This document shows, in pieces, positions 1 to 64,000 of a stretch of 64,000 nucleotides of DNA. The notes under the pieces are model-generated. The model was not told where the DNA came from. It did not search any database and was given only the letters and a program-made list of their open reading frames with translations. Origin of the DNA: Gemmatimonas phototrophica (GTDB lineage Bacteria > Gemmatimonadota > Gemmatimonadetes > Gemmatimonadales > Gemmatimonadaceae); NCBI RefSeq assembly GCF_000695095.2, contig NZ_CP011454.1, forward strand, positions 3,224,001-3,288,000. Reading direction: 5' to 3'. Made by a program: the position numbers and the translations under genes. Numbering within the stretch: the stretch's first letter is position 1; each line of letters begins with the position of its first letter.

Positions 1-1
1 G

Positions 2-1216
2 CGCTCGAACGACGTGTGGCTCGGCGCCACGCAGCCAGTGGGAAGCCTGGGACGTTTTCGCTTTGCCGCGTTGGGCAGCGGCAATGTGCAGTTCAAGGAA
101 GGCGTCGCCGGCGGTGGGCAGGCGCAAGGGTTGCTCACTATGCGCGCACGGGCGCGTTTTGGGGAGCAGCGCGTCTGGAGTGCCGTGAGCTATGGCCGGT
201 CATCCATCAACGGACAGATCGCGGGATCCGGGTTCGGCAATCCCATGCTCACCGGCTTCATTGCCCCCAGCATGCCCGCTGAACCATCTGTCGGCGACAC
301 GACCATCACGCGCCGGGTGGATGTGGGCCAGTTGGGTCGCGCCGAGGCGGGCATGGTCACGACGTACGCCGGTGTAGAGTTCGCGTTTGGCATGTCGTTT
401 GAGCGGGCGACCCGCGTTACGACGCAGACACTCACGGTGGATGTGCCGCGTGTGGCGGTCAATGTCCCCAATAGCGCGGGACAACTCTCTGGCAGCAGCA
501 GCACGCTGCGTACGATGCAACGACGCGATCTGGCCACCGGCATTGCGTCGGCGGGCTTCAACACCGGCCAGACGCAGTGGCTGCTGTCTGTTACCGCGCC
601 GGTCGCCTCCTGGATCAACAGCGATGCGTTGGCGCCGCGGCCGCAAACGATTCCCACAGTCGCGACACTCGCCGTGGTCCAACCCGTCACGGGCTGGCTG
701 TCGCTGGTTGGTGCGGCCGCCACGAATGCGGCCACCGTCGGTGGTGGATCGATGTTGAGCGATCAGCTGCGCGATCGTGCGCGGTCGGCCTTTTCTCCGG
801 TGGTGGCGCTGGGTGTTCGTATTTCGCGATTGCCCTGGCGCGACAACGATGGCACCCCCGCCGGAATTCTGGCCTTCGAGACGCGCACATTGGGTGCAGT
901 GGACCGTGTGTCCATTGAGCAGGGCAATGACGAGTCCGGCGATGCCTACGCGTCACGCGATACGCTGCGAGTGGTGCTCCTCATCGATGCGCCCAAGGCG
1001 GAGTCGGTGGAACTGATGGGCGACGCAACGCAGTGGAGCATCACGCAAATGCGTCGGTTGCCCAACGGACGCTGGCGCGCCGAACTGAAGCTGTCACCAG
1101 GCATGCACCGCGTCACCGTGCGCGCCGACGGCGGGCAATGGATTGCCCCCCCGGGGCTCCCCATCGGCAACGATGAATATGGGAGCCCAGTCGGCATGAT
1201 CATCGTGCGCCGATAG
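2..1216 (+). CDS. Barrel-like secreted protein with C-terminal glycogen-binding (CBM48-like) domain, 5' partial
   Basis: The reading frame is open from base 2, so the gene begins before the window; the GTG at 14 is only the first internal start-type codon. The visible part is about 404 residues. The first ~300 residues are rich in Gly, Ser, Thr and alternating hydrophobics (strand-like, as in outer-membrane barrels) with no catalytic motif that I recognise. The last ~85 residues (from about base 960) have the pattern of an AMPK/isoamylase-N glycogen-binding domain: a hydrophobic strand, then MGDATQWS, a tryptophan in NGRWRAEL, and a terminal strand. Such tails occur on envelope proteins in related bacteria, and here the domain may be structural rather than carbohydrate-binding. 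The domain call is fairly secure; the barrel fold is an inference. Confidence 0.65.
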   Translation, partial: RSNDVWLGATQPVGSLGRFRFAALGSGNVQFKEGVAGGGQAQGLLTMRARARFGEQRVWSAVSYGRSSINGQIAGSGFGNPMLTGFIAPSMPAEPSVGDTTITRRVDVGQLGRAEAGMVTTYAGVEFAFGMSFERATRVTTQTLTVDVPRVAVNVPNSAGQLSGSSSTLRTMQRRDLATGIASAGFNTGQTQWLLSVTAPVASWINSDALAPRPQTIPTVATLAVVQPVTGWLSLVGAAATNAATVGGGSMLSDQLRDRARSAFSPVVALGVRISRLPWRDNDGTPAGILAFETRTLGAVDRVSIEQGNDESGDAYASRDTLRVVLLIDAPKAESVELMGDATQWSITQMRRLPNGRWRAELKLSPGMHRVTVRADGGQWIAPPGLPIGNDEYGSPVGMIIVRR

Positions 1217-1571
1217 TGTCAGATGGCAGACTTCTGACCACCGAGGCGTGAATCAGAGGTGCGAGTATTGAGAGTTGAGAAGTGCGATGGATATCGAAGG
1301 TGAGAGTGTCGAGATAACCACGACAATCAGAGGTGCGAGTAGTTGCCTCCGCGCGGATGTGCCCCGCACTGGCGTGGAATAACGGCGGGGACGACCGCTG
1401 TTCCAGCGGCGTCCGTGTCCGGCACTCCCCGCGCGGACGAAGTGCTCGGACCTCGCATCGTCGTGGTTATCTCGACACTCTCACCCTCGATATCCATCGC
1501 ACAGCTCGACTCGCAACGCTCGCACCTCTGACTCCCAACTCGGCGATCTCAGATCTCAGATCTCCCCGCGC
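1217..1571. other. Structured intergenic region with nested inverted repeats
   Basis: No convincing gene lies in this 355-base gap between convergent genes. It holds a 46-base inverted repeat (1282-1327 against 1457-1502, two mismatches), a 17-base direct repeat (1251-1267 and 1325-1341), and a 13-base reverse-complement copy of the core of that repeat at 1519-1531. The region between the arms is itself partly self-complementary (around 1349-1364 against 1420-1438). The short ORFs across it are by-products of the repeat. Confidence 0.8.
1282..1502. repeat. Long inverted repeat, 46-base arms, 129-base loop
   Basis: Arms 1282-1327 and 1457-1502 are reverse complements with 44 of 46 matches. 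The position between two convergent genes fits a bidirectional terminator or a small non-autonomous repeat element. The long structured loop is atypical of a simple terminator. Confidence 0.8.
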
Positions 1572-3359
1572 TCAGCGCGGCGGCCGGACTTTGATGCGTT
1601 GCGTGGTGGAATCGGTAATTCCCGCGCCGCTCACGAGCAGGGTGAGCTGGTACTCGCCCGCGGGCACATTGGGGAAATTGAGCGTCAGACTGCGCCCTGG
1701 TCCGCCATCGGGACGGCCGTTGTCGTTGTAGCGAATGGACACCGGTGTCAGCGCCTTGGAGAGGCCGATGGATGAGCCAAACTTCTGCATGAAGCTGGCG
1801 CCGAGTCTGGTGGCGCGCAGCGACACCTGCAGCGGGGCACCCGGGCTCGCGGCACGGTACATCTCCCAGTAGATGCCGATCTGCGTGCCGCCCTCAATCT
1901 CGAGCGAGCCGTACGCCTGTGGCGCGTTGCGCTCGAGGCTCGGCGTGGGCGACGGATCACCACGCTGCAACAGCAGGTAGTCGGAGAGCCGTGCGTCGGC
2001 CGCGAGGGGCTGCACGGTGCTGCGCACCCGCGCGGCGCGCTTTCCCGTGGGGGCCAGCACTTCAACACTGGCAACCATAGGTGCACGCATGGGGGCAAGC
2101 AGTGCGCCGTTGGCCCCGGCACTGTCCTTGGTGACCTGCACCGGTGCCGTACCATCCAACCGATCGAGAACGAGGCCAGCCGTGTACGGCGCACGCCCCA
2201 TCTCCAGTTCGCGCATCAATCGATAGCCACCTGCCAGCAGCGTGGTGTCTCCGCGACGGAAGCGGGCGAATTGGTTGGGGAGTGCCCCAAAGCCGGCGGC
2301 ATAGCGTGTGCTATACCGCATGCGCGCCTTCTTGCGACGCGGCTCCCAGTCGGTAGCCAGTGCCCCCACCGGCGTTTCAATGGCTTCGATGAGCGGCATG
2401 AAGTCATAGCTGGGGGTAGGCTCGTGACCAATGACCTGTGGCGGGCGAGGATCGGCCACCCCGCCATTTTGCACCGACCAGGCCGTGGGCCATCCGTAGC
2501 GCACCTGCGACTCGAGCAGGTCATCACCCCACTGCAGGTCGTAGGGAATACGTCCCAACGAGTGCACCCGTGACATGGTCCGCCGCGCGAACAGTTCGTT
2601 CTTCAGGTCGTTGCCCGGGAGCATCCACAGCGGCTGCGCCAGGCGAAAGATGCGCTCGTTGCGCGCCACACGATCGGCGCAGGACAACGCCTTGTAGCCC
2701 GCGTGCATGAGCGGATCGAGCCACATGGTGAGATCGGTCCAGGCACACCGCTGCGCCTCGGGCATGGTGGCCAAGGCCCGTTCAAAGGCCTGTGCACTGG
2801 CGACATGCTGATTGACGTTGTGCAGCGCCATGCCGCGCAGCGCATGACACCACCATTCCGTGCCCGCACAGTTCCGCGCAGCACTGAGGGCGATATCGGG
2901 AAACCCGCCTTCGATGGCGTAGCGTACCCGCATGCCATTGACCCAGTCGTCTTTGGGGTCGGCGGCCTGCGCCTTCTGCAGCAGTTCGAGCAACTGTTCG
3001 CGTTCGAGCTTGGCGTCTGCCCGTTCGGCCGGCGGCGGGACATCGCCGTTGTTGTTCCAATAGCAGATACGCCCCAGCGGCACTTCGCAGGTGGCATCGG
3101 CGCCACCGTTGTAGAAGCGCAGCCCCAGTCGATGGTTGCGCTCAAACGCATCCTGTTGGCCGCGGGCGGCGGAGCCCAGCGCACTCAGGCTGCTGACGGC
3201 GCCACGCAAAGGATCGCGCGATGGCGCGACCGCGGTACTGTCAACGGCGTTACCCCCGGTGACCGCCTGCGCGTACGCCGGGGACGTGAAGCCCGCGGCA
3301 CCCGCCAGAAAGGCGAGAACCAGAGCACGTTTGCGAAAACCCATTACACGCTGATCCAC
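1572..3359 (-). CDS. Secreted protein of unknown function
   Basis: A 595-residue protein with a clear Sec signal peptide (Lys/Arg start, hydrophobic stretch, cleavage near SPAYAQA at about residue 31). The GTG at 3359 is preceded by an AAGGA ribosome site, which supports this start; an ATG five codons later is the alternative. The middle (about residues 120-260) is helical with several Cys and Trp residues, suggesting a repeat-type or disulfide-bonded region. The last ~100 residues are strand-rich and end in a pattern like an immunoglobulin-like accessory domain (GEYQLTLLVSG). I do not recognise the family. It is followed downstream by the large inverted repeat and preceded by an outer-membrane protein on the same strand, so an envelope role is likely. 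Confidence 0.6.
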   Translation of the reverse strand: MDQRVMGFRKRALVLAFLAGAAGFTSPAYAQAVTGGNAVDSTAVAPSRDPLRGAVSSLSALGSAARGQQDAFERNHRLGLRFYNGGADATCEVPLGRICYWNNNGDVPPPAERADAKLEREQLLELLQKAQAADPKDDWVNGMRVRYAIEGGFPDIALSAARNCAGTEWWCHALRGMALHNVNQHVASAQAFERALATMPEAQRCAWTDLTMWLDPLMHAGYKALSCADRVARNERIFRLAQPLWMLPGNDLKNELFARRTMSRVHSLGRIPYDLQWGDDLLESQVRYGWPTAWSVQNGGVADPRPPQVIGHEPTPSYDFMPLIEAIETPVGALATDWEPRRKKARMRYSTRYAAGFGALPNQFARFRRGDTTLLAGGYRLMRELEMGRAPYTAGLVLDRLDGTAPVQVTKDSAGANGALLAPMRAPMVASVEVLAPTGKRAARVRSTVQPLAADARLSDYLLLQRGDPSPTPSLERNAPQAYGSLEIEGGTQIGIYWEMYRAASPGAPLQVSLRATRLGASFMQKFGSSIGLSKALTPVSIRYNDNGRPDGGPGRSLTLNFPNVPAGEYQLTLLVSGAGITDSTTQRIKVRPPR

Positions 3360-3434
3360 GGAAATCCTTGTGTTGAAAGTGCCGCTGCAACCTACCGCCG
3401 CGGGCGCTTCGTGGCATCAGCGTTTTGCTACCCG

Positions 3435-4058
3435 CTAGAAGCGCAGCTTCACACCCGCCGTCAGCGCCCAGTTGTGCGCCAGATTCCCCTCGGCCCGGAA
3501 GCCTATTGCGTCTTCCGAATTGAAGCGGCTGATCCAGTCCTTGGCCTGCACCCGGAGCGCCAACCCTTCGGAGAATCCGATATCCACCCCTACCCCGGCA
3601 GAGTACGCAACGTTCGAGGCCCGGGTCTCAAAGACGCTGGCCTTGATGTCGTTGGTCATCCCGCCAATCCCCCCCTGCACGAACGGGGCAATACCAGTTG
3701 AACGTCCGACCAGGCCGCCAAGTTCGAGCCCAACGTCGTACATCCACGTTTTGGCCGACCCCACGTTGACACCACCCAGCAACGGCAACCCTATGCGCAG
3801 ATCGCCGGACGCATAGGCGAGGTTCCCCACCAGCGCGATCCCCTTGGTGAGCGGAATGGCCCCTTGGGCGCCAACCATGGGCGCATTGGTCGTGGCAATA
3901 CTGGTTCCCACGGGACCGTCGTACCAGTTGCCGGTAATGAGGTAGCCCGCGTACGGGGTGAGGTGGGCACCAACCCCGGTACTCTGCGCTTTGGCAGCCA
4001 GGGGGAGCGCCGTAATCAGGGAAGCCACGAGGGCGGTACGAACAAACGAGGACGTCAT
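3435..4058 (-). CDS. Outer-membrane beta-barrel protein
   Basis: The frame opens at 4130, but the ATG at 4058 has a GGAG site 6 bases upstream and begins a good signal peptide ending near AKAQS, giving 207 residues. The mature part alternates short hydrophobic and Gly-rich strands and ends in an aromatic residue (GVKLRF), the usual C-terminal signature of an outer-membrane barrel. Size and pattern match the eight-stranded OmpA/OmpX-like class, typically a structural or adhesion protein. There is no OmpA peptidoglycan domain. A single gene between the secreted protein at 1572-3359 and the TerC gene, all on the minus strand. Function beyond barrel is not determinable. Confidence 0.7.
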   Translation of the reverse strand: MTSSFVRTALVASLITALPLAAKAQSTGVGAHLTPYAGYLITGNWYDGPVGTSIATTNAPMVGAQGAIPLTKGIALVGNLAYASGDLRIGLPLLGGVNVGSAKTWMYDVGLELGGLVGRSTGIAPFVQGGIGGMTNDIKASVFETRASNVAYSAGVGVDIGFSEGLALRVQAKDWISRFNSEDAIGFRAEGNLAHNWALTAGVKLRF

Positions 4059-4161
4059 GAGCACTCCATTGAGGTGACGCCTGGAAGGAGTGCATGACGG
4101 GGACCATTTCGACACAATGTCGCAAACCATTCACATGCAGATGTTTCCATCATTAGGATAA

Positions 4162-4193
4162 AGTCCGATGTCCTGTATTGAGGACACCGGACT
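4162..4193. terminator. Hairpin downstream of terC-like gene
   Basis: Arms 4162-4174 and 4181-4193 pair at 12 of 13 positions across a 6-base loop. It lies 25 bases after the stop of the minus-strand TerC gene and on that strand is followed by a short T-containing stretch (TTTATCC). It is therefore a probable transcription terminator. Confidence 0.55.
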
Positions 4194-4217
4194 GACCTAT
4201 TGGCACGACGACGTGAC

Positions 4218-4940
4218 TCAGGCGCTTCCTTGTTTCTTGCGCACGCGAATGTTGAGCATTTCCACCACCACGGAAAACGCCATGGCGGCGTAGGTGTAGC
4301 CCTTCGGGATGTGCTGTCCCATGCCTTCGGCCACGAGATTGGTACCGATGAGCACGAGAAACGACAGCGCCAGCATCTTGATGGTGGGGTGACGATCCAC
4401 AAAATCGCTGATCGACGACGCCGAGCCCAGCATGACGAGGAGCGCCACCACATTGGCCAGAATCATGATGGAGACGTCGTCCGCCATTCCAACGGCCGTG
4501 ATGACGGAGTCCAGCGAAAACACGATATCGAGCACGGCGATCTGCGCCACGGTGGTCCAGAGTGACCGGCCGGCTTTGGCGGCCTGCTCCATTTCTTCGT
4601 CGGGACCTTCGAGCTTGTGATGAATCTCCATGGTGGCTTTGCCAATGAGAAACAGGCCGCCAATGAGGAGAATGAGATCACGCCCGGAGATGTCGTGCGA
4701 AAGCACCGCGAACAGCGGGCGCGTCAGCTGCATGACCCAGGTGATGGACAGCAGTAACAGGACGCGACTGATGAACGCGCCGGCGAGCCCAAAAGAGCGG
4801 GCCTTGGCCTGCTCCTCCGGCTTGAGCTTCCCCGACAAAATGGAAATGAAGATGATGTTGTCGATGCCGAGAACAATCTCGAGCACGGACAAGGTGAGCA
4901 GGGAAATCCACGCCTGCGGGTTGTTCAGCCAGTCAAACAT
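4218..4940 (-). CDS. TerC/Alx family integral membrane protein
   Basis: A 240-residue polytopic membrane protein. It carries the TerC family signature near the N-terminus (LEIVLGIDNIIFIS, about residues 20-33) with the conserved acidic residues of the first membrane helix, and a second related motif (LDIVFSLDSVITAVG, about 137-151), reflecting the family's internal repeat. Six to seven membrane helices are visible. Family members are linked to manganese export, protein metalation of exported enzymes, pH response or tellurite resistance; which applies here cannot be told. It stands alone, with no ter operon around it, which favours the housekeeping YgdQ/YkoY-like type. A hairpin follows the stop codon. 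Confidence 0.88.
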   Translation of the reverse strand: MFDWLNNPQAWISLLTLSVLEIVLGIDNIIFISILSGKLKPEEQAKARSFGLAGAFISRVLLLLSITWVMQLTRPLFAVLSHDISGRDLILLIGGLFLIGKATMEIHHKLEGPDEEMEQAAKAGRSLWTTVAQIAVLDIVFSLDSVITAVGMADDVSIMILANVVALLVMLGSASSISDFVDRHPTIKMLALSFLVLIGTNLVAEGMGQHIPKGYTYAAMAFSVVVEMLNIRVRKKQGSA

Positions 4941-5019
4941 CGCGTAAGGTCATCAGGAAGCCGTCCGGAAAGAAGGCGTGCGGGACGTAAGCCGTGCCGG
5001 TGGTTAGTTTTTGCCGGAT

Positions 5020-5751
5020 ATGACCGGTGAACCGAACACCTCCCCGGCCGGGTTTCCGGCCACGAGCAAGCCAGCCGTCGTGTTGTTGTCTGGCGGTCTG
5101 GATTCCACGACCGTGTTGGCGGTGGCCAAGCGGGATGGATACACACCGTTTGCCATGACCTTCCGGTATGGTCAGCGCCATTCGGTGGAAATCGATGCCG
5201 CCCGGCGTGTCGCCCAGGCAATGGGAGTGGCCAAGCACGTCGTGGTCGATATCGATTTGCGCCAATGGGGCGGCTCGGCGCTCACCGCCGACGTGGACGT
5301 GCCGAAAGACCGCGATGTGGACCACGCGGTGGACGAGATTCCGGTCACCTATGTCCCGGCGCGCAACACGATCTTCATGTCGTTTGCACTGGCGTGGGCG
5401 GAAGTGCTGGGGGCGGACGCCATTTTCATTGGGGTGAACGCCCTGGACTATTCGGGCTATCCCGATTGCCGTCCGGAATACGTGGCGGCCTTTGAGACGA
5501 TGGCGAATCTGGCGACGGCCGCCGGGGTGCAAGGCACCCACCGGCTGCGTATTCACGCCCCACTCCAGCACCTCACGAAGGCGCAGATTGTCGCGCTGGG
5601 TCACGACCTGGGAGTGGACTACAGCATTACCACCAGCTGTTATGATCCGGCGCCAGACGGCACCGCCTGCGGGCACTGTGATGCCTGCCAGTTGCGGTTA
5701 CGCGGCTTTGCCGAAGCCGGTGCGCGTGACCCCATTGCCTACGCGGACTGA
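5020..5751 (+). CDS. queC: 7-cyano-7-deazaguanine synthase QueC
   Basis: QueC makes 7-cyano-7-deazaguanine (preQ0) from 7-carboxy-7-deazaguanine and ammonia with ATP, in the cytoplasm, on the way to queuosine in tRNA. The PP-loop SGGLDST lies at residues 24-30 of this 243-residue form. The C-terminal four-cysteine zinc site (CYDP...CGHCDAC) and the conserved Tyr-Val-Pro-Ala-Arg-Asn stretch are also present. The frame opens at a TTG at 5011, three codons earlier; ATG 5020 is preferred, though neither has a strong ribosome site. queE starts four bases after the stop, so the two form an operon. queD and queF are not in the window. Confidence 0.95.
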
Positions 5752-5755
5752 GCTT

Positions 5756-6394
5756 GTGTCCTATACGGTGAAGGAGTGCTTCTACACCTTGCAGGGCGAA
5801 GGGGTGAACGCCGGACGCGCCGCGGTGTTCTGCCGCTTTTCCGGTTGCAACCTCTGGACCGGACGCGAGGTGGACCGCGCGTCGGCGGTGTGTACCTTCT
5901 GCGATACCGACTTTGTAGGCGTGGGCCCCGATGGTGGCAAATTTGCGACGGCCGAGGCGCTGGCGGCCTTTGTGAAAAGCCGCTGGCCGGCCGACGCGCC
6001 GGCCTCCGTGCGACCCTTTGTGGTGTGCACCGGCGGGGAGCCGTTGTTGCAACTCGACGAGGCGGCCATTGCCGCGCTGCACGCCGAGGGATTTGAGGTG
6101 GCCGTTGAGACCAATGGGACCCAGCCAGCCCCGGCCGGTTTGGACTGGATTTGTGTCAGCCCCAAGGCCAACGCCCCGGTGGTGCTTGCCGCCGGCGACG
6201 AGCTCAAGCTGGTGTATCCGCAGCCTCTGGCCATGCCGGAGCGGTTTGCCGGGCTGAATTTCGCCCATTTCCTGCTGCAGCCCATGGATGGTCCGGATCA
6301 GGCCGCCAATACCGCGGCGGCGCTAGCCTACTGCTTGGCACACCCCCAATGGCGGCTCTCCGTGCAGACCCACAAGACGCTGGGGATCCGGTAG
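5756..6394 (+). CDS. queE: 7-carboxy-7-deazaguanine synthase QueE (radical SAM)
   Basis: QueE converts 6-carboxy-tetrahydropterin to 7-carboxy-7-deazaguanine, the step before QueC. The 212-residue protein starts at GTG 5756 in a frame that is open from much further upstream; the family N-terminus (YTVKECFYTLQGEG) fixes this start. The iron-sulfur cysteines are C31, C46 and C49, a CX14CX2C spacing that is the unusual QueE variant of the radical SAM motif. The SAM-binding CTGGEP motif follows at about residues 91-96. It lies 4 bases after queC and is followed by a strong hairpin, so queC-queE is a two-gene transcription unit. Confidence 0.95.
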   Translation: MSYTVKECFYTLQGEGVNAGRAAVFCRFSGCNLWTGREVDRASAVCTFCDTDFVGVGPDGGKFATAEALAAFVKSRWPADAPASVRPFVVCTGGEPLLQLDEAAIAALHAEGFEVAVETNGTQPAPAGLDWICVSPKANAPVVLAAGDELKLVYPQPLAMPERFAGLNFAHFLLQPMDGPDQAANTAAALAYCLAHPQWRLSVQTHKTLGIR

Positions 6395-6422
6395 GTGGGG
6401 GAAACTCACCACTCCAAACTCC

Positions 6423-6468
6423 AACCCGGAACCCGGACCCGGAACTGATCAGTTTCGGGTTCCGGGTT
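6423..6468. terminator. 13-bp perfect stem hairpin after queE
   Basis: Arms 6423-6435 and 6456-6468 are exact reverse complements around a 20-base loop. It starts 28 bases after the queE stop and is the likely terminator of queC-queE, although no run of T residues follows immediately. The arms resemble those of the hairpin at 26760-26797. Confidence 0.6.
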
Positions 6469-6572
6469 TGAGTTATGGGTTTTGGGCCAACGGATTCCCT
6501 TACTACTGAAACACCTACCGCAACATTCGTTTCCGCCGGTGTGACGGTTCACTCTGGTGCCGCGTCGCCCTC

Positions 6573-7211
6573 GTGAATACTTTCCCGAGTCTGCCTGCTC
6601 GGCCACTGCTCACCTTGCTCCCTGCCCCCGTGATCCGTCGCTCCCGCACCCTGCTTCCGGTCCTCGCCGCTGCGCTTGTCGCAGTGTCGTCGTCCGTGCA
6701 GGCGCAGGAGTCAGCGCGCGGCGTCACGCTGGAGTCGCGCAAGCCGTTTGCGGCGTTCAGTGCATCAGCCGAGCGTTTGCGCGACAGCATTGTCTCGAAG
6801 GCGCGCGGCAGTGTCGGCACGCGCTACAAGCTGGGTGGCACCAAGCCCGGTGTCGGCCTCGATTGCAGCGGCCTGGTGCGATACGCCATGAGCATGCTGG
6901 ATGTGGTGCTGCCGCGTACGGCACAGGGGCAGTCCAAGGTAGGCACCGAAGTGCCAAAGGACGTCGCAGCGCTCAAGCCCGGCGATGTGCTGACCTTCGG
7001 ACGCGGCAAGCGCATCTCGCACGTTGGCATCTATGTCGGCGACGGCAAGATGGTGCACGCCAGTACCTCGCGGCGGCAGGTTATCGAAACGTCGCTCACC
7101 AAGCGCAACCCGCTCATTCGTCAGTGGAAGGGTGTGCGGCGCTTCGTGGACACCAACTCCACGCAGCTGCGTGACAGTCTGCTGGCCTTCGCGGATTCGT
7201 TGTCCAAGTAA
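6573..7211 (+). CDS. Secreted NlpC/P60 family peptidoglycan hydrolase
   Basis: NlpC/P60 enzymes are papain-like cysteine peptidases that cut peptide stems of peptidoglycan. The catalytic Cys is C98 in LDCSG, the His is H150 in ISHVGIYVG, and H162 (VHAS) is the third polar residue. The domain fills residues ~70-200 of 212 and there is no cell-wall-binding domain. The GTG at 6573 places the signal peptide after 22 extra residues; a GTG at 6630, which would begin IRRSRTLL, gives a more typical signal peptide (cleavage near VQAQ) and may be the real start. Single gene, ending in a strong terminator. Confidence 0.88.
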   Translation: MNTFPSLPARPLLTLLPAPVIRRSRTLLPVLAAALVAVSSSVQAQESARGVTLESRKPFAAFSASAERLRDSIVSKARGSVGTRYKLGGTKPGVGLDCSGLVRYAMSMLDVVLPRTAQGQSKVGTEVPKDVAALKPGDVLTFGRGKRISHVGIYVGDGKMVHASTSRRQVIETSLTKRNPLIRQWKGVRRFVDTNSTQLRDSLLAFADSLSK

Positions 7212-7235
7212 AGCCAATCGTCGGGAAGCATCGCG

Positions 7236-7265
7236 GCTCGTGTCTCTAGTGACACGGGCTTTTTT
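7236..7265 (+). terminator. Rho-independent terminator
   Basis: Stem arms 7236-7244 and 7251-7259 surround a 6-base loop and are followed by six T residues (7260-7265). It lies 25 bases after the NlpC/P60 stop codon. Confidence 0.88.
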
Positions 7266-7383
7266 GTTGGTCGGCTGTTTTGGAAGGACTGATCGCAAAA
7301 CCGGCAACACGACGTCAGGAAGTTGCCAACCTGCCGCACAGGCTGCAGCGTAGTCGCACCCCTGTTACTCGGAGCTCCGATAT

Positions 7384-9435
7384 ATGCCGACAGTTTTTTG
7401 CACCTGGCAACGCGCGCTGCTCGTTGCTGCGCTCGTGTCGCCCGCGGCCGCGCCCACGCTGACAGCGCAAGGCAGCACCCCGCCCAAGGATCGACTCACC
7501 ATCGCGGACTACTTCAACTGGGAAGACGTCAGCAACCCTTCGCTGTCCCCCGATGGGCGGCAGGTGCTGTACACGCGCACGTGGATTGATCAACTCAACG
7601 ATCGCCGCGAAAGTGCGGTGTGGCTGATGAATGCCGACGGGACGAAGAACCGCTTCCTCGTCAAAGGCTCGGACGCGCGCTGGAGTCCTGATGGCACGCG
7701 CATTTCGTTTGTCGCCCCCGGGGAGCCCGGTGGCGCACAGATCTGGGTGCGCTACATGGATGCCGAAGGGGCCACCACGCAGATCACGCGCTTGAGCGAG
7801 TCACCCAGTGACGTGGAATGGAGCCCCGACGGCAAGACCATTGCCTTTGGCATGCTGGTGCGGCAGAACGAAGACTGGCGCATTGCCATGCCTACACCAC
7901 CGCGTGGCGCCAAGTGGACGGAACCGCCGCGCGTGGTGCAGAAGGTCCGCTATCGCGCCGATCGTCAGGGCTTCCTCGAGAACGGATTGCGACAGCTGTT
8001 CACCGTGCCCGCCGACGGAGGCACCCCGCGGCAGATCACCAGCGGTGACTGGCCCGCCAACGGGAATGCGTGGACCCCGGATGGCGCGTCGCTGCTCTTC
8101 ACCTCCAACCGGGTGGCCGACGCCGAATACAGCTGGCGTCAGAGCGACATCTATGCCGTGAACGTGGCCAGCGGGGCCATCACGCAGCTCACCAAGCGCA
8201 ATGGCCCCGACAACGGCCCCGTGCCCAGCCCTGACGGCCGCTACATCGCCTACACGGGCTACGACAGCACGGATGCCACGTGGAAGGACGCCGCGATGTA
8301 CGTCATGGACGCCAATGGCGCCAACCCGCGAGCGCTCACGGAAAAGCTGGATCGCACCCCGAGTGGCATGATGTGGGCGCCCGACGGCAGTGGTGTGTAC
8401 TTCAACGTGGAACAGGAAGGCGCGCGCAATCTGTACTTCGTGTCGCTCAAGGGCGACGTGAAACCCGTGACCAAGGGCGCGCAGGTGCTGACGGTCACCG
8501 ACCTGGGGAAGTCGTTCCTGGCCGTTGGGACCATGAGCAACGCCAGCAAGCCCACCGATATCGTGGCATTCGATGTGCGCACCCCAACCGTCAAGCAGCT
8601 CACCGATGTGAATGGTGATGTGCTGGCCGGCAAGCGGCTCGCGACCACGGAGGAGGTGTGGTTCACGTCTGTTGACGGCTTCCGCATTCAAGGGTGGATC
8701 GTCAAACCCGCCGACTTTGATCCGAGCAAGAAGTATCCGCTCATGCTGGAGATTCACGGCGGCCCGCACAGCATGTACAACGTAGGGTTCAGCTTTGCGC
8801 GGCAGGATCATGCCGCGAACGGCTTCGTGCTGTTGTACACCAATCCGCGCGGCTCCACCGGCTACGGCAGCGCGTTCGGCAATGCCATCAAGAACGCCTA
8901 TCCGGGCAAGGACTACGACGACCTCATGGCCGGTGTGGATACGGTCATCAACCGCGGCTTTGTTGACAAGAATCGGCTGTATGTCTTTGGCTGCTCCGGT
9001 GGCGGTGTGCTCACCAGCTGGATTGTGGGTCACACCAATCGCTTTGCGGCGGCCAGCGCCAATTGCCCCGTCACCAACTGGTTGAGCTTCGTCGGCACCA
9101 CCGACGGTCCGGGGTGGTACAACAACTTTGCGAAGTATCCGTGGGATGATCCGACCGAACACCTCAAGCGGTCCCCGCTCATGTACGTGGGCAATGTGAA
9201 TACCCCCACGATGCTCATGACCGGCGTGAACGACCTTCGGACCCCCATGGGGCAGACCGAGGAGTATTACGAAGCGCTCAAAATCCGGAAGGTGCCCACC
9301 GCCATGGTGCGCTTCAACAACGAGTGGCACGGCACCAGCTCCACTCCCTCCAACTTCCTGCGCACGCAGTTGTATCTTCGCAGCTGGTTTGAACGCTACA
9401 AGCAGCCCCCCACCACCAAGATCACGCAGGAATGA
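7384..9435 (+). CDS. Secreted S9 family prolyl oligopeptidase-type peptidase
   Basis: A 683-residue exported serine peptidase. A signal peptide (to about residue 28) precedes a beta-propeller built of TolB/WD40-like repeats with recurrent SPDG(R/K/T) motifs (about 40-420) and then an alpha/beta-hydrolase peptidase domain (about 440-675). The catalytic triad is visible as Ser538 (GCSGGG), Asp617 (GVNDLR) and His649 (EWHG). This architecture is that of acylaminoacyl-peptidase and dipeptidyl-peptidase relatives that trim short peptides in the periplasm. It is the first of three S9 enzymes in this window. It ends 48 bases before the DUF218 gene. Exact substrate unknown. Confidence 0.92.
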   Translation: MPTVFCTWQRALLVAALVSPAAAPTLTAQGSTPPKDRLTIADYFNWEDVSNPSLSPDGRQVLYTRTWIDQLNDRRESAVWLMNADGTKNRFLVKGSDARWSPDGTRISFVAPGEPGGAQIWVRYMDAEGATTQITRLSESPSDVEWSPDGKTIAFGMLVRQNEDWRIAMPTPPRGAKWTEPPRVVQKVRYRADRQGFLENGLRQLFTVPADGGTPRQITSGDWPANGNAWTPDGASLLFTSNRVADAEYSWRQSDIYAVNVASGAITQLTKRNGPDNGPVPSPDGRYIAYTGYDSTDATWKDAAMYVMDANGANPRALTEKLDRTPSGMMWAPDGSGVYFNVEQEGARNLYFVSLKGDVKPVTKGAQVLTVTDLGKSFLAVGTMSNASKPTDIVAFDVRTPTVKQLTDVNGDVLAGKRLATTEEVWFTSVDGFRIQGWIVKPADFDPSKKYPLMLEIHGGPHSMYNVGFSFARQDHAANGFVLLYTNPRGSTGYGSAFGNAIKNAYPGKDYDDLMAGVDTVINRGFVDKNRLYVFGCSGGGVLTSWIVGHTNRFAAASANCPVTNWLSFVGTTDGPGWYNNFAKYPWDDPTEHLKRSPLMYVGNVNTPTMLMTGVNDLRTPMGQTEEYYEALKIRKVPTAMVRFNNEWHGTSSTPSNFLRTQLYLRSWFERYKQPPTTKITQE

Positions 9436-9483
9436 AAGCCACCATGTGGGTGAACGTGTGCGTCCCCACGAGCGGGTGTCCAC

Positions 9484-10320
9484 GTGAGTGATATGCTGTT
9501 CCGGGGGCGCGGCGCCAACATCGGCATCCGCGCCCCCGCGTGGCTCGTACGTGGCAGTGGCGCCATACTGGGGCTCTGCCTCATGCAGTTGCTCGCCGCG
9601 TTGGGGATCTTTTCCGCCCTCGGCGTTTCCGTGACGCTGGCGCGCCTCGTATGCGTTGTGATTGGCGCGTTGCTGGCCCCCTCGGCCGTTGGGGCATGGC
9701 TCTGGGGGATGACGGCCCTCACCGCCGGCCTGCTGCTCGTGGTGTCCTACACCCCGACGGCAGCGCCACTTCTGGCGGGCTTTGTCCGCCGCGATGGCAA
9801 CCGTTCGCCCGCGCCCGACGCGGTCGTGGTGTTCTCCGGGGCCGTGACCGCCGAGGGGCGGGTAATGGGGCCGGCGCTGGACCGCCTGCTGACCGGGATG
9901 GCGGAAGCCAAGCGCCGCCGTATTCCCCAACTCGCGCTGTCCACCGTGGCCGACGAGGACGATCCCACGGTCGCGACATCAGAGCGAGATCAGCGTGAAC
10001 TGGCGCTCACGTTCGCACCGGAACTGCAGCTGCGTTTTGTGCACGACGTGCATAGCACCCGCGATGAGGCCCTGGCCTTTGCGGCCGTGGCACGGACCCA
10101 TGGCTGGCAGCGTGTGCTGGTCGTCACGTCGCCCTCACACAGCCGACGGGCCTGTCGTGCGGTTGAGCGGGCCGGTCTCGCCGTGCAGTGCCTCCCAGCG
10201 GTCTCACGCAGCTATGCCCTCAGCAAGCTGGACCATCCCGAAAGCCGGCGACTGGCCTTTGGCGACGTGATCTACGAAACAGCCGCGACGCTGCTCTACG
10301 AGCTACGGGACTGGATGTAG
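9484..10320 (+). CDS. DUF218 (YdcF/SanA/ElyC-like) membrane protein
   Basis: A 278-residue protein with three N-terminal hydrophobic segments (about residues 20-95) and a DUF218 domain behind them. Characteristic parts are a strand carrying DAVVVFSGAV, the TRDEALAFA helix start and the VLVVTSPSHSRRA motif. Members sit in the inner membrane with the domain outside and are connected with envelope permeability, cell-wall precursors and vancomycin sensitivity (SanA, ElyC). The start is GTG 9484; an ATG three codons later is equally possible. It may be co-transcribed with the S9 peptidase upstream. Confidence 0.82.
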   Translation: MSDMLFRGRGANIGIRAPAWLVRGSGAILGLCLMQLLAALGIFSALGVSVTLARLVCVVIGALLAPSAVGAWLWGMTALTAGLLLVVSYTPTAAPLLAGFVRRDGNRSPAPDAVVVFSGAVTAEGRVMGPALDRLLTGMAEAKRRRIPQLALSTVADEDDPTVATSERDQRELALTFAPELQLRFVHDVHSTRDEALAFAAVARTHGWQRVLVVTSPSHSRRACRAVERAGLAVQCLPAVSRSYALSKLDHPESRRLAFGDVIYETAATLLYELRDWM

Positions 10321-10459
10321 AGCCCGCCACGGGGCCACACCGTGACTGGTGATTTACCGCACAGACGGTTGCGCGGTTTGTGACGTGGCGCACTTTCAAG
10401 TGATGGCCGCGTCCGGTACGTTCTCTCGGACTCACGCTGTTTTCCTCAACCCGTCTTCC

Positions 10460-11410
10460 ATGCATCGCTTTCATACTCGCCGGCGTATCACCGCCGCTGC
10501 CGTATTCGTTGCCGCGCTGACCACCGGAGCTTGCACCGATACTGCCACCCGGGCACGCGCCGATTCACTGGCGGCAGCTTTGGCTTCGGCGAGCGCTGAG
10601 CGCGATTCACTGCAGGGCCTCATGCAGGGCACGTCCTCCGAAAAGGACCGGGCACTCGCACAGGTCGTGGAAGCCTCCAAGTTTGCGGATGCCGTCGACG
10701 CCGAATTGCGTCAGGTCCGAGGCCTCACCTCCAAGGTGGGCGTGAACAAGAGCGACGAATCGGGGAAGACCGAAGCGGCCGCGGCGCAAAAGGACATCCT
10801 CGACCGTCTCAAGCAGATGCGTCAGCGCCTGAATGCGCGCCAGTCTCAGGTGCGGGCGCTGCTGGATACCCTGCGCGCGCAGCGTGCCGATTCCACCGCC
10901 TCCGCCACGTTGCTGGCCGATCTCAATGCGCGGCTGGAGCAGCGTGACAAGGAAATCGCCGTCTTCCAGGAAGAGATCCGTTCGCTGCGCACGCAGAACG
11001 AGCAGCTCACGGCCGACAAGGCCGTTCTCAGCGATACGGTGAAGGCCATGGATGTGCGTGAAAACCGCGTGTACTACGTGGTGGGATCGCGTCGCCAGCT
11101 GATCAACGATGGCGTGGCCATTGAAGAAGGGGGCTCGCGCGGTCTGCTCATCGTGAAGCTCGGCAAGACCCTCGTGCCGGCGCGTACGCTTGACGAAAAC
11201 CGATTCACGCGCGCCGATCGTCGTGAAGTGCTCACCATTCCGTTGCCGCGTAACGATCGGGCGTACAAGATCGTGTCGCGCCACGATGTGGGGCTCCTTG
11301 AAGTGGCCAAGAAGGAGAAGGACGGATCGTTCCGTGGCGAAAGCATTCGGATTACCGACCCGGCGAAGTTCTGGGCCCCGTCCCGCTATCTGATCATCAC
11401 CGAGAAGTAA
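10460..11410 (+). CDS. Coiled-coil lipoprotein
   Basis: The frame is open from 10349, but ATG 10460 begins a basic, hydrophobic export signal ending in a lipobox-like TTGAC, so I read a lipoprotein of 316 residues with Cys at about position 21. Residues ~25-195 are a long Ala/Gln/Asp/Arg-rich coiled coil. The C-terminal ~110 residues form a compact strand-rich domain beginning with VYYVVGSRRQL. The layout resembles a lipoprotein family known in Bacteroidota that is sometimes annotated as Cbp1-like collagen-binding; I would not transfer that function. The stop overlaps the convergent ABC-2 permease gene by 14 bases. Confidence 0.65.
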   Translation: MHRFHTRRRITAAAVFVAALTTGACTDTATRARADSLAAALASASAERDSLQGLMQGTSSEKDRALAQVVEASKFADAVDAELRQVRGLTSKVGVNKSDESGKTEAAAAQKDILDRLKQMRQRLNARQSQVRALLDTLRAQRADSTASATLLADLNARLEQRDKEIAVFQEEIRSLRTQNEQLTADKAVLSDTVKAMDVRENRVYYVVGSRRQLINDGVAIEEGGSRGLLIVKLGKTLVPARTLDENRFTRADRREVLTIPLPRNDRAYKIVSRHDVGLLEVAKKEKDGSFRGESIRITDPAKFWAPSRYLIITEK

Positions 11411-13085
11411 TAGCGGGACTGGTGCGGCCGCCTGACGGCCAGCGCCACCAACAGAGCAACAGCAACGCGGCGCTTACGGCACTCCAGTAAGCGCCGCGTT
11501 GCAGTAGTATCCCCCAGAACACGCCGTCGCCCGCTGCCGTGGCCAAAGGCCCCGCGTCGGCAAAGCGGACCCACCAGGGTGTAGCGCCGCGGGTATTGAT
11601 GACCACCGCCATGACCCAGCCGGTGATGAGCAGGAGATGGGCCGCCACTTTGTGATCGAGCAGCACGTGCACCGTCAGTGACAGCACGGTCAGCTGTGCA
11701 AAGGGCAACCAGAGCACAAACACGCTCCAGGCGCCCCACGCCATCAGCTGTGGCGCGTGCAGAGAGCCTGTGCGAAGGACAGCAACAAGCAGGGCGCCAA
11801 GTGCGACGGGCAGCACGATCTGCAATTGCCCGGTGAGCAGCCCCTGAACCCGTCCAACCACCAGATCACGGCGCGAAATCGGCAACGCGTCTACCAACTG
11901 GTCCACACGCACGTCACGTTCGCGCCACACCAGTTCACCGGCGTACACGGTGGCCAGCAGAATGAGAAACAGGCGTGCGTGCTCGCTCACCAGCATAAGC
12001 GCCGCAACGGTTGGCTCACCGATGTGCAACGGACGTAGCAGCGCATTTGCCAGGGCATTGAGTACCGCCAGTGAGGACACGATACGCCATCCGCCATCAC
12101 GTTGCATCCATTGCGCCGTAAACCGACGCAGCGACATCAGGACAGAGGTATCTCGAAACGGCGTATCCGCCCGGTGCTGCTCACCGACCACCATGACCTG
12201 CTCCACTCGTGGCGCGAACAAGCGGGCAGTGGCGCCGTACAGCAGCAGCCCCACCGCCCCGAGTGCTATGCCAAGCCACGTCAGCCGGTTATACAGCAGC
12301 AAACCGGTGAAGGGGACCTGATTATTCGCGCGCTGTTCGACGGTCCACGCGGCCGTCGCGGCAAGGACCGGCGCGTTGCCAAACGGATCGAGCAGAGCGC
12401 CGGCCGTAGCGGTGGACGGATTGGCGACCAGCGCCAGGGCCACCTGCCACACCCCCACCAGCAGTAGCGCCGTCGCCAATACGCCAAGAACCCGCTGGGT
12501 GAGAGCGCCGGCGACCGCCAGCACGGCCGTGACCACGAACATCGTAGGCACGGTGATGAACAGGTATGCTCGCAGGCTCTCCAGCACCGCCTGTGCCACG
12601 GAACCACCCGCCAGTGCAGTGCCAAGGACGAGGCCAACGGGCATCGCGGCGTAGACCGTCGACATGATGCTGAGGGCTGCCAGCACCCTGCCAACAAACC
12701 AGATTCTGGGTGAGAGGCCGGTGGTGGCAATCATGGAGCGCGTCCGTTGGGCTTCGTCGCGCAGCATGGCGGTGGTGGCAATCATGGTGGTGATCACCTG
12801 CCCGAAGGCCGTGAGCCCGCCAAAGGCCAGCATGAGCGCCCAACTGGCGGTCCTCGGCACACTGCCCCTATTCGACACCAGTTCCACCGCATTCGACGAC
12901 GCGTAGCCAAGCGCCAGCAAGCCAAACACCAGCGCGTACAGCGTGGTGAGCGGATCACGCAGCTGGGCATGTACTTCCATTCGGACCACGGCAAACAAAC
13001 GCGCCCGCTGCACAGCAGCGGGCGCGGAGCTCGCGCGAGGACGCCCGGATTCAGACGTGGGGCAGTTCCCGGTCGCCAACGTCAC
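11397..13085 (-). CDS. ABC-2 type transporter permease (no ATPase nearby)
   Basis: A 562-residue protein with about twelve membrane helices in two similar halves. Each half begins with a cytoplasmic amphipathic entry region (RMEVHAQLRDPLTTLY near residue 36; VWRERDVRVDQLVDALPISRRDLVVGRV near 390). The second signature is typical of the large permeases that in some phyla are fused to an M1 aminopeptidase; here the protein stops after the membrane part. The GTG at 13085 has an AGGAAGG ribosome site and overlaps the DUF983 gene by 35 bases, so it is the last gene of a three-gene operon with the hydrolase and DUF983. The matching ATPase is not in the window. Confidence 0.75.
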   Translation of the reverse strand: MTLATGNCPTSESGRPRASSAPAAVQRARLFAVVRMEVHAQLRDPLTTLYALVFGLLALGYASSNAVELVSNRGSVPRTASWALMLAFGGLTAFGQVITTMIATTAMLRDEAQRTRSMIATTGLSPRIWFVGRVLAALSIMSTVYAAMPVGLVLGTALAGGSVAQAVLESLRAYLFITVPTMFVVTAVLAVAGALTQRVLGVLATALLLVGVWQVALALVANPSTATAGALLDPFGNAPVLAATAAWTVEQRANNQVPFTGLLLYNRLTWLGIALGAVGLLLYGATARLFAPRVEQVMVVGEQHRADTPFRDTSVLMSLRRFTAQWMQRDGGWRIVSSLAVLNALANALLRPLHIGEPTVAALMLVSEHARLFLILLATVYAGELVWRERDVRVDQLVDALPISRRDLVVGRVQGLLTGQLQIVLPVALGALLVAVLRTGSLHAPQLMAWGAWSVFVLWLPFAQLTVLSLTVHVLLDHKVAAHLLLITGWVMAVVINTRGATPWWVRFADAGPLATAAGDGVFWGILLQRGAYWSAVSAALLLLCWWRWPSGGRTSPAITSR

Positions 13086-13518
13086 CGCCTTCCTGATGCC
13101 ACTGCAGTTCTTCCGGGGTGAGCGGACGAATGGTCAGATCCACTGCGAGCCATGTGGTTTTGGCGAACGGATAGCACCCGATGCACCCGGCCAGCATGAG
13201 GAAGCCCGTCACATAAGTGATCAAATCCCAGGGGGGATCGGGCCACGTGAGAAAAACGAAACCGCAGACGCAGAAGAACAGAATGAGTTCCACCGCGATC
13301 AGGTTGAACAGATAGGCGCCCACGAAGTAGTCAGCCTCGCCCCGTTCAAGCCGCAACCCGCAGCTGGGACAGTTGTGCTTCAGCTGAAAGAACGACGCAA
13401 AGATTTTGCGGCCACCACAGTGCGGGCAACGCAGGCGGAGCGCCCGCGTCATCAGCTGCATGATAGTGGCCCGCGGCAAATCGATGGCCCGCGTGCCCAG
13501 AAGAATAGCAGTGGTCAT
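13051..13518 (-). CDS. DUF983 family zinc-ribbon membrane protein
   Basis: A 155-residue protein. Two CxxC pairs (CPHCGG and CPSCGL) form a zinc ribbon in the N-terminal third, followed by two strongly hydrophobic helices (about residues 85-135). This is the DUF983 layout; the family has no established biochemical role. The start at ATG 13518 overlaps the stop of the upstream hydrolase gene (ATGA), implying translational coupling, and its own 3' end overlaps the ABC-2 permease. The longer frame to 13563 lies inside the hydrolase gene and is not needed. Confidence 0.85.
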   Translation of the reverse strand: MTTAILLGTRAIDLPRATIMQLMTRALRLRCPHCGGRKIFASFFQLKHNCPSCGLRLERGEADYFVGAYLFNLIAVELILFFCVCGFVFLTWPDPPWDLITYVTGFLMLAGCIGCYPFAKTTWLAVDLTIRPLTPEELQWHQEGGDVGDRELPHV

Positions 13519-14612
13519 CGTTGCGGCAACGCGGCCAGAAACTCGGCGAGATAGTTGCCCCACACCCGCGGCAGGGAATGCGTACCGTGCCCACGGGTAT
13601 CCGCCGTAATGGGCAGCAGGATGAAGCGCGTCTTTGGCATCTGCTTCGCATACCGCTCGGCCAACCCGAGTTCGGGCGGATTCACCTGATCATCAGCGGA
13701 GTTGATGAACAGCGCCGGCGCCGTGATTTCCTTGACCCGCGCCGAGGGATCGTAGTCGCGCGAGGCATCGAATTGGTACAGAAAGTCATTGGCGTCAGTG
13801 GTGCGCATGCGAGCGTCGAGATAGGCACGGATCACCGAGTCCGCACGGTCCCTTGTCGGCGCCTGCGTTTGCTGCACCAGCGGCGCACTCGACATGATGT
13901 ACAGCATCATCTGCGCGGCCCGTAGCCCCGGGGGCTGCGTGGTGTACTCGCCACCGTTCCACACGGGATCGGCGCGGATGGCGTCCATCGCCATGGTCCG
14001 GATCATCCGATTGCGGCCGGCAATCTGGCTGGGTACGCAGGCGAATGGCGCGAGTCCGTCCATGAAGGTCGGGTACGTGTACCCCCAGACCCAGCCGTGC
14101 ATGCACCCCATGGAGGTGCCCATGATCAGGCGCAGGTGATTCACCCCCAGATGCTCGGTAAGCAGGCGATGCTGCGCGGCCACCATGTCGGTATAGCCGT
14201 ATTTGGGGAACCGGGCGTGCAGCCCATTGCTGGGCTTGCTTGAACCGCCATGCCCCACGCCGTCCGGGAGGATGATGTAGTACTTGGCGCTATCGAGCAG
14301 CTGGCCGGGACCGAATAATTCGCCCGCATATCCCGGCGACAGAAACCCTCGGCCGCTTCCCCCGGTGCCGTGCAGAATCATGACCGCATTGCGGACGACA
14401 CCGCCGGCATCGCGTCGAGGGGTACCGAGCGTCGTGTAATGCAGGGTGAGCTCGGGCAGGGTTTCCCCCGAACTGAACGCAAAGTTTCGAACGACGAAAT
14501 CGCCCTGCATGCCGACCTGCGCCCACGGATTCTGCGCAGGCAAGGTTGTGGCGAGCACAGCCATACCAGTGACGGCTGTGCAAAGGCGACGGATCAGGCG
14601 GGTGGTTTCCAT
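13515..14612 (-). CDS. Secreted alpha/beta hydrolase of the MetX (homoserine acetyltransferase-like) family
   Basis: The frame opens at 14852, but ATG 14612 begins a signal peptide (LIRRLCTAVTGMAVLATTLPAQ), giving 365 residues. The fold is that of homoserine O-acetyltransferase: oxyanion loop HGTGGSG at residues 81-87, nucleophile Ser167 in GTSMGC, an Asp in NSADDQVNP and a His in RGHGTH near the end. A true MetX is cytoplasmic and would not carry a signal peptide, so this is more likely an exported esterase or acyltransferase of the superfamily. It heads an operon with DUF983 and the ABC-2 permease. The upstream region faces the divergent kinase gene. Confidence 0.82.
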   Translation of the reverse strand: METTRLIRRLCTAVTGMAVLATTLPAQNPWAQVGMQGDFVVRNFAFSSGETLPELTLHYTTLGTPRRDAGGVVRNAVMILHGTGGSGRGFLSPGYAGELFGPGQLLDSAKYYIILPDGVGHGGSSKPSNGLHARFPKYGYTDMVAAQHRLLTEHLGVNHLRLIMGTSMGCMHGWVWGYTYPTFMDGLAPFACVPSQIAGRNRMIRTMAMDAIRADPVWNGGEYTTQPPGLRAAQMMLYIMSSAPLVQQTQAPTRDRADSVIRAYLDARMRTTDANDFLYQFDASRDYDPSARVKEITAPALFINSADDQVNPPELGLAERYAKQMPKTRFILLPITADTRGHGTHSLPRVWGNYLAEFLAALPQR

Positions 14613-14736
14613 AGCTGAAAGATACCGAAGTTCCCGGCGCGACAGAGGGCTCAGCCCCGTCGGCCCGCAAATCATGATATCTTCTCCATGTGATGGGTGC
14701 TTGCCTTCTCTCCCCCCCTCAGTAGCTTCGCTTCCT
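14613..14736. promoter_or_regulatory. Divergent promoter region between hydrolase operon and kinase gene
   Basis: These 124 bases separate two outward-facing genes and must hold promoters for both. It includes an AT-richer patch at about 14671-14693, but I cannot assign -35/-10 boxes with confidence. Confidence 0.35.
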
Positions 14737-16230
14737 GTGAGTGCGACCAAGGTCTGCCCCCAGTGCGGGGACGAATACGACGACGCGATTGCGTTCTGTT
14801 CAAAAGACGGAACGCCTCTCGTGGCACAGTCTGAAGGAAACCTGATCGGCAAGATGTTTGGAGGCCGCTACAAGGTCATCCAGCAGCTTGGCGAGGGGGG
14901 CATGGGTCAGGTGTATCTGGCCGAGCACGTCCGCATGAAGCGCAAAAGCGCCATCAAGATCATGCGACCGGCGCTCGTGCACGAGCCGGAGGCCCTGCAG
15001 CGCTTTACGCGCGAGGCGGAGAACGCCTCCAAGATCTCGCACCCCAACGTGGCGAGCATCTTCGATTTTGGTGAGACCGACGAAGGGCTCGTCTATCTCG
15101 CCATGGAGTTCATCGAAGGGGAATCGCTCTCGGCGCTGCTGAAGCGTGAGATTGCGATGCACCCGGTGGTGGCGGCCGATATCATCGCGCAGGCGTCCGA
15201 TGCATTGGCTGCAGCGCACGAGCTTGGCATCCTGCATCGCGATATCAAGCCGGACAATATCATGGTATCCAAGCGTCCCGACGGCACCTTCGTCGTGAAG
15301 CTGGTGGACTTTGGTATTGCCCGCACCATGGAGCGCGGCTCGCAGCAGGTCACGCGTACTGGCTTTGCGGTGGGCACCCCCGAGTACATGTCGCCTGAGC
15401 AGCTGTCGGGCGATGTGCTGGATGCACGCTCTGACCAGTACTCCCTGGCCTTGGTGGCGTTCATTGCACTCACGGGCCACGACGCCTTCCCGAATTCGTC
15501 GTCCAAGGAATCGCTCATCGCGCGCCTCACCAGCCGCCCGCGGCGGTTGGACGAAGTGCGCGACGACCTGGATTGGCCCAACAGCATTCAGAGCGTCTTC
15601 GATCAGTCACTCGCCCCCGATCCCAGCGATCGTTTTCCAAGCGTCGCGGAGTTTGGTGTGGCGTTGGCCAATGCGGTGGAAGAGATGACACCCACGCAGA
15701 CGGCGGAGATGTATCGTCACGCGCTGGGGCAGCGCATGCTCAGTGTGGCCGCACGTACGCCGGGAGAAAACTCCAGCGTCCGTACGCCAGCCAAGGCGCA
15801 GGCGACGCAAAAAGCCAAGGCCCAGAAAGCGGAGGCCAAGCGCCGCCGTGATCCGGTTGCGGTACGTCGGCGTCAGTCCATTTTTCCGTACATTGTGATG
15901 GCTGCTGGCCTCACATATGGTGTGTACTTTTACGGCTCAAAGCAGCCGGCGGGGACCACCGCCAACGATGCCGCCGTGCAAATTGCGGCCATGGCGTCAT
16001 CTGCCAAGGCGATCGTGAGCAACTTCACCGGCAAGAAGGCCGACAGCACCGTCACGGCCAAGCCGGAGCCTACCACGGCACCCGTTACCAAGCGTGTGCG
16101 CAAGAAAGCCGCAGCCGATACCACCGCCACTGCGGCCGTGAGTGCCGATTCAGCGGCCAAACCCATTGCAGGCGATAGCGGGGCGGCGTCCACGACACCA
16201 CCACCGCCAGATAGCAGCAGTCTCCGCTGA
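14737..16230 (+). CDS. Zinc-ribbon Ser/Thr protein kinase with one membrane helix
   Basis: A 497-residue Hanks-type kinase. GTG 14737 is chosen because the family N-terminus starts here; the open frame upstream lies in the divergent promoter. An N-terminal zinc ribbon (C7, C10, C21) comes before the kinase domain at about 45-310. That domain has the Gly-rich loop LGEGGMGQVY (51-60), Lys74, HRD at 167-169, DFG at 191-193 and the activation-segment motif GTPEYMSPEQ. All catalytic residues are intact. A basic linker leads to one membrane helix (about 381-400) and an Ala/Thr/Pro-rich outer tail without PASTA repeats. Substrates are unknown. Single gene, ending in a strong hairpin. Confidence 0.92.
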   Translation: MSATKVCPQCGDEYDDAIAFCSKDGTPLVAQSEGNLIGKMFGGRYKVIQQLGEGGMGQVYLAEHVRMKRKSAIKIMRPALVHEPEALQRFTREAENASKISHPNVASIFDFGETDEGLVYLAMEFIEGESLSALLKREIAMHPVVAADIIAQASDALAAAHELGILHRDIKPDNIMVSKRPDGTFVVKLVDFGIARTMERGSQQVTRTGFAVGTPEYMSPEQLSGDVLDARSDQYSLALVAFIALTGHDAFPNSSSKESLIARLTSRPRRLDEVRDDLDWPNSIQSVFDQSLAPDPSDRFPSVAEFGVALANAVEEMTPTQTAEMYRHALGQRMLSVAARTPGENSSVRTPAKAQATQKAKAQKAEAKRRRDPVAVRRRQSIFPYIVMAAGLTYGVYFYGSKQPAGTTANDAAVQIAAMASSAKAIVSNFTGKKADSTVTAKPEPTTAPVTKRVRKKAAADTTATAAVSADSAAKPIAGDSGAASTTPPPPDSSSLR

Positions 16231-16244
16231 GGCGGCGCTATCAG

Positions 16245-16288
16245 CGCAGAAAGGGCCCCGACTCCGATGAGTCGAGGCCCTTTCTGCG
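16245..16288. terminator. Bidirectional terminator hairpin
   Basis: Arms 16245-16257 and 16276-16288 are exact reverse complements (13 bp) and the interior extends the pairing. It lies between the convergent kinase and M14 peptidase genes and can serve both. Confidence 0.8.
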
Positions 16289-16299
16289 TCGTGTTGATG

Positions 16300-19209
16300 C
16301 TACCGGCCGGCGTCGAGATCGTTCCAGTTGAGAATGGCGTTGAAGCCCAGAAAGTACGTGCCCTGCGTCTGCCAGCGCCAGAACGGACGAATGGCGAACA
16401 TCACGACGTGTCCTTTACCCAACGGCGCGTCAATCAGCTGCGCGCGATTCTGTAGCGCTTCCCCACCGGCGAGCGTGCCGGAGAGCAGCATGTCGGCCGC
16501 GTTCGCGGGGAACTGCATGATCACGCGCGGTCGCGTGCCGTCGATGCTCGCGGCCCCTCCGAATGCTCCGGCGCCACCAGTGCCGCCACGACCGGCTGGT
16601 GCTCCACCAGCTGCCGCGGGCCGGCCAGCGGCCACCGGCATGGGGGTGCCGGTGCTATCCGACATGTTCCAGCTCCAGGTGGAGAGGCGGAGCGGATTGG
16701 CGTTGGGTGTGGTGTTCTGCATCATCGCGGCGGCACCGCTGCCGCTGCCTACGCCGGCGAAGACACCCGCCGAACCACCCACGTTCATGACGGGGTCCTG
16801 ATTGAAATACACCGGCAACTGAGCGTCGAATCCGTACGCGATGGGACTCTTCCGGTCGGCCACCACGCCGCGCAAAATCGTGCCGCGCGCGAAGAGCTGG
16901 CTGGGTGACTCGATGGTCACGCCGTTGGTGAGGTTGTACGCCGGGAAGATCGTGGACGTACTGCCTTCCACAATGAGCGTGCCACCGGCCTGCACGAACT
17001 TGTACAGCTCCGTGAGCCCTTCAATGCCCAACCCACCACGAATGTCCTCGGCCGAATCATTCGCGCCGAGGTTGGGCGTCTTGGGCGACTTCTTGTAGGG
17101 GAGCGGTGTGTCGCCGTTCTTGATGATACCGGCAATGTGCGACTGCGCACTGCCACCCACGTGCGGATAGATGATCACATCGTACTTGGCGCGCAGGTTC
17201 CCCTTTCGCAGTTCGATGTCGCCGAAATAGTTGTATGGCACGCCGTAGGTATCCAATGCCGCGCGCACCCACCCTTCATCCTGCGTGCGCTGCCAGGCGT
17301 GGGCGTATCCAATGCGCGGCAGGTCGAGCTCGTGCATCTTGACCGTGGGCACAGTGGCAACAGCCTGCGCCGTGATGCCCAACTCCTTAAGCGACGCCTC
17401 GATCTTTGCGCGATCGCCAGCGGGAATGATGAACGCGCCGGCGCGGAACGTGCGCCCCGCCGCCTCGAACGACGCTTCAGCCGCGTGCATCTTGGTGGTG
17501 GCAAAGGCCGTGCGGAACTTCATGAGGTTGTTGTCGGTGGTGTGATCCACCAGCAAGACCGCTCCGGTGCCATCAATACCACCAGCGGCGCGCACCTTGT
17601 CGATCACCGGGTTCATGGCCACGGTGAGGATGCTCTGTTCCATGACCGGCAGCACCGCCACGTTGCGCATGAACTGGAAAGTCCAGCCGGTGTCGTCGTA
17701 CGGGCGCGGGTTCTGCGGCGTGTAGTTCTGAATGCTGAAGTACATGTCGGCCAACGTGCGGAACGGCTGATCGCCGCGCACCACCCAGTCGCCAGGCTGC
17801 ACACTTACATTGCCCGCCTTGTACGCCGCCGCGGCCACATGAATTTCGAGCCCCTGCTTGCGCAGTTCGTTCACGGCGTCGGCCGCATCGGCCTTGCGAC
17901 GCTGCGCTGCAGGAATGACCCACGCGTACGGGCCGGCGCCGGTCTTGCCCTTCTCCATGGCGCGCTTGTTCTTGATCCAGTAGTTCTCGAGGTAGTTGGC
18001 CTTGTTGTCCGCAAAGTGCTTGAGCGAAATGAGCACCGCCGACTGCTGGATGTTCGTATTGTTGCGCGGGCCCCACTTGATGTACGACAGCGGCGGATTT
18101 GGACGGAACCACTCGCGGCTGGTGGTCGTGGCCGGCGGACGCACTTCGTAGTTGTCCGGGCCGTAGCTCTGCACTTCGTAGAAGCGGCCAATGGCGTTCT
18201 TGGTGTGCGCCACGAAGAACATGTAGTTGGGCGTCCAGCCGTCGTAGAAGCCGTACGTCCACACGCCCGGCACGCCGCGCTTGGTCATTTCGCGCACGTC
18301 TTCCTGCGCGAAGGTCCACCACTCGGTCACCGTGATGGGGTCGATAGCATCGTTGTACGGGCCGGTACCGGTGCTGCTGTACAGGTACGTTACCGACTCA
18401 TGCAGGTCGTGCATCACCTGCGGCTTCCAGGCCAGGTAGAAGTCGTTCACGTTTTTGGTGAGCGACAGGAACTGCCCCATGCCGTCGCGGTTGTTGTCGT
18501 GTGCGACGTACTTGCCCCAGTACATGAGGGGGAGCCGCGCCGCACCGGCGGGAAGCGTCTTGTTGTAGTAGTACGTATCCACATGCTTCTCACGGCCATC
18601 CACTTCAATGACGGGCGTGATGAAGGTGATGATGTTGTTGCGAATCGCCTGGATATACGGGCTCTCCTGCACAATGAGCCGGTAGGCCAGCTCCTGAAGC
18701 ATTTCGGGGCCGCCGGTTTCGGGCGAATGGATGCCACTCGTGAGCCAGTACATGGGCTTGGTGGTCCCAATGAGGCGCTTCGCTTCGGCCTCGGTGGTTT
18801 TGCGCGGGTCGGTCAGCGCGGCAATGTCACCCTTGTACTTGTCGAGATTGGCAATGGTCGCGCTGTCAGCAATGGCGAGCACCACCATGTCGCGCCCTTC
18901 TTCGGTCTTGCCAATGGTCCAGTACTTGGCCCGCGGCGAAGCCTTGGCCAGCGCCTCAAAGTAGCGGTGGATGTCCTTGGCATAGGTGAGCTCGCCCGGC
19001 GTACCCACAATGCGCCCGTGGAACTTGAGCGGCGTGGGCACGGTGGCCGAGGCCGGCAGATGGTCCACCAGCTCGGTCGTGATGCGCGGGTCCTGCAGGT
19101 GTTCCTTGATTTTCGCCGTATACTCGGCGTCGATCGCCTGCTGCGCCTGGGCGGCAGCCGGCAGCGCGAGCATGGCGACAGCCAGGGCCGATTTGCGCCA
19201 GTAATGCAT
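16300..19209 (-). CDS. Large secreted M14 family zinc carboxypeptidase
   Basis: A 969-residue exported metallopeptidase. The signal peptide ends near AAQAQQ. The M14 domain covers roughly residues 60-420: the zinc ligands start with H161-S-P-E164 (the HxxE motif), preceded by EEGRDMVVLAI and followed by VIEVDGREK, HDNNRDG and HDLHES, which supply substrate-binding Asn/Arg and the third zinc His. Beyond it are ~550 residues with a class I glutamine-amidotransferase-like alpha/beta region (YPHVGGSAQSHIAGI) and a Gly/Ala-rich insert at about 840-880. This extended form is common in Bacteroidota and Gemmatimonadota. Probable role: degradation of external peptides. A long open frame on the other strand is a coding shadow. 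Confidence 0.9.
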   Translation of the reverse strand: MHYWRKSALAVAMLALPAAAQAQQAIDAEYTAKIKEHLQDPRITTELVDHLPASATVPTPLKFHGRIVGTPGELTYAKDIHRYFEALAKASPRAKYWTIGKTEEGRDMVVLAIADSATIANLDKYKGDIAALTDPRKTTEAEAKRLIGTTKPMYWLTSGIHSPETGGPEMLQELAYRLIVQESPYIQAIRNNIITFITPVIEVDGREKHVDTYYYNKTLPAGAARLPLMYWGKYVAHDNNRDGMGQFLSLTKNVNDFYLAWKPQVMHDLHESVTYLYSSTGTGPYNDAIDPITVTEWWTFAQEDVREMTKRGVPGVWTYGFYDGWTPNYMFFVAHTKNAIGRFYEVQSYGPDNYEVRPPATTTSREWFRPNPPLSYIKWGPRNNTNIQQSAVLISLKHFADNKANYLENYWIKNKRAMEKGKTGAGPYAWVIPAAQRRKADAADAVNELRKQGLEIHVAAAAYKAGNVSVQPGDWVVRGDQPFRTLADMYFSIQNYTPQNPRPYDDTGWTFQFMRNVAVLPVMEQSILTVAMNPVIDKVRAAGGIDGTGAVLLVDHTTDNNLMKFRTAFATTKMHAAEASFEAAGRTFRAGAFIIPAGDRAKIEASLKELGITAQAVATVPTVKMHELDLPRIGYAHAWQRTQDEGWVRAALDTYGVPYNYFGDIELRKGNLRAKYDVIIYPHVGGSAQSHIAGIIKNGDTPLPYKKSPKTPNLGANDSAEDIRGGLGIEGLTELYKFVQAGGTLIVEGSTSTIFPAYNLTNGVTIESPSQLFARGTILRGVVADRKSPIAYGFDAQLPVYFNQDPVMNVGGSAGVFAGVGSGSGAAAMMQNTTPNANPLRLSTWSWNMSDSTGTPMPVAAGRPAAAGGAPAGRGGTGGAGAFGGAASIDGTRPRVIMQFPANAADMLLSGTLAGGEALQNRAQLIDAPLGKGHVVMFAIRPFWRWQTQGTYFLGFNAILNWNDLDAGR

Positions 19210-19315
19210 GTGAGCTCCGGGGGGTTCGGGGTATTGCTCATGCTACGCGCGGGACCCGCCGTTCGCTCGGCTCGCAGGGGCTCGACGGCGGGTATCCGTT
19301 CACTCCACAGTGGGA

Positions 19316-19425
19316 TTGAACAGCTCGTCGGAGGGCACGGAGGAACGGAGTCACGGAGAACAGTCATATGGAACGGATCTCCTCCGTGCCCTCCGTCCCT
19401 CCGTGAACTCCCGCAAGCTGTTCAA
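19316..19425. repeat. Two-tier inverted repeat with CGGAG-type direct repeats
   Basis: Outer arms 19316-19325 and 19416-19425 and inner arms 19330-19344 and 19380-19394 are both perfect reverse complements. The space between contains several ACGGAG/CACGGAG copies and their complements. It lies in the divergent gap between the M14 and DUF1028 genes, so it is not a simple terminator. Confidence 0.75.
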
Positions 19426-19454
19426 CGGTCCGGCCCAAGCACCATATTCACCGC

Positions 19455-20228
19455 ATGCGCCTCACTACTATCGCCGTCATCCTCGGCCTGGCCATCGCGC
19501 CGGCCCTCCCCGCCCAGAGCAGCAACGCGGGCAACTTCTCCACTATGCCGCCCGCGCCGTGGCCGCCGGTGGCGACTTTCTCCATCCTCGGCTACGACCC
19601 GGCGACGGGCGAAGTGGGGGGCGCGGTGCAGAGCCGCGTGTTCTCGGTAGGCAACGGCGTGCTGTGGGCCGAGGCCGGGGTGGGTGCGGCGGCCACGCAG
19701 GCCATTGTGGATGTGTCGTACGGGCCGCAGGCCATTGCGCTGCTGCGCGGCGGCATGAAGCCGGCCGATGTGATCAAGAAAGTCTGGGAGAGCGACCCCG
19801 ACCCGCGCCCCACCGATTGGACCAAGTTCGGCCGGCAGTTCGCCGTGATCGACATGCAGGGTAATGTGGCCGCGTATACGGGCCCCAAGGCCAGCGAGTG
19901 GGCGGGTGACAAGCAGGGCAAGTACTGCACGGCCCAGGGCAATATTCTCGCTGGGCCCGACGTGGTGAGCGGCATGGTGAAGGCGTTCGAGGAAACGCCC
20001 GGGCATCTGTCGCTACGCCTGCTCGCCGCGCTGGAAGCGGGGCAACTGGCCGGCGGTGACAAGCGTGGCATGCAGAGCGCCGCCATGCTCATCGTGAAAA
20101 AGGACGGCGGCGTGTGGCTGCACAACGACGTGGTGCTGCGTCTGCAGGTGGACGACAATCCCGAGCCCATCAAAGAACTCCGCCGCCTGGTGGAGAAGGC
20201 CGCCTCACAGCGCCGCCCCCGTCGATAA
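19455..20228 (+). CDS. Secreted DUF1028 family protein
   Basis: A 257-residue protein with a signal peptide cleaved near LPAQSS. The DUF1028 body is clear: ATFSILGYDPATGEVGGAVQS at the start, then VGNGVLWAEAGVGAAATQA, a YGPQ...LLRGG segment and the closing LRLQVDDNPEPI. The family is predicted to have an Ntn-hydrolase-like fold; activity is not established. The following phosphatase gene starts within the stop codon (TAATG), so the two are translationally coupled. Confidence 0.9.
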   Translation: MRLTTIAVILGLAIAPALPAQSSNAGNFSTMPPAPWPPVATFSILGYDPATGEVGGAVQSRVFSVGNGVLWAEAGVGAAATQAIVDVSYGPQAIALLRGGMKPADVIKKVWESDPDPRPTDWTKFGRQFAVIDMQGNVAAYTGPKASEWAGDKQGKYCTAQGNILAGPDVVSGMVKAFEETPGHLSLRLLAALEAGQLAGGDKRGMQSAAMLIVKKDGGVWLHNDVVLRLQVDDNPEPIKELRRLVEKAASQRRPRR

Positions 20229-21352
20229 TGCGTCCCGTCTGCTCCCTGCTCCCTGCCTCCTGCCTCCTGCTGCCTGCTTTTGCGCTGCTCCTGAGTAGCA
20301 CGGCCGTCGCACAGTCCTCGACGCCACCAAAGGCGCCCCAGTCAGAGTACGTCGTTCTCGTTCTCACCGACGGCCTCCGCTGGCAGGAGGTCTTTCGCGG
20401 CGCCGACAACGCGCTGTTGCAGCGCAAGTACGTGAACGATACCACCGCGCTGCGTCGCGACTTCTGGCGCGACACCCCGGAAGCGCGTCGGGAAACGCTG
20501 CTCCCGTTCCTCTGGGGCACCGTGGCGAAACAGGGGCAGATTTTTGGCGACAGCGCTGCCCAGAGCGCGGCCCGGGTGATGAACCGCTTTCGCTTTTCGT
20601 ATCCGGGGTACAGCGAAACGTTTACGGGATTCTTCGACCCCCAAATCAACAGCAACGGGTTCAAGCCCAATCCCAACACCACCGTCTTTGAGTGGCTCAA
20701 CAAAGACCCGGCGTATCGCGGACAGGTGGCCGCCTATGCCACATGGAACGCGTTCCGTCGCATCATCAACACGGAGCGCAGCGGCGTTCCCGTGTATGAC
20801 GGCTGGGATCGTGGTGCGGCACCATTTATGGACGACAAGAGCACGCTGTTGCAGGAGCTGTACCGCACCACCACGCAACTCTGGCCCGATGTGGCCTTCG
20901 ACGCCCTGATGCATCAGTCGGTGATCGTGCAGATGAACACCGCCATGCCCAAGGTGCTGTTCCTTGGCTACGGCGAAACCGACGAATACGCCCACAGCGG
21001 GCGCTACGATCTGTATCTGCGCAGTGCGCAGCAGGTCGATCGCTATCTGTCGCAGCTCTGGTCGCGCTTCCAGACAGACCCACGTACCCGAAACAAGGTC
21101 ACGTTGCTGATCAGCACCGATCACGGTCGCGGCTGGGGCGCCGAGTGGACCGATCACGGCGAAGAGGTGAACGGCGCCGAGTATATCTGGAGCGCGGTGA
21201 TTGGCCCGGATATCCCCGCGCTGGGGGTGCGGCGGAATACACCCACGCAGCAAGCGCAGATGGCCGCGACTATTGCGGCGGTGCTGGGCAAGGACTGGCG
21301 AGCCGCCGCGCCGCGGGCGGCGGTGGCGTTGCCCATCTTCCGGGAACGCTGA
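20228..21352 (+). CDS. Secreted alkaline-phosphatase-superfamily protein (sulfatase/phosphatase type)
   Basis: A 374-residue exported enzyme of the alkaline phosphatase/nucleotide pyrophosphatase superfamily. ATG 20228 shares its A with the DUF1028 stop codon. The signal peptide is long and Leu-rich, cleaved near VAQSS. Metal-site motifs visible are VLTDGLRWQEVF at about residues 42-53 (metal Asp, nucleophile region), YGETDEYAHSG in the middle (Asp/His ligands) and LISTDHGRG near residue 300 (Asp-His pair). The nucleophile is not obvious, so the reaction (phosphomonoester, phosphodiester or sulfate ester) stays open. A large hairpin follows. Confidence 0.82.
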   Translation: MRPVCSLLPASCLLLPAFALLLSSTAVAQSSTPPKAPQSEYVVLVLTDGLRWQEVFRGADNALLQRKYVNDTTALRRDFWRDTPEARRETLLPFLWGTVAKQGQIFGDSAAQSAARVMNRFRFSYPGYSETFTGFFDPQINSNGFKPNPNTTVFEWLNKDPAYRGQVAAYATWNAFRRIINTERSGVPVYDGWDRGAAPFMDDKSTLLQELYRTTTQLWPDVAFDALMHQSVIVQMNTAMPKVLFLGYGETDEYAHSGRYDLYLRSAQQVDRYLSQLWSRFQTDPRTRNKVTLLISTDHGRGWGAEWTDHGEEVNGAEYIWSAVIGPDIPALGVRRNTPTQQAQMAATIAAVLGKDWRAAAPRAAVALPIFRER

Positions 21353-21364
21353 CGCGCGTACGGG

Positions 21365-21461
21365 AACTGATCGCACGAGGGCATCCAAGACATCAAAGGC
21401 ATCCGAGAGATTTCTGTTCTCGGATGCCTTTGATGTCTTGGATGCCTTCGTGTAATCAGTT
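21365..21461. repeat. Near-perfect 44-base inverted repeat (9-base loop)
   Basis: Arms 21365-21408 and 21418-21461 match at 41 of 44 positions across a 9-base loop. It sits between convergent genes and can terminate both, but the stem is far longer than a terminator needs. The arms contain internal near-repeats (GGCATCC and the ATCAAAG/ATCCAAG type). Confidence 0.85.
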
Positions 21462-21488
21462 CAGCGATCTCGCGCTACATCAAGTCCC

Positions 21489-24400
21489 TTACGGGACCTT
21501 GATCCCCGCCGCCGCGAGCGCCGACGTGAGCGCCGGCAACGACGTAGCCTTCACGGTGGCCACCGCCGCCGACTGGGTGACGAGTTCCTTGCGGAGCTGT
21601 GCCAGCAGTGCCCGCTGCGTGGAGGAGACCGGGAAGCTCGAGCCCAGTACGCTGTTCAGGCCACCCGCGCGGCCGGAGAACGTCATGTCCGGTGCGCCCG
21701 AGGCGCCACGGTTTTCGTCTTCCATGTCACCCTGCGGGGGGGTGGGCGCGGCGCCACCGGCACCACGGGCCGCAAACTGCGCGGCGCGCGCGGCCGGCGT
21801 GGCCCCAATCTCCGTCGTGAAGGTCGAGAGCACCTTGTCCACGCTGGCCATCTGCGCCTTGAGTGCGGGCGTGAGCTTGGCGCTGTCGGCGGTGGCCGCC
21901 TTTTTCACGTCGGCGAACGTGCGCATGGTGCTGTCGGCGGCGCTCTGTGCGTCGGTCACGCTCTTCTGAAAGCGCACCACTTCCAGGCGGAACGCGTCAA
22001 GCGACTGCAGTTCCCCCTGCGACATCGTCTGCTCCGGGTCAGGGAGCAGCGTGAATTTGCGCGCCACAACCGTGGCTGCACCCGTGGCGGGCGTAATCGT
22101 GAGGTGCGCCGTGTAGCTACCCGGCACCGCCGGATACGACCGCGCCCCGCCCCCACCAAAACCACCGAAGCCACCGCCGCCGCCCTGTCCGCGGCCACCG
22201 GTCGGGGCCGCCGTGGCCACGCCCGTGAGCGGTGCGCCCACGCGCATATCCCACACGGGGCGATACATGCCCGCTTTGGCGTTGGCTGGCAACTCACGCA
22301 CCACACGCCCACCTGCGTCGATGATCTCAAGCTTGGCCTTTGCGTCCGCCGGCGCGTTGTTCACGAGATACGCGAGCCGGACGCCATGCTCCGGGTTCTG
22401 CCCCGTAAAGCCCGTGGAACCCATGCCACTGTTGCGGCTGCCGTCGAGCTGGAACGCCAGCTCGTTGCGCGCCGGGAAGAGATACGCCACGCTGGCCCGC
22501 TTGGCCGCCGCGAGATGCTCCAGCGCCGACAGGTCGTCGAGGATATACACGCCACGTCCGTGCGTGCCCACGACCAGGTCGTTCCACCGTTCCTGAATGG
22601 CCAGATCCCACACCGGCACGCCGGGCATGCCGCCCTTGAGCGCCGTCCAGGTGGTCCCGCCATCAATGGTGAAGAACACGCCAAACTCGGTGCCCACGAA
22701 CAACAGGTTCGGTTCACGGTGATGTTCGCGGATCACCTGCACCGGACCCAGCGCCGGCAGGTTGCCGGTGATGCTCGTCCACGTGGCGCCAAAGTCCGTG
22801 CTCTTGTAGACGTACGGCTTCATGTCGTTGCTGCGGTGGCCGTCAAACGTGGCGTACACCGTGCCGTCGGCGTGCGTGGACAGCTGCACGCCGCTCACGT
22901 ACGTGGTGTCGGGCACGCCGGCAAAGGTCATGACGCGCGTCCACGTCTGGCCGTCGTTGCGCGTCACGGCTACGACGCCGTCGTCAGTCCCCACCGCCAA
23001 CACCCCGGCGCGGCGCGGCGATTCGCTCACCGCACTGATGTTGCCAAATGCCGCGGTGCCTTCGTGCAACCCCAGCGCATCGCGCGGCGGCACACTGCCG
23101 CGCATGGGGAGCTGGTTGCGATTCAGGTTGCGCGTGAGATCGGGGCTGATGGTCTTCCAGGAGTCGCCTCGGTCACGGCTCTTGAAGAGATGATTGGCCG
23201 CGAAATACACCGTGCCACCCACATGGCGCGACGGCACGATGGGCGCACTCCAGTTGTAGCGGTGACGCTCGCCATTCGTGGCGGGCGGCTTGATGCCCTT
23301 GGTCTGTCCCGTCTTGGCGTTGTACCGCTGAATGCCGCCGTTCTGCGACTCCGCGTACACCACATTCGGGTCGAACTTGTCGGTCACGTTGAAGAAGCCG
23401 TCGCCGCCCGCCATGCGCACCCAGTCGGCGTTGGTCGGGCCGAAGCTGTTGCGTGTGCGATTGGGCCCTCCCCACGTCTGGTTGTCCTGCAGACCGCCGT
23501 ACACATGGTAGAACGGCCACTGGTCGTCCACCGAAATGGCGTAGAACTGCGCGCCCACGATGTTCTCGTTGTTGTACCACGTGCGACCACGATCGTACGT
23601 GATGTCGAGCCCACCGTCATTCCCCATCACGTGGTGATCGGGATCTTCCGGGTTGATCCAGAGGGCGTGGTGATCGCTGTGCACGCCGCCACCGCCGGCG
23701 TAGCCGCGCCACGTCTTGCCGCCATCATACGACTCCGTGCTGCCCACATTGAGGCGCACCACATGTTCGGCATCGGAGGGGTCGCAGCGCACCTGGGAGT
23801 AGTACCACGCCGTGCCATTGCTGCGATCGGTCTGCCGCCACGTGGCGCCGGCATCGTCGCTGCGATAGAAGCCGTTGGCGGTGCCCTTGGCGCTCACGCT
23901 GGCGTACAGCGTGTTGGGGCGCGAGCGGCAGATGGCCAGACCAATGCGCCCCGCGTCGCCCGTGGGGAGGCCACTGGTCAGACGCGTCCACGTTTTGCCG
24001 GCGTCGGCGGTCTTCCAGATGCCGCTCTCCGGGCCGCTGGGCAAAAAGCCGTACGCCCGACGTTCACGCTGATACGACGCGGCGTACAGAATGTCCGGGT
24101 TGTTCGGATCCATCACGATGTCGGTGAAGCCGGTGTGCTCCGACAGGGCCTTGGTGTTCGTCCACGTCTTGCCACCATCGACCGTCTTGAACACGCCACG
24201 CTCACCGCCCGGCGCCCACAGCGGCCCCATGGCCGCCACGTACACGACATCCGGGTCACGAGGATCGATCACCATGCGCCCGATGTGCTGCGTCTTGGGG
24301 AGCATGGGCTTGGACCACGTCTTGCCGCCATCGGTGCTCTTGAACACGCCCACGCCCCACGAGGAGCTGCGCATGTTGTTGGATTCACCGGAGCCGGCCC

Positions 24401-24764
24401 ACACCACATCGCCGTTGGACGGCGCCACCGCCACGGCCCCCATGGAGCCCACGCCGATGGCGTCGGACACGGGCGCCCAGGTGAGGCCGGCGTTGGTCGT
24501 TTTCCAGATGCCACCCGTGGCGACGGCTACGTACATGGTGGTGCCCAGGCGGCCCCCACGCACCGAGCGCGGGGCTTCCACCACCGCGATGTCGGTAATG
24601 CGGCCGCTCATCGAGGCGGGGCCGATATTGCGATAGGTCAGCGCGCCAACGAGCTGCGAATCGGGGAGCGCCCCCTGGGCGGCGAGCAGCGTCGGCAACA
24701 GCAGGCCGGCAGCCAGCGGAGCGAGCGCCCGGCGGTAGCCGGCGCGCAATACGAGTGGGGACAT
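21489..24764 (-). CDS. Large secreted BNR/VPS10-type beta-propeller protein
   Basis: A 1091-residue protein with a Sec signal peptide (cleavage near LLAAQGA). From about residue 40 to 720 it consists of many sialidase/BNR-type repeats, each with an Asp-box pattern (S-x-D-x-G-x-T-W: KSTDGGKTW, KTADAGKTW, RSDDAGATW, KSTDFGATW, TIDGGTTW), as in VPS10/sortilin and photosystem-assembly YCF48-like propellers. A linker rich in Gly/Arg (about 855-885) and a helical C-terminal ~200 residues complete it. Such proteins are often labelled glycosyl hydrolases, but the propeller alone does not show sialidase activity and no catalytic Arg triad is evident. Likely a binding or peptidase-associated surface protein. 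Confidence 0.85.
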   Translation of the reverse strand: MSPLVLRAGYRRALAPLAAGLLLPTLLAAQGALPDSQLVGALTYRNIGPASMSGRITDIAVVEAPRSVRGGRLGTTMYVAVATGGIWKTTNAGLTWAPVSDAIGVGSMGAVAVAPSNGDVVWAGSGESNNMRSSSWGVGVFKSTDGGKTWSKPMLPKTQHIGRMVIDPRDPDVVYVAAMGPLWAPGGERGVFKTVDGGKTWTNTKALSEHTGFTDIVMDPNNPDILYAASYQRERRAYGFLPSGPESGIWKTADAGKTWTRLTSGLPTGDAGRIGLAICRSRPNTLYASVSAKGTANGFYRSDDAGATWRQTDRSNGTAWYYSQVRCDPSDAEHVVRLNVGSTESYDGGKTWRGYAGGGGVHSDHHALWINPEDPDHHVMGNDGGLDITYDRGRTWYNNENIVGAQFYAISVDDQWPFYHVYGGLQDNQTWGGPNRTRNSFGPTNADWVRMAGGDGFFNVTDKFDPNVVYAESQNGGIQRYNAKTGQTKGIKPPATNGERHRYNWSAPIVPSRHVGGTVYFAANHLFKSRDRGDSWKTISPDLTRNLNRNQLPMRGSVPPRDALGLHEGTAAFGNISAVSESPRRAGVLAVGTDDGVVAVTRNDGQTWTRVMTFAGVPDTTYVSGVQLSTHADGTVYATFDGHRSNDMKPYVYKSTDFGATWTSITGNLPALGPVQVIREHHREPNLLFVGTEFGVFFTIDGGTTWTALKGGMPGVPVWDLAIQERWNDLVVGTHGRGVYILDDLSALEHLAAAKRASVAYLFPARNELAFQLDGSRNSGMGSTGFTGQNPEHGVRLAYLVNNAPADAKAKLEIIDAGGRVVRELPANAKAGMYRPVWDMRVGAPLTGVATAAPTGGRGQGGGGGFGGFGGGGARSYPAVPGSYTAHLTITPATGAATVVARKFTLLPDPEQTMSQGELQSLDAFRLEVVRFQKSVTDAQSAADSTMRTFADVKKAATADSAKLTPALKAQMASVDKVLSTFTTEIGATPAARAAQFAARGAGGAAPTPPQGDMEDENRGASGAPDMTFSGRAGGLNSVLGSSFPVSSTQRALLAQLRKELVTQSAAVATVKATSLPALTSALAAAGIKVP

Positions 24765-24786
24765 GGCGGGACGAGGCAGGGAGTGC

Positions 24787-24805
24787 CGGGACCACCGCGG
24801 TCCCG
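24787..24805 (-). terminator. Short GC-rich hairpin upstream of the propeller gene
   Basis: Arms 24787-24793 and 24799-24805 (7 bp, 5-base loop) lie in the 115-base gap between two minus-strand genes. It could end transcription of the His-rich protein gene; no T run is present. Confidence 0.35.
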
Positions 24806-24879
24806 AGCCAATGGAAGTTTACGCTGCGGTTGGGGTTGCCGTTGCCGTCAGCGTGCTTTTGGGTGGGGCGAGGCCTCGA

Positions 24880-25473
24880 TCAATCGTGGCCGTGATCAGC
24901 CATGGCCTCGCCGCGGGCCAGCATCAGGTGGTGCATCTGGTGATGGTCGCCGCTGGCCATGAGCCCAATGAACCCCAGCCCGCGGATGCGCGCCGCCCCT
25001 GCGTCGCGGTCTCCGTCGCGGGCCGTCACCACCAACGTGACGCCGTCGGGGCGCTCCGTGCGGACGATGCGCGGCCCGCCCATCATCGCCACCATGGCCA
25101 CGTGCGCACCGGTCATGCGCTTGATAGCGGCAATGGTTTCGCCGGTCCCACGCACGACAAAGGTGGCACCGCCGGCCACCGGCGTGGCGGCAACGGTGCT
25201 GCGTAGCGTGACCAGATCCATGTCCCGCAGATGCTGCCGCAGTCGCTCGAGGTTCACCTTGGACCAATCGGTACTCGGATCGGCCTCGAGGAGTTTGACG
25301 ATCTCGGCAATGGTGGCAAACGCTGCCTGCCCGCCCTCAGTAGGCATGGTGGTGTGGGCCCCGCCCTGCGTATGCGCCAACGCCTGCGCCGCCACGGCAC
25401 GCAGAGGCACCGCACCCAGCAATCCGAGCAAGCAGGCAGACGTAGCACAGCGAAGCAGCCGAAGGGTGAGCAT
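24880..25473 (-). CDS. Secreted protein of unknown function with His-rich C-terminus
   Basis: ATG 25473 begins a typical signal peptide (cleavage near AVAAQA); the frame is open upstream to 25638 but lacks a better start. The mature 170 residues consist of a helical part with an alternating Trp/Leu pattern (DWSKVNLERLRQHL) and an alpha/beta part. The last ~35 residues hold six His and three Met (HHQMHHLM, ADHGHD), suggesting divalent-metal or copper binding. I recognise no family. It is divergent from the S9 hydrolase gene, with a 170-base gap that must carry both promoters. Confidence 0.5.
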   Translation of the reverse strand: MLTLRLLRCATSACLLGLLGAVPLRAVAAQALAHTQGGAHTTMPTEGGQAAFATIAEIVKLLEADPSTDWSKVNLERLRQHLRDMDLVTLRSTVAATPVAGGATFVVRGTGETIAAIKRMTGAHVAMVAMMGGPRIVRTERPDGVTLVVTARDGDRDAGAARIRGLGFIGLMASGDHHQMHHLMLARGEAMADHGHD

Positions 25474-25643
25474 GGGTCGAGTCTGAAGGGTGTTGGTGAG
25501 ATAGGGCTGGCGCCTTGCAGTGGCGCGTTCACATGACCACGACGGCCTCTCGACATCTCGGGGCGCGCCCCTAGCTTGTCGGTTGGCTCCGTACTTCTCG
25601 AGAAATAACGGGTCCCGGACCTCCTTCCATCCCCCCACCGCTC
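25474..25643. promoter_or_regulatory. Divergent promoter region
   Basis: A 170-base gap between the His-rich protein gene (minus) and the S9 hydrolase gene (plus). No repeat or operator stands out. Confidence 0.3.
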
Positions 25644-26729
25644 ATGACGTCCCTTCGTTCGCTGTGCTCCACGGGTGTGCTGCTCGCCTCCATGGCCGGC
25701 CCGCTGCTCGCCCAGAATGAAGCGCCCCCCGGCCGCCGGCAGGTGGTGCCCATGGATTCGGCCCGTGCGGCGGCGCTGTACGTGAGCAACCGGCCGGAAG
25801 ACCATCCCGTCGCCGACTACGAGCGCGCCATGCGCGGCAAGGCAGCCACCGACAGCATCTTCACCGCGCGCGCAAAAGGCGTGCTCAAATTTTCAAAGGT
25901 GAAGTACAAGAGTCAGGCCGGTGGGCTGGAAATTCCCGCCTACCTGTTCGAGCCGCTCAATCCCAAGGGCCCGCGCCAGCATGCGGCCATGGTGTGGGTG
26001 CATGGCGGCGTGCACGGCAACATGGACCAGAATTACTGGCCCTTCATTCGCGAAGCGGTGCAGCGTGGCTACGTCATCATTACGCCCGACTATCGCGGCA
26101 GCACCGGCTACGGTGCCGCCCATCATAACGCCATCGATTACGGTGGCATGGAAGTGGACGACGTGGAGTCGGCGGCCGACGTGCTCAAGGCCCTGCCCTA
26201 TGTGAATCCGGACCGCCTGGGAGTCATGGGCTGGAGCCACGGGGGGTACATCACCACGTTGTTGCTCACCCGGGAGGCACAGGGGACACCGTTCAAGTCG
26301 GGCGCCGCCATCGTGCCGGTCACCAACCTGTTGTTCCGCCTGTCGTTCAAGGGGCCGTCGTACCAGCGCTCATTCTCCACGCAGGCGGCCGTCCGCGGGC
26401 TGCCGTTCGAAAAGCGTGATGAGTACGTACGGCGCTCGCCCTATTACTGGGTAGACAGCCTCAAATCTCCCCTCCTGGTCCACGTGGCCACCAACGACGA
26501 AGATGTGAACTTCGAAGAAGCGCGGCCGCTGGTCGATGCCCTGATTGCCCGGCAACCCAAGCTCGCCGAAACGAAGATCTACGTGAACCCGACGCCGGGG
26601 CCCACCAGCGTGGGACACACCTTCAGCCGACGCGTGAACCGCCAGACGCTCGAGCGGGATGAATCGCCCGAGCAGATCGACAGCTGGAACCGGGTGTGGG
26701 CGTTTTTTGAGCGGACGCTGGGGAAATAG
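25644..26729 (+). CDS. Secreted S9-type alpha/beta hydrolase (propeller-less)
   Basis: A 361-residue exported serine hydrolase of the prolyl-oligopeptidase class with the signal peptide ending near LLAQNE. Unlike the other two S9 enzymes here it lacks a beta-propeller: after ~65 residues it enters the catalytic domain. Oxyanion region HGGVHGN, nucleophile Ser198 in GWSHGG, Asp287 in NDEDV and His325 in VGHTF form a complete triad. It is most like dienelactone-hydrolase or acylaminoacyl-peptidase-type single-domain members that cleave small esters or peptides. Followed by a strong terminator hairpin. Confidence 0.85.
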   Translation: MTSLRSLCSTGVLLASMAGPLLAQNEAPPGRRQVVPMDSARAAALYVSNRPEDHPVADYERAMRGKAATDSIFTARAKGVLKFSKVKYKSQAGGLEIPAYLFEPLNPKGPRQHAAMVWVHGGVHGNMDQNYWPFIREAVQRGYVIITPDYRGSTGYGAAHHNAIDYGGMEVDDVESAADVLKALPYVNPDRLGVMGWSHGGYITTLLLTREAQGTPFKSGAAIVPVTNLLFRLSFKGPSYQRSFSTQAAVRGLPFEKRDEYVRRSPYYWVDSLKSPLLVHVATNDEDVNFEEARPLVDALIARQPKLAETKIYVNPTPGPTSVGHTFSRRVNRQTLERDESPEQIDSWNRVWAFFERTLGK

Positions 26730-26759
26730 GCGGAGTACCCACGCCGCTTCAAGTTCCCG

Positions 26760-26797
26760 AACCCGGGATCCGAGACTCCAATCTCGGGTCCCGGGTT
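26760..26797 (+). terminator. Strong 16-bp terminator hairpin
   Basis: Arms 26760-26775 and 26782-26797 pair with one G-T type mismatch across a 6-base loop and are followed by a TTTT stretch at 26801-26804. It lies 31 bases after the S9 hydrolase stop and insulates the efflux operon downstream. Confidence 0.8.
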
Positions 26798-26827
26798 TGC
26801 TTTTGGGGCACGACGTACAACTACCCT

Positions 26828-26858
26828 TGTATTTCACGATATACGTAATTAGTAATAT
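26828..26858 (+). promoter_or_regulatory. AT-rich promoter/operator candidate of the TolC-RND operon
   Basis: A markedly AT-rich block in a GC-rich genome. A TTGTAT (26828-26833) and a TAATAT (26853-26858) are 19 bases apart and could be -35 and -10 boxes; if so transcription would start at or near the ATG at 26865. Flanking ATATA and ATATAT arms make an imperfect dyad, as in ArsR-family operators. All of this is inference. Confidence 0.4.
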
Positions 26859-28310
26859 ATGCATATGCGAACCATCTACTATACCCTGGTCGCCGCCGCC
26901 GCACTCGCCCTCCCCGGGCTTGCGACGGCGCAGTCGCCCCTCCGCCTCGCTGATGCGCTGGCGGAGGCCGACCGCCGCGCCTTTGGCAATCGCCAGGCTG
27001 CGGCCAATGCCTCGAGTGACCGCGCCCGCGCGGCACTCCCTCTCAAGGGCATCCTTCCCTCGGCACGTGTTGAGGGTGGGTTTGTCCGGACCACTGACCC
27101 CATTGGCGCCTTCGGCACCACGCTGCGCCAACGGGCCGTAACCCCCGCCGCCTTCGATCCGGCCCGGCTCAATGATCCGGCGCCGGTGAACAACGTCACC
27201 GGCGGACTCGTGCTGGAAGTGCCGGTCTTCAACGCCGACGCACTGACCGGGTGGCGAGCCGCCCGGTCGGCCGCGAACGCCAGCGCCGCCATGGCCGACT
27301 GGACGACCATGACCACCCGCGCCATGGTGGTGAAGGCCTACTACGGCGCCGTACTGGCCCAGGAAAAGGTCGCTATGCTCACGCAGGCCCAGCGCGCCGC
27401 CACCGCGGCCGTGAAGCAGGTGGAGAGCATGGTGCGGCAGGGACTGGTCACCAAGGCCGATCAGCTGCAGGCCAGCGTCCGCGCTGGTGATGTGGCAGCG
27501 CAGCTCCTGTCGGCCAGCAACGACGCCACAACCGCCCGCCAGCAGTTTGCCATGCTGCTCGGGCGGAGCGAATCCGGACCGTTGGTGCTCCCCGCCGGTC
27601 TCCCGACCGACAGCGTGGTGCGGGCCTTTGCGGAGCAGGACACCGCGGCGGCGCACACCCCGGCCGCGGAAGGACAGAGCGCTGGACACCTGCGTGACGA
27701 CGTGCGCGCGGCACAGCTTGGCGCACAAGCCGCCAGTGCCGACCGCAAACGGGCCGCCGCCACCATGCTTCCGCGCCTCAACGGCTTTGCGCGGTACGAC
27801 TACAACTCTCCCACCACCCTCTACGCCGGCAAGCCGAACTGGACCGTTGGCGTGATGGGCTCCTGGTCGCTCTTTGGTGGCGGCAGCGAGCTGGCCGACG
27901 TGGCGGGGGCGGATGCCCGCGCCCGTGGAGCGCGCGCCGGCGAAGAAGCCGCCCGCGCCAACGCCCGGGTGGAAGCTGATGCCGCCGCCCGCCTGGTCAC
28001 CTTGGCGCTGCGCCGATTGGAACTGGCGGCGCAGGCCTCGGCCCAGAGTACCGAAGCACACCGACTCGTAGCAAAGCGCTACGCCGGGGGGTTGGCCACG
28101 GTCGCCGAGCTGCTTGGCGCCGAAACGGCGGCCACGGGAGCCTCACTGGCGCATGCCGCCGCGCGCTTCGACGTGATTGACGCACTGGCGCAATACCGCA
28201 AGGCCATCGGCGCCGATCCCGGTGCCCTCGCCCGCTTCGATACACAGCCCACGACTTCATCCACGGACGCCGCTTCGGCTGGCGCCAACAACGAGGAACC
28301 GACTCGATGA
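26859..28310 (+). CDS. TolC family outer-membrane efflux protein
   Basis: A 483-residue outer-membrane channel subunit. The signal peptide is cleaved near ATAQSPL, followed by the two structural repeats of the TolC fold: long Ala/Gln-rich helices (about 40-220 and 265-440) with recurrent LRLADAL and GLVTKADQLQA/GGLATVAELLGAE motifs. It exports substrates in tripartite complex with the adaptor and RND pump encoded next; the three genes overlap (ATGA junctions). An ATG two codons later (26865) may be the true start, since no ribosome site precedes 26859. The last ~30 residues are Ser/Thr/Ala-rich. Confidence 0.9.
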   Translation: MHMRTIYYTLVAAAALALPGLATAQSPLRLADALAEADRRAFGNRQAAANASSDRARAALPLKGILPSARVEGGFVRTTDPIGAFGTTLRQRAVTPAAFDPARLNDPAPVNNVTGGLVLEVPVFNADALTGWRAARSAANASAAMADWTTMTTRAMVVKAYYGAVLAQEKVAMLTQAQRAATAAVKQVESMVRQGLVTKADQLQASVRAGDVAAQLLSASNDATTARQQFAMLLGRSESGPLVLPAGLPTDSVVRAFAEQDTAAAHTPAAEGQSAGHLRDDVRAAQLGAQAASADRKRAAATMLPRLNGFARYDYNSPTTLYAGKPNWTVGVMGSWSLFGGGSELADVAGADARARGARAGEEAARANARVEADAAARLVTLALRRLELAAQASAQSTEAHRLVAKRYAGGLATVAELLGAETAATGASLAHAAARFDVIDALAQYRKAIGADPGALARFDTQPTTSSTDAASAGANNEEPTR

Positions 28311-29383
28311 CGACGATCTCTTCGCGCCGCGCGTCGGCGCTCCTGCTGGCCGGCCTGGCCACCTCTTCACTGGTGCTCGGCGCCTGCGGCTCCAGCACCC
28401 CCGACCACGAAAAGACGGCGGCCAAGCCCGCCTTGGTGAGCGGTACCACCCTCACGCTGGCCGATACCACCATTGCCACGACCTACGAAGCCAGTGGTGT
28501 GGCCGAGCCGCTGCAACAGGCGATGGTGAGCACGAAGCTCATGGGAACCGTTACGGCGGTTACGGTGCAGGAAGGCGATGCCGTACGCACTGGACAGGTG
28601 CTCGTCCAGATCGACGCCCGCGATCTGACCGCCAAGGCGAACCAGGTTGCCGCGTCCATTGCCGATGCTGAGGCGATGCAGCGCGAAGCCACCGCGCACG
28701 CCGCGCGTTTTGCGGCGCTGTACAATGACAGTGCGGCAACGAAGGCACAGTACGATGCAGCACAAACCGGACTGGCCCGCGCCAACGCGGGATTGCAGGC
28801 GGCCCGGGCCGGCGCCTCGGAGCTTGATGCCGTGCGCAGCTACGCCTCGGTGCGTGCTCCGTTCGCCGGCATAGTGACCATGCGGCACGCGGATCCCGGC
28901 ACCTTCGCGGCGCCCGGCGCCCCGCTGGTGACGGTGCAGGATGTGTCCAGTCTCCGGCTGACGGTCACCGCGCCCGCGAATGTCATCCGGGCGCTGACCC
29001 GCGGACAGCAGATTGCCGCCACCGTGGATGGGCGGAGCGTGCAGGCCAAAGTGGAGGGTATTGTCCCCGCTGGCGCCGGCAATCTGTACACGGTGAACGC
29101 CATCATTGCCAATCGCGATGGCGCCATGCGCGCCGGCAGTGCGGTGACGCTCTCCATGCCGCAAGGCACCACCACCGGCATTGTCGTGCCGCTGGCCGCG
29201 CTCGTGCGCGACGGAGATCTGGTGGGAGTGATCGTCCGCGCCAACGGCGCCGATGATCGGCGCTGGATTCGCCTGGGCACCATGACGGCAACGCATGCGG
29301 AAGTCACCGCTGGGCTCACGACTGGAGAAGTCATTGTAATTCCTGACGCGGCAACGGTGCCGGCGTCGAAGGCGGGCGTATGA
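28307..29383 (+). CDS. RND efflux periplasmic adaptor (membrane fusion) lipoprotein
   Basis: A 358-residue adaptor of the HlyD/AcrA class. A lipobox (LGAC, Cys27) replaces a cleaved Sec signal. The layout is barrel-sandwich half (VTVQEGDAVRTGQVLVQIDARDL), a helical hairpin of only ~70 residues, the second sandwich half (VRAPFAGIVTMRHADPGTFAAPG), then beta-barrel and membrane-proximal domains. It bridges the RND pump and TolC protein. Its start overlaps the tolC-like stop and its end overlaps the RND start, so the trio is translationally coupled. Confidence 0.92.
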   Translation: MTTISSRRASALLLAGLATSSLVLGACGSSTPDHEKTAAKPALVSGTTLTLADTTIATTYEASGVAEPLQQAMVSTKLMGTVTAVTVQEGDAVRTGQVLVQIDARDLTAKANQVAASIADAEAMQREATAHAARFAALYNDSAATKAQYDAAQTGLARANAGLQAARAGASELDAVRSYASVRAPFAGIVTMRHADPGTFAAPGAPLVTVQDVSSLRLTVTAPANVIRALTRGQQIAATVDGRSVQAKVEGIVPAGAGNLYTVNAIIANRDGAMRAGSAVTLSMPQGTTTGIVVPLAALVRDGDLVGVIVRANGADDRRWIRLGTMTATHAEVTAGLTTGEVIVIPDAATVPASKAGV

Positions 29384-32300
29384 CCAGCATCCAGTCCTGG
29401 GGTATCTCGGGGCGCGTCGCCAAGGCCTTTCTCAACAGCAAGCTCACGCCGTTGATCACGGTGGCCTCGCTCGCCGTGGGGTTGCTGGGGATCATCGCAA
29501 CGCCGCGCGAAGAAGAGCCGCAGATCTCCGTGCCGATGATCGATGTGATCTCGGCCATGCCTGGCGCATCGCCAGCCGAAGCGGAAAATCTGCTGGGGCG
29601 GCCGGTGGAGCAGCGTATGCTCGAGATTCCCGGCGTGGACCACGTGTACACGATGTCGGGCGACGGCTATGCCATGGTGACCGTGCGCTTCAAGGTGGGT
29701 GAGGATCAGGAGCGCAGCGTCACCAAGGTGCAGGCCAAACTGGCGGGGGCGATGGACAAGGCTCCCAGCGGTGCCCTGCCTCCCATCGTGAAGTCGCACA
29801 GCATCGACGATGTGCCGGTGCTGACGCTCACGCTGCACGGTGCCGGTACGGATGCCAATGCGCTGCGTCAGATTGCCGTGCATCTGGAGGACGAGATTCG
29901 CACGGTGCCGGAGGTCGCGGAAACGTTCGTGACTGGCGGAGCGCCAAAGCAGGTAAAAGTGGTGCTCGATGCCGCGCGTCTGGCGGCGAGCGGCGTAACC
30001 CCAGGTGAAGTGGCCATGGCGCTGAAGCAGGCCAACGCCCGCCTCGACGCCGGTGAGCTCACCCTGCGGGACAGTGTGGTGCAGATCGCCGTGGGCGCTC
30101 CGCTGCTGAACGCGCGCGAGGTGGGAAGTGTGGTCGTGTCCAACCGCCGAGGGACCCCGGTATATCTGCGCGCCGTGGCCGACGTGAAGGACGATTTCGG
30201 TGATGTGAACAGCTACGTGTCGCACCGCAGCGGCAGCGGCGCCTCCGAAGCGGCGGTCACCATTGCGGTGGCCAAGCGCAAGGGTGCCAACGCCACGAAC
30301 GTGACGCACGCGGTGCTGGAGCGGGTGAACCAGGCCAAGGGGCGCCTGCTGCCGGCCAGTGTGGCGTTGGATGTCACTCGCGATTATGGCGAGACAGCAG
30401 GCGAGAAGGCGCAGGAACTCATTCTGCACCTCATCATTGCCACGCTTAGCGTCACCGCACTCATCTGGTTGTTTTTGGGGTGGCGGGAAGCGCTGGTGGT
30501 GCTCGTGGCCGTCCCGGTCACGCTCGCGCTCACGCTCTTCGTGTACTACGCGCTGGGCTATACGCTCAACCGCATCACGCTGTTCGCGCTCATCTTCTCC
30601 ATTGGCATTCTGGTGGACGATGCCATTGTGGTGGTGGAGAACATCTACCGTCACCTGGCCATGGGGAACCGGCCGGCCGACATCGCGGCCATTGACGCGG
30701 TGGACGAGGTGGGGAATCCCACGATTCTGGCCACGTTTACCGTGATTGCGGCCATCGTGCCCATGGCGTTCGTCAGTGGCATGATGGGTCCCTACATGCG
30801 CCCCATTCCCGTGGGCGCGTCGGTGGCCATGCTGGCGTCGCTGGCGGTGGCGTTCATCGTTACACCGTACCTGGCCTACCGCCTGCTCAAGGGGCATGTG
30901 GTGGCGGGACACGGGTCCATTCAGCATCCGCCGGAGGAAGGTTCACGGACGGACAAGCTGTACCATCGCATCATGTCACCACTCATTGAGCGCAAGAAGA
31001 CGCGCTACGTGTTCTATGGCGTGGTGGTGGCGCTGCTGTTGGGCAGTGTGGGGCTCGTCGGGCTCAAGGCCGTGCAAGTGAAGATGCTCCCCTTCGACAA
31101 CAAGAGTGAGTTCCAGGTGGTGCTCGACTTGCCGGAGGGCACGTCGCTGGAAACATCCAACCGGGCGGCGTCGGAGATTGCGGCCTACCTGGGCACGGTC
31201 GAAGAAGTGGTGAGCACGCAGGTGTATGCGGGCACCGCGGCGCCGTTCAACTTCAACGGTCTCGTGCGGCACTATTTCATGCGCAGCGGCGCCAACGTGG
31301 CCGATGTGCAGGTGAACCTCAAGCCGAAGAGCGAGCGCGATCGGCAGAGCCATGCGATTGCCGTGGCGGTACGCCCTTCGGTGGATTCCATCGCCAAGCG
31401 GTATGGTGCCTCGGCCAAGGTGGCGGAAATTCCGCCGGGGCCGCCGGTGCTCTCCACGCTCGTGGCTGAAGTGTATGCCGCCGACGACGCGTCGCGTCTG
31501 GAGGCTGCCAAGGCGGTCAAGGCGGTGTTTGAGCAGACGCCCGGTGTGGTGGATGTGGACTGGACCGTTGAAGCCCCGCAGCAGAAGCGCACGTTCCGGG
31601 TGGACCGGGTGCGTGCGGCCGAAGTGGGGGCGAGCGTGGAGCAGATCACGCAGACGCTCTACCTTGCGCTTTCCGGTGCGCCGGCCGGCTTGACCAGCTC
31701 ACCCACCGCCAAGGAGGCGGTGGCGATCGTGCCGCGCTTGCCGCTGTCGCAGCGCTCGTCGGTGGAGGCGTTGCTGGGCTTACCCATTGCCACCATGCAG
31801 GGCCCGCAGCCGCTGGGCCGTTTCGTGACGGTGATTGATGGGGTTCGGGAAGGCTCACGGGTCCGCAAGGATCTCCGCCCGGCCATTTATGTGACCGGAG
31901 ACGTGGCCCGCGAGATTGAGAGTCCGGTGTACGCGATTCTCGATATGAACCGGCAGATCGAGGCCATTCGGGTGAATGGGGCGAGTGTCGGGATTTACAA
32001 CGCCGTACAGCCCGAATCGCTGGACGAAACCGCCATCAAGTGGGACGGGGAGTGGCAGGTGACCATTGAGGTCTTCCGCGACCTCGGCCTGGCCTTCGCC
32101 ATTGTGCTGCTGCTCATCTATGTGTTGGTGGTGGGGTGGTTCCAGAGCTTCACCATTCCGCTGGTGATCATGGCCCCCATTCCGCTTACGCTCATTGGCA
32201 TTCTGCCGGGGCACGCCATTGGCGGCGCGTTCTTTACCGCCACGAGCATGATTGGCATGATCGCGCTGGCTGGCATCATCGTGCGCAACTCCATTCTGCT

Positions 32301-32592
32301 GGTGGACTTCATCCAGTTGGAGGAAGCACGCGGGCGCAATCTGGTGGATGCGGTGCTCGAAGCGGGCGCCGTGCGGTTCCGCCCCATTGCCCTCACCGCC
32401 GCGGCCGTTGTGGTGGGCGGGCTGGTCATGGTGCTCGATCCCATCTTCCAGGGACTTGCGGTGGCGCTCATGAGCGGCGCTGTGGTAGCTACGCTCCTCA
32501 CAATGGTTGTGGTCCCCCTGCTCTACTGGGAGCTGCGAAAGAATGCGCCGCCCCTCGCCGATTCCCCCCTCCATACGGAGATCATCGACTGA
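29380..32592 (+). CDS. RND efflux pump inner-membrane permease
   Basis: A 1070-residue AcrB/MexF-fold transporter (ACR_tran). Twelve membrane helices and two large periplasmic loops are visible. The TM4 proton-relay signature is GILVDDAIVVVENIYRHL with paired Asp. The N-terminus (EEPQISVPMIDV, then ASPAEAENLLGRPVEQ) belongs to the branch that lies between drug pumps and less characterised pumps seen with TolC and adaptor in one operon; it lacks the heavy-metal CzcA pattern. It is driven by proton motive force. The next gene, a DUF2892 protein, starts inside its stop codon (TGATG). Confidence 0.93.
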   Translation: MTSIQSWGISGRVAKAFLNSKLTPLITVASLAVGLLGIIATPREEEPQISVPMIDVISAMPGASPAEAENLLGRPVEQRMLEIPGVDHVYTMSGDGYAMVTVRFKVGEDQERSVTKVQAKLAGAMDKAPSGALPPIVKSHSIDDVPVLTLTLHGAGTDANALRQIAVHLEDEIRTVPEVAETFVTGGAPKQVKVVLDAARLAASGVTPGEVAMALKQANARLDAGELTLRDSVVQIAVGAPLLNAREVGSVVVSNRRGTPVYLRAVADVKDDFGDVNSYVSHRSGSGASEAAVTIAVAKRKGANATNVTHAVLERVNQAKGRLLPASVALDVTRDYGETAGEKAQELILHLIIATLSVTALIWLFLGWREALVVLVAVPVTLALTLFVYYALGYTLNRITLFALIFSIGILVDDAIVVVENIYRHLAMGNRPADIAAIDAVDEVGNPTILATFTVIAAIVPMAFVSGMMGPYMRPIPVGASVAMLASLAVAFIVTPYLAYRLLKGHVVAGHGSIQHPPEEGSRTDKLYHRIMSPLIERKKTRYVFYGVVVALLLGSVGLVGLKAVQVKMLPFDNKSEFQVVLDLPEGTSLETSNRAASEIAAYLGTVEEVVSTQVYAGTAAPFNFNGLVRHYFMRSGANVADVQVNLKPKSERDRQSHAIAVAVRPSVDSIAKRYGASAKVAEIPPGPPVLSTLVAEVYAADDASRLEAAKAVKAVFEQTPGVVDVDWTVEAPQQKRTFRVDRVRAAEVGASVEQITQTLYLALSGAPAGLTSSPTAKEAVAIVPRLPLSQRSSVEALLGLPIATMQGPQPLGRFVTVIDGVREGSRVRKDLRPAIYVTGDVAREIESPVYAILDMNRQIEAIRVNGASVGIYNAVQPESLDETAIKWDGEWQVTIEVFRDLGLAFAIVLLLIYVLVVGWFQSFTIPLVIMAPIPLTLIGILPGHAIGGAFFTATSMIGMIALAGIIVRNSILLVDFIQLEEARGRNLVDAVLEAGAVRFRPIALTAAAVVVGGLVMVLDPIFQGLAVALMSGAVVATLLTMVVVPLLYWELRKNAPPLADSPLHTEIID

Positions 32593-32807
32593 TGTGCAAC
32601 GATAACGTCATTCGCCGCTTTGCCGGCGTCTTCATTCTGCTGTCCGTGGCGCTTGGCTTCCTGGTGTCGCCCAACTTCTTCTACTTCACGGCATTTGTGG
32701 GTTTCAACCTGCTGCAGTCGAGCTTCACGAACTTCTGCCCGCTGGAGAAAATTCTGGGCCGGTTCGGGCTCTTCGGCTGCCGTGCATCGGGAGCCTCAGC
32801 GCGATAA
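32592..32807 (+). CDS. DUF2892 (YgaP-like) small membrane protein
   Basis: A 71-residue protein with two closely spaced membrane helices (about 12-45) and the family's paired-cysteine tail: a CPL motif (Cys48) and a Cys about 14 residues later (FGLFGC). In YgaP a domain of this type anchors a rhodanese; here it is stand-alone. It overlaps the RND stop codon by one base and precedes thioredoxin 2 by 28 bases, so it is fourth of a five-gene unit. The cysteines and the thioredoxin partner suggest thiol or persulfide chemistry (inference). Confidence 0.85.
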   Translation: MCNDNVIRRFAGVFILLSVALGFLVSPNFFYFTAFVGFNLLQSSFTNFCPLEKILGRFGLFGCRASGASAR

Positions 32808-32835
32808 GCTTCAGCATACCTTTGGGGAGTCGACC

Positions 32836-33294
32836 ATGAGCACAACGAATAGCCCCGCACGGCAGGCCATCATGCCGTGCGGGGCCTGCGGAAAACTGAA
32901 TCGCATCAACATGGATCGCGTGGATGTGGCGGCCCACTGTGGTACCTGCAAGGCCACGCTCGCGATCGATGCGCCCATCGTGCTCACCGACGCCAACTTT
33001 GACACGGTGGTGGGCAAGAGCACCGTGCCGGTCATGGTCGACTTTTATGCCGACTGGTGTGGGCCGTGCAAGATGATGGCGCCGGTCTTTGCCGACTTTG
33101 CCCGGCGTCAGAAGGGGCGGGTGCTGGTCGCCAAAGTGAATACCGACGAAAACCCGGGCGTCTCCATGCGCTTCGGCATTCGCAGTATCCCTACGCTGAC
33201 CGTGATGGCGGGCGGGAAAGAGGTGGCGCGGCAGGTGGGGGCGGTGCCCATGGCCGCACTGGAAAACATGGTGGCGGGCGTCAGGATCTCCTGA
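32836..33294 (+). CDS. trxC: Thioredoxin 2 with N-terminal zinc finger
   Basis: A 152-residue TrxC-type thioredoxin. The zinc-binding CGAC (C15, C18) and CGTC (C35, C38) pairs precede the thioredoxin fold, whose redox site is WCGPC (C75, C78), with the conserved cis-Pro in RSIPTL. It reduces disulfides in the cytoplasm; the zinc finger tunes redox potential. A GGGGAG ribosome site lies seven bases before ATG 32836. It is the last gene of the TolC-adaptor-RND-DUF2892 unit and is convergent with the ArsR-type regulator 12 bases away. A thioredoxin at the end of an efflux operon is unusual. Confidence 0.93.
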   Translation: MSTTNSPARQAIMPCGACGKLNRINMDRVDVAAHCGTCKATLAIDAPIVLTDANFDTVVGKSTVPVMVDFYADWCGPCKMMAPVFADFARRQKGRVLVAKVNTDENPGVSMRFGIRSIPTLTVMAGGKEVARQVGAVPMAALENMVAGVRIS

Positions 33295-33306
33295 CGCCCG
33301 GCGGGC

Positions 33307-33675
33307 TTACCGGCCGCCTAACACTTTCCGTCGCTCAGTGAGCTCGGTCTCCAGTCGGCCACACACCAATTCACAGAGTTTCAGCACGTCCTTGTCGGCC
33401 AACTCGTAGCGCACGTACACGCCATCGCGCTCCCGCGAGACCAGGCCGTTCGCGAACAGCTGCGCGAGGTGACGCGAGACGTTCGCCTGACCCATCCCGG
33501 TGGCTTCCACGAGGTCATTCACCGTGCGCGGCCCTGTGCGCAGCTCTTGCAACAGACTCAGACGCGCGCGGTCACTCAGCGCTTTGAAGCGCTCAGCGAC
33601 CATCTCGAGCAGCTCCGGTCCCATCCGTTTTGGTGCCACAGCCTCGCTCCTGGACCTGAGAGAAAATGCAGACAT
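33307..33675 (-). CDS. ArsR/SmtB family winged-helix repressor
   Basis: A 122-residue regulator. The winged-helix-turn-helix (about residues 25-95) includes the recognition helix TGMGQANVSRHLAQL and wing RERDGVYVRYEL. The classical ELCVCD metal site is absent; instead two Cys appear in the C-terminal helix (LCELVCG, CX3C), a place where some family members sense metals, oxidants or persulfides. Start ATG 33675 is chosen; a TTG three codons upstream and an ATG at residue 18 are alternatives. It converges on the efflux-thioredoxin operon and is its most likely regulator. Its own start is preceded by an AT-rich stretch (TATATATT) like that before the operon. Confidence 0.88.
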   Translation of the reverse strand: MSAFSLRSRSEAVAPKRMGPELLEMVAERFKALSDRARLSLLQELRTGPRTVNDLVEATGMGQANVSRHLAQLFANGLVSRERDGVYVRYELADKDVLKLCELVCGRLETELTERRKVLGGR

Positions 33676-33704
33676 ACACAACAATGAATATATAGAAACA
33701 CAGA

Positions 33705-33734
33705 AGAGCGCGCTACCCGTCGGGTGCGCGCTCT
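33705..33734. terminator. GC-rich terminator hairpin downstream of osmC-like gene
   Basis: Arms 33705-33713 and 33726-33734 are perfect complements and the loop (ACCCG/CGGGT) continues the pairing, giving a nearly continuous stem. It lies between the OsmC stop (33754) and the arsR-type start. Confidence 0.75.
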
Positions 33735-33753
33735 TTGCTGTCCGGTTCAGACT

Positions 33754-34185
33754 TCAGGCCAACGTCGCCGTGAGCGTAATCTCGGCATTGAGCACCTTGG
33801 ACACTGGGCATCCGGCTTTCGCCGCTGCCGCCAGCTCCTGGAACTGCTCGGGAGAAATGCCCGGCACCTTGGCGTCCAACGTGAGGTGCACCTTGGTGAT
33901 GGCAAAGCCCCCGTCCTTCTGTTCCAGCGTCAACGCCGCCGATGTGGCCAGTGATTCCGCGGTAAAGCCGTTCCGGGTGAGCTGACCAGAGAGGGCCATG
34001 GAGAAACAGCCGGCATGCGCGGCGGCAATGAGCTCTTCCGGGTTCGTGCCGTTGGTCCCCGACTCGTCTTCAAACCGCAACTTGAACGAATACGGCGTGT
34101 TGTTCAGGACGCCGCTGGGCGTGGAGACCGTACCGCTACCTTCCTTGATAGTGCCGTTCCAGACGGCTGAACCGTGACGAATCAT
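33754..34185 (-). CDS. osmC: OsmC family peroxiredoxin
   Basis: A 143-residue thiol peroxidase that reduces organic hydroperoxides. The two catalytic Cys are C60 (HAGCFSMAL) and C126 (KAGCPVSK), and Glu50 in the NPEEL motif is present. Length and N-terminal start (MIRHGSAVWNGTIKEGSG) agree with OsmC rather than Ohr. It is monocistronic, between the arsR-type gene and a divergent amidohydrolase gene. Its presence next to trxC and the regulator adds to the redox theme of this stretch. Confidence 0.93.
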   Translation of the reverse strand: MIRHGSAVWNGTIKEGSGTVSTPSGVLNNTPYSFKLRFEDESGTNGTNPEELIAAAHAGCFSMALSGQLTRNGFTAESLATSAALTLEQKDGGFAITKVHLTLDAKVPGISPEQFQELAAAAKAGCPVSKVLNAEITLTATLA

Positions 34186-34397
34186 GAAGCCCTCGAAGTG
34201 GTGACCAGTCGGAGGTCGGCGCCTCCTGGCGCCAGACGCTCCTCCAGACTGCCAGCGCGCACCGCCAATTGCAAGCGTGGCCAGCCGATCGCGGTCTGTC
34301 CCCTGCCCAATGTTGCATTGCCATGCGCCTTGCCTTGCCGTGGCGCGGTTGAGGCGGACATTTGCGGGAGGTATTCACGCCTCACCACGTGCCGTCC
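34186..34397. promoter_or_regulatory. Divergent promoter region, osmC and amidohydrolase
   Basis: A 212-base gap between outward-facing genes. It carries a short perfect palindrome-type hairpin at 34217-34232 (GGCGCC arms, 4-base loop) about 35 bases upstream of the osmC start, which could be an operator or a leader hairpin. No other feature is clear. Confidence 0.35.
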
Positions 34398-35708
34398 ATG
34401 CGACTTCCTGCCCGTTTGCTCCCTCGCCTCTCCGCTCGCGGTCTTCTTGCCCTGCTGGGTACGGTTGCCCCCGTCGCATCGGTCGGTGCCCAGTCTGCCC
34501 CCTCCGCCGCGCCGGTGGTGCTGCGCGCCGCGCGACTCCTTGATGGCGCGGGGGGCGTTTTGCTGAACCAGGATGTGGTAGTGGATAACGGCCGTATTGT
34601 AGCCATCCGCCCCGCTCGTGGGCCGCTGCCGGCGGGCAGCGTAGACCTTGGCGCTCGCACGTTGCTCCCGGGGTTCATCGATACCCATGTGCATATGGGG
34701 TGGTACATCACCGGTCACGACCGCATGCACACCGACGGCGACGGTGATACGCCTGCGGTGAGTGCCATGGCACACGCCGGCAACGCCTGGGCCACACTGC
34801 ACGCCGGTTTCACTACCGTGCAAAGCATTGGCGAGGCCGACAACGCCACGCTGCGCGACGCCATCCAGCGCGGATGGATTCCAGGGCCGCGCATTCTCAC
34901 CTCTCTCGGATCACTGAACGAACGCACGCGCGGCGGGTCCCCTGATTCATTGCGGGCCGTTGTGCGGCGCTTCAAGCAACAGGGGGCCGACGTGATCAAG
35001 ATCTTCGCGTCCAAGAGTATTCGCGACGGTGGCGAAGCAACAATGACGCCGGAGCAGCTGCAAGCCGCGTGTGGCGAGTCCACCGCACAAGGACTCCGCT
35101 CGGTAGTGCATGCCCACTCGGCCGATGCAGCGCAGCGCGCGGCGCGGGCCGGGTGTACCCAGGTAGAGCATGGCGTGTTTGCCGACGACGCTACCCGTTC
35201 CGCGTTCGTGCAACACGGCACCTTTTTTGACCCGCAGTGTGGCCTGGTCTTTCGCAATTATCTCGACCATAAACCGTGGTTTGAAGGGATTGGCAACTAC
35301 AATGCGGCCGGTTTTGCGTCCATGGAGCAGGCACTCCCGCTCGCCGAGGCAGGGATTGGGCTGGCGTCGCGCACGAAGGGGCTCAAGTTGGTGTTCGGCA
35401 CTGATGCGGTGGCGGGCGCACATGGCCGGAACGCCGAAGAACTGGTGTGCCGGGTGCGCCGAGGCGGGCAGAACGCAATGGATGCCATTGTGAGCGCCAC
35501 GAGCCGCGCGGCGGAATCGCTGCGCCTGGAGCGGGAGATTGGCCGTGTGGCCGTTGGGCTGTCGGCCGATCTCATTGCCACCGATGGCGATCCGTCGCAG
35601 GAAATTGAGGCATCACAACGGGTCTCGTTTGTCATGCGCACGGGGACGATTTACCGCAACGATGGCGCCCGCTTCACTGCCGGACGTCGCAACAGAGGAG
35701 TGCGTTAA
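34398..35708 (+). CDS. Secreted metal-dependent amidohydrolase (imidazolonepropionase-like)
   Basis: A 436-residue exported amidohydrolase. ATG 34398 starts a signal peptide cleaved near SVGAQS; the frame is open twelve codons upstream. The N-terminal composite barrel is followed by the metal-binding HVH (H97, H99) in GFIDTHVHMG. Next come the metal-site Lys in ADVIKIFAS, VVHAHS and VEHG for the remaining His ligands, and GTDA with the catalytic Asp. This subgroup contains prolidase-like and organophosphate- or Xaa-Pro-acting enzymes; the substrate is not predictable. It heads a three-gene unit: the next gene begins within its stop codon (TAATG). Confidence 0.9.
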   Translation: MRLPARLLPRLSARGLLALLGTVAPVASVGAQSAPSAAPVVLRAARLLDGAGGVLLNQDVVVDNGRIVAIRPARGPLPAGSVDLGARTLLPGFIDTHVHMGWYITGHDRMHTDGDGDTPAVSAMAHAGNAWATLHAGFTTVQSIGEADNATLRDAIQRGWIPGPRILTSLGSLNERTRGGSPDSLRAVVRRFKQQGADVIKIFASKSIRDGGEATMTPEQLQAACGESTAQGLRSVVHAHSADAAQRAARAGCTQVEHGVFADDATRSAFVQHGTFFDPQCGLVFRNYLDHKPWFEGIGNYNAAGFASMEQALPLAEAGIGLASRTKGLKLVFGTDAVAGAHGRNAEELVCRVRRGGQNAMDAIVSATSRAAESLRLEREIGRVAVGLSADLIATDGDPSQEIEASQRVSFVMRTGTIYRNDGARFTAGRRNRGVR

Positions 35709-36355
35709 TGGCAACGAGCGAACCGCGGGGCACGGCGCGCCGCGACTTTCTGAAGGCCGCTGGGGTGCTGGCGGTGGGCACTGCCACGGTGGGCTCGGCG
35801 GCAGCGTGTGATGTGAAAGAACCCACGCAGACCGCCGCGGACGATCAGGGCCTCGAGCGAGTACGGGGGTTTGACCGCACGATGTTGGATGCCGTGGCCG
35901 CAGCCGTGTTGCCGGAGTCGTTGGGGGCGCCGGCCATTCGCGCCGTCACCGATCGTTTTGTGGCCTGGGCCGACGGCTATGACCCGGTGGCGGAGGAGAT
36001 GCACGGCTACGGATACGCGGATATCCGCTACCTCCCGGCCGATCCGGCTCCGGCGTGGCGGGCACAATTGCAGGCGCTGGATGTGTTGGCGCAGAAAACC
36101 ACACGCCAATCGTTTGCGCGCCTTCCGTTGGACGCACAGCGTGCGGTCCTCTCGGCCACATTGAGAACGGAGCGTGGGGATCGTCTGCCGTCGCCTCTGG
36201 GCGCTCGTCATGTGGCATTGGCGGTACTCGCGTTCTGGGGCAGTTCCCCCGAGGCTTGGAACCTGGCCCTTGGTGCACAGGTGAGCCCCGCTACCTGTCG
36301 CACGCTGGGGGATGCCGTGAAGCGTCCGCTGCCCTTGGCGGGAGAGCGCGCGTGA
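35708..36355 (+). CDS. Tat-exported gluconate 2-dehydrogenase subunit 3-like protein
   Basis: A 215-residue small subunit of membrane-bound FAD dehydrogenases. A twin-arginine signal (TARRDFLKAAGVLAVG, residues 9-24) ends near SAAAC, which may be a lipidation or cleavage site. The remainder is helical with the family's pattern (LDAVAAAVLPESLG, then ADIRYLPADPAP). Subunits of this kind fold with the GMC flavoprotein in the cytoplasm and carry it across the membrane by the Tat system, since the large subunit has no signal of its own. The GMC gene starts inside its stop codon (GTGA), as such a complex requires. The start overlaps the amidohydrolase stop. Confidence 0.88.
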   Translation: MATSEPRGTARRDFLKAAGVLAVGTATVGSAAACDVKEPTQTAADDQGLERVRGFDRTMLDAVAAAVLPESLGAPAIRAVTDRFVAWADGYDPVAEEMHGYGYADIRYLPADPAPAWRAQLQALDVLAQKTTRQSFARLPLDAQRAVLSATLRTERGDRLPSPLGARHVALAVLAFWGSSPEAWNLALGAQVSPATCRTLGDAVKRPLPLAGERA

Positions 36356-37968
36356 TCATTCAAAATTCCGAGACCACGGTGCACGAAGCGGACATCTGCA
36401 TCGTTGGCAGTGGCATTACCGCCGCCATGATGGCGGCGCATCTCGCGGAGCACACCACACAATCCGTACTGGTGGTGGAAGCGGGGAAACCCACCACGGC
36501 GTTCCGCGACCGCACCCGCGCCCGCGAGCGCTTTCTGGCGTACGGCGAGAGCCCATGGAAGGCCGATCACCTCGACGATCAGAACGCCTTTGGAACAACG
36601 TGGGGCTTTTCGCCGAGTATGCACGTAGGCGGGCTGGCCATGCATTGGGGTGGCGTGTCTCCGCGCTATTCACCCGAAGATTTCCAGCTTCGCTCGCTGT
36701 ATGGGGTAGGGAGCGACTGGCCCTTCAGCTACACCGACCTCGATCCGTTCTATCAGGAAGCCGAGGAACGCATGGGTGTGGCTGGTGAGCAGGGGCCGCC
36801 AGCGCTTGATCCTCGCGGCAAACCGTATCCGTTACCACCGCTGCCAATCAACTACAACCTGGCGCAGTTGCAGCAGTGGGCCGGCAAGGCGGATATCGCC
36901 ACCTGGAGTACCCCCAGCGCCAAGAATTCTGTGGAGCGCGATGGGCGGGCGCAGTGTCAGCGGTGCGACACCTGCTATCCGGTATGCCCAACCGGCGCGA
37001 AATATTCGCCGGATTTCACGTGGGACGCGCTGATGGCCGCCAAGAAGATTACGCTGCTCACACAAACGCTCATTCGCCGACTGGAAGCCGACGCGAAGAC
37101 TGGGCGGATCACCGCCGCGACGGGTAACCGCACCGACGCAACCGGGGCGCCGGTGACGGTGCGGGCCAAAACGTTTGTACTGGCGGCGGGTTTTGTGTGG
37201 TCTCCGCATCTGCTGCTGCTGTCGCGCAGTGAGGCGTTTCCCAATGGCTTGGCCAACCGGAGTGGGCTGGTGGGCAAGTACCTGGCCGGGCATCGCAATG
37301 TGAACGCGTATCTACAGTTGCCCATGGAACTGCTGCCGGGGATCAACGCGCAGCATTCGTTGGTCAGCAAGCAGTTCATGCGCCCGGGCAAGCAGTCACG
37401 CTATCTGCGTCACGACCTGCGGATCTGGGAGTCAAGTGTCGGGCGCGAGCCGCGACTGCGCGACGACAACGAGACGCTGCTGTTTGGTGATGCCCTGCTG
37501 AAGGACTGGCAGCAGCGCGCCAAGGGGGCCACGGCGCGGGTGCGCGGCTACTACGACGTGTTGCCGGACAAGGAAAGCAAGTTGTGGCTCGATAACACGC
37601 ACACGAACCGCTTTGGCGATCCCATGCCCACCATGGCCTTCAAGGACGCGCCGGAGAGCGCGGCGTTGCGTGAGTTTCAGGAAGAGTCGCTGCGTGACCT
37701 GTTCCGGCGCATGGCGAAAGCCGGCGGCGGGGAAATCCTGCGCATGGAGAACAGCGCTAACGATTTGGGGCAGGAGCATCCCACCGGTGGCTGCCGCATG
37801 GGCACGGACCCGATGGACAGCGTAGTCAACGGCGATGGGCGGGCGCACGACCACGAGAATCTCTGGGTGGCCGGTGCCCCGGCGCAGCCGACCGCGAGCT
37901 GCTGCAATGGCACGCTCACGTTTGTGGCCGTGGGGCTCAAGACGGCGGCGGCGATTGCGAAGGGCTGA
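36352..37968 (+). CDS. GMC family FAD-dependent oxidoreductase with four-Cys cluster motif
   Basis: A 538-residue flavoprotein of the glucose-methanol-choline family; GTG 36352 overlaps the previous stop codon, and the longer frame from 36055 is not needed. FAD binding is shown by GSGITA (19-24) and the Glu-ending strand VLVVEAGKP. The C-terminal GMC domain has the catalytic region HPTGGCRMG. At Cys202-205-208-212 lies a CX2CX2CX3CP motif, in the place where related FAD-dependent sugar dehydrogenases hold a 3Fe-4S cluster with three Cys. It probably oxidises a sugar or polyol in the periplasm together with the Tat subunit; no cytochrome c subunit follows. It might pass electrons through the iron-sulfur site to another acceptor. 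Confidence 0.9.
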   Translation: MIIQNSETTVHEADICIVGSGITAAMMAAHLAEHTTQSVLVVEAGKPTTAFRDRTRARERFLAYGESPWKADHLDDQNAFGTTWGFSPSMHVGGLAMHWGGVSPRYSPEDFQLRSLYGVGSDWPFSYTDLDPFYQEAEERMGVAGEQGPPALDPRGKPYPLPPLPINYNLAQLQQWAGKADIATWSTPSAKNSVERDGRAQCQRCDTCYPVCPTGAKYSPDFTWDALMAAKKITLLTQTLIRRLEADAKTGRITAATGNRTDATGAPVTVRAKTFVLAAGFVWSPHLLLLSRSEAFPNGLANRSGLVGKYLAGHRNVNAYLQLPMELLPGINAQHSLVSKQFMRPGKQSRYLRHDLRIWESSVGREPRLRDDNETLLFGDALLKDWQQRAKGATARVRGYYDVLPDKESKLWLDNTHTNRFGDPMPTMAFKDAPESAALREFQEESLRDLFRRMAKAGGGEILRMENSANDLGQEHPTGGCRMGTDPMDSVVNGDGRAHDHENLWVAGAPAQPTASCCNGTLTFVAVGLKTAAAIAKG

Positions 37969-37994
37969 TTCGGTGTGCTTGCGGCGGGGGAAAT

Positions 37995-38164
37995 CAACCG
38001 CTGGGCATGACAACAGCATGAATTACAGCATGACAAACTGCGGAGGTGGGGAACGCGGGTCTGAGAGTGCTCTCCCACACAGCCCCCCACGCTTTTGTCA
38101 CGCTGTTGTCATGCAGGAGGTCATGCTGTTGTCATGCCCAGCGGTTGTCATGCCCAGCGGTTGC
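37995..38164. repeat. Intergenic inverted repeat with 16-base tandem unit
   Basis: Arms 37995-38021 and 38121-38147 are exact reverse complements (27 bases). The right side also carries a 16-base tandem duplication (38128-38143 and 38144-38159), and TGTCATGC-type words recur at about 38096-38153 and as complements at 38005-38035. It fills the gap between the convergent GMC and anti-sigma genes. Confidence 0.8.
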
Positions 38165-38176
38165 CCTTCCCGGCCG

Positions 38177-38437
38177 TTACGCTCCCCGCACCGCCGCCAT
38201 GATGCGGTCGCCAAGCGCGGTATTCGCCGGTCGAGCCACGACGGCACTGCGCAGGGCCCCCAGCGTGAGCGCAATGTGTCCCCCAAACCGTGAGCAGTTG
38301 TCGCAGCTCCCCACATGGGCCTGCAGCTGCGCCACACGGTTATCGCTCAGCGCACCGTCCAAAAAGTCAGACAGGTCCGCCAATACCTCGCGGCAGGGCA
38401 CCCCGGCCACCACAGTATCGAGTGAAGGATCAGTCAT
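38177..38437 (-). CDS. Zinc-binding anti-sigma factor (ZAS type)
   Basis: An 86-residue soluble protein with the complete ZAS signature: Cys15, then His41, Cys45 and Cys48 (C-X25-H-X3-C-X2-C), within a four-helix fold. There is no membrane helix, as in cytoplasmic redox-responsive anti-sigma factors such as RsrA, where oxidation of the Cys releases the sigma factor. Its start lies within the 3' end of the ECF sigma gene (8-base overlap), the usual arrangement of a cognate pair. Signal sensed: probably thiol oxidation or metal, by analogy. Confidence 0.87.
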   Translation of the reverse strand: MTDPSLDTVVAGVPCREVLADLSDFLDGALSDNRVAQLQAHVGSCDNCSRFGGHIALTLGALRSAVVARPANTALGDRIMAAVRGA

Positions 38438-39005
38438 GCGACGCCTCCGAATGCGTAGGCAATCCGGTCAGGGCACGCACGGTGGCGGCCAGGTGAATTC
38501 GGGCTCGGTGCAATCGGCTTTTCATTGCAGCGACCGAGATGTGCAGGACTTCCGCCGTTTCGTCTCCGGAGAAGCCATCCAGCTCCCGCAACGTCAGCAC
38601 TTCCCGTTCGTCGGCGGGGAGGCGCTGCAAGGCGAGCGTCAGCAGTTCACCGTCCCAGGGCGGGTCATCCCCGCCGCTGGCCGGTAGGGCACCCCACCCA
38701 GCCTGCTCGGCCAACTGCTCCACCGACAGCAGATCGTCCGGCTCATCCACACGACGGCGCACCAAGTGGTGCACGCTGTGCCGAGCGATGGTGAACAGCC
38801 AGGCGCGTGCCGACGCGGCGCCACGGTACCCGCCGGCCCCCCGCCACGCCGCGATGAAGGTCTCCTGGACCGCATCATCAACGTCGCGGGAGCCGGTGTA
38901 GGTCTGCAGATACCGGGAGACCGATGGCTGGTACTGCCGCATGAAGGCCTCGAACGCCGCGGCATCGCCGGCAGCTGACGCCGCCAGCAACCCCCCGTCA
39001 TCCAT
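38430..39005 (-). CDS. ECF-type RNA polymerase sigma factor
   Basis: A 191-residue sigma-70 family protein starting at ATG 39005 (the frame is open upstream but overlaps the DUF2892 gene). Region 2 shows AAAFEAFMRQYQPSVSRYLQTYTG and DVDDAVQETFIAAWR. Region 4 shows LPADEREVLTLRELDGFSGDETAEVLHISVAAMKSRLHRAR, a typical helix-turn-helix. No extra C-terminal domain. It is coupled upstream to DUF2892 (TGATG) and downstream to the zinc anti-sigma gene. The promoter it recognises cannot be read from one site; the divergent gap at 39215-39388 is the place to look for autoregulation. Confidence 0.93.
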   Translation of the reverse strand: MDDGGLLAASAAGDAAAFEAFMRQYQPSVSRYLQTYTGSRDVDDAVQETFIAAWRGAGGYRGAASARAWLFTIARHSVHHLVRRRVDEPDDLLSVEQLAEQAGWGALPASGGDDPPWDGELLTLALQRLPADEREVLTLRELDGFSGDETAEVLHISVAAMKSRLHRARIHLAATVRALTGLPTHSEASHD

Positions 39006-39214
39006 CACGACCGCTGTGGCACTTTGCAGGTGGTGAAGCCGAACAGGGTGTACAACGGGCAGCTGCTCAGGGTGGCGGTAAGCAACGGGATGAAGCCGAG
39101 ATAACCCCACGCCGTCTTGGGGCCGGTAAAGGCCAGGGCCAGGAGTCCGATGCCGAGGGCAAAGCGGAAAATGCGATCGACCGTACCGACGTTCTTGGCA
39201 AAGAGAGCAGACAT
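39005..39214 (-). CDS. DUF2892 small membrane protein
   Basis: A 69-residue protein with two membrane helices (about 18-45) and the same paired-cysteine tail as the protein at 32592-32807: a CPL motif (Cys52) and a Cys after FGFTT (Cys63). ATG 39214 is preceded by a purine-rich GGAGCCTCCCC stretch. It is the first gene of the DUF2892-sigma-anti-sigma operon, its stop codon overlapping the sigma start. Being first in a redox-type ECF operon it may be the membrane component of the signal or a target of it; this is inference. Confidence 0.85.
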   Translation of the reverse strand: MSALFAKNVGTVDRIFRFALGIGLLALAFTGPKTAWGYLGFIPLLTATLSSCPLYTLFGFTTCKVPQRS

Positions 39215-39388
39215 GGGGAGGCTCCGATAAGGGTGGTCGCCCGGACCGCGATGACGATCGGGCTCACATGGGAGAGACATAAAATGCAGCAAAGGATTCA
39301 GCGGCGTCGGATGCAATCTGGGTCTGGTGCCAGCGTGCACCACCGGGGCATGTTGCAGGGGTCGTTTCCCTCCAGCCCATTCCTGCCG
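39215..39388. promoter_or_regulatory. Divergent promoter region, ECF operon and DPP4-like peptidase
   Basis: A 174-base gap between divergent genes. It must carry the ECF operon promoter. I see no certain ECF -35/-10 pair. Confidence 0.35.
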
Positions 39389-41566
39389 ATGCGTCGCTCC
39401 GCCTTTCTGATTGCCATCGCCACCGTCGCGCCTGTTGGAGCGCTTGCTGCCCAGCAGCGGGTGCTGACCGCCGCCGATTACGCGCGCGCCGAAAAGTTCC
39501 TCGGCTTCAACACGCAGCCTCTGGTCTCCAATACAGGCGTCCAGCCTACGTGGCTTCCTGACGGCCGGTTTACCTACCGGGTGCGCCAGCCCGATGGCGC
39601 TCAACCCACGTTTGTGGTGAGCGCCAAAGGCGTAAAGACCAACTGCACCGCGACGGGCGCGTCCTGCCCGGCGGCCGAGGCCCCACGCCCGGCGCCGCGC
39701 AACCGCACACGGGCACCCGAAGTGCTGTCTCCCGACGGCAGCAAGGCGGCGTTCATCCGCGAATGGAACCTCTGGGTGCGCGATGTGGCCAGCAATCAGG
39801 AAACGCAGGTCACCGCCGACGGCGTGAAGGATTTCGGGTACGCCACCGACAACGCCGGCTGGGTGCACAGTGATCGGGCCGTGCTGCTCTGGTCGCCTGA
39901 CTCGCGGAAGATCGCCACATTCCAGCAGGATCAGCGCAACGTGGGCGACATGTATCTCGTGCGGACCAAGGTGGGGCACCCCGAGTTGCTGGCGTGGAAG
40001 TATCCGCTGCCTGGTGACAGCGTGGTATCCATGATCCACCGCGTGGTGGTGGATCTGTCGGGCACCGCGCCGCGCGTGGTGCGCTTCAAGATGCCCGCCG
40101 ACCAGCATCGCAGTTCGGTATGCGACCACATTGCCTGCGGCGGCAAGCTGGCTGATGTCGAGTGGTTCCCAGACGGGAGCCAGGTGGCATTTCTCTCCAA
40201 CTCGCGCGACCACAAGGTAGCCACGCTGCGGGTGGCTGATGCCGCCACGGGCGACGTGCGTGATGTGCTGCGCGAAGAAGTGAAGACGCAGTTCGAAAGC
40301 GGCGACGGCGATCAGAACTGGCGGGTGTTGCCTGCCAGCAATGAAGTCATCTGGTTTTCTGAGCGCGACGATTGGGGACAACTCTACCTGTACGATCTCT
40401 CCACTGGTGCGCTCAAGAATCAGATCACGACCGGCGAAGGGACAGTGCTGTCAGTGGAGCGAATTGACGCCAAGACTCGCATGGTGTGGTTTGTGGCCGC
40501 CGGCAAGGAAGCGGGGCGCGATCCATACTTCCGTCATCTCTACCGCGTTGGACTCAACGGCAAGGGGCTTACACTGCTTACGCCTGAAGACGGAGATCAC
40601 AACACCTCGCTCTCCCCCGATGGCGCGCGCTTCGTGGACAGCTGGTCGCGCCCCGACCTGCCCCAGACGGCCGTGCTGCGCGACGCGCGCACCGGAGCAC
40701 TCGTAACGACCCTCGAGAAGGGCGATATCTCCAAACTGGTCGCGACGGGCTGGAAGCCGCCCACGCGCATTACGGTGAAAGACCGCGACGGCAAATGGGA
40801 CCTGTACGGCCTCATGTGGACGCCCACGCAATTGGATTCCACCAGGAAGTACCCGATTATCAACTACATCTACCCGGGTCCGCAGGGTGGTTCGGTGGGC
40901 AGTCGCCAGTTCACGCCGTCCACGCGCGACAATCAGGCGCTGGCTGAGCTGGGGTTCATCGTGGTGGCGATTGACGGCACGGGCAATCCCACGCGTTCCA
41001 AGTCATTTCATGATGCGTACTACGCGCGCATGGGGGACAACACCCTTCCCGACCAGATTGCCGGCATGAAGCAGTTGGCCGCGCGCCATGCCTTTATCGA
41101 TCTCGATCGGGTTGGGATCTGGGGGCACTCGGGGGGCGGGTTCGCCACCGCCGGGGCAATGTTCCGCTATCCGGACTTCTTCAAGGTGGGTATCTCCGAG
41201 TCGGGCAACCACGACAACCGGAACTATGAAGATGACTGGGGCGAGCGTTATCATGGTCTGCTCGTAAAGACCGGCGCCACGGACAGCTACGACGCCGAAG
41301 CCAATCAGGTCTTCGCCAAGAACCTCAAGGGCAAGCTGTTGCTGGCGCATGGCACCCTCGATGACAATGTGCCGCCAGACAACACCTATCTGGTGGTGGA
41401 TGCGCTCATCAAGGCGGGCAAGGATTTTGACCTGCTCATGATCCCCAATGCCGCGCATGGGTATGGACCAGCGTCCAATTACATGATGCGTCGTCGGTGG
41501 GATTATTTCGTACAGCATCTTCTCGGAGCGACGCCGCCACGAGAGTACCAGATCGGCCCGAAGTAG
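39389..41566 (+). CDS. Secreted dipeptidyl-peptidase IV-like S9 peptidase
   Basis: A 725-residue exported peptidase. ATG 39389 starts a signal peptide cleaved near LAAQQR; the frame is open 52 codons upstream. A DPP4-type N-terminal propeller (about 70-470; motifs SPDGSKAAFIREWNLWVRD and WVHSDRAVLLWSPDSRKIATFQQDQR) precedes the catalytic domain (about 500-725). The triad is Ser581 (GHSGGG), Asp659 (LDDNVP) and His690 (NAAHGYG). DPP4-type enzymes remove Xaa-Pro dipeptides from N-termini. The Glu pair of the substrate-binding loop is not obvious, so aminopeptidase specificity is tentative. It ends 26 bases before the histidine kinase. Confidence 0.9.
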   Translation: MRRSAFLIAIATVAPVGALAAQQRVLTAADYARAEKFLGFNTQPLVSNTGVQPTWLPDGRFTYRVRQPDGAQPTFVVSAKGVKTNCTATGASCPAAEAPRPAPRNRTRAPEVLSPDGSKAAFIREWNLWVRDVASNQETQVTADGVKDFGYATDNAGWVHSDRAVLLWSPDSRKIATFQQDQRNVGDMYLVRTKVGHPELLAWKYPLPGDSVVSMIHRVVVDLSGTAPRVVRFKMPADQHRSSVCDHIACGGKLADVEWFPDGSQVAFLSNSRDHKVATLRVADAATGDVRDVLREEVKTQFESGDGDQNWRVLPASNEVIWFSERDDWGQLYLYDLSTGALKNQITTGEGTVLSVERIDAKTRMVWFVAAGKEAGRDPYFRHLYRVGLNGKGLTLLTPEDGDHNTSLSPDGARFVDSWSRPDLPQTAVLRDARTGALVTTLEKGDISKLVATGWKPPTRITVKDRDGKWDLYGLMWTPTQLDSTRKYPIINYIYPGPQGGSVGSRQFTPSTRDNQALAELGFIVVAIDGTGNPTRSKSFHDAYYARMGDNTLPDQIAGMKQLAARHAFIDLDRVGIWGHSGGGFATAGAMFRYPDFFKVGISESGNHDNRNYEDDWGERYHGLLVKTGATDSYDAEANQVFAKNLKGKLLLAHGTLDDNVPPDNTYLVVDALIKAGKDFDLLMIPNAAHGYGPASNYMMRRRWDYFVQHLLGATPPREYQIGPK

Positions 41567-41592
41567 TCCGGCTATTCCCTGAACACGTTTTT

Positions 41593-43095
41593 GTGTCTGC
41601 CACGTTCGTACTGCCCCTGCTGGAACAGGCGTTGTCGCGCCTCAACGATGTTGTGCTCATCACCGAAGCCGAGCCCACAGAGCGACCGGGCCCGCGCATC
41701 GTGTTTGTGAATGCCGCCTTCGAGCGCATGACCGGCTACACGGCCCAGGAGGTGATCGGGTTAACCCCGCGCATCCTCCAGGGGCCACGCACGGACCCGC
41801 AAGTGCTGCGGCAGTTGCGGGAGGCGCTGCATGCCTGGCAGTCGCTGCGGGTATCGCTGACGAACTATCACAAGAACGGCACGCCCTTCGATGTGGAGTT
41901 CGAAGTCATTCCCATTCCTGATGCAGAGGGCTGGTTCACGCATTGGGTATCCATACAGCGCGACATTACACACCGCCGTCTCGCCGAGCAGGTCATCCGG
42001 AACGCAAGTACGCTGGATGAGCTGGGCGCGGGGATCTGCTACGAACTGTGCGAGTATACTGCGGCACATGTGGTGCTCTGGCGGATGCGCCCGCGTGGCC
42101 AGCGGCACTGGCACGTGTTGCAGGCTGGGGTGGAGCGTCTCGTGGACGCCCAGCTCCTTGAGGCCGACGAAACCTGTCGAGTGGTGCCCCTCCCCACCTC
42201 GGGGGAGCTCGAGGTTCAGCTCGTGCTGTGGCATCGCACCACACCGTTTGGTGAGGCGCAGTGTGCATTGGCCGAGGCGGTGGCCGAACGTGCGGCCCCG
42301 GCCGCGGACAGACTGTACGCGGTTCTCAGACAACAGCGCCTTGCCAATGCGTTGCGCCAGTCGGAGAAGCTGGAAGCGATTGGGCGCCTCTCCGGTGGGA
42401 TTGCGCACGATTTCAACAATCTGCTTACCGTGGTGCTGGGCAACGTCGAGTATCTGCAATCGATCGTTCCCGCGTCGGATGAAGTCACCGGCATCTGCAA
42501 TGACATCACCCAGGCGTCCATGCGCGCACGCACGCTGGTGCAGCGACTGCTCGACTTTGGTCGGCAGCGAGTGCCGTCCGTGCAACCGTTTGCCGTGGAT
42601 TCCGTCATTGCCTCGGCGACGGCGCTCCTGGAGCGCACCCTGGCGTCGCCGATACACTTGACGACGGCAGTGGAGGCACCGGCGCCGATCGTGCTCGGCG
42701 ACCCGGCCTTACTCGAACAGGTGCTGGTGAACCTGGTCTTGAATGCCCGCGATGCCATGGTCAGCATGGTGCGCCCGGAACCCGGAGAAATTCGCGTGGT
42801 GGCGGTCCGGGAGGTCATCACGCAAATCGGGCAGGATGGATACATGGCCGCGCTGCCCCCAGGGCGCTATGTGGCGATCGACGTGATGGATGAAGGGCCG
42901 GGGATGACCGATGAGGTCCGGGAGCGCGCGTTCGACCCCTTCTTTACCACCAAGCCGATTGGGGCGCTTGGGGTAGGCGCCGGCCTGGGGCTATCATCGG
43001 CCTTTGGTGCCGTGGCCATGATGGGCGGCACCATCCGCCTTGAGAACATCGAGCCACACGGGCTTCGGGTGCGGGTGCTGGTCCCCAGCGCGTAG
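41593..43095 (+). CDS. PAS-domain sensor histidine kinase, soluble
   Basis: A 500-residue kinase starting at GTG 41593; the open frame upstream lies in the S9 gene. An N-terminal PAS domain (about 15-125) has NAAFERMTGYTAQEVIG but, where LOV photosensors have the flavin-binding Cys motif, it has GLTPRILQG, so it is not a blue-light LOV domain. A GAF-like linker (about 135-240) leads to the dimerisation helix with His272 (GGIAHDFNNLL) and an HATPase domain with N-box NLVLNARDAM, DEGPGM and FFTTK. No membrane helix and no adjacent response regulator: an orphan kinase of the NtrB-like HisKA class. Confidence 0.9.
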   Translation: MSATFVLPLLEQALSRLNDVVLITEAEPTERPGPRIVFVNAAFERMTGYTAQEVIGLTPRILQGPRTDPQVLRQLREALHAWQSLRVSLTNYHKNGTPFDVEFEVIPIPDAEGWFTHWVSIQRDITHRRLAEQVIRNASTLDELGAGICYELCEYTAAHVVLWRMRPRGQRHWHVLQAGVERLVDAQLLEADETCRVVPLPTSGELEVQLVLWHRTTPFGEAQCALAEAVAERAAPAADRLYAVLRQQRLANALRQSEKLEAIGRLSGGIAHDFNNLLTVVLGNVEYLQSIVPASDEVTGICNDITQASMRARTLVQRLLDFGRQRVPSVQPFAVDSVIASATALLERTLASPIHLTTAVEAPAPIVLGDPALLEQVLVNLVLNARDAMVSMVRPEPGEIRVVAVREVITQIGQDGYMAALPPGRYVAIDVMDEGPGMTDEVRERAFDPFFTTKPIGALGVGAGLGLSSAFGAVAMMGGTIRLENIEPHGLRVRVLVPSA

Positions 43096-43165
43096 CATCG
43101 ACCGCGAGTGGGTGCCGCAACGTTTGCGGCATACCACCCCGTGGGCAATCCGGTACATTTCGCGT

Positions 43166-43534
43166 ATGGAACGACTCTTTCTGACGATCGGCGCCCTTTC
43201 CGCGGCCATCAGTGTGGCCGCCGGCGCATTTGGTGCCCACGCCCTGCGTGAGCGGGTTGAACCACGCCTCCTGGAAGTGTTCGAGACTGGTGCTCGCTAC
43301 CAGATGTACCACGCACTGGCGCTCCTCGCCGTGGCGTGGGTGGCAGGTCGCTGGCCCGGGACGCTGAGCACCGCCAGTGGCTGGCTCTTTGTGGCCGGCA
43401 CGTTGCTGTTTTCCGGGTCGCTGTATGCCATGACCCTCACCGGCGTGCGCGCCTTGGGTGCCATCACGCCGATAGGAGGCGTGTGTTTCATAGCCGGATG
43501 GGTGTGCCTCGCGCTCGCCATCCGCGCGCAGTGA
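43166..43534 (+). CDS. DUF423 family membrane protein
   Basis: A 122-residue protein with four membrane helices. The DUF423 signature is GAFGAHALRERVEPRLLEVFETGARYQMYHALALL at about residues 20-55. The family is widely conserved with no proven biochemical role. ATG 43166 is chosen because the family start MERLFLTIGAL follows. Its stop overlaps the GTG of the next gene (GTGA), so the two membrane proteins are co-translated. Confidence 0.9.
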   Translation: MERLFLTIGALSAAISVAAGAFGAHALRERVEPRLLEVFETGARYQMYHALALLAVAWVAGRWPGTLSTASGWLFVAGTLLFSGSLYAMTLTGVRALGAITPIGGVCFIAGWVCLALAIRAQ

Positions 43535-44313
43535 ACGCCCCCACGGCGACCCAACTCATCGCCATTGCCGCTGTCTCCGCCATCAGTGGCGCCGTGAACT
43601 CCATCGCCGGCGGGGGAACGCTGCTCACCTTTCCTGCGCTGCTGGGGCTGGGCGTGACGCCGGTGGCGGCAAACGCCACGAGCACGGTGGCGCTGTGGCC
43701 AGGCTCATTCGCCAGCATGATGGGATATCGGCGGGAACTCGAAGGCGCCGAGCGCTGGGCCGTGAAGCTGGCGATTCCCAGCTTGCTGGGCGGGCTCACC
43801 GGTGCCGGGCTGCTCATGGCAACCAGCGATGAACAGTTCCGCGCCATTGTGCCGTGGCTGGTGTTTGGCGCCACCTTGTTGTTCGCGTTTCAGGCGCGGT
43901 TCATGAAGTGGCTCCGGCACTATGTTACCGAAGTCCCGCATGGACCGGCACCCATTGAGCCCACGCGCGGCATGATCATCGCGCAGTACTTCGTGGCCAT
44001 TTACGGCGGCTACTTCGGGGCCGGCGCCGGTATTGTCATGCTCGCGACGTTCGGACTCATGGGGATGACCAACATCCATCGCATGAATGGCCTCAAGAAC
44101 TTCAATGGCATCTGCTTCAACGGGATAGCCGCCATCACCTTTGCCCTCAAGGGACTGGTGAACTGGCCGATTGCTCTGGTCATGGCAATCGGGTCAAGCG
44201 TGGGCGGCTACATGATGTCCGGGCTGGCGCAGAAGGTTCCGCAGGCGTGGGTGCGGGGAGCCGTGTCGCTCATTGGCATTGGCAGCGCGGTCTGGCTCTT
44301 TCTTTCGCGGTAG
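43531..44313 (+). CDS. TSUP (TauE/SafE) family sulfite/anion permease
   Basis: A 260-residue protein with eight membrane helices and the two-repeat architecture of TauE/SafE permeases: repeat 1 AISGAVNSIAGGGTLLTFPALLGLGVTPVAANATS and repeat 2 YFGAGAGIVMLATFGLMGMTNIHRMNGLKN, both with the Gly-rich loop and the Asn/Thr positions. The family exports or imports sulfite, sulfoacetate, taurine-derived sulfonates or other anions; the specific ion is unknown. GTG 43531 overlaps the DUF423 stop codon. It is convergent with the GGDEF protein gene 27 bases away. Confidence 0.9.
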   Translation: MNAPTATQLIAIAAVSAISGAVNSIAGGGTLLTFPALLGLGVTPVAANATSTVALWPGSFASMMGYRRELEGAERWAVKLAIPSLLGGLTGAGLLMATSDEQFRAIVPWLVFGATLLFAFQARFMKWLRHYVTEVPHGPAPIEPTRGMIIAQYFVAIYGGYFGAGAGIVMLATFGLMGMTNIHRMNGLKNFNGICFNGIAAITFALKGLVNWPIALVMAIGSSVGGYMMSGLAQKVPQAWVRGAVSLIGIGSAVWLFLSR

Positions 44314-44340
44314 CCCGCCACGGCTCACGCCGCGCCATCG

Positions 44341-45879
44341 TCATGCCGCGCGCGCGGCTTTGCGACGCGACTTGGTGTGGTATTGCACCGCATCTGCCTC
44401 CTTGAGCAGCTCTTCGAGCGAGGTGTGCCCGCCAGTGAAGTACGCCGCACCAAAGCTCGCGGCCAGCGCCCACGCCGTGGCAGCATCATTGGAACGGGCA
44501 GCGTTCACCTCGTGAAGCGCCGTCTCCAGCCGCGCGAGAATGCGTTCGACCTCGCTGGCCCCAACGCCGCTCACAAACACGGTGAACTCGTCGCCCCCGA
44601 GGCGCGCCGTGAGGTCGGCACTGCGAAACACCTGCGACATCACGGCGGCCATTTCGCGCAGCGCCTCGTCACCAGCGGCGTGCCCGAAGGTGTCGTTGAT
44701 GCTCTTGAAGCGATCCAGATCACCATAGAGCAATGCGCACCGCTCACCGCTCGCCCGTGCTGCCGCCAGACGATGCCTGGCCGACTCCATGAAGCCTCGA
44801 CGGTTCAACAGCCCGGTCAACTCATCGCGCTCGGTGAGGAAACGCAATTGCTGTTCGGCTGCCCGCTGGGCCGTGACATCGGTAAACGTGGTCACGCCGC
44901 CTGGGCGGTCGTCGAAGTCGTCTGCGTACATGGGGCGCGCATTCATGGACAGATCGCGCACCCCGCCGTCTGTGCGGTGAACGCGCAGCAGCTCTCCGTC
45001 CACCCGTTCTCCCTGCCGAGCACGGGCCACGGGCAGGCTATCCGGGGCGATGTCCTCGTCGGTTTCGCCTGACAGGCGCCACCCTTCGTGACGCGGAGTG
45101 TGCCCCAACAACTCATCGTCGGTCAACCCGAGGATACGGAGTGCACTCTCATTCCACGCCACCACCCGCCCCTCGCGATCCTCCACCAGAACGCCTTCGG
45201 CGAGGGAGTCAATAACCGCACGGTGCAACGATTCACGCGCCGCCAGCGAATCACGGAGCTGCCGCTCGCGCGTCACATCACGCCCCACGGCGACAAACAC
45301 TTCCGGATACTGGTAGTGGTCCCGCTGCACCACGATGGTCAGATGCAGTGGCATCGGGACATCGTCGGCATTGCGCCAATCCACTTCCTGTTGCCACACC
45401 CCGCTATCGAGCACTGCAGGGATTCCCTCACCGCGAACCAGCGCCGCGCTTTCCGGTGTGAGGTAGCGCAGTATCCCAAAACCACGACACGTCTGTACCC
45501 GAGGGGCGCGGGCGAGCGCAGCCGCATTGGCGTACGTCACCTCGCCATCCAGGGCGATCATGACCACCGGATCAGGGAGGGCGTCGATGACCGTGGCAAA
45601 TCGTTTCAGGAGGTCCACGTCCAGGGACTTCTCCGCCAGTTCTCCCTGCACATCCTGTAACCGCCGAGAGAGCTGGGCCTGCACCGTAAACCCGGTCTCC
45701 CGGGCTCGGCGGACCTCGTCACGGTGCTCCCGCAAGTCCTTCTCGAGCGCTGCGCATTGAAGATCGCGCGCCTCGACAGCCTCCTTGAGGGCGATGGTCG
45801 AGCGATGTTTCGCTCGAAAGGCCCACCAGGCGAGACCTACGCCAACGGCGGCGGCGATGTAAGGAACGAAAGGGGGCAT
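44341..45879 (-). CDS. Membrane-anchored PAS-GGDEF diguanylate cyclase
   Basis: A 512-residue protein with an N-terminal membrane helix (about 5-22), a coiled coil (25-75), two PAS domains (about 85-200 and 215-335) and a GGDEF domain (about 345-505). The active-site motif is intact (LGGDEF, near residue 426) and an RxxD inhibitory site (RSAD) lies five residues ahead of it, so it should make cyclic di-GMP and be product-inhibited. The family motif of the nucleotide pocket (DRFKSINDTFGHAAGDEAL) is also present. No EAL domain. PAS domains probably set activity by an unknown ligand or redox state. Monocistronic by position. Confidence 0.9.
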   Translation of the reverse strand: MPPFVPYIAAAVGVGLAWWAFRAKHRSTIALKEAVEARDLQCAALEKDLREHRDEVRRARETGFTVQAQLSRRLQDVQGELAEKSLDVDLLKRFATVIDALPDPVVMIALDGEVTYANAAALARAPRVQTCRGFGILRYLTPESAALVRGEGIPAVLDSGVWQQEVDWRNADDVPMPLHLTIVVQRDHYQYPEVFVAVGRDVTRERQLRDSLAARESLHRAVIDSLAEGVLVEDREGRVVAWNESALRILGLTDDELLGHTPRHEGWRLSGETDEDIAPDSLPVARARQGERVDGELLRVHRTDGGVRDLSMNARPMYADDFDDRPGGVTTFTDVTAQRAAEQQLRFLTERDELTGLLNRRGFMESARHRLAAARASGERCALLYGDLDRFKSINDTFGHAAGDEALREMAAVMSQVFRSADLTARLGGDEFTVFVSGVGASEVERILARLETALHEVNAARSNDAATAWALAASFGAAYFTGGHTSLEELLKEADAVQYHTKSRRKAARAA

Positions 45880-45952
45880 AAATGGAGAGGTAGGAAACCT
45901 GCCCGTGGAAGTGTCGGCGCCTCCCTTTCGTCCCTGAACTCCGACGCGGTCG

Positions 45953-46867
45953 CTACTTGACCGAGATCTGCTTGATCATGCCGTGCGCAAGGTGCGGTTT
46001 CCCATCTTTGGCATCCGGGTCAAAGCAGATGAAGGCATACTCACCGGCGGGAATGTCCACCGTGAGATACACCGTATCTCCCGGCAGAATATCGGTAATG
46101 CCGCCCATGGGCATACCCGGCGGCGGGCCGACCGGCTTCTCCGCAAACATGGCCATATCCATGGGTTTTTTGCCGGGCAGCAACTTCGCAAAGAAGAACT
46201 CGTGCGGCTGCGGGCCGGCGTTGGTCACCGCGATGATGTGCTTTCCGGGCGTGAGCGGCTTGGAGAAGGCAAAGTCGTAGTCGCTGAGGGTGAGCGTGAT
46301 ATCGGCCTTGGGCGCCGGCGCCGTGTTCTTGGACGGCGTCACCTTCAGGTCCTTGATCATGCCCTTCATGATGTGCGGTGCCCCATCCGGGCTGGGGATG
46401 ACACAGAACGCCACGTAATCACCGGCCGCGAGTACGCTGGTGAATTCCGTCACGCCGGCGGAGGCATTGGGGCCGCCCACCGGCCGCATCCACTTTGGCG
46501 GCGGGCCGCCAGCCTTGAGCCAGCCAAGAACATCTTTGCCACTCTTCCCGGACTCAACCTTCACCAGATACACATGGTGCAACTCTTTGCCCTTGTTGCT
46601 CAAGCGCATGGTGGTGAGGCCGGCCGGGATGGTGGTCGGCATATCGAACGCGTAGTCGGTGGTAACGATATTCACGACGTTGGCACCGGCAATGCGCGAC
46701 GCCGCCGCCGCCGATGTGCCCGTGTGACGCGTTGTGCTGTTCGCGACCGCGCGCTGCGCATGGGCGGCCGTCGCGCTGCACAACAAGAGAACGGCCGCCG
46801 CCATCGCGCGGGAATGCGCGCCGGTTGTGTTGGAGATTGACAGCCCGCGCAGGCAAATCGATGACAT
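45953..46867 (-). CDS. Secreted tandem cupredoxin-like protein
   Basis: A 304-residue protein starting at ATG 46867 (the frame is open 30 codons upstream) with a signal peptide cleaved near AHAQRA. It holds two similar halves, about 55-190 and 205-304. Each half has a His early in the domain (ELHHVYLV; QPHEFFFA) and a late Cys-x(n)-His-x(n)-Met arrangement (FCVIPSPDGAPHIMKGM; ICFDPDAKDGKPHLAHGM), the order of type 1 copper ligands. Both halves end in GMIK followed by a hydrophobic strand. Probable periplasmic copper or electron-carrier protein, or a structural cupredoxin fold without copper. Single gene. Confidence 0.65.
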   Translation of the reverse strand: MSSICLRGLSISNTTGAHSRAMAAAVLLLCSATAAHAQRAVANSTTRHTGTSAAAASRIAGANVVNIVTTDYAFDMPTTIPAGLTTMRLSNKGKELHHVYLVKVESGKSGKDVLGWLKAGGPPPKWMRPVGGPNASAGVTEFTSVLAAGDYVAFCVIPSPDGAPHIMKGMIKDLKVTPSKNTAPAPKADITLTLSDYDFAFSKPLTPGKHIIAVTNAGPQPHEFFFAKLLPGKKPMDMAMFAEKPVGPPPGMPMGGITDILPGDTVYLTVDIPAGEYAFICFDPDAKDGKPHLAHGMIKQISVK

Positions 46868-47041
46868 ACAGTCCCCGTGGAGTGAACGTAGTGATGAGGA
46901 AGGCGAACGGTGCCGCGCGAAACGGCGGCGTACTGTTGCTGGGCGCATCCCTGCCACGAGGTCTACGCAGACGTCAAGCTGCAGGATTCAGCGGGCGTTT
47001 CCCAATGAAGGATCGTTCAGACAGCGGAAGCGTACACAGCC

Positions 47042-48475
47042 TTACCCTGCGTACGCGTTCACCATCACGGGGGTGGGTTCGTCCAGCGACGTGGTGATCA
47101 GAAAGAGCCGGGACGCACGCAAGGGCGCGATACGCCGAAGCTGCCGATAGCCGATCGTCGTACCGGAGGCAACGACAGGCCCGTCCGCACGATCCTCGTG
47201 CAGCTGCCACGCCGTAATGTGCTGCCCCTGCTCGATGCGCTCGCCGAGCTCAAGCACCGTGATGGGGGTACGCGACGATACACGCAGCGCGTGCACCCGA
47301 CGGTGTGCGTCGAGTGCCGTTCCGGTGCCCTCCGCGCTGAGGAGGCGTTGCGTACGCAAGGCCTTGAGCGCAGCCGCCATGCCGTGCAGGCGTTCCACGT
47401 CCGTGGTGTGAAATAGCCCCTCACGTGTTGGCGGCACGTTCAGCAGCAACTTGGAATTGCGCCCCACGCTGGTGAAATACAACGAGACCAGATTCTCCAC
47501 CGACCGAACCTGCGCATCTTCGGCCGCATGATAAAACCAGCCGGGCCTGATGGAGACGTCCGTCTCGCCGGGACGCCACACGTCACCGTCGGCGTGTCCT
47601 TGCTGTAGCGCCGCGATGACATCATCGCCGCTGGCGCCGATATACGGGACCGCCGATGACCGAATCGTACTCCAGCACGTTTCCCCGGCCACTCCACGCT
47701 CGTTGCCAATCCAGCGCACGTCTGGCCCCGCATCGGAAAAGATCACGGCCCGGGGTTGGCGCTCCCGCACCAGCCCCCAGATGCGTGGCCAGTCATACGT
47801 CTGACGCTTGCCATTGGGGCCCTCGCCGTTGGCACCGTCAAACCACACCTCCTGCAACTCTCCATAATTGGTGAGCAATTCGGTGAGTTGTGCGATGTAG
47901 ACGTCGTTATACCGTGGCGTATCGCCATAGGTGGGGTGATTCTGATCCCACGGGGAACAGTAAAGCCCCGGCTTGAGGCCTTCGGCGCGACAGGCGTCCA
48001 CGAACTCGCGCACCACATCGCCTTTCCCGTTCTTCCATGGGCTCGACACGACCGAGTGGGTCGTCGTGGCCGTTGGCCACAAACAAAACCCGTCGTGGTG
48101 CTTGGCCGTGAGGATCATGGCCTTGGCACCGGCGGCCCGGGCCGCGCGGGCCCATTGCCGGGCATCAAGCCGAGTCGGGTTGAACAGCGCCGGGGATTCC
48201 GTACCGTCTCCCCATTCCCGATCAGTGAAAGTATTGACGCCGAAATGGACAAACATCGCCACTTCGTCTCGCTGCCACACCAACTGCTCGGCCGTCGGGC
48301 GCGGACGGAGGGCCACGGGGGTCGCCTGCAGCGCCGAGGGGATCACCAGGCTCCCCACCGCGCCGGCGCCAACCACCGTGAGAAAGTCGCGGCGGCTGCA
48401 GTGGAAACCCGCGGCGTGTGAGGAGCCGGGCGCACCCGGCTGCAGACGAACGGTAGGAAACAGCGGTGAGATCAT
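47042..48475 (-). CDS. Alpha-L-fucosidase, GH29 family, Tat-exported
   Basis: A 477-residue glycoside hydrolase. ATG 48475 is chosen because an AGGG ribosome site lies just upstream; a second candidate is six codons earlier. A twin-arginine signal (SRRDFLTVVGAGAVGS) lies at about residues 28-43, unusually far from the N-terminus. GH29 motifs are WQRDEVAMFVHFGVNTFTDREWGDG, ILTAKHHDGFCLWPT and the nucleophile strand EVWFDGANG with the catalytic Asp near residue 210. The C-terminal part is a beta-sandwich. It cleaves alpha-linked fucose from external glycans. Single gene, with no fucose transport genes nearby. Confidence 0.9.
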   Translation of the reverse strand: MISPLFPTVRLQPGAPGSSHAAGFHCSRRDFLTVVGAGAVGSLVIPSALQATPVALRPRPTAEQLVWQRDEVAMFVHFGVNTFTDREWGDGTESPALFNPTRLDARQWARAARAAGAKAMILTAKHHDGFCLWPTATTTHSVVSSPWKNGKGDVVREFVDACRAEGLKPGLYCSPWDQNHPTYGDTPRYNDVYIAQLTELLTNYGELQEVWFDGANGEGPNGKRQTYDWPRIWGLVRERQPRAVIFSDAGPDVRWIGNERGVAGETCWSTIRSSAVPYIGASGDDVIAALQQGHADGDVWRPGETDVSIRPGWFYHAAEDAQVRSVENLVSLYFTSVGRNSKLLLNVPPTREGLFHTTDVERLHGMAAALKALRTQRLLSAEGTGTALDAHRRVHALRVSSRTPITVLELGERIEQGQHITAWQLHEDRADGPVVASGTTIGYRQLRRIAPLRASRLFLITTSLDEPTPVMVNAYAG

Positions 48476-48547
48476 GTCCCTAATCTGTCGCACGAATGCA
48501 TGGGCGCTACCTCACCAAACAACCTGCCGGACGGGACGTGTGGTGGC

Positions 48548-48952
48548 CTACGCCGCCAGACTGGGCAGTTGCACGATGTACTGGGTGCCAACATTCCCGC
48601 GTCGCTCTACGTCCACACGGCCACCAGCATCGCCAATGGCGTGGTGTACCAGCGCCAGGCCGAGATCCATCACCTCGGCTTCCCCCGACGAGCGTGTCGT
48701 TGCGAACGGATCCTGTTCACGCGAAAGGACCACCCTTCCCACCTCGATAATCGTCCGGGTACGACGACCGTCACCTCGGGTCACGTCTCCCAGACCGTCA
48801 TACGCGCACAGGGTGACGGTTCCGCCAACGGGCATGCTGTCGCGCACCAACAGCGCCAGATGAATCAGCACTTGCTCAAGTCGCGCGGACTGCACGAGGG
48901 GGCGTCCACTCGACGTATTCAAGACGTCCAGGGAGACCTGCGCCCCCAGCAA
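48548..48952 (-). CDS. C-terminal half of a histidine-kinase-like protein (ATPase-like domain), split by amber stop
   Basis: Residues in this 134-codon frame look like a degenerate HATPase domain: the ARLEQVLIHLALLVRDSMP stretch corresponds to the N-box helix of sensor kinases but lacks its key Asn, and the G-box is not recognisable; GDAGGRVDVERRGNVGTQYIVQLP resembles the final strands. The same frame is open upstream to the TAG at 49019-49021 and then runs without a break into the gene half at 49019-49621. On its own it has only a TTG start at 48952 and no ribosome site, so it is most likely the untranslated tail of a pseudogene, unless the stop is read through. Confidence 0.5.
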   Translation of the reverse strand: MLGAQVSLDVLNTSSGRPLVQSARLEQVLIHLALLVRDSMPVGGTVTLCAYDGLGDVTRGDGRRTRTIIEVGRVVLSREQDPFATTRSSGEAEVMDLGLALVHHAIGDAGGRVDVERRGNVGTQYIVQLPSLAA

Positions 48953-49018
48953 CGTGGGAAGCGTCTCATCGAGGTGGGTCAGGACTTCGTGGACGTTGGC
49001 TGGCGTTGATGACGTGCC

Positions 49019-49021
49019 CTA
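49019..49021 (-). other. In-frame TAG separating two halves of a kinase-like gene
   Basis: The amber codon ends the N-terminal half after LGSLEAS, and the frame stays open for 157 more codons. If it were read as an amino acid, the full product would be ~357 residues with membrane helices, a dimerisation-like helix pair and an ATPase-like domain in the normal order. Confidence 0.6.
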
Positions 49022-49621
49022 GCTGGCTTCGAGTGAGCCGAGTAAGCGAAGCCGTTGCGACGTGCGCGTGCTGACCGTGCGCATGTGGGTGAGCACCTGC
49101 CGGCCGTGGATGTCGGTGATTTGCGGCGCGAGCAAATCGGCGCCATCACCCAGGGCGTGCACCACATCGGCGACCTCGGCCGCCAACGCCGTTGACAGCT
49201 GTGCCACCAGCTGCTGGCGCTGCATCCGCTGGGATTCCTGTTGAGCCTCCAGCAATTGCCGGGCATGCTCGACGAGTTCCTGTTGTCCCTTGCGGTAATT
49301 CCGTAACGTCGCCCAGAGGAGGTATGTACACAGACCGAGGCCGAAGACGGTCAGCAGTGTGGATCCGACATCGAAAAGAACGGAGGGCTCCCGTGTTTCG
49401 TCGGCAAGTGAAATGACACCAACACGCCGCAACCAGTGCCCCACGACGGCCGCCGTCAAATGAGCCGTCACGACCAGACCGAAGCCGCGACGTGTGTGCA
49501 AGAACAGCGCGGAAAGGGACAGTGCCAACGCCAGCCCCCCCCACCGCAGCGCTTCTTCGCGCGCCACCATCTCGGGCACTGGGAGTTCAACAGGCATCCG
49601 TGAGAGTGTCGTACTTTTCAT
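49019..49621 (-). CDS. N-terminal half of a membrane histidine-kinase-like protein
   Basis: Start ATG 49621 has a GGGAG ribosome site. The 200-residue product has three or four membrane helices (about 20-110), a short coiled coil rich in Gln/Glu/Arg and a helix pair resembling the HisKA dimerisation domain (LSTALAAEVADVVHALGDGADLLAPQ), where the phospho-accepting His is replaced (a Glu or Asp stands in its place). The protein ends at an in-frame TAG exactly where the ATPase domain should begin. Either a decayed sensor kinase or a truncated membrane protein kept for another use. Neighbours are unrelated. Confidence 0.55.
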   Translation of the reverse strand: MKSTTLSRMPVELPVPEMVAREEALRWGGLALALSLSALFLHTRRGFGLVVTAHLTAAVVGHWLRRVGVISLADETREPSVLFDVGSTLLTVFGLGLCTYLLWATLRNYRKGQQELVEHARQLLEAQQESQRMQRQQLVAQLSTALAAEVADVVHALGDGADLLAPQITDIHGRQVLTHMRTVSTRTSQRLRLLGSLEAS

Positions 49622-49778
49622 CCGTCTCCCGTAGTGCTCCCGCATGGGATCTTGGTCCAACTGTCGGCCCGGCGGGTCACAAACCTGTTGGTCTCACACC
49701 AGCAGGTGGTGCGGGCACTATCTTCACACTATTCAAGTGATTCCCCTGTCTCCGTTCACTGCGCCCCGGAGTTCCCCC

Positions 49779-50087
49779 ATGTCCGATCAGAATACCGCGA
49801 CCGCCGAACACCGCTCCTGGCAGTGGGACCTTGTGCTGCAGTATGAAGATGGCTCGCTCCCCGCGTCCGCCTGGCACGAAGCCACGTTGACGGTCGTCAC
49901 GCAGTGGTACGTCAAGAATCTCCCGGAAGCGCAGGCGCGTGCGCGGTATGCGCAGTACTACCACCGCAATCGTCGCCGACTCACCAACCGACTCAGCGGT
50001 GCCAGTGTGGATATCGCGGCGCTGGAAGCTATTGACCAGATCTGGGAATCGTTGCTGGTCCGGGCTCTGAACGCGAAGTCGGCGTAA
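49779..50087 (+). CDS. Small protein of unknown function
   Basis: A 102-residue acidic-to-neutral, soluble protein without signal or membrane segment. ATG 49779 comes after GGAG seven to ten bases upstream; the open frame before it is not needed. Composition is Ala/Tyr/Trp/Gln-rich with a Trp-rich start (HRSWQWDLVL) and a helical Arg-rich middle (YHRNRRRLTNRL). I recognise no family. It is followed by a hairpin shared with the gyrA 3' end. Confidence 0.55.
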   Translation: MSDQNTATAEHRSWQWDLVLQYEDGSLPASAWHEATLTVVTQWYVKNLPEAQARARYAQYYHRNRRRLTNRLSGASVDIAALEAIDQIWESLLVRALNAKSA

Positions 50088-50100
50088 CCAGAGAGCACAA

Positions 50101-50134
50101 CGGAGCCCGTCCCGTGGTCATGGGCAGGGCTCCG
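50101..50134. terminator. Terminator hairpin between small protein gene and gyrA
   Basis: Arms 50101-50108 and 50127-50134 are complementary (8 bp) and extend with inner CCC/GGG pairs. It sits between convergent genes. A second hairpin (about 50146-50153 against 50162-50169) lies closer to the gyrA stop. Confidence 0.6.
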
Positions 50135-50187
50135 CAGTGGTCGGGCTGCCGGTGCGTGACCGACCGGCAGATTGAATGAGCGGGAGA

Positions 50188-52647
50188 CTATTCGTCGGAT
50201 GTTGCAACAAATCCAACGGAGGTCATACCACCCGGCCATTCACTCAATTGCGTGGCCTTGATGGCACGGCCCACGATGGGCAGCTCTTGAAGGTCGGCGG
50301 CCACACTGGTCCCGGCGCCTGTAATGAAGGAAGCTGCGGCCTCCACCGTGACCGGCACCAGTCCGACGACCGAGCCGGCTTTTTCCGCCGCGGCCACCAT
50401 TTGCACACCTTGTCCGCCACGGCCCTGCAGGGGGATGGCCTCCACCGCCACGCGCTTCACGTAGCCGGCGCTGGTCCCCACGCACACCTCCTGCTGTGGC
50501 CCCACGACCGCCATGGCCACGACCCGGTCAAAGTCCTTGAGCGTAATGCCGCGGACCCCACCGGCATCCCGACCCATGTCCCGCACGTCCGACTCGTGGA
50601 AGCGAATCACTTGCCCAAGCGCCGTCGCCAGCACGAGATCGTCCTGCCCGGAGGTGATTCCGGCGCCAATGATCCGATCGCCCTTGTCGAGCCGAATGGC
50701 CTTGATGCCCGCCAGTCGCGCGTTCTTGAATTCCTTGATGACCGTACGCTTCACCTGGCCGGTGGCCGTCACCATGGTGACAAACAGCGGATGTGAGAAG
50801 TCGCGAACAATGGCCCCGAGCACCGGCGCTCCTTGACGCGGCCACTCCACCACGTCCTTGAGTGGCGTACCGCGACCGCTGCGGGCGGCGGGGGGCAGTT
50901 CGCCACCCAGGATGCTGTAGGCCTGCCCATCCTGCGACAAGACGAGCATCGATTCCGTTTGACGCAACCGCCCCCTGACCATGGGCAGTTCGTCAAGCGG
51001 CAGGTCACGTTCGGCGGCGTCAGTCTTGCGCGCTCGTCCCGACGGCAGCGGGGCCTGCAACACCCGACCACCGTACGTCACCACTCCCACGACCTCGGCG
51101 TCGGCCACGGTTTCGGCAACCTCGGCCGCGGCTTCGGCAGTGACAATCTCCGTGCGCCGCGCATCACCAAAGCGATCCACAATTTGCGCCACCTCTTCCG
51201 CCAGCGCGGCCATGCGCATGGCCGGGTTGGCCAACAGGGTCATCAGCTCCTTGATGCGCGCCTTGAGTTCCTTGGCCTCGGTCTTGAGCGCCGTGACTTC
51301 CAGCCCGGTGAGCTTGGCCAGGCGCAGCGCGAGAATGGCGTTGGCCTGGATTTCCGAAAGCGCGTATTCCTTGCGCAGACGGGCCTGCGCCTGCTCCACA
51401 TCCTTGGCGGTTTTGATGAGTTGCACGATCCGGTCAATATCGTTGACCGCAATGAGCAACCCTTCCACGATGTGCAGCCGGGCTTCGGCCTTGCTCTTCT
51501 CGAACTCCGAGCGCTTCACCAGCACATCGTGCCGGTGCGCAATGAAATGATCGATCAGTGCACGCAGTCCCAGCTCGCGCGGCACCAGCCGACCATGCTC
51601 AGGCACCAGCGTGAGGTTGATGACGCCAAAGGTGGTTTCCAGCCCGGTGAGCTTGAAGAGGCGCTCCAGCAGCTTCTTGGGCTCTGCGTCGCGCTTGAGT
51701 TCAATCACCATGCGCAATCCTTCGCGATCGGATTCGTCGCGCAGGGCGCTGATCCCCACCAGCTTCTCTTCCTTGACCAAGTCGGCAATCTGCTCAATGA
51801 TGCGGGCTTTGTTGGCCTGATACGGCAGCTCCGTGACCACCAACTGGGCGCGCGAAGACCCCGGCTTGGCCTCAAGTACGACACGCGCGCGGTTGATCAG
51901 GCGCCCGCGCCCCGTCTCCATGTACTGCTTGATGGCCTCTTTCCCTACGATCAGTCCGGCCGTGGGAAAATCGGGGCCCTTTACAATCTTGCGCAGCTCG
52001 CTGAGATCAACGGAAGGCTCTTCAATGACCCGGATGATCGCCTTGCCAATCTCGCGCAGGTTATGTGGCGGCATGTTGGTCGCCATTCCCACGGCAATAC
52101 CACTCACGCCATTCACCAACAGGTTGGGAATGGCGGCCGGAAGTACCGACGGCTCCTGCAGGCGATCGTCGTAGTTGGGGACAAAGTCCACCGTGTTCTG
52201 ATCGATCCCTTCCAGCAGCGCCACACCAGGGGCCGCCATGCGCGCCTCGGTGTAGCGATACGCGGCGGCCGGGTCGCCATCAATGCTGCCGAAGTTCCCC
52301 TGCCCTTCAATGAGCGGATAGCGCAGGGAAAAGTCCTGCACCATGCGCACGAGGGCGTCGTAGACACTGCTGTCGCCGTGCGGGTGATATTTGCCCAGCA
52401 CGTCGCCCACGACGGTGGCAGCCTTCTTGAACGGACGCCCCGGCGCCAACCCCAGTTCGTTCATCGCGTACAGAATGCGCCGGTTCACCGGTTTGAGTCC
52501 ATCGCGTACATCGGGGAGCGCACGCGAGGTGATCACGCTCATCGAATAATTGATGAACGAATCACGCATCTCGTCGGTGACCTCACGCGGCATGACGCGT
52601 TCGCGTCGGGGCGTGGGCATGGGGGCAGCTTTGGTACGCGGGGGCAT
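50188..52647 (-). CDS. gyrA: DNA gyrase subunit A
   Basis: An 819-residue type IIA topoisomerase subunit that cuts and reseals DNA. ATG 52647 is preferred over the longest frame. The catalytic Tyr132 is in the [11 protein letters not shown] motif. The quinolone region is [20 protein letters not shown], with Ser93 and Asp97 in the positions of E. coli Ser83 and Asp87, so it is of the susceptible-type sequence. The C-terminal pinwheel is present, with a degenerate GyrA box (QGRGGQG against the consensus QRRGG(R/K)G), which identifies it as GyrA rather than ParC with moderate certainty. Likely expressed alone; gyrB is not in the window. Confidence 0.9.
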
Positions 52648-52851
52648 TAACAGAACCGAAAGGGGTGGGGTTGCACGGCAAGACATCGCGGCAACCGCGT
52701 GGAACAATCAATAACTACAGTGACCGACAAACGACACAGCGCAGGCGAACCCATGGTGACTTTCACGGCGCCGCGGTCTCCTGCGATGGATTCCAGCGCT
52801 TGCCTTGACCGATCATATCCGCCTATGCAGTTTTGATACGTGCGTACAAAT

Positions 52852-53238
52852 ATGACTCCTCCTTCTACACTCGAGCGGTCGTCCGCCAGCGTGGATGCGC
52901 TCGACGGCCTCTTCAAGGGTTTTGCCGACCCGACCCGCCTGCGCATCCTCAACGTGCTCGCCGCCGGCGAACTGTGCGTCTGCGACATCGTGGATCTGCT
53001 GGAGCTGCCGCAGCCCACCATTTCGCGGCATCTGGCCTACCTGCGCCGCGCGGGGCTGGTCACGATGACGCGGGAATGGAAGTTCGCGCACTACCGACTG
53101 GCCGAGCCGGGCCATGCAGTACACGAAACGCTGGTGTCCTGCATCCGTTCCTGTTTCGCGGGAATTCCCTCGCTGGACGCCGAACGCGCCGCTGCCGTAC
53201 AGCGAGTGGCCTTGGGCGGCACCGGCGGCTGTACATGA
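52852..53238 (+). CDS. ArsR family metalloregulator with ELCVCD site
   Basis: A 128-residue repressor. Start ATG 52852 (a GTG four codons upstream is possible). The winged helix covers about residues 15-95, with the ELCVCD motif (Cys42 and Cys44) in the helix that in ArsR and CadC-type regulators binds As(III), Cd or Pb. The DNA-recognition helix reads ELPQPTISRHLAYL. Two further Cys (SCIRSC) are close to the C-terminus. It is followed after 43 bases by a metallophosphoesterase gene and divergent from gyrA. It is a typical arsenic- or heavy-metal-type sensor, but no ars operon is adjacent. Confidence 0.9.
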   Translation: MTPPSTLERSSASVDALDGLFKGFADPTRLRILNVLAAGELCVCDIVDLLELPQPTISRHLAYLRRAGLVTMTREWKFAHYRLAEPGHAVHETLVSCIRSCFAGIPSLDAERAAAVQRVALGGTGGCT

Positions 53239-53281
53239 CCGTTCGGCGTCACACCTGGCCGGCTCTCTAAACCCTACCGCC

Positions 53282-54043
53282 ATGCGCTACGCGCTCATTT
53301 CGGACATTCACGCCAATCAGCCGGCACTCGACGCCGTGCTCGCCCACATTGACGCGCGCGGCGACGTGCAGGCGATCTACCACCTGGGCGACCTCGTGGG
53401 CTATTCACCCTTCCCCAACGAGGTGGTGAACACCCTGCGCACGCGCGGCGTTGCCGGCATTGCCGGCAACTACGACTCCACCGTGGCCACCGACTACAAG
53501 CATTGCGGTTGCAAGTCGGAGAGCGTTCGCCAGGAGGAGTTGGCGCACATCAGCTACGAATACACGCGTGGTGAAGTGACGGCGGGCACCAAACAGTATC
53601 TGGGAGCACTGCCGTTTTCTCTGGACATCCGGCCGTTCGGTGGCCACGCCAGCGGGCCGCGACTCGTCCTTGTGCACGGAACGCCTACGCTCAATACGGT
53701 CTACTTCACCGAAGACCGCCCCGACGATTTTTGCCGCAAGATGGCCGCGGTAGCGGGGCTCAAGGCCGGTGATGTGCTGGCCTTTGGACACACGCACAAG
53801 CCGTGGCACCGCATTGTAGATGGTGTGCACTTCGTGAACACCGGCAGCGTGGGGCGCCCCAAGGACGGCGACTGGCGCGCAGGCTACGTGGTGCTCGATC
53901 TCGGCGAGGGCGAGGCACAGGTCACGCACGTACGAGTGCCGTATGACGTGGAGGCGGCCGCGACGGCCGTGATTGCGGCCGGACTACCGGAGGAGTTTGC
54001 AGAGTTTCTGCGCACCGGTGGCAAGGTGGCGCCGGCGCACTAG
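53282..54043 (+). CDS. Metallophosphoesterase (YfcE/MJ0936-like)
   Basis: A 253-residue phosphoesterase starting at ATG 53282. The dinuclear metal site motifs are all visible: SDIHAN (Asp8, His10), HLGDLVGY, GNYDS, VHGTP and FGHTHKP, with the GNYD form (Tyr instead of the usual His) common in this subgroup. Members hydrolyse phosphodiesters or monoesters, but substrates are rarely known. It lies 43 bases after an ArsR-type regulator and is likely co-transcribed and metal-controlled; the reason is unknown. A short gap separates it from the convergent chemoreceptor gene. Confidence 0.88.
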   Translation: MRYALISDIHANQPALDAVLAHIDARGDVQAIYHLGDLVGYSPFPNEVVNTLRTRGVAGIAGNYDSTVATDYKHCGCKSESVRQEELAHISYEYTRGEVTAGTKQYLGALPFSLDIRPFGGHASGPRLVLVHGTPTLNTVYFTEDRPDDFCRKMAAVAGLKAGDVLAFGHTHKPWHRIVDGVHFVNTGSVGRPKDGDWRAGYVVLDLGEGEAQVTHVRVPYDVEAAATAVIAAGLPEEFAEFLRTGGKVAPAH

Positions 54044-54094
54044 CGGCGCCGGCGATTGCTCGTGTGGGGGCAACTACGGTACGCGTGCCTCCGC

Positions 54095-56236
54095 TCAAAA
54101 GATGTCGAGCGCAGCCTCCACCGGGCGTGCCATCCCCCGGTTTGTCTTCGGAGTCCCCGCCGATCCGGCCGGCATCCCGATGGATGCCCACTCGTCAACG
54201 AGCGGATCCGGTGCACGCCGTTCGCGAATCGCCCGTGAGACCTCCTGCAGCGGATTCCGCCGCGCCAGCACGCGCGGCTGCTCCGCCCCATCACGCACCA
54301 TGAAGGACTGCACCAGCCCCTTCATGGTGGACGCCTGCGCGCTCAGCTCTTCAGACGCGCTCGCACTTTCCTCCGCGCTCGCGGCCGATTCCTGCGTGCG
54401 CTGGCCGACTTGCTGCAAGGCATTCCGGATTTCTCCGGTCTGATCGCGCTGGAATGTGCAGTCGGCGGCGATTTCGGTCGCAACGGTGGCGACGCGATCC
54501 ACTTCGTGCTGCACCGCCGTCAGATGGTCCCCGACGCGTTGGCTGATCGCGGCACTCGCCGTTGTGGATTCCACTGTCTGATCAATGAGGGTCGATGTCT
54601 CCTTCGCCGCCTCGGCGGCACGGATAGACAGCTGCCGTACTTCGTCGGCTACGACCGCAAAGCCTCGACCAGCGTCACCCGCACGTGCCGCCTCAACAGC
54701 AGCATTGAGCGCCAGCAGATTCGTCTGAAAGGCAATCTCATCGATGCGCTTCACGATCTGGGCCGTCTTCTTTGCCGACTCGGTCATGCGCGTCATTGCC
54801 TCATCCAGCTCGCGCATGGACTCCGCGCCGAGGCGCACACGGCTGCGCGCCTGGGCCGTGAGCTCACTGGCTTCCTGAGCAAGTCCCGCCGTGCGGGTCG
54901 TTACCGTGGACTGCTCCTGGACCGCCGACGAAATCTCTTCCACCGACGCCGCCTGGGCGGACACGACCTCGGCGAGTGACTGGCTCCCGACCTCGACCTG
55001 TGAGGAGGCCCCGGCAATCTGCTCGGCGGCCACCTCAACTTCGTGCAGTGCACTGGAGAGATTGCCGATGGCGAGGTTGGTCGCATCGGCGAGTCGCGCG
55101 TGATCTCCGACAAACGTGCTGTTCACGCGGCGGGTGAGATCGCGCTGTGCTGCGCGCTCCAATACAGCGAGTGTTTCGTTGATCGGCTTGACCACCGCAT
55201 CAAGCGTTTCGTTTACGCCCTGCACGAGATCGCGATAGGTGCCGGAGAAAGCCTTCGTGCTTCCCCGTGTCGCGAGCTGTCCAACCTTGGCCGCGGCCAC
55301 GAGTCCCGTCACCTCCTGCACGAGCGCCTCCAATGTCTTGCGGAGGTTCACGAACGCATGACCGAGCACATCGTTCTCACTGCGAGGCTTTACTGCCGTC
55401 GAAACATCACCCGCGGCGATGGCAGCCGCACTCGTCGCCATGTCCTGTTGCCCAGCCACCATCTCACGGAATGACCGCGCCAGATCACCGAGTTCGTCGC
55501 GCGATTCCATTGGCAGACTGACCTCCTGCTCACCACGCGAGATGGCCTTGGCGGCGATTGCCAGCTGGTTGACCGGACGGCTGATTCTGCCGGCGAGCGC
55601 AAAGGCGATCGCCAGCCCGAGCAAGATTGTGCTCAGCGTGCCACCAACGAGTACCAGCAGAAGCCGTTTCGCGTTGCTCGCACTCGTCGCGCTGCGAGAC
55701 GTCAGGAGCGTGCGCTCGGCACCAATCCCGTCGGCAAACACCGCGCGCATGCCATCAAAGTGAGCCTTGCCCTTGCCGCTGGTCTCGAACGCCACGATGT
55801 CCTGCTGGGTCGCGATTCCGCTCGCAACGCCACGTCGCAGTTCGATTCCCGGCTTGGTAATCTCCTCCTGCCAGGCCTCGGCGCGTGCCATCAGGTCATT
55901 CCAGCGCGCAACCTGTGCCGGATTGTCCGCTGTCAGCTTCATCAGCTGCTCAAGGGCAGCCGACGAGCGCTGCTGCCCTGACGTGTACGGCTCAAGAAAC
56001 TGCTCCTGCCCGGTGACCAGGAAGCCCCGATAGCCGGTCTCCATATCTACGAGCGCCGCCAGGGCATCGCTGGCCACCCCGATAACTTCATAGGTGTGGT
56101 CCGTCCACCGTGTCGCCTCCGCATTGGCGGTCGTCGCGCGGTAGGCGACCGTGGACTGCACGGTGAAGATCGAGAGCACGAGGCCAAAGGCGACGAGCAG
56201 CTTTTTCCGGAGTTTCCAATTGTTCATGAAAGTCAT
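54095..56236 (-). CDS. Methyl-accepting chemotaxis protein with CHASE3 and several HAMP units
   Basis: A 713-residue chemoreceptor. First membrane helix at about 12-32, a periplasmic CHASE3-type domain with the signature [22 protein letters not shown], second membrane helix near 190-215, a HAMP ([18 protein letters not shown]), and then at least two further HAMP-like segments before the signalling domain. The conserved hairpin tip is present ([40 protein letters not shown]). No C-terminal CheR-binding pentapeptide. It senses a periplasmic signal and drives CheA; no che genes are in the window. The poly-HAMP string suggests a modulated or redox-type receptor. The start MTFMNN could be at the second Met. 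Confidence 0.9.
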
Positions 56237-56303
56237 GATGACCGTTTGGAGCGAAATGAAGGAGCAGGGCGAGGAGATACCGACGGCGTTGCGCGAGTGC
56301 GCC

Positions 56304-57122
56304 TCACAATCGGTGTTTCACACCAAGCCCGAATGACCGGCGGGGAGCGGGCGTACCGAACTGCGTGCTGGCATTCAGATCGAGATGGAAACTGTTGGTC
56401 ACCAGCACCGTCAGCCCTCCGCGCACGTGGCGGGTGGCCGGGCCGCTTCGCGCCTCGCGGTCAAAGGCGAAGACTTCGGCGAACGATCCGACAGGCCCTT
56501 TCACATTTCGACCGAACCAGAGACTGCCGAACGCCTGCGTAAAGCGGGCGCCTTGCGAGCCGGGCACGGCAAGCCCGAGGTTCGAGGCCAGCGAGACACC
56601 GGCGGGGAGCTGCCATGCCAGTGCGGCCTTGACCGTGGGTCTCCACGCGTTCCCCTGTCCAGGCAGACTGCCACTCGGCATGTCCACGCGCGTCAGCAGC
56701 GCGGTGGCAGGACGCCAGCCGACGTTGTCACGAACACGGAGTGCGGTGCCGATACCCATGTCCTCACGTCCCGCAACCGTTGCCTGGGGCGTCCTGACCC
56801 AGGTGTACGAGTTGAAGTGGAGGCGCATGCCGAAGCGGCGGGTCATCGGCACGTGGGCGGTGACTTCCCCGGCGGTGAAGCCCCAGGTCCCCGCCGCGTT
56901 GGTTGCGGAGCTGCCGTAGTCGAGATCCACCCGACTGCGCGGCGGAATGCCGTTGCCTTCGGTGAATCCGCTTCGAAAGCCTACGACACCCTGAGCAGAT
57001 ACGTCTCCAACCGTGGCAAACACGGCGAGCAGGGCGATAGCTGAATGCGTCAGGGAATGCAGCGCGCGGGCGCGAGGCGGCGTCTGTCCGAAGTATGGTG
57101 CACTGGTGTCACTCTTTCTCAT
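56304..57122 (-). CDS. Outer-membrane barrel protein, MetA-type (phenol-degradation-meta-pathway-like)
   Basis: A 272-residue secreted protein. The signal peptide is unusually long (about 44 residues, cleaved near VSAQGV), which suggests that the true start may be later; an internal Met is not available, so the given start is kept. The mature part alternates short beta strands with Gly/Ser/Arg turns and ends in GLGVKHRL. The pattern is like PF13557 (MetA-pathway outer membrane proteins) and other small barrels; sequence detail is too little for a function. It is on the minus strand, upstream of the chemoreceptor. Confidence 0.55.
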
Positions 57123-57317
57123 TATCCGATGCGTGCTCAGGTGTGGATCAATCTCAATCCCACCTCACCACATCGCGAGGCAAACGATTCGCGCAGGCAT
57201 TGCAGGAGCTCACCACGCCGAGCGCTTTTCCTGTTTCTGCTGCTGTTCCTGTTTCCGGTATCGGGCGGATGATGGAAGATCTTTAACGCGCACTGCGTCC
57301 TGTTTACCGCGCAGTAG
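57123..57317. other. Gap with AT-richer composition, no gene seen
   Basis: This stretch between the divergent barrel gene (minus) and the MerB-like fragment is less GC-rich than its surroundings and has Phe/Leu-rich short frames that look non-coding. It may include deteriorated sequence of the truncated gene and a promoter for the minus-strand barrel gene. No repeat or RNA was recognised. Confidence 0.4.
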
Positions 57318-57773
57318 GTAGCGAGTAAATACGTTTGCAATTCGCATCTCAACCTGACGAATCTGCGTATCGCCCGGGATCAATCTTTACCTGTACCCAC
57401 AACGTCCGACGCCAATATCTTCACCCGGATTGGCGGCGAACGTGGCGCGGTGGTCGTACAGGTACGCGGCGGCGCAGTGAGTGAGCCCAGCCTGCTGTTC
57501 CACCTGTCCACCCCGCCGCGGCAATGGTGGGACAACGTGATTCATGCGTGCGCGAGCTTTCAGCCCTTCCGCACGGAGGCGGACGTCGATCGGTGGTGCG
57601 CGCGACATGCCTTGCCGAAGGGCGCCGTGGTACCGCTGCCGGAGCTCTGGGACTTCGCGCGTGACTGGTACGGTGCGTACCTCCGGGAGCCATGGCACAA
57701 GCGAAATGCTGAAGAGGCGAAAGAACTCTTCCAACGACACGGCTTCACGTCGCCCTTCTGGTCCCTCGCGTAG
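57318..57773 (+). pseudogene. MerB-like alkylmercury lyase fragment, 5'-truncated
   Basis: The clear part starts around 57440 and resembles the C-terminal half of organomercurial-lyase (PF03243-type) proteins: WWDNVIHACASFQPFRTEADVDRWCARHALPKGAVVPLPELWDFARDWYG. The frame stays open upstream to a stop at 57315-57317 and appears to hold homologous residues (GGERGAVVVQV) before the GTG at 57450, so a start there would cut into the domain. No ATG or ribosome site precedes it. The N-terminal half, including part of the catalytic Cys/Asp set of MerB, is missing. Best read as a 5'-truncated remnant next to a metal-efflux cluster; a short GTG-start protein of 107 residues is the alternative. Confidence 0.5.
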
Positions 57774-57859
57774 CAGACTGCCTGTTGCGGGTATGCGTCG
57801 CGTGGCGCTGTAGGGAGCTATCATAAAGCGCTGCCCTCCTACCCCCATCTCCTGTCCTC

Positions 57860-58300
57860 ATGCGCGCTCCGTCTCGCCTGCTCCTCCCCGCTCTCGCGTT
57901 GTTGGTCAGCGTGGGCCCACTCGTTGCCGCCCGGGCAACGCCGCATCTCATCTGGATTGGCACTGCCATCGGTCGCGACGGCGCCACGCTACGCGGTGAC
58001 CTCGAGATGTTCGCCGGCAAGGCGGACAACACCACGTTTGTGGAGCTCGCCATACGAAAAGACGTCCCGGGCGCGGCTCGGTCCTGGCGCGTCATGCGCG
58101 GCAGCTGCGCAACTCCTCGCGGCGCATTCGCTGACGCCGGGAGCTTTCCGCTCATTCGCATCGGGAAGGAGGCCAAGGGAGTAAACTCGGTGACCCTTCC
58201 TGTCGCGCTTCCCGATACGGGCGATTTTCATGTCACTGTGGCTGCATCGCCAACCGCTACGCGGGTGCTGGCCTGTGGCGATCTCGTACTCGACGACTGA
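57860..58300 (+). CDS. Secreted small protein, CHRD-like
   Basis: A 146-residue protein with a signal peptide cleaved near VAARATP. The mature domain is strand-rich and ends in VLACGDLVLDD, with a Cys at RGSCATP about 60 residues earlier, as in CHRD-like and Cu/Zn-superoxide-dismutase-like folds where such Cys form a disulfide. No copper or zinc His ligands are visible, so it is not a superoxide dismutase. Family not certain. The gene is convergent with the split anchor pair, six bases from its stop. Confidence 0.5.
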   Translation: MRAPSRLLLPALALLVSVGPLVAARATPHLIWIGTAIGRDGATLRGDLEMFAGKADNTTFVELAIRKDVPGAARSWRVMRGSCATPRGAFADAGSFPLIRIGKEAKGVNSVTLPVALPDTGDFHVTVAASPTATRVLACGDLVLDD

Positions 58301-58305
58301 CCCGG

Positions 58306-58563
58306 TCAGCTTTCTACGGAATCACCGGCCGCCGCCACTGAGTCCGCTCGCGCGTCCTCGATGGCTTCCTTCGCAAGCTCCTGCTTGAGACGACCCATCT
58401 GGGTCAACCCGAGACGGCGGCCGATCCCGGTGGGGTCGATCCCATATTCCGCAGGCAACACCGTCGTCACGGCGAGCACGGCGGCAATAATGAGCGCCAC
58501 CAGCGAGGCACGACGCAGCGACGCGGGGCTTGGCCCCTCGGAGATTGGCGACGGCGTCGTCAT
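58306..58563 (-). CDS. N-terminal membrane part of a transmembrane anchor protein (separate gene)
   Basis: An 85-residue protein. It matches the N-terminal segment of the 'transmembrane anchor' proteins found beside heavy-metal RND pumps: a single membrane helix (about 20-42) followed by VLPAEYGIDPTGIGRRLGLTQMG. It ends soon after in an acidic tail. The usual partner domain, which follows in one chain elsewhere, is encoded here as the separate gene just upstream (58563-58997); the two are coupled by a TGATG overlap. ATG 58563 is therefore the better start over GTG 58566. Role in the metal efflux cluster unknown. Confidence 0.75.
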   Translation of the reverse strand: MTTPSPISEGPSPASLRRASLVALIIAAVLAVTTVLPAEYGIDPTGIGRRLGLTQMGRLKQELAKEAIEDARADSVAAAGDSVES

Positions 58564-58997
58564 CACATCTTCTTGAGCGCGGAGAACTGCCCGCTCGCCT
58601 TTACCGTGATGGTTACCGGCTGCTCGCCCGTGTTGCGCCAGGACCAGCCGTGCACACCGTCGAACACCGCCTCAACACGCCCCTTCTCGGCGCGCGATGA
58701 CCCACGCTTGTAGATGTGGGCCTTTACAGTTGGGTCGGTGGGCACCTCACCGTGCAGGTTGTAACCCACTTCAGCCCCGTTTGTAGCCCACTCGAAATCG
58801 GCCTTCTGCCCCTTCTTCATCACGAGCTTCACCTCAATCCGCTTGGCCGGCTCGATGGTGACGGTCATGGAGTCGCGTCTCACCTGAACCGCTGTGGTGC
58901 GAACGATCCCGTCCATCGGAACCGTCGACGGTACCGTTAAGGGTGCGGTGACGAGTGACGCGGAGACCATGAACAACTGGGAGAGAAATGCGAACAT
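58563..58997 (-). CDS. C-terminal domain of a transmembrane anchor protein, secreted as a separate gene
   Basis: A 144-residue protein with a short hydrophobic N-terminus (MFAFLSQLFMVSASLVTA), probably a signal or anchor. The body from about residue 50 (RIEVKLVMKKGQKADFEWATNGAEVGYNLHGE ... GVHGWSWRNTGEQPVTITVKASGQF) is the domain that in other bacteria follows the membrane helix of the anchor protein. It lies upstream of that N-terminal part, so domain order at the DNA level is reversed relative to the usual single gene. It is 9 bases after the HupE-like gene in the same direction, so the whole metal cluster is one transcription unit. Confidence 0.75.
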   Translation of the reverse strand: MFAFLSQLFMVSASLVTAPLTVPSTVPMDGIVRTTAVQVRRDSMTVTIEPAKRIEVKLVMKKGQKADFEWATNGAEVGYNLHGEVPTDPTVKAHIYKRGSSRAEKGRVEAVFDGVHGWSWRNTGEQPVTITVKASGQFSALKKM

Positions 58998-59006
58998 GGC
59001 GAATCC

Positions 59007-59711
59007 CTAGGTTTGGGCGGTAAAGAAGCCCGTGAGCTGATACCCCACGAGCAGGAGGCCGGCCACCAGCAACAGCATGTTGGCCGTGAAACCACTGCGA
59101 AGAAACGACGCCGAGCGACGCCAATAGCTCATGGCAATCAGCACCACCATGAGAGCGAGCATCTGCCCCACTTCGACGCCCACGTTGAAGGCCAGCAGGT
59201 TCTGAACAAGGCCATCAGGATCCATCTCGAAATCGAGCAGTTTCGTCGCGAGCCCGAATCCGTGGAACAGGCCGAACACCAGGGTGGCCACGCGCGGATT
59301 GGGCTGAACGCCAAACCACTTCTGAAAAGCGCCTACATTGTCCAACGCCTTGTAGGCGACCGAAAAGCCAATGATGGCATCGATCAGGAATGGGCTCACG
59401 CTGATCTTCGTGAGGACCCCGAGTATGAGTGTACTCGAATGCCCCACCGCGAAGAGGGTGACATAGGTCGCGATGTCCCGCAGGCGGTAGAGATAGAAGA
59501 TGACGCCACAGAGAAACAGAATGTGATCGTAGCCTGTGACCATGTGCTTGGCGCCGAGGTAGAGAAACGGCACCAGCCGTACACCGAACGTCTCCTGGAT
59601 GTAGCCCTTATCGCCAACCGAGACGCCGTGAGCCAGCAAGACACTCGGCAGCACGATCATCAGTGCGCCGGTCAACAGCAGCGCCCATCGCGCCGACCAT
59701 GATTTCATCAT
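59007..59711 (-). CDS. HupE/UreJ family membrane protein
   Basis: A 234-residue polytopic protein of the HupE/UreJ_2 type. Sec signal or first helix (about 8-28), then the family signature FLYLGAKHMVTGYDHILFLCGVIFYLYRLRD (about 48-78) with the His/Asp pair that suggests metal binding, GHSSTLILG and LFHGFGLATKLLD. Six to seven helices. HupE/UreJ proteins are thought to move nickel or related metals; stand-alone copies are found next to CzcA-type pumps and the transmembrane anchor protein, as here. ATG 59711 overlaps the CzcA stop codon (ATGA). Confidence 0.85.
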   Translation of the reverse strand: MMKSWSARWALLLTGALMIVLPSVLLAHGVSVGDKGYIQETFGVRLVPFLYLGAKHMVTGYDHILFLCGVIFYLYRLRDIATYVTLFAVGHSSTLILGVLTKISVSPFLIDAIIGFSVAYKALDNVGAFQKWFGVQPNPRVATLVFGLFHGFGLATKLLDFEMDPDGLVQNLLAFNVGVEVGQMLALMVVLIAMSYWRRSASFLRSGFTANMLLLVAGLLLVGYQLTGFFTAQT

Positions 59712-62700
59712 GACACCGCCTCTGCCGCCCGGACTTGCCGTGATCCGTACAACCAGTACAACGCGGGGAGCACGATCATGTTGAGCACCGTTGCGGAGAT
59801 CAGTCCGCCAAGAATCACGATGGCCATGGGGGTCTGCAGTTCGTTGCCGGGCTCGCCCCCACCGAATGCCAGCGGGATAAGTGCGAGCCCTGCCGTCAGC
59901 GCCGTCATGAGAATCGGCGAGAGCCGCTCGAGTGAGCCACGGCGAACCGCTTCGGCGAACGGCACACCTTCGGCGAGCAAGTGCTGGTAGTGCGCCACCA
60001 GCAGGATGCCATTGCGCGTGGCGATGCCGAAGAGCGTCACGAAGCCCACAAGTGAAGCAATGCTGACCACGCGCCCGGTGAGTAGGACTGCGACCACACC
60101 GCCAATGAGAGCAAGCGGCAGGTTGGCCATGACCAACCCGGCGGTGCGCGCCGAGCCAAACTCGGCGAAGAGGAGCAGGAAAATGGCGGTAACGGAGAGC
60201 AGTGACAAGACCGCCAGCGTGCGCGTGGCCTCGGCCTGCGCCTCGAACTGCCCCCCGTACTCCACGAAGTACCCGCGCGGAAGGGATACACCCGCGTTTA
60301 CGGCACGCTCGATATCGGCAACGGTGCTGCCGAGATCACGACCCGCCACGTTCGCCTGCACCACAATCTTGCGTTGCACGTTCTCGCGCGAGATGGTGTT
60401 CGGCCCGCGATCCACGGTCACCGTCGCGAGCTGCGACAGGGGAACGTGCTGCCCGGTTGGCGTATCGAAGGACACTGCGGCGATTGCCTCGGCATTCAAT
60501 CGGTACGCCTCAGGGTAACGAACGACGAGGTCCACACTGCGCCCTTCCTCCAGCACCTGCGAGACCGTTTCCCCATTGAGCGCCACATCGATGGCCTCAG
60601 CAAGTTGCCCCACGCTCATGCCGTAGCGCGCGAGTGCCGCCCGGTCGGCCTTGATGCGAAGCTGTGGGACGTCCGACTGCTGCTCAAGCTGGAGATCGGC
60701 CACACCGGGAACATTGGCCATTACATCACGGATCTGCGTGCCGATCTGTCGGAGCTGATAGAGATCGGGCCCGAACAGCTTGACGGCGATGTTTGCCCGC
60801 GTGCCGGACAGCATGTGGTCGATGCGGTGACCGATGGGTTGACCGATCGTGACGTTGGTGCCCGGGATGGCCGTGAACTCGTCACGGAGTTCCTCAAACA
60901 GCTGTTCCTTGTCGGCGCCGTCACGCAACGTCACGTCAATTTCGGCGGCGTTCACACCCTGAGCATGTTCGTCAAGCTCGGCGCGCCCCTGGCGGCGGTC
61001 GGTGTTGATGACCGCCGGCTTTGCTTTGAGCATCTGCTCCACACGCTGTCCGATGGCGCTTGACTCCTCGAGCGAGGTCCCGGGGACCGTCACGACCGAC
61101 ACAGTCAGCGCGCCCTCGTTGAACTCCGGCAGAAAGGCCGATCCCAACAGCGGAACCGCCGCGAGGCTCAACGCAAACGTCCCGAGGGCTCCACCGAGAA
61201 CGCGCCTGGGGTGCGCGAGCACGGCCACCAATACGCGGGCGTACCGCGCCTTGAGCCAGATGACCACCCCACTCTCCTCCTCGCGCTGCACCGCTCTCGA
61301 GTTCGGCAGCAGGTAGGCGCACAGCACCGGCGTCACGGTCACGGCGACGAGCAACGAGGCAAGAATGGAGACGACATAGGCAAAGCCAAGGGGACGCAGC
61401 AATCGTCCTTCGACCCCGCCAAGGAAGAAGAGCGGGAGGAACACCACGATGATGATGAGCGTGGCGTTCACGATGCTCGCGCGAATCTCCTTCGACGCGT
61501 CGTACACAACGCGCAGTGCTGGGCGCTGCTCCGTGGGAGGCCGGTGATGATTCTCCTTGAGGCGGCGGAAGACGTTTTCCACGTCAATGATGGCATCGTC
61601 CACCAGCGCGCCGATGGCGATAGCCATGCCGCCGAGTGTCATGGTGTTGATGCTGATGCCGAGCAGCTTCATGGCGAAGATGGCTACCACGAGCGACAGT
61701 GGGATAGCGACCACGGAGATCGCCGTGGCCCGTGCGTTCCAGAGAAAAAGGAAGAGCACGATCACTACAAGCACCGCCCCGTCGCGAAGGGCCTTCACCA
61801 CATTGTCCACCGCCACCCGGATGAAGCCGGCCTGGCGGAACAGCTCCGTATGCACCTTCATGCCGGCGGGCAGCGTGGTCTGCAGGGCGGCAAGCTCGCG
61901 CTCAATGCGTGCGGTGAGCTCCAGCGTGTTTGCCCCCGGCTGCTTCTGTACGGCCAGCACCACGCCCGGCTGCGCGTTCACGCTGCCGTCGCCAAACTTG
62001 GGGGCGACACCAACGGTCACATCGGCCACCTGCCCCAGCGTAACCGGCGTGCCCCCGCGCACCGCCACCACGGTACTGGCAATATCCGCGACCGATTGCA
62101 CGCGCCCAATTCCGCGAATCACGTATTCCTGTCCGCGATCCATGTACACGCCACCCGATGCGTTGGCATTTGAGCCACGCGCCGCGCGTACCACCTGCTC
62201 GAGCGACACACCGGCCCGCATCATGCGCGCCGGATCAGCCAACACCTGATACTGTTTCACCGCGCCGCCAATGGGAATGACCTGCGCCACCCCCGGCACT
62301 GCCAGCAGGCGACGGCGTATGGTCCAATCGGCTACCGTACGCAGCTCCGTTGGCGACTGGCTGCCGGTAAGGCCAATCATGAGGATTTCCCCCATCACGC
62401 TGGACACCGGCGCCAGCACCGGCGCGGAAATGCCCGCAGGTAGGGCCGCCGCGACGGTCTGCAGCTTCTCGGCCACGATCTGACGGGCGCGGAAGATGTC
62501 CGTGCCCCAATCGAACTCCACCCACACCACCGAAATGCCTTGCGCGGTGGACGACCTCACGCGTCGCACACCGGTCGCTCCATTTACCGAGGTCTCGATG
62601 GGGAAGGACACGAGCGCCTCCACCTCCTCCGGTGCCATCCCATGGGCTTCGGTGAGCACCGTAACGGTGGGCGCCGTGAGGTCGGGAAAGACGTCCACGG

Positions 62701-62803
62701 GCATCTGCCATGCCGTCCATGCACCAGCAACGAGCATCACGCCCGAGACGGCCAACACGATGACGCGGTTGGCCAGCGCCCAGGCAATCAGGCGATTCAA
62801 CAT
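59708..62803 (-). CDS. CzcA-type heavy-metal RND efflux permease
   Basis: A 1031-residue RND transporter. It shows the HME-branch N-terminus (IAWALANRVIVLAVSGVMLVAGAWTAWQMPVDVFPDLTAPTVTVLTEA and APEEVEALVSFPIETSVNGATGV). The TM4 relay is GGMAIAIGALVDDAIIDVENVFRRL, a variant with a DDA...DVEN pattern, unlike the DFG motif of the zinc-exporting CzcA proper; the exported metal is therefore uncertain (copper/silver and divalent ions are both possible). A methionine-rich entrance of the CusA type is not obvious. It is proton-driven and works with the adaptor immediately upstream (10-base gap) and an outer-membrane channel not seen here. Confidence 0.92.
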   Translation of the reverse strand: MLNRLIAWALANRVIVLAVSGVMLVAGAWTAWQMPVDVFPDLTAPTVTVLTEAHGMAPEEVEALVSFPIETSVNGATGVRRVRSSTAQGISVVWVEFDWGTDIFRARQIVAEKLQTVAAALPAGISAPVLAPVSSVMGEILMIGLTGSQSPTELRTVADWTIRRRLLAVPGVAQVIPIGGAVKQYQVLADPARMMRAGVSLEQVVRAARGSNANASGGVYMDRGQEYVIRGIGRVQSVADIASTVVAVRGGTPVTLGQVADVTVGVAPKFGDGSVNAQPGVVLAVQKQPGANTLELTARIERELAALQTTLPAGMKVHTELFRQAGFIRVAVDNVVKALRDGAVLVVIVLFLFLWNARATAISVVAIPLSLVVAIFAMKLLGISINTMTLGGMAIAIGALVDDAIIDVENVFRRLKENHHRPPTEQRPALRVVYDASKEIRASIVNATLIIIVVFLPLFFLGGVEGRLLRPLGFAYVVSILASLLVAVTVTPVLCAYLLPNSRAVQREEESGVVIWLKARYARVLVAVLAHPRRVLGGALGTFALSLAAVPLLGSAFLPEFNEGALTVSVVTVPGTSLEESSAIGQRVEQMLKAKPAVINTDRRQGRAELDEHAQGVNAAEIDVTLRDGADKEQLFEELRDEFTAIPGTNVTIGQPIGHRIDHMLSGTRANIAVKLFGPDLYQLRQIGTQIRDVMANVPGVADLQLEQQSDVPQLRIKADRAALARYGMSVGQLAEAIDVALNGETVSQVLEEGRSVDLVVRYPEAYRLNAEAIAAVSFDTPTGQHVPLSQLATVTVDRGPNTISRENVQRKIVVQANVAGRDLGSTVADIERAVNAGVSLPRGYFVEYGGQFEAQAEATRTLAVLSLLSVTAIFLLLFAEFGSARTAGLVMANLPLALIGGVVAVLLTGRVVSIASLVGFVTLFGIATRNGILLVAHYQHLLAEGVPFAEAVRRGSLERLSPILMTALTAGLALIPLAFGGGEPGNELQTPMAIVILGGLISATVLNMIVLPALYWLYGSRQVRAAEAVS

Positions 62804-62813
62804 GCGAGGCGCC

Positions 62814-64000
62814 TCAATGTTCGTGACCGTGCGCTGGCACGGCCGTAGACAGCGACGCCAGTCGCACCTGATACGCCGCTCCCGTCACCACGCGCTCTCC
62901 GGCGAGAATACCGCTGCGCACCGACACGCGCTCTCCTTGACGCGCACCAAGGTCGAGCACCCGTCTCTCGAAGCTTTCTCCTTCGGTCTGCACATACGCG
63001 ATGGATCGGCCGTCTTCGTCGAGTACCGCCGAGGCAGGTATGACGACACCGGCCTCTCGTTGTCCCGTCTGCACAAACACGCGCGCAGCAGCGCCAATCT
63101 TGAGGGAGGCATCTGCATTGGCCACTTCCAGCAGCAGCGGCACGGAGCGAGAGACGGAATCGATGACACTGCCGAGTGATACCATTCGGCGGGCCTGGTA
63201 GATACGGTCCGACCCCTCCACACGGAACTCCATACCCGATGTACGCGATACGTTTGCTGCCTGCGCCGCCGGAACGTTCACACGCAGCCACACCACCGAC
63301 GGATCGATCACGGTAAACAACAATGCTCCTGCGTCGACGCGACTACCGGGCATGATGCGACGGTCAGCGATAACGCCGGTCAACGGCGAACGCACCGCGA
63401 CCCGACCGCCCTCTGTGAGTGCTCCCCCACTGTATCCCGCCAGCGCCTCGCGCGCCGCAGCCAGACGAATCTCGGCTTCGTGTACCCGTCGCTGCGGTAC
63501 GGCTTCCACCGCGAGCAGACGAGTGGCGCGCGCATACTCGTCTTCCGCCTCACGCAACCGGGCGCGGGCCTCTGCGTAGGCCGCGCTCCCCGCATCGCCG
63601 ATCGAGGGGGACAACAGCGCAAGCGTTTGTCCACGCGACACGCGGCTGCCTGGCGCCGGCGCGTTGACGACACCGGCTGCATCGATCAGCCCGGCAATGG
63701 GCGCACTCACCTGCGCAAAGCGACCGGCGGCCGCCTCGATCATACCGGGCGCCTCGAAGCTCCCTGCCAGTTCTCCCGCAGTGGCAAATGCCGAACGAAA
63801 GCCCGGCGTTTTCCACGCCTGTTCTTTCAGGAACGCGATCCCGCTCTCCGCACCGCCCGAATCTCGCGGCGCCGCAGCGGCGTTCGCGTACACCGTGAGC
63901 CCGGGAACGAACAGGCTGTCGCGTGCCTGCGGGCTCTCCACGCGAATGACGAGATCGTAGACCCCTGCCTGCGTGAACGTGGGGCTCGGGCCATAGATGC
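62814..64000 (-). CDS. Heavy-metal RND periplasmic adaptor, 5' partial
   Basis: The frame remains open to the window edge, so at least 395 residues are visible and the start lies beyond base 64000. It has an N-terminal accessory region specific to HME adaptors (TFTQAGVYDLVIRV near the edge, then ESGIAFLKEQAWKT), the barrel-sandwich halves (APIAGLIDAAGVVNAPAPGSRVSRGQTLALLSP; VAVRSPLTGVIADRRIMPGSRVDAGALLFTV) around a helical hairpin, and a beta barrel with membrane-proximal domain. It ends in a His-containing tail (HGHEH). It is the first visible gene of the metal efflux operon, 10 bases before the CzcA-type pump. Confidence 0.88.
   Translation of the reverse strand, partial: IYGPSPTFTQAGVYDLVIRVESPQARDSLFVPGLTVYANAAAAPRDSGGAESGIAFLKEQAWKTPGFRSAFATAGELAGSFEAPGMIEAAAGRFAQVSAPIAGLIDAAGVVNAPAPGSRVSRGQTLALLSPSIGDAGSAAYAEARARLREAEDEYARATRLLAVEAVPQRRVHEAEIRLAAAREALAGYSGGALTEGGRVAVRSPLTGVIADRRIMPGSRVDAGALLFTVIDPSVVWLRVNVPAAQAANVSRTSGMEFRVEGSDRIYQARRMVSLGSVIDSVSRSVPLLLEVANADASLKIGAAARVFVQTGQREAGVVIPASAVLDEDGRSIAYVQTEGESFERRVLDLGARQGERVSVRSGILAGERVVTGAAYQVRLASLSTAVPAHGHEH

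Follow-up and report, generated by a model that had tools for sequence, protein, structure and literature searches.

The locus considered here raises the question of what a histidine-kinase-like gene has become once its reading frame is cut by a stop codon: is it a sensor kinase in decay, an inactive partner protein, or a gene whose amber codon is read through? These three readings were offered by an initial annotation of the window, a stretch of 64,000 nucleotides from Gemmatimonas phototrophica AP64 (assembly GCF_000695095.2, contig NZ_CP011454.1, positions 3,224,001 to 3,288,000), in which two halves of such a gene were seen in the same frame, parted only by a TAG (Table 1). That description was borne out. 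The distance from 49019 to 48548 is 471 nucleotides, or 157 codons, and the frame set by the ATG at 49621 resumes open past the stop. The gene lies on the minus strand with a good ribosome site ahead of its ATG, the plus strand of 48548-49621 contains many stops, and the G+C content at the three codon positions follows a coding pattern in both halves (0.71/0.46/0.73 in the 5' half and 0.72/0.47/0.71 in the 3' half).

Table 1. Features of the split kinase gene and its neighbours in G. phototrophica AP64 (window coordinates)
Feature	Position	Strand	Remark
Alpha-L-fucosidase-like gene, downstream neighbour	47042..48493	-	same place in G019 and G025
Closing TAG of the 3' part	48548-48550	-	
3' part (156 codons, open) coding for a degenerate HATPase (CA) domain that has lost N-box and G1	48551..49018	-	
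First in-frame start-like codon past the stop, TTG	48950..48952	-	anti-SD duplex -2.7 kcal/mol
In-frame TAG at the junction of the dimerisation and ATPase-like parts	49019..49021	-	opposite Leu (CTG) or Met (ATG) in three relatives
5' part (200 codons) coding for membrane helices followed by a long kinase-dimerisation-like helix	49022..49621	-	from translation
Ribosome-binding region (GGGAGA) ahead of ATG 49621, start of the 5' part	49622..49640	-	anti-SD duplex -7.4 kcal/mol
102-aa protein without family match, upstream divergent neighbour	49779..50087	+	
gyrA, neighbour	50188..52707	-	synteny anchor in all four species

When queried separately, the two halves match one and the same kinase family: the 5' half finds intact Gemmatimonas kinases (best E 3.5e-17), and the 3' half has 53% identity to syntenic homologs in three other genomes (G015, G019 and G025). 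The read-through sequence aligns with an intact kinase of G015 in a single alignment that spans the TAG (residues 26-370, 30% identity, E 4.9e-36), and in the same way with a paralog in the AP64 genome itself (L031, 147920-148900; residues 38-369, 31% identity, E 9.5e-32). Because single alignments to intact kinases cross the stop, the halves do not abut by chance; on this sequence evidence they are the two parts of one ancestral sensor-kinase gene. The domain order proposed for the joined halves (membrane helices, dimerisation-like helices and an ATPase-like domain) is also seen in an AlphaFold model of the read-through protein, which is of medium confidence (mean pLDDT 69). The model places helices at residues 16-43, 45-66, 81-164 and 171-199, giving membrane helices, a long helix with a hairpin partner and an alpha/beta domain of the ATPase-like type. 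Its best matches among solved folds are kinase cores, for example those of ZraS and CckA, with the DivL structure 4q20 included.

Comparison with the paralog L031, which retains all catalytic motifs, upheld the view that the phospho-accepting histidine is replaced and the N-box asparagine missing, and showed the loss to be wider than had been noted. The phospho-His region reads TTGLTHDLANVVQ in the paralog versus STALAAEVADVVH in the split gene, where the histidine has become alanine; the N-box reads NLALNARDAMP versus HLALLVRDSMP, with both asparagines replaced. The G1 motif (DSGVGI in the paralog) is reduced to EVG followed by a 4-residue gap, and the G2 motif (TGLGLA in the paralog) has become MDLGLA, so that its first glycine is gone. 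The Pfam HATPase_c profile is matched below threshold (18.5 bits against a cut-off of 26.4). An active histidine kinase of the HisKA plus HATPase_c type is contradicted by the alanine at the H-box, the lost N-box, G1 and G2 motifs and the sub-threshold HATPase_c match. Taken together, the alignments across the gene, the residues and the predicted structure indicate that the gene is a pseudo-histidine kinase, that is, one of kinase ancestry with a kinase-like fold that lacks the catalytic residues.

Orthologs of this gene were found in three other species only, all of them represented by Gemmatimonas metagenome-assembled genomes (MAGs; UKL202c, which is G015, the pond MAG C8_MAG_00034 and RE-15aug16-119). 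Neither half, searched against 179 genomes of the family, brought up another ortholog at the locus, and the AP64 5' half had no close ortholog; scanning genomes with the 3' sequence by itself gave no match, and scanning with the four-sequence alignment recovered the same three MAGs only. In four of four species the pseudokinase gene adjoins the 102-aa gene and gyrA. The fucosidase-like gene lies next to it in AP64 and in two relatives, whereas in the third, G015, a cupredoxin-like gene takes that place. Of 30 Gemmatimonas genomes, 14 carry a conserved copy of the 102-aa protein, for which Pfam, PHROG and NCBIfam gave no match; the genes around it vary by species. It served as a probe for the locus in other Gemmatimonas species, where its neighbours are different. 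Upstream of the AP64 start, the element CCAAGATCCCAT (49641-49660) recurs exactly ahead of the gene in each of the three relatives, within a spacer that otherwise aligns poorly, and may be a shared promoter or operator element.

It is in comparison with these homologs that the AP64 frame proves to be interrupted: none of the three relatives has a stop in the gene, and a sense codon stands opposite the TAG in each, as the initial annotation had envisaged. The intact motifs that it had thought might be found there are absent, the N-box and G1 having been lost from the uninterrupted frames of the relatives too (N-box QLALTVRDGM, G1 EVG plus gap, and GLQQ at G2), and an insertion of 7 residues, with the block AYDGLGDVTRxDGRRT, is common to all four sequences. 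Nor do the relatives carry two separate genes, an arrangement that it had named as one that would refute its reading: each has a single short gene that lacks the 5' dimerisation part and the whole H-box region. The protein of the relatives, as delimited by inferred start codons, has 224 residues and a lone predicted membrane helix, from which a variable linker of low confidence leads to an ATPase-like domain, with no dimerisation region. In a model of medium confidence (pLDDT 68-69 for this protein and the AP64 read-through form) the domain matches the CA domains of NtrB, CckA and VanS. Homology between AP64 and the relatives starts directly past the TAG.

The four degenerate domains form one clade in the tree (100/100), apart from the intact kinases. 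Among the relatives the ATPase-like domain has a dN/dS of 0.127-0.141, which shows that it was kept by selection after catalysis had been lost; preservation as a protein, part of what defines a pseudo-histidine kinase, is thus found for the ATPase-like part of the relatives, the region for which selection was measured, the AP64 5' half being without a close ortholog. Their N-terminal part is far less constrained (dN/dS of 0.6-1.5 overall, and from 0.6 to 8.7 in the linker, where counts are small). Within codons 45-76 of the 224-residue proteins L002, L004 and L029, which make up the linker, the differences are mostly amino-acid-changing, with no indels; either the linker is fast-evolving or the start has been wrongly chosen. 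The AP64 domain is not accelerated, its terminal branch measuring 0.21 and the stem of the relatives 0.61; in relative-rate counts, 3-11 sites were unique to AP64 and 8-17 to the relatives, depending on the outgroup. Across the AP64 split, dN in the domain is about 2.9 times that in gyrA, within the range of 1.6-5.8 seen among the relatives. All length differences between AP64 and the relatives in the domain are whole codons, and the AP64 3' part has no second stop or frameshift.

How long the 3' half might have gone untranslated can be bounded roughly. According to a simple simulation that allowed no indels, neutral drift of about 0.1 substitution per site would be enough to produce all of the amino-acid change on the AP64 branch. 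That branch carries roughly 0.7 synonymous changes per site, taken as half of a dS between AP64 and the relatives that is itself near saturation (1.35-1.6), so the rates are rough. An untranslated period of at most about one-seventh of the time since the split follows as a rough bound, and together with the slow AP64 branch it means that the stop arose late or that the 3' half is still made. As to order, the N-box and G1 losses are common to three unbroken relatives, so inactivity is older than the stop, and the sequences support the view that catalysis was lost before the stop arose. Of the earlier proposal that decay or inactivity preceded the stop, inactivity therefore stands; decay is not supported, the relatives having a dN/dS of 0.13-0.14 and the AP64 copy being the slower-evolving one.

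The explanation that we favour, to which we would give a probability of about 0.6, is that the locus holds a conserved pseudo-histidine kinase that acquired a nonsense mutation recently in AP64, and is most likely a recently broken gene. The gene would have originated as a paralog of a membrane sensor kinase still present intact in the same genome, and its ATP-binding residues would have been lost before the four species split. It would then have been retained without catalytic function, presumably as a binding partner tethered to the membrane, until a nonsense mutation struck in AP64 at the linker between the dimerisation helices and the ATPase-like domain, probably recently. Ordinary translation should now yield only the 200-residue membrane and helix part, which is why a broken gene is the likeliest reading, and function after the stop is probably nil. 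AP64 shows no trace of relaxed selection after the interruption, whether as acceleration, further stop or frameshift, and a young stop would look alike; set against the broken gene is that the lack of a second stop or frameshift is also expected of a 3' domain that is still translated.

First among the alternatives, although unlikely, is that the TAG is an assembly or sequencing error, the strain really having a sense codon and an intact pseudokinase. The stop is known from one AP64 genome, stands alone in an otherwise undamaged gene and is accompanied by no sign of relaxed selection on the domain, all of which would suit such an error; the genome is, however, a single closed contig of 99.96% completeness, and lone substitution errors are uncommon in finished genomes.

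The next alternative, which we regard as improbable, is that the pseudokinase has been split into a 5' membrane dimerisation protein and a separate 3' ATPase-like domain made by re-initiation or from its own start. The TAG falls at the domain border, just where the homology to the relatives starts, the AP64 3' part is well preserved, and the domain exists in the relatives without dimerisation helices and so can be useful alone. Against such a split stands the want of an evident start for a 3' product: a scan for anti-SD duplexes found no start codon with a ribosome site close past the TAG, and the first candidate, the TTG at 48952, lies 22 codons in, has a site weaker than the background median of -3.8 kcal/mol, and if used would cost the domain most of its first helix. 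Moreover, the domain of the relatives is apparently membrane-tethered, a tether that a free 3' product would lack. Ranked lower again, and doubtful, is an account in which the domain was selected throughout this lineage of kinase remnants as a membrane-tethered binding module, and was split at its border in AP64 into two proteins that still act together.

Least probable of all is that some ribosomes read through the amber codon and make the full-length protein: the frame is intact, and the 3' part has been conserved and has not accelerated, but TAG also terminates gyrA, the split gene itself and other neighbours, release factor 1 (RF1) is present in the genome, no CUA anticodon was found among five tRNA-like hits to a strict pattern that falls short of a full tRNA census, and the 100 nt past the stop show no unusual RNA fold (z -0.78). 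This last value also led to the rejection of an RNA-structure signal for read-through, and the suggestion of read-through in the initial annotation thus gained no positive support. Nothing points to read-through or re-initiation; low-level production of the 3' half is possible. The preferred reading, a recently broken pseudokinase gene, offers a small and datable case in which a sensor kinase loses catalysis, is kept in a non-catalytic form and is later broken or split. The relatives present an unusual minimal form, in which one predicted membrane helix carries the degenerate ATPase-like domain and dimerisation helices are lacking. For annotation, the locus is to be described as a pseudo-histidine kinase with an internal stop and not as a sensor kinase.

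A literature search returned no data on the split-kinase locus, and its nearest points of comparison are kinases and kinase-like proteins known from elsewhere. The intact Gemmatimonas sensor kinases (L031 in the same genome, and L003, L005-L007, L030, L050 and L052) have the same order of membrane, dimerisation and ATPase regions and about 30% identity to the split gene across nearly the whole length. They keep the phospho-His and the NxxxNARDAM, DxGxG and GLGL-type motifs, whereas the split gene has lost the histidine along with N-box and G1, is shorter in its membrane region and carries the extra 7-residue stretch in its ATPase-like domain. In ChpT-type phosphotransferases an ATPase-like domain that binds no ATP follows a pair of dimerisation helices. 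The split gene has weak similarity to the Pfam family of these histidine phosphotransferases (PF10090, E 0.00093), but the phospho-accepting histidine, essential for phosphotransfer, is alanine in the split gene; a ChpT-like phosphotransferase was rejected on this missing histidine and on a PF10090 score of 19.4 bits against a cut-off of 22.9. DivL of Caulobacter is a pseudo-histidine kinase in which the phospho-His is replaced and the kinase fold persists without kinase activity, and DivL of Magnetospirillum has alanine at that position (PMC4211667), as does the split gene. DivL nevertheless keeps the N, G1, F and G2 boxes, weak ATP binding and PAS domains (PMC4211667), whereas in the split gene, comparable to it in principle, the ATP-binding boxes are lost too.
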